The notes under the pieces: generated by a model
Told to the model about the DNA's origin: nothing
The model's database searches: none
What the model saw: only the letters and a program-made list of their open reading frames with translations
Shown here: piece by piece, positions 1 through 30,385 of the stretch
How positions within the stretch are numbered: position 1 is the first letter of the stretch
How the letters are laid out: the number at the start of each line of letters is the position of its first letter
Program-made: the position numbers and the translations under genes
Virus record (IMG/VR): IMGVR_UViG_3300020281_000091
Location: 1-30,385 of that record
Source: a virus
Length of the DNA stretch: 30,385 nt
Direction: 5' to 3' (one strand)

Positions 1-755
1 GCAAGATCAGCTGCAACTGCATTTACATCAGCTATATTTGTAGCAACTGTATTTACATTTGCTATAGAACCAGCAACTGTATTTATGTTTGTAGCATTAC
101 CAGCAACAGATGAAACATTTGATTGTATACCAGCAACAGTACTTACATTACTACTAATTCCAGCCACAGTAGAAACATTCGCATCTATACCAGCAACAGT
201 TGTTACATTGCTTGCTATACCAGCAACAGTATTAATATTTGTCGTAATGTCAGCAAGTGAGTTTACATTTGCAATAGTTGGTCCAGCTTCAGCTGCACCA
301 GTAGTTGCATTAAAACCTAGTACAGTACCTTTTCTACTTGCTTTTAATGGTAATACCATTGAAGCAGCATCATCATTATCATTTAATCTTACTGCTCTAT
401 CTATACGGTCTTGCTGATCATCAAACAAAGCTATGTTTCTATCAAGCTCTGTATTAAGTGTATCCATGTCAAAAGAACCAGATGTTGGAAAATCTGTTGT
501 TCTTTTAAAAGGAATATTTCTAAAGATAATAACAGTTCCAGATGATACTGCATTACCAGATGTCATAGTAATTGACCCAGTTTTATTAGTATTTTGGCTT
601 ACTGTATAATGTGTAGTAAGTGTTTTTGTTGTACCACCAACAACAACAACAAGATCTTCAGCATCAAAAAACTCAAAAGGTACTTGAAATGTTGATGTTG
701 ACGTACTTACTGTGTACGATATTCGTGGTGCATCATCTGTTAAATTTATAGCCAT
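1..755 (-). CDS. T7-type tail fibre protein, N-terminal part (runs off the left edge)
   Basis: The first 251 codons of a tail fibre are present; the C-terminal receptor-binding part lies beyond base 1. The N-terminus (APRISYTVSTSTSTFQVPF, then FFDAEDLVVVV) has the look of the T7 gp17 N-terminal domain that anchors fibres to the tail tube. A helical region with DRNIALFDDQQDRIDRAVRL follows at about residues 110-135. From about residue 173 the chain turns into decapeptide repeats of the form NVSTVAGIxx, typical of a trimeric fibre shaft. The start is the ATG at 755, with an AAGAGGT ribosome site about 11 bases upstream. It is the last gene of the late operon visible here, 41 bases after the 1272-aa virion protein. 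The role is fairly sure; the receptor cannot be judged. Confidence 0.85.
   Translation of the reverse strand, partial: MAINLTDDAPRISYTVSTSTSTFQVPFEFFDAEDLVVVVGGTTKTLTTHYTVSQNTNKTGSITMTSGNAVSSGTVIIFRNIPFKRTTDFPTSGSFDMDTLNTELDRNIALFDDQQDRIDRAVRLNDNDDAASMVLPLKASRKGTVLGFNATTGAAEAGPTIANVNSLADITTNINTVAGIASNVTTVAGIDANVSTVAGISSNVSTVAGIQSNVSSVAGNATNINTVAGSIANVNTVATNIADVNAVAADL
10..249 (-). repeat. 30-bp tandem coding repeats in the tail fibre
   Basis: On the plus strand the string CCAGCAACAGT (with variants) recurs every 30 bases. It encodes degenerate decapeptides NVxTVAGIxx, seen about seven times from residue 173 on. Copies nearest the window edge diverge (NVNTVATNIA, DVNAVAADL). The repeats may continue past base 1. 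Confidence 0.8.
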
Positions 756-796
756 AACTGAAATATACCTCTTGTTTAATATTAATCAATAAAAAA

Positions 797-3700
797 TTAC
801 CAACGACCTACTACTTTACCTATATCTTGCATATAGTTCTCCATCCACCATATCTTCATAAATGGAAAATTTCTTTGAAACCTTTTAACTCCTTCGTTAA
901 CTTCACCATTATAAAAGTCAACTAAGCCTCTTTTATATTCCCATGCCAATGATGGTGGCGCACCTAATATTTCAAGAGCAGCATCCATTGGTCTTTCTGA
1001 AGCATCTTTTGATATAAACTTTGGGCTTATAGGTGAGTTTTCAAAGTATCCTAAATTAGCACCAATAGATAAACCTCTATAAAACATATCAGAGTATATT
1101 GCAGCTAATCCAGAGTAATCAAATGTTCTAGCTATTTTATCAGCAGTAGACATATTATCTAACACATAAGATCTATTTCTATATCTTAATTGTAAACCCA
1201 TATAAGCTAAACCCATTGCCATAGTCAAACCCATAGCCTGATTCTTTAATGTATTTTGTGCTAAGCTTGCTGTTATTTTATTTGCTGCACCAAATGAATA
1301 TGACATAAAAGCAAAAGGCAAAGAAAATAAACCATTTTCAATTCTTGAATAACCTCTTACTGCTTTATCCTCAACCATACCGGGAACATATTGAGCAACT
1401 TTCCAAGGAACATAAAACACACCATCCATCAAAATAGGTTTGTCTGCTGGAGATGCCATAATTACTGTATTAAAAATACCAGCATTCATAGAATATCTAA
1501 ATTTATCTAATGTTTCACGTGAAACACCAGCATCTATCCATGCATCACTATTAGCTAAATACAAACCCTTTGGAGTATTTCTTTCTACTGGTGCTTTAGT
1601 TGCAATCTCTTTTATTTCTTTTGCACCTAAACCCATCTTAGCCATCATTTCTATAGTTTTTTGATCTGCTGATTTGTTGTAAATTTTAATAGCATCTTCT
1701 ACAATTTGATGCGCTCTTAATATAGATTCCATTCTTTTTGCAAGGTTTGTAGCTGGACCTAATAAGTTTGTTGAATAGAATAATGTTTTAGCTTTACCAG
1801 CAACTTTACTATATAACCCACGATCTATAGTTCTATTAGATAGATCATCTACTAATCTCAAGCCTTCCATATTTTTTAAAATATCTAAAGCTTCACCAGC
1901 ATATCTACCTTCTTTAGCATTAAGAGATATTTTCTGACCATCTAAAACACTAAAGCCCATCTTAAACCATGCACCAGCTTCTCTTTGCAAAGCTATTGCT
2001 GCATAGTCTGTAACTGTAGCAAACCCAGCAGAACCTAAGTAAGTTAAACCAGCAAGATCACTCAACACTTGTCTTATTCTTTGATTTAATGCAGTCGGAT
2101 CTTTAACGACATTACCTACAATTCTTTCATATAAAGCAGTAAAATCTCTTACAGTTGCTTGAGCTGTTTTTAATCCAGCAGTTTTAAAAGTTTCATTGTA
2201 TATATATTCTTGTACTTCTCTTAAACTTTTACCACCAAAAGTATCACGAAAATGATATTCTGGTGATACTCTTGTTGTATAGTTTTTCATTACACTTATT
2301 GGATTTTGCTCAATAAACTCCCAAACTTTAGAATTAGGTATATCTAAATTTCTATGTCTTGTGTGCTTTGAACTATAACCAGCAAAAGATTGTTCAAAGT
2401 TACCATCTGTTTCTCCTAATATCTTTGATACTGTAGCTTCTGCTCTTTGCCTTACACTCTTAGGATCAACTGGTAGTATTATCTGTTTACCTTTTTCATA
2501 AATATAAGGATTCTTTGAATACCAATCTTCAATAATATTTGTAAACTTTTCTCTCTTAGCAAGAATCATATCATGATTATAATACCTAGCATAAAAAGAC
2601 ATTTCATTCTTTGGCATAGCTACTGCTGGTTTTGTTTCTAAATCAGCTTTTAACTCATCAATCTTACTTTTGTATCTTTCTATTTGTAATTTATTATAAT
2701 CAAGATCACCCTTAATAGGTGGTTGTGTTTGTAAATAATCTACTCTTGCTTGCAATCTTAGGATGTCATTTTTAATACCTTTATTGGTACCAATCATGTT
2801 AACACTTACTAATCTTTCTTCCCATTCTTTCCAGAAGTTTTCAAAGACACGAACAGCTTTCATCTCATTTGCAGTAGCACCATTAAAATCTCTAAACACC
2901 ATACGTCTATTAACATTCTTCATCCAATCATCAAAAGATCTTGCACCCCATATTCTATAATCTAAAGCTGATGTTACTTTCTTCTTTGCATCTTGTGCAT
3001 ATATATCCATCATTTCATCATAGACTCTAGCCCACTTGCCATGATCTGTATTTGACTTAATATGAACAGAAAAGTTTGATGCAATACCTAATGAGTTCTT
3101 TTGCATCTTCATACCCATATCACTAGCAAGATCAGCAATAATACCTTTTACTTCATCTGGTACTTTGTCATTCATAATAGGTCTTTTGAATGGAGTAGTT
3201 ATTGCTTTGTAAGCCCATGAATTTAAAAAAGCACCAGATGCAGTAGTATCAAATGAATTAGCATTTGATAAAGTAGGTATATCACTTATGTTTACTTTTG
3301 TTTTTACACCATCACGAAAAACAGAATACTCAGATATACTTCTTTCTTCTCTTAAAAAATTAAGAGCAAGATTATCTATCCTATCTTCATAGGCAGACAA
3401 TCTTTCATAAGGTAATCTAGGATTTGTACTATGATGTAGCTCATGTAATAAAACAAACTTTGCATACTCGTCTTTATTATTAAGTATTTTTATATGTTTT
3501 ATCTTATTCATATGATGGCTGTATTGAATCTTATCTATTGTTCCATCATCTAAAGCTTGTTTTAATTTAGCTTTGTAATCAGCTATTGCTGCTTTACTTT
3601 TAGTTTTACTTCTAAAATCTTTATAGCTTTTATTTATAAGATCTTTATTGAGATAAATATTATTATTATCTCGAGAAAACATACCTAATATTCTACCTTG

Positions 3701-4615
3701 TACACCTCTTTGCTTTAGATATTCATCTACTATTTTTTGATCTGTAATTATTTTATTTATATTAAAACCTTTGAATATATCTGTGAGTTCATCATCTGAC
3801 ATATTTAAAATAGATTTACCACTTGAAGATGTTATCTTAACATTCTCCATAAGTTCACCATGTAATTTACCACTGCTATCATAGTAAATTGGATCATCAG
3901 AAAATTTACCAATAGAAACCATTGAAGATGAAACATCATTGTAAATGGATTTTCTAGCTTGATTAGTTAATAGATTAGATATTCCTTTACCAACACCAGC
4001 AAGCGTACTACTAAACAACATAGATGCACCAGTAGTATAAACACCTTCTATTGGTTTCACAGTTGGATCAGCATACACTCGACCAGCTTCAAGTGGTGCA
4101 ACAACACCACCACTCATTATTGCACCTTTTCTTATGGCATCATAAATACTTTTACTTCTTAATACTGGAAGAAAAATAGTTGCAACATTAATAGGATCAG
4201 CTACTAAAGAAATAAAATATGTTCCATAGCTAGTGTTTTCGATTATCTTATGTTGTTCATTTCTTAAATTCATTTGTTCTATTTGACCTAACAAATGAGA
4301 TTTACTTCTTGAAAATATCAAATCTGGTTTTATAGATTGGTTTGCTTTGTTATTTAAAGCATCAATAACTTCTGGATCTTGTGAAGTAAGTGCATTGAAC
4401 ATTACAGATGATGGTTCATTATAAGCTTTTTGAGAATAGTTAGAATAATTTTCTACCTCAAATAACATTGATCCATAACTTATGCCAAGCATAGCTGGTA
4501 TGCTTTCACTCAACGGACTTTTTGGTGGTACATAAAGGCTATATGAATCGTTTTGATCTAAATCTAATCTTTGTGTAGGAACTAAACTTTTAAGAACATC
4601 TTTGCCATATTCCAT
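797..4615 (-). CDS. Large internal virion (ejection) protein with an HELHH metallopeptidase-like motif
   Basis: A 1272-residue protein in the position of T7 gp16-like internal virion proteins, between the second large internal protein and the tail fibre. Its size, alanine/glycine-rich C-terminal hydrophobic stretches (for example MGLTMAMGLAYMGLQL) and helical, charged body fit a protein ejected with the DNA to bridge the cell envelope. Residues 391-395 read HELHH, preceded by KFVLL, with a glutamate in SAYEDRID about 15 residues further on. This is the pattern of a zinc peptidase helix (HExxH plus downstream Glu). I saw no SLT-type lysozyme motif. Its ATG lies one base after the stop of the upstream gene and lacks a strong Shine-Dalgarno, so it is probably translated by coupling. 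The virion assignment rests mainly on gene order; the enzyme activity is inference. Confidence 0.7.
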   Translation of the reverse strand: MEYGKDVLKSLVPTQRLDLDQNDSYSLYVPPKSPLSESIPAMLGISYGSMLFEVENYSNYSQKAYNEPSSVMFNALTSQDPEVIDALNNKANQSIKPDLIFSRSKSHLLGQIEQMNLRNEQHKIIENTSYGTYFISLVADPINVATIFLPVLRSKSIYDAIRKGAIMSGGVVAPLEAGRVYADPTVKPIEGVYTTGASMLFSSTLAGVGKGISNLLTNQARKSIYNDVSSSMVSIGKFSDDPIYYDSSGKLHGELMENVKITSSSGKSILNMSDDELTDIFKGFNINKIITDQKIVDEYLKQRGVQGRILGMFSRDNNNIYLNKDLINKSYKDFRSKTKSKAAIADYKAKLKQALDDGTIDKIQYSHHMNKIKHIKILNNKDEYAKFVLLHELHHSTNPRLPYERLSAYEDRIDNLALNFLREERSISEYSVFRDGVKTKVNISDIPTLSNANSFDTTASGAFLNSWAYKAITTPFKRPIMNDKVPDEVKGIIADLASDMGMKMQKNSLGIASNFSVHIKSNTDHGKWARVYDEMMDIYAQDAKKKVTSALDYRIWGARSFDDWMKNVNRRMVFRDFNGATANEMKAVRVFENFWKEWEERLVSVNMIGTNKGIKNDILRLQARVDYLQTQPPIKGDLDYNKLQIERYKSKIDELKADLETKPAVAMPKNEMSFYARYYNHDMILAKREKFTNIIEDWYSKNPYIYEKGKQIILPVDPKSVRQRAEATVSKILGETDGNFEQSFAGYSSKHTRHRNLDIPNSKVWEFIEQNPISVMKNYTTRVSPEYHFRDTFGGKSLREVQEYIYNETFKTAGLKTAQATVRDFTALYERIVGNVVKDPTALNQRIRQVLSDLAGLTYLGSAGFATVTDYAAIALQREAGAWFKMGFSVLDGQKISLNAKEGRYAGEALDILKNMEGLRLVDDLSNRTIDRGLYSKVAGKAKTLFYSTNLLGPATNLAKRMESILRAHQIVEDAIKIYNKSADQKTIEMMAKMGLGAKEIKEIATKAPVERNTPKGLYLANSDAWIDAGVSRETLDKFRYSMNAGIFNTVIMASPADKPILMDGVFYVPWKVAQYVPGMVEDKAVRGYSRIENGLFSLPFAFMSYSFGAANKITASLAQNTLKNQAMGLTMAMGLAYMGLQLRYRNRSYVLDNMSTADKIARTFDYSGLAAIYSDMFYRGLSIGANLGYFENSPISPKFISKDASERPMDAALEILGAPPSLAWEYKRGLVDFYNGEVNEGVKRFQRNFPFMKIWWMENYMQDIGKVVGRW

Positions 4616-4616
4616 A

Positions 4617-7600
4617 TTATTTACCTAAAAGTTTTTCAATTTCTAAATATAACTCTTCTGGTAATTCATTTGTATCTGGTGGCTTACCAAAAGAGTTGTA
4701 ACCTGGCAAAATATCATCATCACCAATAGAATGTAAATTGTTTATATTATTACGAAGCTCATCTACATCTTCACCAATCTGACCAAAGGTATTTTTATAC
4801 TCAATAAGTCTATTAAACTTTTCTAAATTCCTTTTGTCGATTCTTTCAATCTGTATTTCTTCAAGTCTTTTTTCAGTTTCCTCAAGAGATAATTCTAATC
4901 TAGGTCTAAACTTATACATCATGTTACCATAGTCATAATCAGAAATAATCTTTTTATTTTTCTGATGTATCTTCTTTAGATTTTTATTATTTATTTTTAT
5001 AGCATCAAGCTTATTAAAATTTCTTGCAATCTGAAGAGGATTAACTGTTAGTGTATCTTGAGTTAAGTATGAGTGATTATCTAGTATTGTTTGAGCTTGT
5101 TGAGCATTTGTACCAATATTAGCCCACTTTTCTTTCTGGCTAAAATACCACATTTCAGCTTCAGCTGGAGATAAAAAAGATGGATACTCATGATGCTTTG
5201 TTTCAGTTCTATCAATTCTTTTTAATAAAGCTATAACATCATCTTCTGTTTGTGTAGGCATAACTCTACCATCCCAAAATGTAGGAAGTAGGAAATGCAA
5301 CTCAACACCACCAGAATTAATACCTATAGTTGTTGCAGCAACAGTAACTGTTTCACTATAGTTTGTCTGTGCTTGTCCATTTGCTATTGTTGTATAATGA
5401 TGTTTAGTTAATAAATCTAATTCATTTGTTTGACTTATACCACCTAAAGGCATGGGTGTATTTGCCTCTGGTGTCTTAAAGAAAATACCAAAGTTCTCTG
5501 CTGTTCTTATTGAAAGAGCTGGATCTTCATATTCAAAACCATCAGCTAATTCACTTACCATTGTTTGAGGAATAGCATTATATGATCTATTTGGAGATAA
5601 AAATATTTCAATAACATTTTCTTTGTTATAATCAGATTTTGAAGCATATAATTTATTACCAAATTTAACAGCAAAACCATCTTCAAAAATAGGATTATTA
5701 GTATATTCAAATTGATTATTTAAAAAAGGTAATACTGTTTCTAATATAATACTATCTTTTGTTGCTTCTCTTAAATTTTTATCAGGGATAATTTTTGGCA
5801 AAGCATACCTTGTCATATTTTGACCACTAGGTGTATTAAAGTTTTCTAATACTTCATTGCTAAATAACCAGTTATCTTTATATCTTTTCTCAAGAAAATT
5901 ATTTAAACCAGCTATATCTTGAAATATTCCAAGTGCTGAAGCAACTGGTATCTCATTATCCAACATCCTAAAAAAGTCTGGATCAGATAATCTATTAATA
6001 CCTTTAACACCAAGAACCGATTGAATGTGATCTTCATAACTTTCATTCTTTAATTCTTTTTTAAATAATTTAACAAACTCATCAATATTTTTCATATTGT
6101 TTTTAGCCAATGTAAGATTTGAAACTATTTGTGAAAAATCAACATTCTCATCTTGCATAGTAAAATCAGCAACAGCTAATAATCTCATTATATCTGCATC
6201 ATTCTTAAATCTGGTAGGAATAATATTCATGTTTACCCCATTATCACCAGTAGGAAATGATTTTAAATTTGCTAGAAACCCAAAAATATAAGATAAGTCT
6301 TTTTCAAATTTTGGATTATTTGGTTCTTCTGCTAATTGTTTTACAAGATTAAATAATCCTTCACTTACATTATCATTTGCTAGCATACTGTAAGTTCTTG
6401 GATCTTCAGCAAACTCTAAACTTAAAAAGTAATTATCTAAATCAGTGTCATTACCACCATCAAGCAAAACCTTTTTAAAAATATCATCAATGGTTTTACC
6501 ATTAACACCTTTTTGAATACCAGTATGATAATCTACATAATCTTTGATATTTAGTAATTTCTTTCTTTGCTCTTCCAAATCACTTTTAAAATTACCAATA
6601 ATATCTTTAAAAAAACTTTTAAAATTTGTTGCATCAACATTATATATCTTTTGAATAGTATTATAAGCATTCATTAGATTTTCTGGTACTGGTATTTTAG
6701 AATTACCAGATTCCATAAAATCTTGTAATGCTTCTAAATGACTAAGCTTTACATTTACATTTTTTCCATACTGGTCAACTACACCAAAAGAAATAAGTTC
6801 ATTACTTATAAGATGTTTAGCTACATCACTCTTTAACTCATTTTCAAGTGATATTGATTTATCTATAGTTAAAATAGATTTATTATTATAGATACCTTGT
6901 ATCTCTCTAGCATCTCTTAACTCAGCTATTAGAACATTAACATCTGATGAAATACCACGACCCTCTTTGATACCTTGTATTATATTATTTTTAATTTCAC
7001 TATAACGAGTTAACAAAGAATTTTCTGCTTCATGTCTTGCTATTCTTTGTTTAACCTCTAGTTCTTTTATTTTCTTTTGTGCAATTTCTTTTTCAAAATT
7101 CAATCTTCTTTGCATATTGGTATCAAAGGCTTGAAACTCTTGACTGATATTAAAATTTTTAATTACAGTATCTGGACTTGGAACTTTTGTTAATAATTCC
7201 CTCAACATATCTGTTGAATTTTTGCCTAACAAATTTTGATTTACATTATTTGCTGATACCTTGCCAGATAAAATATCCGTTACATGATTCTTAACATCTA
7301 TCAAATATTGTGAATCTGCATTTGTTGGAATTGTTTTAGATAGATCACTTATTACTTTAGAAAAAATATTATTAACTACATCACCTTTTAGTTTATTTAT
7401 ATCTGTTCGTGTAGTTTTTCCTTCATTTTTAGTATAACCTAATGCACCATCTGATGTTATATACTTTTGTTGATTCTCTTCATTTTTCTCTTCTAGTTCT
7501 TCTATACGTTCAAAAATATCAGCAACACTTATTGTACCTTCTATTATCTTTTGAGCAAAAGTTACTTTATTTGTATTTATTTGATATTGAATATTATTAT

Positions 7601-8702
7601 ATGTATCTAAAGATTTTAGCTGATTTTGTTTTTTAATATTTGCGTTTTTTTTGTCTAAATCTTCAGCTGCTCGTTTTGCTGCATCATTTCTTATTGATTC
7701 ACGCAAACCTTTATCTGCTCTATATATTGTTAACAACTCTTTTATCATTTTTTGATCTGGATTTATTTGTGTTAACATACTTACAAACTCTCTTGCTTCT
7801 AATGGAAGTTCTTTAACATCTTCACCACTAGCAATAGACAAAGCAAATATATCAGAGTTTACAACACTGTTTGCAAGATTTGGAAGATCTAATATATTTC
7901 CTAGCTTACCACTTAAATAAAAGAATACTCCTTGTCTTGCTGTATTAAGGACTTCTTCTTGAGTAACTATCTTGCTTTTTATTAAGTTTGTTTTACTAGA
8001 TAAATATCCATCTACAAAATCCTCAACAAATTTAGGTGGCATATCATTACTTCTTGTTCGAAACTTTGTATCAGGATTTTCATAATCTTCATCTAATTGT
8101 CTAAGACCAGAATTGTACATCATTTCAAGAAATTCATTATCTTGTTTTTTATTTAGTTCATTAGCTTTTGCTATACTATTGTTATAAATATTATTCTTTA
8201 TATGTGCAGAATATGCTTTAGCTTGATTAATACCCATCTCTCTTGCAAACTCTTTAAATTTGCCTTGAGCATTATCAACAACTTTAGAAGTATAATTTAA
8301 AAAATCTGATTCAAACTTTGCAACATTAAGTTTGTTTTTATTGTAAAGTTCTTGTGCTTTAGATTTATAATCAGCTTCTATACTCTCAAAAAATCTTTGA
8401 TCGACTACAGCACGAAAAGCATCCATTGCTATATCACCATAACCATCTGGTAATGAGTAAGCTTCTGGCATACCAGTTTTTGGATTAATACCTATTACTT
8501 GTTCTATCGGAACAGACAAACCAAACTCTGTACCTTTTTTCTTAGCCTCTTCACCAGCTGCTCTAAAAAAAGTATTAGATGTTTGAGCAAAAGATTCTGA
8601 TATTCTATTCAAAGAATTTGCAGCAGTATTAGCACCACTTACATTAATACCAATATTAGGAATACCAACTTTGCTTTTATATACTTTTATTCCGTTTGCC
8701 AT
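4617..8702 (-). CDS. Large internal virion protein (1361 aa)
   Basis: A very long, charged, Asn/Lys-rich protein with long helical stretches, including a probable coiled coil around the RRLNFEKEIAQKKIKELEVK segment. It lies between a gp14-like small internal protein and the 1272-aa protein, the place where T7-like phages encode ejection/core proteins (gp15/gp16 position). The C-terminal third includes a more conserved-looking segment (ELHFLLPTFWDGRVMP, then FLSPAEAEMWYFSQKEKW). I recognise no enzymatic motif; in particular I see no transglycosylase Glu motif. The gene starts two bases after the upstream stop and ends one base before the next ATG, so the three internal-protein genes look translationally coupled. 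Function is by position and size only. Confidence 0.65.
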   Translation of the reverse strand: MANGIKVYKSKVGIPNIGINVSGANTAANSLNRISESFAQTSNTFFRAAGEEAKKKGTEFGLSVPIEQVIGINPKTGMPEAYSLPDGYGDIAMDAFRAVVDQRFFESIEADYKSKAQELYNKNKLNVAKFESDFLNYTSKVVDNAQGKFKEFAREMGINQAKAYSAHIKNNIYNNSIAKANELNKKQDNEFLEMMYNSGLRQLDEDYENPDTKFRTRSNDMPPKFVEDFVDGYLSSKTNLIKSKIVTQEEVLNTARQGVFFYLSGKLGNILDLPNLANSVVNSDIFALSIASGEDVKELPLEAREFVSMLTQINPDQKMIKELLTIYRADKGLRESIRNDAAKRAAEDLDKKNANIKKQNQLKSLDTYNNIQYQINTNKVTFAQKIIEGTISVADIFERIEELEEKNEENQQKYITSDGALGYTKNEGKTTRTDINKLKGDVVNNIFSKVISDLSKTIPTNADSQYLIDVKNHVTDILSGKVSANNVNQNLLGKNSTDMLRELLTKVPSPDTVIKNFNISQEFQAFDTNMQRRLNFEKEIAQKKIKELEVKQRIARHEAENSLLTRYSEIKNNIIQGIKEGRGISSDVNVLIAELRDAREIQGIYNNKSILTIDKSISLENELKSDVAKHLISNELISFGVVDQYGKNVNVKLSHLEALQDFMESGNSKIPVPENLMNAYNTIQKIYNVDATNFKSFFKDIIGNFKSDLEEQRKKLLNIKDYVDYHTGIQKGVNGKTIDDIFKKVLLDGGNDTDLDNYFLSLEFAEDPRTYSMLANDNVSEGLFNLVKQLAEEPNNPKFEKDLSYIFGFLANLKSFPTGDNGVNMNIIPTRFKNDADIMRLLAVADFTMQDENVDFSQIVSNLTLAKNNMKNIDEFVKLFKKELKNESYEDHIQSVLGVKGINRLSDPDFFRMLDNEIPVASALGIFQDIAGLNNFLEKRYKDNWLFSNEVLENFNTPSGQNMTRYALPKIIPDKNLREATKDSIILETVLPFLNNQFEYTNNPIFEDGFAVKFGNKLYASKSDYNKENVIEIFLSPNRSYNAIPQTMVSELADGFEYEDPALSIRTAENFGIFFKTPEANTPMPLGGISQTNELDLLTKHHYTTIANGQAQTNYSETVTVAATTIGINSGGVELHFLLPTFWDGRVMPTQTEDDVIALLKRIDRTETKHHEYPSFLSPAEAEMWYFSQKEKWANIGTNAQQAQTILDNHSYLTQDTLTVNPLQIARNFNKLDAIKINNKNLKKIHQKNKKIISDYDYGNMMYKFRPRLELSLEETEKRLEEIQIERIDKRNLEKFNRLIEYKNTFGQIGEDVDELRNNINNLHSIGDDDILPGYNSFGKPPDTNELPEELYLEIEKLLGK

Positions 8703-8704
8703 TA

Positions 8705-9151
8705 TTAACTCTTCGTTAGTTTATACTGATAAGCCATACCGATTGCATTGTTTATTCCAGTAGTGATAGATGCAAACTCTTCATATCTACCAGATCTTTG
8801 TATCTCTGCTTCTCTTGCTTTTAAAAGATAATCCTGAGTTAATGATCTATAACCAAGTCTATTGGTATCTTGTGCTAATTTTGTTGCAGATGCTTTAAAA
8901 CCAGCTTTTGCAGAACTATCATAACCTCTTTGTGCAATACCCATCCAAGCTTCTGATGTATTCATAAAATCCATATACTCATCTATTCTTGCATTATGTT
9001 CTGCAAGTGCTTGTATTTCTGCATTTTGTCTTTCTAGTTTTGTATCATAAGCAGCTTGCTTTGCTTTTCTTCTTGCTTCTTTTCCAGCAGCAAAACCAGA
9101 AAGCAAACTAAAACCACCACTTACTAATGCTAATGCTAATAATGGATTCAT
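8705..9151 (-). CDS. Small internal virion protein, gp14-like
   Basis: 148 residues. A hydrophobic, glycine-rich N-terminus (MNPLLALALVSGGFSLLSGF) is followed by a charged helical region rich in Ala, Lys and Glu (KEARRKAKQAAYDTKLERQN). This layout is usual for the T7 gp14-class protein that first enters the outer membrane during ejection. The ATG overlaps the stop of the nozzle gene as TAATG, and the next large internal protein follows after two bases. It could also be called internal virion protein B. Assignment is by layout, size and position. Confidence 0.65.
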   Translation of the reverse strand: MNPLLALALVSGGFSLLSGFAAGKEARRKAKQAAYDTKLERQNAEIQALAEHNARIDEYMDFMNTSEAWMGIAQRGYDSSAKAGFKASATKLAQDTNRLGYRSLTQDYLLKAREAEIQRSGRYEEFASITTGINNAIGMAYQYKLTKS

Positions 9152-11616
9152 TATATTTGTACCTCTGCAATTACACTATTTATTTGTATAGACAACGGAT
9201 CGTTTTGACTAATCGTAACTTGTGGATCACGACTATAACCAAGCAATCTTAATTCTTTCTTTCCTGTTATGGGTTGTCTAGGTTGACTAGGATCATCAGT
9301 AACAGTTCTTATTTCTAAGTTCCTTGTATTAACTGTAATTGATAATGTATCTTTCAAATCAACAACAACTCTACCCAATCCTCTTAATGAACCAGTAGTT
9401 GGTCCTTGCTGGGTATTTATATCCAGTGGATTTGTTTTAAATACTGGTGTAATACCATAACCAACCTCAACACTACTTGATATTGTAGGTATATCACTAA
9501 CATCAGCACTACCATTAGAGCTAATTACTTTTGTACCAAGATAGTTATTACCATCTATTATATCTACTGTAGCACCATTAAATAATTGATTAGAGGTGCT
9601 TAAAGTAGTTCCACTTACAGAAGCTTCAATAGACATATCAAGATTAGCTGTTTCATCTAATTCACATAAAAAATATGTTTCTGTTCCATTTCCAATATTA
9701 TTTCTAATAACTGCAAATGTTCTTTCATCAACAGTACATACAGATTTAAATGTACCAGTAAAACTATTATTAAATAAAAACTGAGTAAAACCAGCTTTTT
9801 TTTGCGCTCTATCAGAATTAAAAACAGCTAGTGATCCATCAGTATTTACTAAAAATATATATGATTCTGGTCTATTGATTGCAGCTTGCAAGGATGCCAT
9901 GTCTTGAGGATTGTCAATAAGATGACCAGCTAATGTAGAAACAGATGTTGCAATATATGCAGCTTCTTTATCTGAAAAGATAAACTCTCTTAAAACTGTA
10001 CCAGATCTTTGAAGATATATAGTTGCACCGTCAAAAACTACAGGTTTTACATGACTTGCTCCATATGGTGTTTGTCTACGTATTTGTGCATTTGTAGGTG
10101 TTACTGGTGTATTCTGGAATGCTGGTATAATAAACTCAGAGCTTTCAGTAAATACTTGTAAATCTCTATTTGATACTAAATGTTTAATAGCACTTAATTC
10201 ACCAATACTTGTAGTTATTTGTATTGAATCATTGTCAGCACCAGTTCCTACATCAAAATTAAAAAAGTCATTTGTCTTGCTACTAAACAAACCATCTGGT
10301 TGTGATGTACTACCACCAAACCAAAGTCTACCTTCATGAAAACAAATGGCTCTTGGAAACCCACGCAAAGATGAAAAAGACTGCTCATCAAAGTCACCAG
10401 TTTCTGCATTACATATTATCTTTGGCGCACCTCCACCATCAGCAGAACTTGATGCATTACCACCAGCAGTAAATGTAAATCTATTCTCATCAACAATAGC
10501 AAGTACAGTTCTTGCACCATTAATATCACTTACTGCTATACCACCAACTGCATCAGCTTCTTCTATTGTAATTGAATCGTTTTCATTCAAACCATGTAAA
10601 GGCATAGTAACTTCAACAACAGCACTACCATTAATTGTTCTTAATGCGTTAATATCAAGCTTGCTAAATAACTTATCAAAGATAGTACCAGTTGCTTGTG
10701 TTGGTGATTGTACTGAATCTATTTTTATTTCCTGACTACGATACCTTACAATCAAACCAATATGTTTTGAGTTTAAATAATTTGGACCAGTTTTAGAACC
10801 AGTAATATCAAAGTATTGTACAGCAGTATATTTATCAGAATTTGAATTAGATAATAATGGAGTAGCACCAGATGATGTATGATCTGTATTAACTCTATAA
10901 ATGGCATTTATTGTTGAATCTAAAACTAATTGACCAACAGTATAAGATTGACCAGAAGCCCATGTAGAAACAGTACCACTTGGCTTTACTGTTAAAGTTA
11001 CTTGACCAGTATTACCACTAGGAGTCATTGTAAAACCTTGTGGTTGAAATGGAAAGTATGGTTGGAACCTTACCTTACCATCTGTACGAATATCAAACTC
11101 ATATTTAGAAACTTCAAATGTTCTTAATCCAGTTCTAACAAGTTTAAGTGTTTGGAATGTTTCATGAGTAAGAAACATTACATCACCAGTCTGTGCATAA
11201 TTAATTTCTTGAATATTTGTAGAACTAAAATATGTGTTTAAATTTACAAGATTAACATCCTGAGTGATTGTTTGAACTAAACTTGCTGCACCAACTTGAG
11301 GATTACCACCACCATCAAAATCTAAAATAATAATTTGAATTTGACCATCATCTACTAAAGAAATTATATACTTTTCATCATCACTAAATATAAAAGGAAT
11401 AATCCTTCTACCCATTCCAGTATCACCAGTGGCACTACCTAGTTGACTTTTGAATTTAAATCCTGGTCTTTTTATAACACCACCTTCATTACGAATAAAA
11501 AAGTTTGTAAGTTTTTGTGCTGAATTACTGTAAACTTCAATGTCAGTACGACCTATAAGTGATGGACTAATCTCACCAAACTGAAAATTAGTAAATGGTA
11601 TTCTTACTGTTTGCAT
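9151..11616 (-). CDS. Tail tubular protein B / tail nozzle protein
   Basis: 821 residues, close to T7 gp12 in length. The N-terminus (NFQFGEISPSLIGRTDIEVY, then NFFIRNEGGVIKRPGFKF) is the hallmark opening of podovirus nozzle proteins: Gly-Glu-hydrophobic-Ser-Pro, a D-x-x-x-Y site, then GG-x-x-(K/R)RPG. The rest is rich in beta-strand segments and Gly/Ser/Thr, as expected for a propeller-like nozzle. It is coupled to the adaptor gene upstream and the gp14-like gene downstream by TAATG stop/start overlaps. It forms the distal tail tube to which fibres attach. Confidence 0.85.
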   Translation of the reverse strand: MQTVRIPFTNFQFGEISPSLIGRTDIEVYSNSAQKLTNFFIRNEGGVIKRPGFKFKSQLGSATGDTGMGRRIIPFIFSDDEKYIISLVDDGQIQIIILDFDGGGNPQVGAASLVQTITQDVNLVNLNTYFSSTNIQEINYAQTGDVMFLTHETFQTLKLVRTGLRTFEVSKYEFDIRTDGKVRFQPYFPFQPQGFTMTPSGNTGQVTLTVKPSGTVSTWASGQSYTVGQLVLDSTINAIYRVNTDHTSSGATPLLSNSNSDKYTAVQYFDITGSKTGPNYLNSKHIGLIVRYRSQEIKIDSVQSPTQATGTIFDKLFSKLDINALRTINGSAVVEVTMPLHGLNENDSITIEEADAVGGIAVSDINGARTVLAIVDENRFTFTAGGNASSSADGGGAPKIICNAETGDFDEQSFSSLRGFPRAICFHEGRLWFGGSTSQPDGLFSSKTNDFFNFDVGTGADNDSIQITTSIGELSAIKHLVSNRDLQVFTESSEFIIPAFQNTPVTPTNAQIRRQTPYGASHVKPVVFDGATIYLQRSGTVLREFIFSDKEAAYIATSVSTLAGHLIDNPQDMASLQAAINRPESYIFLVNTDGSLAVFNSDRAQKKAGFTQFLFNNSFTGTFKSVCTVDERTFAVIRNNIGNGTETYFLCELDETANLDMSIEASVSGTTLSTSNQLFNGATVDIIDGNNYLGTKVISSNGSADVSDIPTISSSVEVGYGITPVFKTNPLDINTQQGPTTGSLRGLGRVVVDLKDTLSITVNTRNLEIRTVTDDPSQPRQPITGKKELRLLGYSRDPQVTISQNDPLSIQINSVIAEVQI

Positions 11617-12209
11617 TAGCTTCGCCTTGCAGTTAAGAACCTTGTTGTTTCAAGCACCCTAGTTGTTTGTTGTTGTGAATCTAAACTTCTTGCTTTTGCC
11701 ATTGCACCATCTGCTCTTACTGACATAAGTTGTGCAAGACTAGCATCTCTTGCTATGGATGTTGCTAAAACAACAGCAAGTGAAAATGTTACAGCTATTG
11801 TAAAGTAAGATGGAAAATGTATTTCACTTACACGAAATGTATAATCTGCAACAACAACATCTGCTGTAGATGTGTTTGCAAAAGCTTTATCACCGTATAA
11901 CTGATAATCAATATTATTATCATTTACAGTTAAAGCATGAACCATAATACTATCTGTAGGAAGCTGATAAGCTTGATCGTATCTTCCAGTTGGTTCATTA
12001 GTTAATCTATTTAATACTTGTTGATTTGTTGCGAATCTCCACCTTGTATTTGTTAATGATGTACGAACTAAATCTTCATACAAGTTTACACATACTAAAG
12101 CTTCTGTAGATCCATCATCAAAAGAACTTATTGGTTCCGCACCAATAAGTATCAATGATCTACTGCATATATCTAACGGTGAATCAGCCGCTACTGGTAT
12201 TAATGTCAT
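11616..12209 (-). CDS. Tail tubular protein A / head-to-tail adaptor
   Basis: 197 residues, matching T7 gp11. Segments typical of this family are visible: CSRSLILIGAEPISSFDDGS near the N-terminus, then CVNLYEDLVRTSLTNTRWRF, then YQLPTDSIMVHALTVND. The protein forms the ring between portal and nozzle. The start is the ATG at 12209, but there is no Shine-Dalgarno in the 8 bases just before it. The nearest purine-rich site (GGGAG) lies on the far side of a perfect 8-bp hairpin (12218-12236), which would bring it to about 8 bases from the ATG when folded. The stop overlaps the next ATG. Confidence 0.85.
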   Translation of the reverse strand: MTLIPVAADSPLDICSRSLILIGAEPISSFDDGSTEALVCVNLYEDLVRTSLTNTRWRFATNQQVLNRLTNEPTGRYDQAYQLPTDSIMVHALTVNDNNIDYQLYGDKAFANTSTADVVVADYTFRVSEIHFPSYFTIAVTFSLAVVLATSIARDASLAQLMSVRADGAMAKARSLDSQQQTTRVLETTRFLTARRS

Positions 12210-12217
12210 TTAATAAA

Positions 12218-12236
12218 GGGAGGGCTAAGCCCTCCC
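12218..12236 (-). terminator. GC-rich hairpin upstream of the tail adaptor gene (attenuator or SD-positioning hairpin)
   Basis: An 8-bp perfect stem GGGAGGGC/GCCCTCCC with a 3-base loop lies between the stop of the 87-aa gene (12244) and the adaptor ATG. On the minus strand it is followed by TTTATTAA, a short U-rich tract, so it could act as a weak intrinsic terminator that lowers tail relative to capsid expression. It could equally serve translation of the adaptor gene. Confidence 0.6.
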
Positions 12237-12243
12237 CTCCCTA

Positions 12244-12507
12244 TTAGTCACCATCTGTTTCTGCTATAGCTGTACCATCTGATACGTCTACAACTGAACC
12301 AGTGTTCGAAAGAACAGTAACATGATTAGTTGATGGTGTATTAGTATCTTTTACAATAATAACATCACGAACTTTAAGCATATTGGCTGCACTATTAAAG
12401 TACCCACTGTTATTTACAGTACCAATAGCGTCTGTTGTTGAATATTGCCAAAGATTACCATTTGAATCACCAGCTAATCTTGAAAGTCCACTTGCTGAAT
12501 AAGCCAT
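12244..12507 (-). CDS. Small protein after the major capsid gene (decoration-protein candidate)
   Basis: 87 residues, short and polar with beta-strand-like alternation (LKVRDVIIVKD, then HVTVLSNTGSVVDVSD). I have a general impression of similar small proteins (MAYSASGL opening, W-x-Y-x-T, GYF) next to capsid genes in phages, without known function. A strong AGGAGG ribosome site precedes the ATG. It sits 11 bases after the capsid stop and just before the attenuator-like hairpin, so it would be made at capsid-like levels. That fits a head decoration or minor capsid role, which is inference only. Confidence 0.6.
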   Translation of the reverse strand: MAYSASGLSRLAGDSNGNLWQYSTTDAIGTVNNSGYFNSAANMLKVRDVIIVKDTNTPSTNHVTVLSNTGSVVDVSDGTAIAETDGD

Positions 12508-12518
12508 TAATCAACCTC

Positions 12519-13334
12519 CTATGTATTATTATCTAAGACTTCATAGATACCATTGTCATCAATAACAACTGCACCCATGCTCATCATAGATGTTGCTAAA
12601 TGTGCAGCTCTTTCTGGCACATAATTTAACTCGGTAGAAACATCAGCACCAATACCTAAGCCAATAGCTGAAGTATGATATGCCATGTTTTTACCAGCAG
12701 TTACTGCTGATGTAGAAAAGATTTGAAAACCTAAAAAGTTTTTCATAGTCATTCCACCAGCAAAAGGTAGATTTTGATCACCAACAAAGTCTGAACTTGC
12801 AAACTCATTTATTAAAAATAAATCTGCAAAACCTTTTGGATTCATAGCTAAATATCTTCCACCATCTTCTGGAATATTAGCTGCACCCATAGTTTCAAAC
12901 AAAGTAAGTAAATCAGCTTTTTCTACTGCACCACCAGTATCATGAATCTGTGTGCTATTAGCACCAGCATCCATAGCAGTATACAGTATTTCATCTGTTT
13001 TACGACCAAGAGCAGCAGCTGCACTTTTTGCAACAGCTTGTCTTTCATCAATGTTTGTTTTTAACTCATCCAACTTGTCGATATACTCAGCAGCATAAAA
13101 GTCTGCCATAGTAGCTTCAACATTTGTGTGAGTTAGTTCCATTGGAGTTACTAAACCATTTCTGGATTTAGTAGATGCTGAGCCTGTACCAATCTTCTGA
13201 AAACGTACAACATTACCAGAAACATTGGAAACAGTACGAACTGTGTTACGTAATTTACTACCCATTCTTTGATAGGCAATATGAACCTCAGATTCGAACT
13301 GCTTTATAAAGGCTGTTGAAATTGTGTTTGCCAT
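12519..13334 (-). CDS. Major capsid protein (T7 gp10-like)
   Basis: 271 residues, within the range of podovirus T7-type capsid proteins of the HK97 fold. It follows the scaffold and gp13-like genes. The N-terminal region is helical with charged residues (FIKQFESEVHIAYQRMGSKL), followed by VRFQKIGTGSASTKSRNG. Later comes the typical PEDGGRYLAMNPKGFADLF and a glycine-rich C-terminal part. I chose the ATG at 13334: AAGGGG lies 8 bases upstream. A TTG two codons earlier (13340) is possible but less well placed. The 78-base gap before it may hold its own promoter. Confidence 0.85.
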   Translation of the reverse strand: MANTISTAFIKQFESEVHIAYQRMGSKLRNTVRTVSNVSGNVVRFQKIGTGSASTKSRNGLVTPMELTHTNVEATMADFYAAEYIDKLDELKTNIDERQAVAKSAAAALGRKTDEILYTAMDAGANSTQIHDTGGAVEKADLLTLFETMGAANIPEDGGRYLAMNPKGFADLFLINEFASSDFVGDQNLPFAGGMTMKNFLGFQIFSTSAVTAGKNMAYHTSAIGLGIGADVSTELNYVPERAAHLATSMMSMGAVVIDDNGIYEVLDNNT

Positions 13335-13340
13335 AAGCAA

Positions 13341-13418
13341 TCCCCTTATAAAAAGTTACAATAATGTCTATGCGATTGTCAGTTTTGACACCTCATAGCA
13401 ATTATCCGTAAGGGTTGC
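13341..13418 (-). promoter_or_regulatory. Gap upstream of the capsid gene with a promoter-like sequence
   Basis: On the minus strand a CTGACA hexamer is followed 18 bases later by TAACTT. The -35-like box is part of an inverted repeat TGTCA-N4-TGACA, readable on either strand, which could be an operator. The gap also has short pairing arms AGCAA/TTGCT. Late phage operons often boost capsid expression here. The match to consensus is moderate. Confidence 0.3.
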
Positions 13419-13928
13419 TCAGTGCATCACTGGTCGTGACACATCATTATAAACATTATTAAACTTTAAATTGCAACGAAAAAATTTAACAAACTTAACA
13501 TCATTTATTTCAATCGTATCGCTGATTGTAAATCCAGCAAACTTTAAAAACCTTATTGTCCTTTTATTATGGACTGGAACTACATTGTATATACAACTGT
13601 AACCAACTTGCAACAATTCAACAAAATCTTTTACATTCCTACATATTTCTATGTAGTGTTTCTCAAAATCATCAGAACAAAGCATCCATACTCTAGCTTC
13701 ATTGTTCTTAGCTGGTATTGTTCCAAACATTCCTAAAGGTAAATCATTACGTATGATTGTGTATGATATAGAATGTTTTTGTGTAAAAGGAAAAGCTAAA
13801 GCATAACGACTATCTACATTTAATATCTTTAGCTCTTCCTGATCTATCTCTCTTAGATTCGTTGATAGATAATCAACATCTTCTAAATTAGAAAATCTTA
13901 CTTGACAAACATCATCCAAGTTTTTCAA
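13419..13928 (-). CDS. gp13-like protein with a GNAT-type acetyltransferase fold
   Basis: 169 residues. The segment VPVHNKRTIRFLKFAGFTIS resembles the acceptor/CoA part of GNAT folds (asparagine, then R-x-L-x-x-x-GF), as in the T7 gp13 (DUF2833) family. In T7, gp13 is needed for virion assembly but is not known to acetylate anything. Here the gene sits between scaffold and capsid rather than next to the internal core proteins. The start appears to be TTG at 13928, overlapping the scaffold stop, with AAGAAGGA very close upstream; a TTG at codon 4 is an alternative. The family call is likely, an enzymatic role unproven. Confidence 0.6.
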   Translation of the reverse strand: MKNLDDVCQVRFSNLEDVDYLSTNLREIDQEELKILNVDSRYALAFPFTQKHSISYTIIRNDLPLGMFGTIPAKNNEARVWMLCSDDFEKHYIEICRNVKDFVELLQVGYSCIYNVVPVHNKRTIRFLKFAGFTISDTIEINDVKFVKFFRCNLKFNNVYNDVSRPVMH

Positions 13929-14688
13929 ATCCTTCTTTTATTTGTCTAATGTAATCCATATCTTTCTTAGCTGGATTCCAATACCTATCATCATTCATCA
14001 TTGATTCTAGTGTTTCTTTATCTAATCTATTTGCTGGTTCAGTTGCTATTGTATTTGTTTTTACTGTTTGCATGATATGTTCAATAGCTCTTACACCATC
14101 AGCAGTTTCTGTAATTTTATATACTGCATCCATTACATCTTGTGGAAAAAACTTTTCTGCAAACAAAGCAGCAGCTTGTAGTCTTTCTGGTGCATTATCA
14201 CCAAGCTTTTCTATTTCTTCTGCTTTTGCTTGTTCCATACTCTGCATCTTTTCACCATCTGCTTTCTTAAAAGCTTCAATACCAGATGCAAACTCTTCTT
14301 GACTCAGTCCATTATCCCAAGCGTGCTTTGACCACCAACCTAGTAATTCATTATTTGGTGCTTGTTCTGCATCAATAGATTCTGGCAATACATAATCACC
14401 AGCACTTGCTGGTCTATCTTTGTAAGCTAACTCTTCAATCTCTTTATCCCAAGCAGCTCTTAGATCAGACTCTTTCTGATGAAACTTTTTTTCTAAATTA
14501 GAATAACCTTCAGCAAAAGCTTCTGGTGTTTTAAACTTTTCTGGCAACCATTCTGGTCTTTCTGGTGCTTGATCTTCAGCAGTTACAAAATCTTTTTCTT
14601 CTGTACTTGCTTCATTTCTGTCAGTTGTGTCACTTGTGTCAGGGGTCTGTTGCTCCATAACTTGTGATACTGTTGTTTCTTCAGACAT
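13912..14688 (-). CDS. Capsid scaffolding protein
   Basis: 258 residues, acidic and rich in Glu, Ala and Asp, as expected for an assembly scaffold. The signature PEWLPEKFKTPEAFAEGYSN is shared by many podovirus scaffolds (T7 gp9-like). The N-terminal 45 residues are low-complexity acidic (TPDTSDTTDRNEASTEEK), the rest helical. The ATG overlaps the stop of the Bbp19-like gene by 8 bases, with GGAG upstream. It would guide capsid assembly and leave the head before packaging. Confidence 0.85.
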   Translation of the reverse strand: MSEETTVSQVMEQQTPDTSDTTDRNEASTEEKDFVTAEDQAPERPEWLPEKFKTPEAFAEGYSNLEKKFHQKESDLRAAWDKEIEELAYKDRPASAGDYVLPESIDAEQAPNNELLGWWSKHAWDNGLSQEEFASGIEAFKKADGEKMQSMEQAKAEEIEKLGDNAPERLQAAALFAEKFFPQDVMDAVYKITETADGVRAIEHIMQTVKTNTIATEPANRLDKETLESMMNDDRYWNPAKKDMDYIRQIKEGFEKLG

Positions 14689-14944
14689 TTTTCTTCTCCT
14701 TCATAGCATGATTAATTCTACGTTCAATAATAGCATAAACATATCTCTGACCTTCTTGATGACGCAAAGTAGCATCATTAACATTTGGACCATTAACAGT
14801 TTCTATTGTTATTTTTCTAAGATATTTAAGAACAGATTTACCAGTTGGAGTATTAAATAAACTATGAACATCAAGACTTATCCTTAGATCTTCATCTTTA
14901 TTTCTTTCTACCCCATCAATACCAATGTATCTATTGTGGGACAA
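14681..14944 (-). CDS. Bbp19-like small phage protein
   Basis: 87 residues with the pattern of the Bbp19 family: a Phe followed by a TPTGKSVLKYL-type turn, then a hydrophobic helix ending RHQEGQRYVYAIIERRI, where the EGxR motif is the clearest mark. Members sit next to portal and scaffold genes of podoviruses; function is unknown. The start is a TTG at 14944, supported by AAGGAG six bases upstream; there is no nearby in-frame ATG. The gene overlaps the end of the portal gene by 14 bases and the scaffold start by 8. Confidence 0.6.
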   Translation of the reverse strand: MSHNRYIGIDGVERNKDEDLRISLDVHSLFNTPTGKSVLKYLRKITIETVNGPNVNDATLRHQEGQRYVYAIIERRINHAMKEKKNV

Positions 14945-16487
14945 CCTCTTCTCCTTCTTGTGGTGCAGACATTTGTTGAGCTTGCTGTAACTGTTGTGCT
15001 TGTTGCATTAATCTAACAAGCTCCTGTCTTTCATTAGCATCTCTAATCAAACTATCAGGCACATTAAATTTTTTAGCTAAATGACTTGCTACCTCTTCAC
15101 CACTTACTAACAAGTTCATTACTTCTGGACCAAAACTTTGTTGAACAAGTTGCATCCACTGTGCAGTATTATTTATATCTTGTTTAGCTTGACCTTGACT
15201 CAATGGAGATACAGATCTTACTTTTACTTGCCTACCATTTACAGTAGGAATTTCTATTCTTCCTTGTTTCTTGAGAATATAAATAACTCTTTGCAATACT
15301 GGTTGTACTAACTCTGATTGCAATCTACCAAAAGCTGAACCAATCTGCCTAGATAAATCAGCCATACGTTCTGCAATTTCAGTAGCAGTAGCTGGTGTTT
15401 TGTTTGGATCACCAAGCATTTCATTATACAATGCTCTTTTGATATTTAATCTCATATCATTCAAAACAAACTGACTAACATCAAAGTTACCAGCTGCTCT
15501 AATTGGTTGTAAACCAGCAGAGTTTGGTGCTTTAGGTATAACCGTTCCGGGAACTAAACTGATTGTATCTGGATTAATAATACCATCATCATCTAATTGA
15601 TAGATACCAGAGATTGCCATTTGTGCATTTTCTAATACTAACTGTACAGTAAGGTTAGTTGTTTTAATTGCACTTAATGCATTCATGAGTGGACCACGAC
15701 CATATATCTCACCAGCACATTTAGACCAACGAAAACAGATAAATGGATTGGAACCAACACCTTTAAATGAATCAGCTTCTATAATATCCTTATCACCCAT
15801 CTCAACAACATAAGATAAAAAAGCATCTTCATTTAACTTGGTATAATCTTTGCATATTACCTCTAGTATATTTGTTTTTGTTTGAGGACTATTATGAATG
15901 AGTTGAATTAACTTAGGACTAAAATTACCATTAGGATAAAGTATAGGTAAATCTGAGTAACGTATTTTACGTTCTCTAAAGATATGATCTATTTTATCAT
16001 CAGGACCAGTATCTAATACAACATGAGGTAAAGGTATTGCACTAAAATTTATAGGATGAACAGCATCACCTTCTGCAACATGAAGAACACCAGTACCCAC
16101 TGCAAGATCCATAAAGGATTCATGTACTTCTTGACCAAAGTTTGAGTTTTGTAAAACCTCAAATACATAATCTGTTACTTCATCCAGATCATTATTTACT
16201 TCCTCTCTTTGCTCTTTGGGAACTTCTGATCCAGCAACAAAGTCAGCCCATCTAGCAAAGTTAGGAACTAGACCAGCTTGTAATCTTGATGCAAACTCTT
16301 GTACACCTACAACGGCTGTTTCATCAAATATCTTTTCATCTCTACGTTGACCAATAGATTCTGTATAAAAAGATTCTCTTTGAGGCATTGAATATTCATA
16401 ACACTCTTCAAACAAAGGAATAAAACTTTCTCTTACTGTCTTTGCTTTTTCATACTTTTCTAAAAAGTTTTTAGCTGTTTCGTGCAT
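14931..16487 (-). CDS. Portal protein (head-tail connector)
   Basis: 518 residues, typical for T7 gp8-like portals. Recognisable segments are YSMPQRESF near residue 35, LVPNFARWADFVAG, GRGPLMNALSAIKTTNLTVQ (wing/stem region) and TPATATEIAERMADLSRQIG towards the clip. The C-terminus is glutamine-rich (RLMQQAQQLQQAQQM), as is common. I chose the ATG at 16487 (MHETAKNF) because AAGAGG lies just upstream and it starts one base after the previous stop; an upstream in-frame extension of 16 residues would overlap that gene and has no ribosome site. It forms the dodecameric packaging vertex. Confidence 0.9.
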   Translation of the reverse strand: MHETAKNFLEKYEKAKTVRESFIPLFEECYEYSMPQRESFYTESIGQRRDEKIFDETAVVGVQEFASRLQAGLVPNFARWADFVAGSEVPKEQREEVNNDLDEVTDYVFEVLQNSNFGQEVHESFMDLAVGTGVLHVAEGDAVHPINFSAIPLPHVVLDTGPDDKIDHIFRERKIRYSDLPILYPNGNFSPKLIQLIHNSPQTKTNILEVICKDYTKLNEDAFLSYVVEMGDKDIIEADSFKGVGSNPFICFRWSKCAGEIYGRGPLMNALSAIKTTNLTVQLVLENAQMAISGIYQLDDDGIINPDTISLVPGTVIPKAPNSAGLQPIRAAGNFDVSQFVLNDMRLNIKRALYNEMLGDPNKTPATATEIAERMADLSRQIGSAFGRLQSELVQPVLQRVIYILKKQGRIEIPTVNGRQVKVRSVSPLSQGQAKQDINNTAQWMQLVQQSFGPEVMNLLVSGEEVASHLAKKFNVPDSLIRDANERQELVRLMQQAQQLQQAQQMSAPQEGEEVVPQ

Positions 16488-16488
16488 A

Positions 16489-16800
16489 TCAACCTCTTCT
16501 TGAATAAAAACCTTTACCACCAGAAGGTCCAACAATTAATGACTTAGCTCTTTTTGTACTTGCTAACTGCATAGATGTACTACCTAATCTTTTTTTCAAA
16601 GCAGAACTTTTATTATCATCAGACTCTGGCAATAATGATCTTTGTGATTGAGTTAAGGATTGTGTCCTTGAAACAGATCGTTCAAGATTCTCTTGCTTTA
16701 ATCTTTTACGTTCTTCTGCTTCTCTACGCTTTTGTTCTTTTTGTGCAGCTTCTACTTCTGGATCAACTGTAGGTTCACTGCTACCACCACCAAAACACAT
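16489..16800 (-). CDS. MCFGGG-type small protein between terminase and portal
   Basis: 103 residues. It opens MCFGGGSSEP, followed by a strongly charged helical region (AQKEQKRREAEERKRLKQE, probable coiled coil) and a basic, glycine-rich tail. Small proteins opening with MCFGGG are, to my knowledge, common between the large terminase and portal genes of podoviruses; no function is known to me. GGAG is 10 bases upstream of the ATG. The stop lies one base before the portal ATG. It may be a head-vertex or packaging accessory protein (inference). Confidence 0.6.
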   Translation of the reverse strand: MCFGGGSSEPTVDPEVEAAQKEQKRREAEERKRLKQENLERSVSRTQSLTQSQRSLLPESDDNKSSALKKRLGSTSMQLASTKRAKSLIVGPSGGKGFYSRRG

Positions 16801-16812
16801 TGTACAATCTCC

Positions 16813-18330
16813 TTACATTCTTGACCAAAAATTAAATCTTTGCGTTATAGGTTTACGTTTAAACACATCATAGTCTTTCTTAGCATTAAACGAAGAAAGG
16901 GGTTGTTGTCCAGCAATTAATTGTCTGCCCTCTCCAGCACCTAACATTAGATACTGTAATGCATCATGTATATGTGAATACATATTCTTTTCTGGTTTGT
17001 CATCATATCTTTCTCCTGACACTTGCATACGTCTGTAACAATAACCACCTTGAAAACCTTTTATAAGTGTAGGACAACGTCTATCAATTAAAAAAGCTGG
17101 TTGACCATCTGACATCTTAGTCAACTGTGAAGCTACAGATTCTAATCTTAAATCAACACTATTTGATGGTGCTGGGATAGCCCTAAGCCCAGCACCACGC
17201 AGTATCTGAAATGGAGTTGATTCATCAGTTTGTGCGCGAAAATCCCCAGCGGGATCACCGATAATATTAACATCCAAACCAGAAAACCTTGTTGCTATTT
17301 CTTGTCGTAACAATTCTGCAAATCGAACAATACCCATATCAATAGCAACTATTTCTGATTGCAACAACCAACGACCTCTTACTTTCTGACCAAAGACAGC
17401 TGCTGGAGTTAATCCAAAATCAACACCAATGTATAAAGGTACACCAACTGCAATAGGTATTTCTTCTTCTGCAATATGTGTTTCACTTACAAACTGAGGA
17501 TAGACAGGTTTACCTTCCTGTATAGAACCAAGTTTATTCATTACATATACATCTATCCAACTTTTAGTCTTACCTCTAATTAAATTTGGATAGTAAGTTT
17601 CTAAAATGTTAGATATGTTCTCTGCACTCTTGTTTACTTCATAACTATCTACATCACCTTTTTCATCTAGCTTTTCTTTCATAGCTGATGGTTGTACATA
17701 GAAAGACCAGTTGTCAGGCTTAATTAACATCTGTGCTTGCTCTCTTGGAATATAATCTGGTATCGGAACTTCACCAGCCATAATCGCCCACCAATGATCT
17801 TCTTCTGGAGCATTGGTATCTGCAATGACACCAGACCAACTTGCACCACCTTCACGCATTGAAGGATAACGACCAACACGCATAGTACAAGCATCAATAA
17901 TACTCTTAGGTACTTCTCTTGCCTCGTTTATCCAAATACCAGTTAACTCTAAAGATAGTAATTTCTTTACATCTTCTGGTCTATCCAATGCTAAGAAAAG
18001 AACCTCAATATCAAGTTCGTCCTGTTGTATATGATGTGTGTATGGTACTGACCAATGAAACTTACCCCATACATCTTCTGGAAACCAATCAAGCCATGTT
18101 TTGATTGTTGTGGTTCTTAACTGTGGGTTTGTATTTCTTATGATAGCCCAACGACTTTTTCTTATACCTTGATCGTTTTTCTTTTGCTCAAGACTTCTAC
18201 GAAAGACTTCAACACAACAAGCAACAGACTTACCAGAACCAACTGGACCTCTTATACCTCTAAAAAAATTAGAGTCCTTCATAAAAGATTTTATTGTTTG
18301 ACCATCTGGTTTGTATGTAAATGTATGCAC
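16813..18330 (-). CDS. terL: Terminase large subunit
   Basis: 505 residues with both terminase domains. The Walker A motif GPVGSGKS is at residues 28-35 and the Walker B-like GIWINEARE at 131-139. The RNase H-type nuclease begins at YIGVDFGLTPAAVFG with Asp304, followed later by an IIGDPAGDFR acidic motif. It packages DNA into the prohead by ATP hydrolysis and cuts the concatemer. The start is a GTG at 18330 that overlaps the preceding stop as TAGTG; Shine-Dalgarno support is weak, so translational coupling is likely. Inside the gene, 17167-17197 forms a perfect 10-bp hairpin. Confidence 0.95.
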   Translation of the reverse strand: MHTFTYKPDGQTIKSFMKDSNFFRGIRGPVGSGKSVACCVEVFRRSLEQKKNDQGIRKSRWAIIRNTNPQLRTTTIKTWLDWFPEDVWGKFHWSVPYTHHIQQDELDIEVLFLALDRPEDVKKLLSLELTGIWINEAREVPKSIIDACTMRVGRYPSMREGGASWSGVIADTNAPEEDHWWAIMAGEVPIPDYIPREQAQMLIKPDNWSFYVQPSAMKEKLDEKGDVDSYEVNKSAENISNILETYYPNLIRGKTKSWIDVYVMNKLGSIQEGKPVYPQFVSETHIAEEEIPIAVGVPLYIGVDFGLTPAAVFGQKVRGRWLLQSEIVAIDMGIVRFAELLRQEIATRFSGLDVNIIGDPAGDFRAQTDESTPFQILRGAGLRAIPAPSNSVDLRLESVASQLTKMSDGQPAFLIDRRCPTLIKGFQGGYCYRRMQVSGERYDDKPEKNMYSHIHDALQYLMLGAGEGRQLIAGQQPLSSFNAKKDYDVFKRKPITQRFNFWSRM

Positions 18331-18521
18331 TACAATTCGTCTATCTTAAAATCTTTTGCAGTCTTTAGATGCTTCTCAATAACTTCTGGAAGAATAGTTG
18401 CAATCAACTTGTCAGCTTCATGATCTGTACAAAACTGTTTAGGAAAATGTTTTAGGTGTACAGTCTTTACAACATGACGAAGTATTCTGCGTTCTTCTTG
18501 ATTGAGCTTATGAAAATACAT
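18330..18521 (-). CDS. Small helical protein directly upstream of TerL
   Basis: 63 residues, rich in His, Lys and Leu, predicted helical (KLNQEERRILRHVVKTVHLK), with no signal peptide or membrane segment. I do not recognise a family. Its ATG overlaps the stop of the preceding 40-codon ORF as TAATG, and its stop overlaps the TerL GTG. The strict coupling to TerL suggests a packaging-related accessory role, by position only. Confidence 0.6.
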   Translation of the reverse strand: MYFHKLNQEERRILRHVVKTVHLKHFPKQFCTDHEADKLIATILPEVIEKHLKTAKDFKIDEL

Positions 18522-18643
18522 TATTTCTTTTTAGTACGTTTGGTACGTTCAGTACGTTTGGGTTGCGTTTTTGGTTTTGGTGAAATTGGTTTAGCCTTTC
18601 TTGAAGGCAACCAAAAAAATAATATTTTAAACAGCATACTCAT
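18521..18643 (-). CDS. 40-aa protein with membrane-like N-terminus and Lys/Arg/Pro tail
   Basis: A short ORF that closes the gap between its neighbours. It starts MSMLFKILFFWLPSRK, a hydrophobic stretch of about 11 residues, and continues with proline- and lysine/arginine-rich sequence (QPKRTERTKRTKKK). Its ATG overlaps the upstream TGA (ATGA) and its TAA overlaps the downstream ATG (TAATG). That continuous coupling is the main reason to accept so short an ORF. The tail could bind nucleic acid or membrane phospholipid. No family recognised. Confidence 0.55.
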   Translation of the reverse strand: MSMLFKILFFWLPSRKAKPISPKPKTQPKRTERTKRTKKK

Positions 18644-18873
18644 GTTCGATACTTCCTCACTTTCTTAGCAATACTCTTTGGTTGTTTTACAAATTGTTTA
18701 CCAGCTCTATTACCTTTCGCCTTTGCTCTATTTGTTGCAGCTTTCTCTGATGCACTCAAACTTTTCCAAGCTGCATCTGGTAAATATCTTTTCTTACCTT
18801 TTGATGGAGAACCATCAGAAGTTCTCCACTTCTGTTTACCCCAGTTAAGTAAAGATCTTTGAGGAGCTTTCAC
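18640..18873 (-). CDS. DUF5872-like small basic protein
   Basis: 77 residues, strongly basic. The order KWRTSDGSPSKGKKRYLPDAA, then LSASEKAATNRAKAKGNRAG, then KQFVKQPKSIAKKVRKYR fits the small DUF5872-type proteins seen in marine phages. The start is a GTG at 18873 overlapping the upstream TGA as GTGA. Probably a nucleic-acid-binding protein by charge; the role is unknown. Confidence 0.65.
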   Translation of the reverse strand: MKAPQRSLLNWGKQKWRTSDGSPSKGKKRYLPDAAWKSLSASEKAATNRAKAKGNRAGKQFVKQPKSIAKKVRKYRT

Positions 18874-19034
18874 TTGTATCCTCCACCTTTGGCTTTATAC
18901 ATTCTAGCCAGCATCTGTGCTTTTCTTGCTGACCATTGACCAGGTCTACCACCTTTACCACCAGCTTTGATTCTGTTGAATAAACTTTTTCTCATTGAAG
19001 GTTTGGTATAATTACCAGCTGCGTTTACTGCCAT
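18870..19034 (-). CDS. 54-aa basic, glycine-rich phage protein
   Basis: A short ORF, MAVNAAGNYTKPSMRK, continuing with IKAGGKGGRPGQWSARKAQM and ending YKAKGGGYK. The pattern (YTKP...R...IKAG.KGG.PGQWSARKAQ.LA..YK..GGGY) is one I associate with small conserved proteins of marine phages. The ATG overlaps the upstream TAA (TAATG) and its TGA overlaps the downstream GTG. Strongly basic; possibly binds DNA. Function unknown. Confidence 0.7.
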   Translation of the reverse strand: MAVNAAGNYTKPSMRKSLFNRIKAGGKGGRPGQWSARKAQMLARMYKAKGGGYK

Positions 19035-19324
19035 TATGCTTTATTCCTTTTACTAATTGCTTTTGCTTTGGCTCTAGCATCTGCTTTCGAGCTAGCACCC
19101 CAAGCTTTTAAACTAAGAAGAAGTCTGGTAGGCTTTCCCTTAGAATCTCTTTCTGGACCTTTCATATTTCCCATACGAGCTAAGAAAGATGCACGACGAG
19201 GATTATCTCCACTCTTTACTGGAGGCTTGAGTGTTCCACCTTTATAACTAGCTCTTCCTTTAGCGTTTAAACCACCTTTAGGATTCTTGCCTTCTTTTCT
19301 TGTCCAAGCTGGAGTTTTTGCCAT
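19034..19324 (-). CDS. DUF6321-like basic protein
   Basis: 96 residues. It opens MAKTPAWTRKEGKNPKGGLN, continues AKGRASYKGGTLKPPVKSG and DNPRRASFLARMGNMKGPER, then GKPTRLLLSLKAWGASSKAD. This matches my memory of the DUF6321 family, small basic proteins of aquatic phages with no known role. The C-terminal part is a Lys/Ala-rich helix. It is the first of the run of small basic genes between TerS and TerL and follows a 96-base gap that may contain a promoter. AAAGG precedes the ATG. Confidence 0.65.
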   Translation of the reverse strand: MAKTPAWTRKEGKNPKGGLNAKGRASYKGGTLKPPVKSGDNPRRASFLARMGNMKGPERDSKGKPTRLLLSLKAWGASSKADARAKAKAISKRNKA

Positions 19325-19420
19325 AACGAACCTTTCTGACTAAAAATGTTTGTAGACCACTACTTGCCGTAACACTACAACTGTTTTTACCCCCCTATGG
19401 TTTGTTGACACGCTATGCAT
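19325..19420 (-). promoter_or_regulatory. Gap between TerS and the small basic genes
   Basis: 96 bases without an ORF. On the minus strand TTGTAG and CTACAA form short inverted arms around GCAAGTAGTGGTC, which resembles the AAGTGGTCG/AAGTAGTCG motif in the 20.1-kb structured region. There is a GGGGGG run. No clear promoter consensus is seen. Confidence 0.25.
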
Positions 19421-19795
19421 TTAGTCCAGCTGTATGTTAATTTTAATACCACCCGTATGCAGATGCATATGCTTGTCTGGAGCTTTAAATCCTGCTCGAT
19501 CAAGTATGTCTTTACTGGCTTCTAGCTGAACGTACTCACTTCTTGCACCAGTGCTAAGCTCAGACAACTTATGCGCCGCATACGTAGCATTTAGTCCAAG
19601 AGTCTGCTGTATTGCTGTCTGCATATAAGCTTGTACCTTTGGAGTCCGTAATGCCTTGCTAGCAGACACACGACCTGACTCTCCTTTAGCGTAGCCAGCA
19701 ATACCAGCTGCCTCTTTGATACTGCAACCTGTGGCTACAAGCGTATCAACAAGCTTTACCTGTTTGTCTGTTAGTTGAACACTAAGCTCTTTCAT
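19421..19795 (-). CDS. Terminase small subunit candidate
   Basis: 124 residues. The N-terminal part reads LTDKQVKLVDTLVATGCSIK, then EAAGIAGYAKGESGRVSASK, a helix-turn-helix of the small-terminase type. It is followed by ALRTPKVQAYMQ, the usual end of the DNA-binding domain. A helical oligomerisation region comes next (LGLNATYAAHKLSEL). The gene heads the packaging operon. I chose the ATG at 19795 because GGAGG lies 4 bases upstream; an upstream in-frame codon adding 10 residues has no ribosome site. It recognises the packaging site and recruits TerL. The family call is good by motif and position. Confidence 0.8.
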   Translation of the reverse strand: MKELSVQLTDKQVKLVDTLVATGCSIKEAAGIAGYAKGESGRVSASKALRTPKVQAYMQTAIQQTLGLNATYAAHKLSELSTGARSEYVQLEASKDILDRAGFKAPDKHMHLHTGGIKINIQLD

Positions 19796-20022
19796 ATAAC
19801 CTCCACTATTATTATCATCATGCACATAGATCTACCATTGTCAACAGACTCTGTGTACGTTCCACCAAGATCTGACGTTATGTACAGCATACTACACAAG
19901 ACATATTACCATACGCTTTGGCACAAGGTTTGTTTTGCTGCTTTCACTTTTTTATCCATTGCACACATTTGTACTCCATTTCATTAGTAGATTTATTTGC
20001 CCCTTCTGACAAACCTTAGATA
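19796..20022. promoter_or_regulatory. Divergent control region, left half (between TerS and the early operon)
   Basis: Together with the following structured element this is the only long non-coding stretch (421 bases). On the minus strand a perfect TTGACA (19839-19844) lies 17 bases from ATGATG (19816-19821), a plausible late promoter in front of TerS with a weak -10. AGATCT occurs twice (19828 and 19868). The string TTGGCACA at about 19919 recurs at 20147. I see no convincing ORF. Confidence 0.45.
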
Positions 20023-20033
20023 CCAAGTATACA
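20006..20033 (+). promoter_or_regulatory. Candidate early rightward promoter
   Basis: CTGACA (20006-20011) is separated by 16 bases from TATACA (20028-20033). The -10 region AGTATACAGTAAA is nearly the same as AGTATACAATAAA at 20819. If used, transcription would begin near 20040, inside the left arm of the outer stem, so the RNA would lack that arm. Confidence 0.4.
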
Positions 20034-20195
20034 GTAAAGCACCTTGCCATCGAGATAATTGTGCCTCCCAAGTGGGAGGCTCTATTATTGTGTTTCGATG
20101 GCTTCGACAATTCACTCCCAAGTGGTCGTTGTGCTTTACTGTAGACTTGGCACAGGCTCCTCCTAAGTAGTCGTCGTCTAAGGAGTGTCCTTGTG
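20023..20195 (+). ncRNA. Candidate structured RNA / leader of the early operon
   Basis: A nested fold is visible by eye. The outer stem pairs 20023-20042 with 20131-20150 (19 of 20 positions). Inside it, 20046-20053 pairs with 20095-20102 (8 of 8) and leads, via 20055-20059/20084-20088, to a perfect 7-bp hairpin (20063-20069/20074-20080, AAGT loop). A second inner hairpin pairs 20105-20108/20125-20128 and 20113-20116/20121-20124. Just outside, 20151-20161 pairs with 20181-20195 less perfectly. The result is a three-way junction plus one hairpin. GC is near 48% by hand count, against an AT-rich background. Reading frames through it do not resemble phage genes. It ends 33 bases before the first early gene. 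It may be a trans-acting RNA, a leader switch or a DNA-level element; no known RNA class is recognised. Confidence 0.6.
20065..20170 (+). repeat. Three copies of CTCCYAAGTRG
   Basis: CTCCCAAGTGG is at 20065-20075 and at 20115-20125; CTCCTAAGTAG is at 20160-20170. Copies two and three stay similar for 18 bases (15 of 18, all differences transitions). Each copy sits at the tip or descending arm of one of the three hairpins. CCAAGTAT at 20023 is a partial fourth copy. Confidence 0.7.
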
Positions 20196-20228
20196 TCTGC
20201 ATAAATCAACTAACTCATGGAGGTAAAA

Positions 20229-20672
20229 ATGAGTACAACTACTAAAAAAGCAAAACCATCAAAAGCAACCCTTGACCAAATCGTATGGCAATATGTTACA
20301 TACCATACACAAACCTCAGATCTTAGCGAAAAGTACACAGAGGCTAGAATTAACGATCTATGTTTTGTTGCTAATAATAGTTTAGTTTACAAGAAAAAGA
20401 TTATGTCAGATCTTAAAGCTGAACTTAAAACACTTGATGAACAATACTCTGGTTCAGAAGTTCAAGATGTACAGATATACAAGAAAACTATCTTACTCAA
20501 AAGAATGATACCAGAGTTACAATCTCTTAAAGATTATGTAGCAGTAACTGAAAGAGTATACAAGGAACATACTGGTTCTGAGTACAAACATAACGGTGCA
20601 AAGGCTACTATGAAACCTAACGCACAAGCAGTTATGAGTGAACTTAAAGAGCTTATCAACATGGATATATAA
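20229..20672 (+). CDS. First early-operon protein, unknown function
   Basis: 147 residues, lysine-rich, mostly helical with a probable coiled-coil middle (KKKIMSDLKAELKTLDEQY, then KRMIPELQSLKDYVAVTERV). No catalytic motif, signal or membrane segment. I chose the ATG at 20229 because GGAGG ends 5 bases upstream; a further ATG at 20217 would overlap that ribosome site. As the first gene after the structured region it is probably expressed earliest. No family recognised; the gene itself is convincing. Confidence 0.6.
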   Translation: MSTTTKKAKPSKATLDQIVWQYVTYHTQTSDLSEKYTEARINDLCFVANNSLVYKKKIMSDLKAELKTLDEQYSGSEVQDVQIYKKTILLKRMIPELQSLKDYVAVTERVYKEHTGSEYKHNGAKATMKPNAQAVMSELKELINMDI

Positions 20673-20679
20673 CCTAACC

Positions 20680-20710
20680 AAAGAGAGGTTAGCTTGTCTA
20701 GCCTCTCTTT
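20680..20710 (+). terminator. 13-bp hairpin after the first early gene
   Basis: AAAGAGAGGTTAG (20680-20692) pairs with 20698-20710 with one G-U pair and a 5-base loop CTTGT. There is no U-tract beyond the UUU that closes the stem, so it is a weak terminator at best and could instead be an RNase III or mRNA-stability site. Its 3' arm CCTCTCTTT is complementary to the ribosome sites of several early genes. Confidence 0.55.
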
Positions 20711-20730
20711 ACACACAAATGGAGGTACAA

Positions 20731-20820
20731 ATGATACGTCAATATTTACTAGGTATGTTAATATCAGCATGGTTGTTTACCATGATATACATAATACTAG
20801 TTGTATTTCTTGGACATTAG
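20731..20820 (+). CDS. 29-aa single-span membrane protein
   Basis: MIRQYLLGMLISAWLFTMIY followed by IILVVFLGH: one hydrophobic helix over almost the whole length with a positive residue at the N-terminus. GGAGG lies 5 bases upstream of the ATG, a good ribosome site, which is why I accept so short an ORF. It lies between the 13-bp hairpin and the next promoter module, whose -35 overlaps its last codons. Early single-span peptides in phages can modulate host membrane functions or block superinfection; that role is speculation. Confidence 0.5.
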   Translation: MIRQYLLGMLISAWLFTMIYIILVVFLGH

Positions 20821-20828
20821 TATACAAT
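20801..20828 (+). promoter_or_regulatory. Candidate promoter, copy B of a repeated promoter-leader module
   Basis: TTGTAT (20801-20806), 16 bases, TACAAT (20823-20828). The stretch 20796-20847 aligns over its full length with 25293-25343, ending in the same GAAAGAGAGG ribosome site. The match of the -10 box is good, that of the -35 box weak. Confidence 0.45.
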
Positions 20829-20857
20829 AAAACCATTGAAAGAGAGGAGGCACAACC

Positions 20858-21190
20858 ATGCCAAATACAAACCCATATGTACACCTAGCTGACAAGCTAC
20901 TGGAAATAATCGAAACTCCACAACAACTTTCCAAACTTTCTGATTGGCTTTCAGACAGTCAGACAGTCAGGGATCTGGCTGTACTTTTAGAATTACAGCA
21001 AGATGAAAAAATTAAAAAAATAATTTTTGATTATATGTTCAAACAAGTTGAATACAAAATGTGGAATGAAATGAGTCAGTCTATGTCAGAACAAAATGAA
21101 AGATTAAAATCACAATCTATTGAACATATCATTGATGATTCCATACCGGAATACAAAATCATGGAGGATCCCAATGGGAAGAAACAGTGA
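20858..21190 (+). CDS. Early protein, unknown function (110 aa)
   Basis: 110 residues, acidic and helical throughout (YVHLADKLLEIIETPQQLSK, then MWNEMSQSMSEQNERLKSQS). No motif recognised. The ribosome site GAAAGAGAGGAGG belongs to the repeated promoter-leader module, so this gene probably begins its own transcript. Its end overlaps the next gene by 17 bases. Confidence 0.6.
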   Translation: MPNTNPYVHLADKLLEIIETPQQLSKLSDWLSDSQTVRDLAVLLELQQDEKIKKIIFDYMFKQVEYKMWNEMSQSMSEQNERLKSQSIEHIIDDSIPEYKIMEDPNGKKQ

Positions 21191-21359
21191 TCTACAAATC
21201 GAAATAGAATCAACACTTGCTTATTGTCTAAATGACAAGGGCATGACTAACGATCAAGCTATAGCTTGGATCAAAGTAAAGTTCAAAGAGTACGGTAGAT
21301 ATGCAGTAGATCATGCTGAATCAATCATAGAAAGAGAGGAAAAGCTATGGAATTGCTAA
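21174..21359 (+). CDS. Small early protein, unknown function (61 aa)
   Basis: MGRNSDLQIEIESTLAYCLN followed by DKGMTNDQAIAWIKVKFKEY: a small helical protein without cysteine pairs or membrane segments. I chose the ATG at 21174 because GGAGG stands six bases upstream, within the end of the preceding gene. It overlaps the DUF2958-like gene by 13 bases. No family recognised. Confidence 0.55.
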   Translation: MGRNSDLQIEIESTLAYCLNDKGMTNDQAIAWIKVKFKEYGRYAVDHAESIIEREEKLWNC

Positions 21360-21634
21360 CAAAGAAAATAGAAAGTCAGCTTCGTGCTAACCATAAAGCA
21401 AACGAAGATGGCACCAAATCTTTCAAACCTATTGTAAAGTTATTCAATCCATATGGTGTAGGTACTTGGTATCTATCAGAACTAGATGACAATGACATAG
21501 CATTTGGTCATTGCAATCTAGGTTATGAAACTGAGCTTGGATATGTAAGTTTAGATGAACTTAAGAATATGAAACTAGCACCGTTTGGTGGTAAGATTGA
21601 ACGAGATTTACATTGGAATGGAGAAGTGCAATGA
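21347..21634 (+). CDS. DUF2958-like protein
   Basis: 95 residues. The order FKPIVKLFNPYGVGTWYLSE, then LDDNDIAFGHCNLGYETELG, then YVSLDEL and a final IERDLHW matches the DUF2958 pattern (P-x-VKLF-x-P-x-G-x-x-TW-x-x-x-E, FG-x-x-x-LG, ELGYVSL-x-E, ERD). Such proteins occur on plasmids and phages; the function is unknown. The ribosome site is GAAAGAGAGG, seven bases before the ATG, the same sequence used by two other early genes. It ends in an ATGA overlap with the next gene. Confidence 0.75.
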   Translation: MELLTKKIESQLRANHKANEDGTKSFKPIVKLFNPYGVGTWYLSELDDNDIAFGHCNLGYETELGYVSLDELKNMKLAPFGGKIERDLHWNGEVQ

Positions 21635-21972
21635 GTCATACAGCTGGATACACATCAGATGGTATCGGTTTTCAAAAACAAGATACCAGCTACAAAGCAG
21701 CAACCCAAAATAAAAACAACAAACTAACTCTAAGACAAGAGGTCTTACAATATTTTAAAAATAACCCAACGCTATGTGTTTCTTCTGGAACTGTAGCTCT
21801 AGCTTTATATAAAGACGCTTGTCAAATTCAACCAAGATTAACAGAGTTAGCAAATCAAGGATTGATTAAAGACAGTGGAGTCAGAGGTCAAACCAAGTAT
21901 GGTAGATCATGTATACTATGGAGATATAGTGGCAAGACGGAAGAAAAAGAAACCAAGCAAGATAATATATAA
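21631..21972 (+). CDS. Winged-helix DNA-binding protein
   Basis: 113 residues. A helical domain from about residue 31 (LTLRQEVLQYFKNNPTLCVS) is followed by SGTVALALYKDACQIQPRLT as helix-turn-helix and ELANQGLIKDSGVRGQTKYG as wing; this is the usual winged-helix order. The N-terminal 30 residues are polar and probably disordered. The start is the ATG at 21631 with GGAG 7 bases upstream and an ATGA overlap with the previous stop. A regulator of early transcription or a replication accessory factor is likely; the target cannot be read from sequence. Confidence 0.6.
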   Translation: MSHTAGYTSDGIGFQKQDTSYKAATQNKNNKLTLRQEVLQYFKNNPTLCVSSGTVALALYKDACQIQPRLTELANQGLIKDSGVRGQTKYGRSCILWRYSGKTEEKETKQDNI

Positions 21973-22132
21973 AACTTGCCAAGCTTGTGAATGCAAATCA
22001 GAATACTTTGTAACTATCTCTTTGAATGGAGATATTACAAAGTATTATATCATATGTTTACAATGTTATGATGGTGATAAATGGCGAACAGAAATAAAAA
22101 CAAAGGAACCTATCATGAGCGGTGGTTCGTAG
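21929..22132 (+). CDS. Small zinc-ribbon protein
   Basis: 67 residues, starting at a GTG (21929) that has GGAG five bases upstream and lies inside the end of the winged-helix gene. The N-terminus is basic (MARRKKKKPSK). Two CxxC pairs follow, Cys17/Cys20 and Cys43/Cys46, with about 22 residues between them, the spacing of a zinc ribbon. An ATG at 21875 in the same frame would overlap far more and lacks a ribosome site. Probably binds nucleic acid or protein partners; function unknown. It overlaps the nuclease gene by 52 bases. Confidence 0.5.
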   Translation: MARRKKKKPSKIIYKTCQACECKSEYFVTISLNGDITKYYIICLQCYDGDKWRTEIKTKEPIMSGGS

Positions 22133-22431
22133 ACTGGTTAAACAGTCTTGGAATAAAAACAAAACGTCAACCAATGTCTGGTTCATTAGGTGGTGAATAT
22201 ACTGGTGATCTTGTACTAGAAATACAAGGCATCAAACTCATTGGTGAAGTTAAATACAGAGATGTTTCTAGTTTTCCAAGTCCATTTAAAGTCTTGGTAA
22301 ACAGAGATATAGCCTTCTACAAAAGACGTAGAGGTGTACCACAAACACTAGTCATTATGTCTGGTGAAATTTTTCAACAACTCATGGAGGAAAGAGAGCA
22401 TGGGAAAACTAAAAGCAGCAAACTACCCTAG
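22081..22431 (+). CDS. PD-(D/E)XK nuclease, Holliday-junction-resolvase-like
   Basis: 116 residues with a complete PD-(D/E)XK core: Glu13 in KGTYHERWFVDWL, then the RQPMSGSLGGEYTGDL segment with Asp43, then Glu56-x-Lys58 in LIGEVKYRD. The RQPxSGs.gg...gD pattern resembles archaeal-type Hjc resolvases and related phage nucleases. It would cut branched DNA made during replication and recombination, clearing concatemers for packaging. The ATG at 22081 has only a weak GATGGTGAT upstream and lies inside the zinc-ribbon gene. It overlaps the next gene by 32 bases. Confidence 0.7.
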   Translation: MANRNKNKGTYHERWFVDWLNSLGIKTKRQPMSGSLGGEYTGDLVLEIQGIKLIGEVKYRDVSSFPSPFKVLVNRDIAFYKRRRGVPQTLVIMSGEIFQQLMEEREHGKTKSSKLP

Positions 22432-22615
22432 TAATTATGACTTGTTTTGGAATGAAGTTGTAGCTAAAATCAAAGATGCAACTCATGTAGAAGATCTAGA
22501 AATTATAATTGCATGGGCTGAACGAGAATCAAAAACCGCTGGTGAAATGATCTCTCACTCTTGTCATATACAATCACAATGCCAAGAGTTATGGAACGAT
22601 TACTTCACCCAATAA
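22400..22615 (+). CDS. Small early protein, unknown function (71 aa)
   Basis: MGKLKAANYPSNYDLFWNEV, then a helical region DATHVEDLEIIIAWAERESK and a C-terminus with two Cys. I chose the ATG at 22400, preceded by GGAGGAAAGAGAGC. It overlaps the nuclease gene and ends 12 bases before the replication gene. No family recognised. Confidence 0.55.
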   Translation: MGKLKAANYPSNYDLFWNEVVAKIKDATHVEDLEIIIAWAERESKTAGEMISHSCHIQSQCQELWNDYFTQ

Positions 22616-22627
22616 CAAGGAGAATAT

Positions 22628-23275
22628 ATGTCTTTTATACTCATGGCAGAAGTAATGAAGATAGATGATATTGAAGATCCTCTATCGAAATGGTTACTTA
22701 TGGTGCTAGCTGACTATGCAGATGACACTACAAAAACTTGTTTCCCAAGTTTGTCGACGCTAACCAAACGAAGTCGTATAAAAAATACTACACTCAAGAG
22801 TAGACTTAACTGGTTAGAAGAACACGAATACATTAGTCGAACATCTGGCAATTCACACGCATCAAATATCTATACAATACTTCCCAACCTTGGTCGCTAC
22901 GCGACCTACGTTGGTCGCCAGCCGACCACTAACCTATCAAGTAACCATATAAATAGAAATATATCTAGGGAAAAGAAAGGTTTACTAAACTTAGAATGGA
23001 AACCAGATCAAGATATTCTAGATAAGATAAACAGTAAGTTTGGAGAAATAAATCATGAAGAAGAAACCGATAAGTTTGTCAACTATCATGTCGCAAAAGG
23101 TTCAGTCTTTGCAAAACCAGAGAGAGCTTATTTCAACTGGTGTCGTAACGTCGCTGAGTGGGGAAAGAAAGTCGTTAGCTTTGAAAGTTTTAAAGGGAAT
23201 AAAAAATCCCATACAAATAGACATTCATCTGACTACTTCTCTTCAGTCGTTGACGGACTCAAAAGTGACGATTAA
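22628..23275 (+). CDS. Replication initiator / primosomal protein (helix-turn-helix plus DnaT-like domain)
   Basis: 215 residues in two parts. Residues about 1-80 form a winged helix-turn-helix of the kind seen in phage O-type replication proteins (FPSLSTLTKRSRIKNTTLKS, then RLNWLEEHEYISRT). After a linker (PNLGRYATYVGRQPTTNLSS) comes a DnaT-like domain from about residue 119: LEWKPDQDILDKI, then FVNYHVAKGSVFAKPERAYF and NWCRNVAEW. Such proteins bind the origin and load host helicase. The linker codons are GC-rich and contain the repeat cluster described separately. AAGGAG precedes the ATG. It is the only replication initiator candidate in the window. Confidence 0.75.
   Translation: MSFILMAEVMKIDDIEDPLSKWLLMVLADYADDTTKTCFPSLSTLTKRSRIKNTTLKSRLNWLEEHEYISRTSGNSHASNIYTILPNLGRYATYVGRQPTTNLSSNHINRNISREKKGLLNLEWKPDQDILDKINSKFGEINHEEETDKFVNYHVAKGSVFAKPERAYFNWCRNVAEWGKKVVSFESFKGNKKSHTNRHSSDYFSSVVDGLKSDD
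22890..22928 (+). repeat. GGTCG repeat cluster inside the initiator gene (candidate origin)
   Basis: TTGGTCGC occurs at 22890-22897 and 22911-22918. GCGACC at 22901-22906 and CGACCA at 22923-22928 are inverted copies, so two adjacent hairpins form: 22892-22897/22901-22906 (6 bp, 3-base loop) and 22912-22917/22923-22928 (6 bp, 5-base loop). The stretch is GC-rich within an AT-rich gene and encodes the linker between the two protein domains, the same place where lambda-type initiators carry their origin iterons. Confidence 0.5.
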
Positions 23276-23669
23276 ATTAGGATCTGAACACAAATCACCT
23301 ACACTTGACATTGAAATAGCTGATGAGAGCCATTTTAAAGCCTGTAGAGAGGCTATATTAGATACTTTAGTACCATTGCCCTCGGAAGAAATTAAGAAGG
23401 CTCTAGCCTCAATTTCTACGTTGATGAAAAAACCGTATGGTGAAACTGCTGCTGACCAAAGTGTGAGAATCAAAGCACTAACAAGCCAGCTTTTAGATGT
23501 ACCAGCTGACATAACTTTGTATGCAATGAGAGAGATTGTAGATACAAAAGTTGAGTTTCCAGTTTGGTCTGACTTTGCAAAGATAGTAAACCACAGAAAA
23601 AGAAACAGAGAGTCTATGGTACATCAACTAGATAAATTGTATCATAAAAAACTATTAGGAGTAAAATAA
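23265..23669 (+). CDS. Replication-region protein, unknown function (134 aa)
   Basis: 134 residues if the GTG at 23265 is used, which overlaps the initiator stop by 11 bases; no strong ribosome site is visible, so coupling is assumed and the start is uncertain. The frame is open back to 23055, but that would overlap the initiator by 220 bases. The C-terminal part (LDVPADITLYAMREIVDTKV, then EFPVWSDFAKIVNHRKRNRE) resembles a segment often found in proteins next to phage replication genes: alternating helices with a conserved PxW-type turn. A helicase-loader or primosome role is possible. It ends in a TAATG overlap. Confidence 0.5.
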   Translation: MTIKLGSEHKSPTLDIEIADESHFKACREAILDTLVPLPSEEIKKALASISTLMKKPYGETAADQSVRIKALTSQLLDVPADITLYAMREIVDTKVEFPVWSDFAKIVNHRKRNRESMVHQLDKLYHKKLLGVK

Positions 23670-24310
23670 TGGGTGTTACATTTGAAGGGAAAATTAGGAT
23701 TGTTAGATCACTACCTAATCCTCCAGAATTTCAAGATCAAACTACAGAAGCTAAAGTAGGATTAATTCTTACTAGAAATGAAAGTGTTTATATACATCCA
23801 TCAGATGTTCAAACACATAATTTACAACTGAATGATGTTATTATTGCTAAGTATGGTAAGTCTGGCAGAAGTATACCGTATGGTGTATTAGAAATTTTAG
23901 AAACTGTATGGTCATCTGAAAATGAACAAAAGAAACCATGCAAAAAAGTAGTTAAAAAAGAACCTTCATATGAGCAACTGATTATGAACAAACTTATGAT
24001 AGTACGTTGTATGGAGTTTAAAGATCTATGGGTAAGAGTTACTAGTATAGTGGGTACTAGATTTAGTGATCTTAATGAAGATCAAATGAAAAAATATAAT
24101 GCCGTTCAAGATGCACTCAAAGAAATGTACAGAAAAGGTAAAGTGTTTAAGATCTCTTGCTTTAGAAATAAAGAAGGAGATCAAGATAAAGCATCACATA
24201 CATTCTATGGAAGAACAGATGATCCGTCTGTATTTCAAGACATTTTAAGTATGATTGATCCAGAATATAAGAAGAGAAACAAATACATGATTGGAGATAA
24301 TGATGAATAG
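23669..24310 (+). CDS. Early protein with OB/cold-shock-like N-terminus (213 aa)
   Basis: The N-terminal 75 residues look like a small beta-barrel: GKIRIVRS at the start, then EAKVGLILTRNESVYIHPSD, then NDVIIAKYGKSGRSIPYGVL. This order is like OB-fold or cold-shock-type nucleic-acid-binding domains, though I cannot name a family. A lysine-rich linker (CKKVVKKEP) leads to a helical C-terminal domain with a possible winged helix ending KGKVFKISCFRN. The ATG overlaps the upstream stop (TAATG). Placement between initiator and recombination genes fits a DNA or RNA-binding early protein. Confidence 0.5.
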   Translation: MGVTFEGKIRIVRSLPNPPEFQDQTTEAKVGLILTRNESVYIHPSDVQTHNLQLNDVIIAKYGKSGRSIPYGVLEILETVWSSENEQKKPCKKVVKKEPSYEQLIMNKLMIVRCMEFKDLWVRVTSIVGTRFSDLNEDQMKKYNAVQDALKEMYRKGKVFKISCFRNKEGDQDKASHTFYGRTDDPSVFQDILSMIDPEYKKRNKYMIGDNDE

Positions 24311-24322
24311 GAGTAAAATAAT

Positions 24323-24880
24323 ATGCCATCACCAATAATACCACTTGATTATGTAGCTGAAGTACTCAATGAATCTGGTGAAAGATTCTATATATCAGAA
24401 TATATATGGAACACCAACGGTGGCAAATGTAAGTATCGCAAAGGTGAAGAAACCTATGAAGAAGATGCAAAGAAATTTGTTCATGAAAAATTTTGTAAAT
24501 ATGATTGGTGGCATAACAAACATTCAGATTTATGGACATTTGTTGAAGATACAAATGTAGAAACATTTGAAATAGAATGGAACAAAATAAAGATTGATGT
24601 GAAGATCGAACACTTTGGTTATTGTCTACAGAGAAATGGTGGGTCACATCATCATTGTTATGAGTATCAAGCTAGAGGTAATAAAGTAGAATTTGTAAAA
24701 CAAAAGAATGGTCTTTTCTATGCACAAGATACTATTCCATTACCAACAACAAGCACTGGTTATCGCTCTGGTCATATACTTAGAAGAGATGCTAGTCATT
24801 ATATCAAAGCCAAAGAACTAAAAGAATATATACTTAGTGAACTTGGAGAACCACCAGCACAAGGAGATTTATTTGCATGA
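24323..24880 (+). CDS. Early protein, unknown function (185 aa)
   Basis: 185 residues with many aromatic residues, notably YDWWHNKHSDLWTF and a GGSHHHCYEYQARG cluster of histidines that could bind metal. The C-terminus ends GEPPAQGDLFA, a short flexible tail. GGAG lies about 10 bases before the ATG. Not recognised. It overlaps the next gene by 4 bases (ATGA). Confidence 0.5.
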   Translation: MPSPIIPLDYVAEVLNESGERFYISEYIWNTNGGKCKYRKGEETYEEDAKKFVHEKFCKYDWWHNKHSDLWTFVEDTNVETFEIEWNKIKIDVKIEHFGYCLQRNGGSHHHCYEYQARGNKVEFVKQKNGLFYAQDTIPLPTTSTGYRSGHILRRDASHYIKAKELKEYILSELGEPPAQGDLFA

Positions 24881-25077
24881 ATAAGATTGTTTTATATAGC
24901 TTGCTTACTGTTATGCATTTTGATAGCGCAGAAGAATGTCAACTGTGGTCTGACAAAATCTATGGCAAAGGATATAAATGTCATGTAACATATAAGTATG
25001 AAGAATTTTATTTAGAGAAACTACCATTGCAAAGACCGAGGACAGAGTATTATGGATATAAAAAAGTACAGCCATAG
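24877..25077 (+). CDS. Small early protein, unknown function (66 aa)
   Basis: MNKIVLYSLLTVMHFDSAEE, then a compact sequence rich in Tyr, Lys and Glu with Cys (CQLWSDKIYGKGYKCHVTYK). The pattern of alternating beta and helix with a D-S-A-E-E-C helix start resembles small ferredoxin-like folds, but no family is recognised. Coupled by ATGA to the previous gene and overlaps the following gene by 26 bases. Confidence 0.45.
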   Translation: MNKIVLYSLLTVMHFDSAEECQLWSDKIYGKGYKCHVTYKYEEFYLEKLPLQRPRTEYYGYKKVQP

Positions 25078-25237
25078 AATAAAAGTATTTCATGATAGAT
25101 GGTTAAAGAAACCAAAAGAAGTGGAGATCACATTACCATATGTACCACAAGAGTTTACAAGACCAGATGAAGTAGTTGAATCATTCCATATTGATTGGGA
25201 AGATGAAAAGAAAAAGGGCAACAAAAAGTTGCCCTAG
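25052..25237 (+). CDS. Small basic early protein, unknown function (61 aa)
   Basis: MDIKKYSHRIKVFHDRWLKK, then PKEVEITLPYVPQEFTRPDE. The last codons (KKKGNKKLP) overlap a perfect hairpin at 25216-25234. The ATG has GAGGACAGAG some distance upstream and overlaps the previous gene. No family recognised; a real gene is likely because it fills the operon to the terminator-like hairpin. Confidence 0.4.
   Translation: MDIKKYSHRIKVFHDRWLKKPKEVEITLPYVPQEFTRPDEVVESFHIDWEDEKKKGNKKLP
25216..25234. terminator. Hairpin at the end of the first early gene block
   Basis: GGGCAAC (25216-25222), loop AAAAA, GTTGCCC (25228-25234), a perfect 7-bp stem. On the plus strand it is followed by TAGTTAAAC, a poor U-tract; on the minus strand it is followed by TTTTTCTTTTC, a good one. 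It therefore reads better as a terminator of antisense transcription, or as a weak bidirectional one. Confidence 0.55.
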
Positions 25238-25284
25238 TTAAACAGGCAGGATATGGAGAATATCACTTATGTATCCTGTTGAAC
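25237..25284 (+). promoter_or_regulatory. Long imperfect hairpin upstream of the recombination operon
   Basis: 25237-25253 pairs with 25272-25284: 12 of 13 pairs with a 4-base bulge and an 18-base loop. It lies between the terminator-like hairpin and the promoter of the YqaJ gene. It may help end read-through or act as a protein site; no U-tract follows. Confidence 0.4.
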
Positions 25285-25296
25285 AGTAATAAACTA

Positions 25297-25325
25297 TTTA
25301 CTTTTTTAGGTCAATAGTATATAAG
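25297..25325 (+). promoter_or_regulatory. Promoter of the recombination operon (copy A of the repeated module)
   Basis: TTTACT (25297-25302), 17 bases, TATAAG (25320-25325). This is the best sigma-70-like pair in the early region. The module continues to GAAAGAGAGG (25334-25343), the ribosome site of the YqaJ gene, and aligns with 20796-20847. The predicted start of RNA near 25332 leaves a very short leader. Confidence 0.55.
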
Positions 25326-25349
25326 AACATTATGAAAGAGAGGTGTTCC

Positions 25350-26123
25350 ATGAACAATAGAATAGGTTTTATCGGTGGCTCAGATGCTGTTCGTATTATG
25401 AATGGTGATTGGGTTAAACTATGGTCAATCAAAACTGGCAGAGAAGAGCCAGAAGATTTATCAGATAATTTTACAGTACAATCTGGTATTCACAATGAAA
25501 AATTTATATTGCATTGGTTTGAAAAGATACACAAAGAATCACTTGTAGATCATCAGAAAACATATGAGATGAACTGGAGTGGTGTTCCACTAAAGGGGAC
25601 AATCGACGCCGCCACCCAAAGCAGGGCGGCGATTGTCGAAGCAAAAGAAACCTATGAATACAATAAGATGGAAGATCAGCTGGCTAGATATATGCCACAG
25701 TTGCAATTCTATATGATGATTAGCAATACACCTAGTTGTTACTTTGCTAATAAGTTTGGTAATCGTAGATGGGAATGTGTCCATGTAGCTAAGAACGGTG
25801 ACTATCTTGATGCAATGAAGAACAGATTGTTTCAGTTTTGGCAGCATGTATTATCTGATACTGCCCCCCCTAATCCTGACCAGGTTGAAGTTGATACTGA
25901 CAAAGTATTAATCAATCAAATGGTCAAAAGAAATGCTAATCAAAATAATTATTTTACAAGTCTTGTTGATACTTACTTCTCAACGGCAACTCAACATTCA
26001 CAACACGAAGAAACAAAGAAAGAATTGAAGAGTCTTGTGGCACCAAATGAAAGAGAACTGTATTCAGATAGACTTACATTGCGTAGAGATAAGCGTGGTT
26101 CAATAAGAATTGTTATTCATTAA
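25350..26123 (+). CDS. YqaJ-like recombination exonuclease
   Basis: 257 residues. The N-terminus IGFIGGSDAVRIMNGDWVKL is the usual opening of YqaJ/lambda-exonuclease-type nucleases (GxSD, then L-x-x-x-K-x-G). The catalytic PD-(D/E)XK residues are Asp86 in GTIDAA and Glu97-x-Lys99 in AIVEAKET, followed by QLQFYMMIS. It would resect double-strand ends for the Erf-like annealing protein downstream. I chose the ATG at 25350 since GAAAGAGAGG is six bases before it; an ATG at 25332 coincides with the likely RNA start. The codons between Asp86 and Glu97 are unusually GC-rich and form a hairpin. Its stop is 10 bases before the next start. Confidence 0.85.
   Translation: MNNRIGFIGGSDAVRIMNGDWVKLWSIKTGREEPEDLSDNFTVQSGIHNEKFILHWFEKIHKESLVDHQKTYEMNWSGVPLKGTIDAATQSRAAIVEAKETYEYNKMEDQLARYMPQLQFYMMISNTPSCYFANKFGNRRWECVHVAKNGDYLDAMKNRLFQFWQHVLSDTAPPNPDQVEVDTDKVLINQMVKRNANQNNYFTSLVDTYFSTATQHSQHEETKKELKSLVAPNERELYSDRLTLRRDKRGSIRIVIH
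25598..25637 (+). other. GC-rich hairpin across the YqaJ active-site codons
   Basis: GACAATCG (25598-25605) pairs with 25630-25637, and CCGCC (25609-25613) with 25625-25629; a 3-base bulge separates the two helices, 13 pairs in total. Codons here (GCC GCC ACC CAA AGC AGG GCG GCG) differ sharply from the AT-ending codons of the rest of the gene. Confidence 0.6.
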
Positions 26124-26133
26124 GGAGAGAGAA

Positions 26134-26553
26134 ATGGAAGATAAAATATATCAAGCACTAGCCAAAGCTAGAAAAACATTCAAGCCACTCAAGCAAAGTG
26201 GCAAAGCACAATTTGGTAAGTTTCACACACTTAAAGATATTATGGATGCAGTAGGTAAATCATTAGAAGATAATAATTTGTTGGTTATATTTCATTTAAA
26301 TCATGAAACAAAAGATGTAGCTATTCCAGTAGATACATTAACTTGTAGACTTACTCATGTTGATACAAATACATCAATATCTTCTACAGTTAAACTAGAT
26401 AATAACAACAAAGGTCCACAAGGAACTGGTGGTGCTATTACTTACATGAGAAGATATACACTACAAGCATTACTAAACCTAATGCCAGATGATGCCACAG
26501 AAGATGATGGTGATTGGGTATCAACTGGCAAAAAACCAAACAGACCATTTTAA
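26134..26553 (+). CDS. erf: Erf-family single-strand annealing protein
   Basis: 139 residues, shorter than P22 Erf (about 200) but with the core motif intact: GPQGTGGAITYMRRYTLQAL, then LNLMPDDATEDDGDW. The N-terminal part contains FHTLKDIMDAVGKSLEDNNL, also typical. It anneals complementary single strands produced by the YqaJ-like exonuclease, supporting recombination and genome circularisation or concatemer formation. The ATG at 26134 is preceded by GGAGAGAG. The family's C-terminal extension is missing, with only a short basic tail (GKKPNRPF). Confidence 0.85.
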   Translation: MEDKIYQALAKARKTFKPLKQSGKAQFGKFHTLKDIMDAVGKSLEDNNLLVIFHLNHETKDVAIPVDTLTCRLTHVDTNTSISSTVKLDNNNKGPQGTGGAITYMRRYTLQALLNLMPDDATEDDGDWVSTGKKPNRPF

Positions 26554-26565
26554 AAAGGAGTGATA

Positions 26566-26979
26566 ATGGCAGAAGAATACGATAATAAAAACAATGGAGC
26601 AGTGTTTCAACCTTTTCCAAACAATGATTTTATATTGGAGGGAAAACTTGACATTGATGGTAGTGAACATAAACTGGTAGTGATTCGAAGTACAACCAAA
26701 GGTGGCAAGGTTATGTTAAAATGTTACACAGAATTATGTGCAATGTTTGAGAATGATAACCTCAAAAGTGGATCACCAGATTACACTGGTAATTGTCATG
26801 AGAGATTTGAAATTAATACTGGAACCAAACTGCGTTTAGCTGCTTGGAAAAAACAACACAGTGGTAATAAAAATTATCTCAGCCTGCAAGTTTCTGAGAA
26901 TCAGAAACAGAATAACGACCAATCAAAAAAGGAAAGTACTCCCTCAACTCCTTTGCTTGATGACGAGATTCCGTTCTAA
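26566..26979 (+). CDS. SSB-like protein with a bacterial-type SSB C-terminal tip
   Basis: 137 residues. The central part (PDYTGNCHERFEINTGTKLR, then LAAWKKQHSGNKNYLSLQVS) recalls DUF736-like proteins (PDY...AAWKK...YLS), a small beta-rich fold. A flexible Gln/Asn/Ser/Pro linker leads to LDDEIPF at the very C-terminus, the same acidic tip that bacterial single-strand-binding proteins use to dock exonuclease I, RecO, PriA and other partners. I chose the ATG at 26566 with GGAG five bases upstream; a GTG two codons earlier is possible. Following exonuclease and annealing protein, a phage SSB role is the best guess. Confidence 0.65.
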   Translation: MAEEYDNKNNGAVFQPFPNNDFILEGKLDIDGSEHKLVVIRSTTKGGKVMLKCYTELCAMFENDNLKSGSPDYTGNCHERFEINTGTKLRLAAWKKQHSGNKNYLSLQVSENQKQNNDQSKKESTPSTPLLDDEIPF

Positions 26980-27058
26980 GAGAGTCTATCCTCTCTTTCA
27001 TAATAGATAGACTCAAGGGGAGTGCTGGACTACACCCTTCTAGCACTCCTTCTTTTAC
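26978..27058 (+). terminator. Tandem alternative hairpins after the SSB-like gene, ending in an intrinsic terminator
   Basis: AAGAGAG (26978-26984) pairs with CTCTCTT (26991-26997). The overlapping GAGTCTATC (26982-26990) can instead pair with GATAGACTC (27006-27014); the two cannot coexist. Further on 27019-27029 pairs with 27039-27049 (11 pairs, one G-U, 9-base loop) and is followed by TTCTTTTA, a good intrinsic terminator. A gene follows on the same strand, so read-through or an attenuation switch is implied. Confidence 0.65.
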
Positions 27059-27070
27059 AAGGAGAAACAG

Positions 27071-27403
27071 ATGAATAGATCACAATTCCTAAGAGAAGTA
27101 GGTGACACACTCACAACAAGACAACACACCTATGGACATCCAAGCGAAAACCTAAGATCAATAGCTAAATGCTGGTCAGAGTTTAAAGATGAAAAGTTTA
27201 ATTATCTTGATGTTTGTATTATGATGATACTTACAAAAGCTATTAGATTAAAAGAAGATCCTTTGCATATGGATTCTTATAAAGATATAGCTGGTTATGC
27301 TGCCTTAGCAGCAGAACTTATAAGTACATTAGTTCGAAATGGGGACCATCAAGAAATGGACGACGACCTTGAGAACGACGAAGATCAATGTACGCGTTCA
27401 TAG
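27071..27403 (+). CDS. DUF6378-like protein
   Basis: 110 residues. The order VGDTLTTRQHTYGHPSENLR, then SIAKCWSEF, then DVCIMMILTKAIRLKEDPLH and DSYKDIAGYAALAAEL matches the phage DUF6378 pattern (R-x-x-x-YG-x-P-x-x-N, W, K-x-x-R, D-x-x-DIAGY), which looks like an all-alpha NTP-pyrophosphohydrolase-like helical bundle; function is not established. GGAG precedes the ATG. The last 28 codons overlap the 3' end of the convergent endolysin gene, and that tail (QEMDDDLENDEDQ) is not part of the family core. It follows the terminator-like hairpin. Confidence 0.75.
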   Translation: MNRSQFLREVGDTLTTRQHTYGHPSENLRSIAKCWSEFKDEKFNYLDVCIMMILTKAIRLKEDPLHMDSYKDIAGYAALAAELISTLVRNGDHQEMDDDLENDEDQCTRS

Positions 27404-27788
27404 CATCTTCAGCAGTGCCTGTATAACTAGTAATACTACCTTCACTCCAAGCTGCACCCCATTTGATTGGGATGTTACCTAATTGTTTTGATGCATCTTT
27501 CATAGCATCACAAAGATCATCATAGACATTCAATTCCCAACATGGACCATTGATATAAGCCATCAGATCTACTGCATGAGAGTATCCATCTTTCTGAACA
27601 AGATGATAGCTTTTGTGTGTTTTTGATCTACCAGCTTTAACTAAAGCTTCTTGTTCTTCTTTGGTACGTTTACCAAATGTCACTCCAAAATCTACCTTAG
27701 TTAATGTTATAGCAAGCTTAACAACATCAACTAACTCTGGATGCACACCTTCTAATTTACTTAAACTTCTATCTGATAATTTATACAT
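27318..27788 (-). CDS. Endolysin, M15-type L-alanyl-D-glutamate/D-Ala peptidase
   Basis: 156 residues. Zinc ligands are visible as His62 and Asp74 (KSYHLVQKDGYSHAVDL) and His150 in FLDGPHFEL. Family elements GVTFGKRTKEEQEALVKAGR and IKWGAAWSEG are present. Compared with the T5-type SxHxxGxAxD motif there is a short insertion between His62 and Asp74. It would cut peptide bridges of the host cell wall. There is no signal peptide, so export depends on the holin candidates upstream. The start has AGGAG six bases away. The 3' end overlaps the DUF6378-like gene tail to tail by 86 bases. Confidence 0.85.
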   Translation of the reverse strand: MYKLSDRSLSKLEGVHPELVDVVKLAITLTKVDFGVTFGKRTKEEQEALVKAGRSKTHKSYHLVQKDGYSHAVDLMAYINGPCWELNVYDDLCDAMKDASKQLGNIPIKWGAAWSEGSITSYTGTAEDAMNAYIDLRRSQGRRPFLDGPHFELMYL

Positions 27789-27796
27789 TTGATCTC

Positions 27797-28438
27797 CTAA
27801 AATTTATATTTAACATCAACACCACGAATCAAAGTGCCTCTTGGATTTAAACTAAATTTAGGTGTAATACTAAATCCAGTTCTTGTTTTTCTAAAAGCAG
27901 ATAGTAACAATGGTAATTGATTACCACTATCTGCTAGAATAGGTGAGCTAGTATAAGTGTTAAACTCTTCAAACTCTTTGTCAGTAAGACCACCTAAAGG
28001 TATTGGTTCTTCTTCTATAGGTATAATAGTAGGTGTATCTAAATATCCAAAAGAAGAACTTTCATATTGTGGTTGAGTATTAGTAGTTACATTACTTATT
28101 ACTGGTGATGATTCTTCTTTTTTTTCTACAGGAATACCACTACCACCTTGACCTGTACCAGTTCCTTCTGGATTTTTGTAATACTTATCCCCTACTGTAC
28201 CGGGTGATTTAGTTCGATAAGTATCTTCTTGCTCTCTAAACTCTTCTTTTTGTTTAGCAGTTACTTTAGGTTTATCATCTTTAGTCGTACCATCTGGTCT
28301 TACTTTGGGTCCAGCAGTCCCAATAGATGTAGTCAGACTTTTTTTTTCTTTCTCTCTAAAGTTTTCTTTTTTATAATCTTTGACAGTTTTTTTATACTGC
28401 CTCATCTTTGCTTCTTTTTTTTCACCTGGATCAGGCAT
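27797..28438 (-). CDS. Low-complexity protein with beta-rich C-terminus, unknown
   Basis: 213 residues. Residues 1-110 are highly charged and rich in Lys, Glu, Thr and Gly (KKEAKMRQYKKTVKDYKKEN), probably disordered. The last 40 residues alternate hydrophobic and polar (TGFSITPKFSLNPRGTLIRG, then VDVKYKF) and end in Phe, like the closing strand of an outer-membrane barrel, though one or two strands cannot make a barrel. No family recognised. Its ATG overlaps the holin stop (TAATG), and it ends 8 bases before the endolysin gene, so it belongs to the lysis block by position. Confidence 0.5.
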   Translation of the reverse strand: MPDPGEKKEAKMRQYKKTVKDYKKENFREKEKKSLTTSIGTAGPKVRPDGTTKDDKPKVTAKQKEEFREQEDTYRTKSPGTVGDKYYKNPEGTGTGQGGSGIPVEKKEESSPVISNVTTNTQPQYESSSFGYLDTPTIIPIEEEPIPLGGLTDKEFEEFNTYTSSPILADSGNQLPLLLSAFRKTRTGFSITPKFSLNPRGTLIRGVDVKYKF

Positions 28439-28794
28439 TATTTCTTACCTCCAAAAAATTTAGTTGCTGATCTTATACCAAATGATGCAGCAATCACCAC
28501 ACCAAAACTATATGTATACCAAGCTGGAGCTTGTTCCAATGCTTGGAATCCAGCAAATGCCATCTGTCTTGTGTCATCATTAATAAAACAAAGAAGGAAT
28601 GGTATGGATAATAATATAGTAATCCACTCATCTTTCCAGCTAGATTGTGTAGCTTTGATAGCTTCTAAATCCCAGTCAATCTCACCAGTCAGTTGTTTCT
28701 TTTGTATTTCTGCTTTTACTTTTTGAGTTTGCACTTTGCCATCTACATAACTAGATGCCAATGAGCCTAAAGATTTAACGATTGTTAGTATCAT
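28438..28794 (-). CDS. Holin, 3TM (gene-transfer-release type) candidate
   Basis: 118 residues. An amphipathic N-terminal half (KVQTQKVKAEIQKKQLTGEI) is followed by SSWKDEWITILLSIPFLLCF, the motif I associate with the GTA-type holin family, and a second hydrophobic segment WYTYSFGVVIAASFGI. The N-terminus may add a third segment (ILTIVKSLGSLAS). It would form membrane lesions that release the endolysin. GGAG lies about 10 bases before the ATG; it overlaps the upstream two-TM gene by 20 bases. Confidence 0.7.
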   Translation of the reverse strand: MILTIVKSLGSLASSYVDGKVQTQKVKAEIQKKQLTGEIDWDLEAIKATQSSWKDEWITILLSIPFLLCFINDDTRQMAFAGFQALEQAPAWYTYSFGVVIAASFGIRSATKFFGGKK

Positions 28795-28990
28795 TCTTTC
28801 TTTCTCCGTTCATCCAGATTCCAAAGCAACCAGTTAAAGCACCCATACAAACAGATACTAAACCACTTTGTTGTATTGTTGGATTGTCTAATGCCATATA
28901 CCAATGCACACTTTGATAAGTAAGTATGGTAACAACAAGCATCATCAATCTAGGAAACACTTTATAATCATCTATAATCGTGGCTGGCAT
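28775..28990 (-). CDS. Two-span membrane protein, second holin or antiholin candidate
   Basis: 71 residues with two hydrophobic segments: LMMLVVTILTYQSVHWYMA (about 15-33) and SGLVSVCMGALTGCFGIW (about 42-59), connected by a short polar loop, with charged N- and C-termini (C-terminal GERKNDTNNR). Small size, two spans and position next to the holin and endolysin fit a pinholin, class II holin or antiholin. GAGG is 4 bases before the ATG and overlaps the stop of the upstream tiny ORF. Confidence 0.6.
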   Translation of the reverse strand: MPATIIDDYKVFPRLMMLVVTILTYQSVHWYMALDNPTIQQSGLVSVCMGALTGCFGIWMNGERKNDTNNR

Positions 28991-28996
28991 ATATCC

Positions 28997-29089
28997 TCAC
29001 TTAATAAATATCCATTTGGGTTCAAACCATGTACACCAAACATAAGACAAAAGAACAATAAAAACAAATATAATATCTTTCTCAGACAT
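28997..29089 (-). CDS. 30-aa single-span membrane peptide in the lysis block
   Basis: MSEKDIIFVFIVLLSYVWCT followed by WFEPKWIFIK: one hydrophobic helix with a short acidic start. The ATG lies inside the last codons of the preceding gene (GATGTCTGA) and the stop meets the ribosome site of the two-span protein. Shine-Dalgarno support is weak, so translation would rely on coupling. It fills a 92-base gap that otherwise has no gene. Confidence 0.4.
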   Translation of the reverse strand: MSEKDIIFVFIVLLSYVWCTWFEPKWIFIK

Positions 29090-29567
29090 CTTGTTGTTTC
29101 TTTAACCACATTGCAAAGAAGATTAAACCTATGATTGAGCATATAAGAACAATAACAAACACACCTTCAATAATCTTTTGTTTGAGTTCTTGTCTTTTAT
29201 AGATTAACTCTTGTCTTTGCTTGCGTATCTTGCCTTCCATTTTTAACAAATCATCCCAAGCTTTAACACCAAACTTAAACTTAACATACTGTTGTAATTC
29301 ATATCGTTGCTTTTCCAAAGTCTTTTGAGCAACCAAACTCTTCATGGCAGCTTCTTCAACTGAGTCACCACTTAACATCTTTTTATAAAAGGGAGGATTC
29401 TTTGTAGATTTAACAGCTTGTTCTATATCAGAGCTAGCTTTCATCCATCTTGATAGATCACCAGACATACCTTCCAGATCACGACCAATAGCAAATGCTT
29501 TCTTGATGTTGTTAAATGCAGCAGTCGATAGGCTAACTGCAGTAGCTATCGACGCTGGATCAAACAT
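29082..29567 (-). CDS. C-terminally membrane-anchored helical phage protein
   Basis: 161 residues. It opens MFDPASIATAVSLSTAAFNN, continues IKKAFAIGRDLEGMSGDLSR with WMKASSDIE, has a coiled-coil-like middle (LEKQRYELQQYVKF) and a helix EGKIRKQRQELIYKRQELKQ, then a single membrane span (VFVIVLICSIIGLIFFAMWL) near the C-terminus. I recall similar proteins in marine podoviruses without known function. A coiled-coil plus C-terminal span next to holin genes could serve in lysis, for example as an inner-membrane spanin-like part, but no lipoprotein partner is visible. Its ATG overlaps the previous stop (TAATG). Confidence 0.6.
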   Translation of the reverse strand: MFDPASIATAVSLSTAAFNNIKKAFAIGRDLEGMSGDLSRWMKASSDIEQAVKSTKNPPFYKKMLSGDSVEEAAMKSLVAQKTLEKQRYELQQYVKFKFGVKAWDDLLKMEGKIRKQRQELIYKRQELKQKIIEGVFVIVLICSIIGLIFFAMWLKKQQDV

Positions 29568-29695
29568 TACTTTTTCTTAGATGCCATTATCTTTCTTTTA
29601 AGACTAGCTGGCAAAGTCTTTTGTTTTTTAGTAAGACCATTTTTTGCAGGTGGTCTACCTCTTTTTGAACCATAGGTTCCTTTTCCCATTGGCAT
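29567..29695 (-). CDS. 42-aa basic phage protein
   Basis: MPMGKGTYGSKRGRPPAKNG followed by LTKKQKTLPASLKRKIMASK and two lysines. The MPMGKGTYGSKRGRPP opening, with an AT-hook-like RGRPP core, is shared by small proteins of many phages as far as I recall. AAGGAG lies before the ATG, and the stop overlaps the next ATG as TAATG. It may bind AT-rich DNA. Function unknown. Confidence 0.65.
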   Translation of the reverse strand: MPMGKGTYGSKRGRPPAKNGLTKKQKTLPASLKRKIMASKKK

Positions 29696-29709
29696 AATAG
29701 TTCTCCTTT

Positions 29710-30051
29710 CTAACTAGCCCAAGGCATATCAGTATCTTTGATAGCCTTGTCATCAATCTGTTTTTGGATTTGTGCATTTACATGAACTTCATAATCACCA
29801 GTAACTTGTGCTTGAATCCATCCAAGAACATCTGATTCTTTTAAATTTGCTAAAGCTTTAAAATCTGATGCAGAAGTATTCACAGAAGTAAGAGGAGTAG
29901 CACCATTAAAAACACCTTCATTCCCATCACTATCTTTGCCTATCTTCTTCCATCGAGTTTGTATAACTGCATCTTTATTTGTTGCTTTATCAGAATTTAT
30001 TTCATCTTTGGTTTGTATAGATGTAACTTCCCATGTGTAAGTTATACTCAT
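29710..30051 (-). CDS. DUF7936-like protein
   Basis: 113 residues. The pattern YTWEVTSIQTKDEI, then AVIQTRWKKIGKDSDGNEGV with FNGATPL, then SDVLGWIQAQVTGDYEVHVN and AQIQKQI...MPW fits DUF7936, a family found near tail genes of marine phages; function unknown. The ATG overlaps the upstream stop by 4 bases, with AAGGAG before it. It probably belongs to the late operon continuing from the tail genes. Confidence 0.65.
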   Translation of the reverse strand: MSITYTWEVTSIQTKDEINSDKATNKDAVIQTRWKKIGKDSDGNEGVFNGATPLTSVNTSASDFKALANLKESDVLGWIQAQVTGDYEVHVNAQIQKQIDDKAIKDTDMPWAS

Positions 30052-30251
30052 TTTGTCATCTCCTTATCTAATTTTTCTGTAAAAACTTGTTTGCTTGCTA
30101 GTATTTGATCTAAAACAAACTTTGCATTGTTTTCTTTCTTTTCAATATCTACAAGTTGTGCAAACAAATACTTTTGTTGGTCAGTAAGAGATGATTGTTC
30201 ATACTCTTTATCTTTCCATCTTAGCTTTAGGGGTTGTGTATTCTCTGTCAT
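30048..30251 (-). CDS. DUF6447-like small helical protein
   Basis: 67 residues: LKLRWKDKEYEQSSLTDQQK, then a long helix (YLFAQLVDIEKKENNAKFVL, then DQILASKQVFTEKLDKEMTK). The short beta start and two-helix remainder fit the DUF6447-like proteins seen next to DUF7936-like ones in marine phages. AGGAG is 7 bases upstream of the ATG. Function unknown. Confidence 0.6.
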   Translation of the reverse strand: MTENTQPLKLRWKDKEYEQSSLTDQQKYLFAQLVDIEKKENNAKFVLDQILASKQVFTEKLDKEMTK

Positions 30252-30259
30252 ATTTTCTC

Positions 30260-30385
30260 CTATGAGGGTTTAGTTGGAAAATCTTCCTGTTTTAGATTTG
30301 GAAAATTCTTATGTTTAGTTAAATCACGCAAAGACTGTCTATAAACAGTATATTTATTTTTAATTGTATCTGGAACATCTGGTAA
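30260..30385 (-). CDS. C-terminus of a tail-assembly-chaperone-like protein (partial)
   Basis: The last 41 residues of a gene that enters from beyond the right edge. The segment NKYTVYRQSLRDLTKHKNFP, followed by ...FPTKPS at the end, matches the conserved end of phage tail assembly chaperone proteins (YRQ-x-LRDL ... P ... P-x-KP). Such genes usually lie next to tail fibre genes, which is consistent with the fibre running off the left edge of the window. Confidence 0.7.
   Translation of the reverse strand, partial: LPDVPDTIKNKYTVYRQSLRDLTKHKNFPNLKQEDFPTKPS

Follow-up and report, generated by a model that had tools for sequence, protein, structure and literature searches.

What does the densely paired stretch between the early and late genes of this marine phage fold into, on which strand, and what might the fold be for? 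The window, that is the whole stretch of DNA analysed, comprises 30,385 bases of a marine podovirus-like phage whose nearest annotated relative is Pelagibacter phage EXVC031P Hodr (TerL 64% identical). The terS, terL, portal, capsid and tail genes run leftward from 19795 (TerL belongs to phrog_2 and TerS to phrog_2538/51). A rightward early block that starts at 20229 encodes an O-like replication initiator, a RusA-like resolvase, a RecE-like exonuclease, an Erf annealase and SSB. Early gene 1 is one of a family of about 140 aa, with 52 of 84 loci falling into one single-linkage cluster; it had no significant match in Pfam or PHROG, and its structural model is a long helical hairpin of modest confidence (pLDDT 72). 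A small early protein of 110 aa (27071–27403) matches PHROG families labelled phosphofructokinase, an unlikely label for a protein of this size, and the family is probably mislabelled.

Fold and variation of the junction apex

The original prediction described a structured, GC-rich element at 20023–20195, and its component helices are all present: an outer stem with 19 of 20 positions paired, an inner stem with 8 of 8 that bears a perfect 7-bp hairpin, a second inner hairpin at 20105–20128 and a following hairpin at about 20160–20182. The GC content is indeed higher than in the surroundings (0.475 versus about 0.33–0.40). The minimum free energy of 20000–20200 is −80.1 kcal/mol on the plus strand and −81.1 kcal/mol on the minus strand (z −7.8 and −7.9), with none of 200 shuffles as stable, and the reported fold is the most stable 180-nt stretch in the window (−72; the next reaches −55 and the median is −35). 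The stretch is non-coding, as had been supposed, with no reading frame kept across relatives with a coding-like pattern; a protein-coding reading of the junction was rejected on the stops found in relatives and the lack of a codon-position pattern.

Relatives gathered by TerS searches of IMG/VR provided 87 non-redundant junctions. Their best 180-nt folds have a median z of −5.1 on the plus and −5.3 on the minus strand, compared with −2.25 for neighbouring coding control stretches in which the best window was likewise chosen. Covariation, proposed beforehand as the check on selection for structure, was found in the apex and supports that claim. Double compensatory changes occur in 8 of 58 apex pairs in the clade of the window (the window, L006, L008 and L320) and in 34 of 64 in another clade, the latter count being matched by 0 of 500 shuffles and compared with 1–7 for slid structures. 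In Methylophilales phage MEP301, whose TerL is related, no comparable fold was found, and a 14-base pattern search for further apex homologues returned 82 hits, probably mostly by chance.

The closure of the apex appears to have two forms. Segment c, which closes it by pairing with segment b, covaries in L006, L008, L320 and L086, and in several clades this closing helix (b:c) competes with a local 5′ hairpin (a:b); the alternative pairing is clear in several clades and weak in that of the window. A second copy of segment a lies downstream in 21 loci (9.2 expected), and in all 21 the recurring segment is a, never b. A CTCCCAAGTGG-like sequence (CCACUUGGGAG on the minus strand) is found three times in the apex, at 20065–20075, 20115–20125 and 20160–20170; all three copies are identical in L320, and L006 and L008 carry the same base change in two of them, as if the copies evolved together.

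The apex is also exchanged as a unit. Phage L086 is 97–100% identical to the window on both flanks but has an unrelated, shorter apex, the replaced unit spanning about 20017 to 20180 in window coordinates. The same kind of exchange distinguishes L104 from L105 and L106 from L112. As a separate observation, one of the junctions L029 and L038 has an extra structured unit, about 220 nt long, that lies between terS and the apex common to both, which suggests that tandem gain of structured units is also possible.

An inverted copy of the start of gene 1

The existence of a structured element was thus predicted correctly and its extent was not, the true folded unit being 19846–20345. The first clue to this larger structure was complementarity between the Shine–Dalgarno (SD) region of gene 1 and a segment far to its left. 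The fold continues on both sides of the reported element through an inverted copy of the start of early gene 1, which had been overlooked (Table 1). All 500 nt fold as a single hairpin with the reported element at its tip, at −227.4 kcal/mol (z −15.5) on the minus strand and −175.5 kcal/mol (z −9.2) on the plus strand.

Table 1 Features of the early/late junction in window coordinates
Feature	Position	Strand	Details
terS, small terminase subunit gene	19421–19795	−	phrog_2538/51
Candidate promoter of terS and the late operon	19817–19844	−	TTGACA, spacing 16–17 nt, weak −10
Left arm, imperfect inverted copy of gene 1 RBS and first ~39 codons	19846–19993	−	109 of 151 aligned positions identical
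Apex element	19994–20203	−	contains the reported feature; covarying fold
Segment c	20008–20020	−	TCTAAGG...TGTC on minus; pairs with segment b to close the apex
Outer stem of apex, left side	20023–20042	−	pairs with 20131–20150; compensated pairs
Inner 8-bp stem, left side	20046–20053	−	pairs with 20095–20102
Apical 7-bp hairpin	20063–20080	−	loop ACUU on minus; first of three CCACUUGGGAG-like motif copies
Inner 8-bp stem, right side	20095–20102	−	pairs with 20046–20053
Outer stem of apex, right side	20131–20150	−	pairs with 20023–20042
Segments a/b	20177–20191	−	AAGGA-CAC-TCCTT on minus; local hairpin, or b pairs with c
Right arm, antisense strand of gene 1 RBS and 5′ coding part	20204–20345	−	pairs with the left arm
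Early gene 1	20229–20672	+	147 aa; RBS GGAGG at about 20219–20224

An inverted copy of the phage's own gene 1 scores above shuffles in 59 of the 87 junctions and above the 99th percentile of cross-locus scores in 51, whereas the controls, direct-orientation copies and inverted copies of the terS start, gave 0; about a third of the junctions show no copy. The shortest copies take in about 30 nt of coding sequence; the longest, those of L060, L079, L129, L132 and L146, extend over the whole gene and some 35–70 nt more. Long extensions of the arms into terS at low identity were not trusted. Pelagibacter phage Hodr carries an inverted copy too, identical at 81 of 108 positions. The start codon is often deleted in the copy, and differences between gene and copy are equally frequent at the three codon positions (0.21, 0.24 and 0.21).

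The copy follows the gene of its own phage. It matches its own gene 1 best in 32 of 36 loci, and the other four are ties or near-ties with sister phages bearing near-identical gene 1. L016 and L028 have near-identical TerS, a common apex family and different gene 1 sequences, and each copies its own gene 1. At 836 sites where gene 1 differs between phages, a count in which phage pairs overlap so that the sites are not all independent, the copy has the base of its own gene in 76.4% of cases and that of the other's in 8.8%; it is pair-compatible with its own gene at 85.9% and with the other's at 28.6%, and 568 of the 836 differing sites are compensated. In the pair L132/L146 the old mismatches are mostly common to both (46 of about 65 with the identical base), and the copy tracks the new changes in gene 1. 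Since most old mismatches were inherited, this copy was not simply remade.

Strand preference of the pairing

The differences between gene and copy are strongly asymmetric. In a count that includes related loci, 572 are G-U-compatible on the minus strand and 66 on the plus strand; by locus, 54 lean toward minus and 1 toward plus. Because the differences are of the G-U type so much more often on the minus (late) strand, we conclude that this is the strand on which pairing matters. The minus fold is the more stable in all 36 loci tested, by a mean of 52 kcal/mol. A symmetric helix test inside the junctions, independent of the arm counts, gave 203 A.C against 78 G.T, and a helix test by independent clusters pointed the same way (20 versus 5, p 0.004). 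Loops are A-richer on the minus strand (24 versus 5), and exchanges lean the same way whether they go toward G-C and A-T pairs or away from them. An earlier A.C versus G.T count took in coding sequence and gave a larger ratio, and a stricter, junction-restricted version is weak (27 versus 12, p 0.08); the strand conclusion rests on the symmetric scoring (203 versus 78) together with the arm-versus-gene counts.

The original prediction had assumed transcription rightward, from a promoter at 20006, and this mismatch asymmetry contradicts it. The junction is a giant quasi-palindrome in which pairing of the minus strand is maintained and whose apex covaries and is interchangeable.

The mismatches do not follow RNA wobble alone. 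A.G and G.A are as frequent as G.U, which is more than wobble would predict, C is almost never mispaired, and G.T, G.A and G.G are about equally common. Among the changes G to A is the rarest, contrary to the mutational AT bias.

Candidate roles of the hairpin

Of the possible explanations we tentatively favour a hairpin RNA, transcribed leftward, that acts on gene 1. Read 5′ to 3′, the minus strand presents the antisense of the start of gene 1, then the rapidly exchanged apex and then a non-coding imitation of the gene 1 RBS and start, which would fold back on the antisense. In transcription that enters leftward from gene 1, the antisense arm would be the first part made; it could bind the mRNA of gene 1 and contribute to shutting the gene off. 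The imitation arm might then capture the antisense arm in a self-contained hairpin, leaving the effect transient or confined in cis, and mismatches that matter only on the plus strand would keep the gene 1 mRNA open for translation. We take the minus strand to act as RNA because an RNA would be strand-specific by nature and the target arm consists of the gene's antisense; we infer that transcription running leftward out of gene 1 produces the molecule and that its role has to do with gene 1. A leftward promoter right of the hairpin was neither recognised nor consistent across relatives, and a candidate at the hairpin base was discarded since its sequences differ between clades.

The other roles first proposed for the element, a packaging RNA, a rightward leader of the early operon and a DNA origin, turned out to be unsupported or not distinguishable. 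A hairpin of DNA, formed by the minus strand while it is single-stranded, for instance as template of the lagging strand, and used in replication, recombination or packaging, appears unlikely, and keeps its share of probability mainly because G.U does not dominate over G.A. Pairing of minus-strand DNA, or selection against plus-strand pairing, fits the mismatch frequencies as well as RNA pairing does: in DNA duplexes G.T ranks about equal to G.A and G.G, and C is rarely mispaired, the order of preference seen here. Such a structure requires no promoter, and the phage encodes an O-like initiator, a RecE-like exonuclease, an Erf annealase and SSB. It leaves unexplained, however, why one arm follows the sequence of gene 1 and why the start codon is so often deleted in the copy. 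TerS is 99% identical between phages with different apices, so the apex is not the TerS recognition site.

That the palindromes have no selected function, arising recurrently by template switching in replication and being kept matched by arm-to-arm correction, seems improbable. The swapping or insertion of apex units between near-identical phages would suit such an origin, and the very high fraction of tracked sites, even over 450-bp arms, is hard to imagine as the work of selection on single pairs. Against it, L132 and L146 inherit old mismatches yet track new changes, which argues against wholesale recopying, the mismatches are strongly one-sided by strand, and the spectrum of changes, with G to A the rarest, runs opposite to the mutational AT bias.

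We regard as quite improbable a leader of a rightward early mRNA in which the left arm sequesters the gene 1 RBS and controls its translation. In 31 of 87 loci the gene 1 SD region has a complement 160–330 nt upstream at p ≤ 0.05, reaching 10–14 bp in some, and the plus strand of the window still folds (z −9.2). Yet plus-strand pairing is avoided, with 66 differences of the wobble type versus 572 disruptive ones, the plus fold is the weaker in 36 of 36 loci, and no conserved rightward promoter lies left of the arm. The promoter initially suggested at 20006–20035 matches at 9 of 12 positions, the number of such matches being at chance level, and phage L086, although near-identical to the window, lacks the −10 box; a rightward promoter within the left arm was rejected as a chance-level, non-conserved match. 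The element was not assigned to the RBS-sequestering mRNA leaders either, its sense-strand pairing not being under selection (66 versus 572).

The apex can hardly be a packaging RNA like the phi29 prohead RNA (PMC12670572), which it resembles in its size, its three-way junction, its position next to TerS and its conservation of structure while sequence varies, because it has no Rfam match, the motor is a TerS/TerL pair and not the phi29 ATPase, and an unrelated apex can replace it beside an almost identical terS.

Comparison with known systems sets the arrangement apart. At curated score Rfam gave 0 matches for the window and 20 related loci, and at a relaxed threshold nothing credible. Cis-antisense RNAs of phages and mobile elements, such as P22 sar and IS10 RNA-OUT, are antisense to the RBS and start of a gene. 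The right arm here is likewise the antisense of gene 1, complementary to the RBS and start of its target; unlike those RNAs, it faces an inverted, co-evolving imitation of the gene start that would capture it, and no consistent promoter was found. Plant MIRNA genes are born by inverted duplication of their targets and similarly consist of a gene fragment and its inverted copy, whereas the present hairpin belongs to a bacteriophage, has the gene itself as one arm and keeps the match over large divergence. We know of no phage system that keeps a gene matched to an inverted non-coding copy of itself through pairing on one strand. The HK022 put RNA is also a structured phage RNA near the start of an operon, which acts without a phage protein, and comprises about 70 nt in two stem-loops on the sense strand downstream of early promoters (PMC9378689). 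The junction element is 300–1200 nt long, lies on the minus strand and has arms that co-evolve with a coding gene, and membership in the put class was rejected on size and architecture. In open-licence papers, a scope that makes the search weak evidence, nothing relevant to the element or arrangement was found, and the literature yielded no experiments on this phage group.

On balance, it is somewhat probable that the junction represents a new kind of phage control element, in which an early gene and an inverted, co-evolving, non-coding imitation of its start, or in some phages of the entire gene, form a strand-specific giant hairpin on the opposite strand, with site-by-site compensation and a freely exchanged apex. 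If the hairpin acts as RNA, a widespread group of marine phages would control an early gene in a new way; if it acts as DNA, it would be a new replication or recombination structure. In both cases the signal is strong, and the arrangement is testable in a cultured representative, Pelagibacter phage Hodr. Other genomes can be searched for its signature, an inverted gene-start copy that differs from the gene in wobble-type changes on one strand.

Intrinsic terminators (a GC hairpin followed by a U run) numbered 4 on the plus and 7 on the minus strand of the 87 loci, compared with 4.0 and 3.6 expected, and at this chance level the element was not classed as a terminator or attenuator. Several viral contigs, among them L014, L043, L049, L055 and L064, stop inside the junction at less than 200 nt from terS on its upstream side, a larger number than evenly spread ends would lead one to expect; the ends may be assembly breaks at a variable palindrome or a real genome end. 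The −35 box of the candidate terS promoter abuts the end of the left arm and is kept in nearly all relatives, in which the promoter reads TTGACA, 17 nt, NATAAG. After this promoter most relatives (for example L011, L012, L054, L062 and L076), though not the window itself at 19796–19844, carry two runs of 5–8 G a few bases apart, which cover the expected start site and the RBS position.
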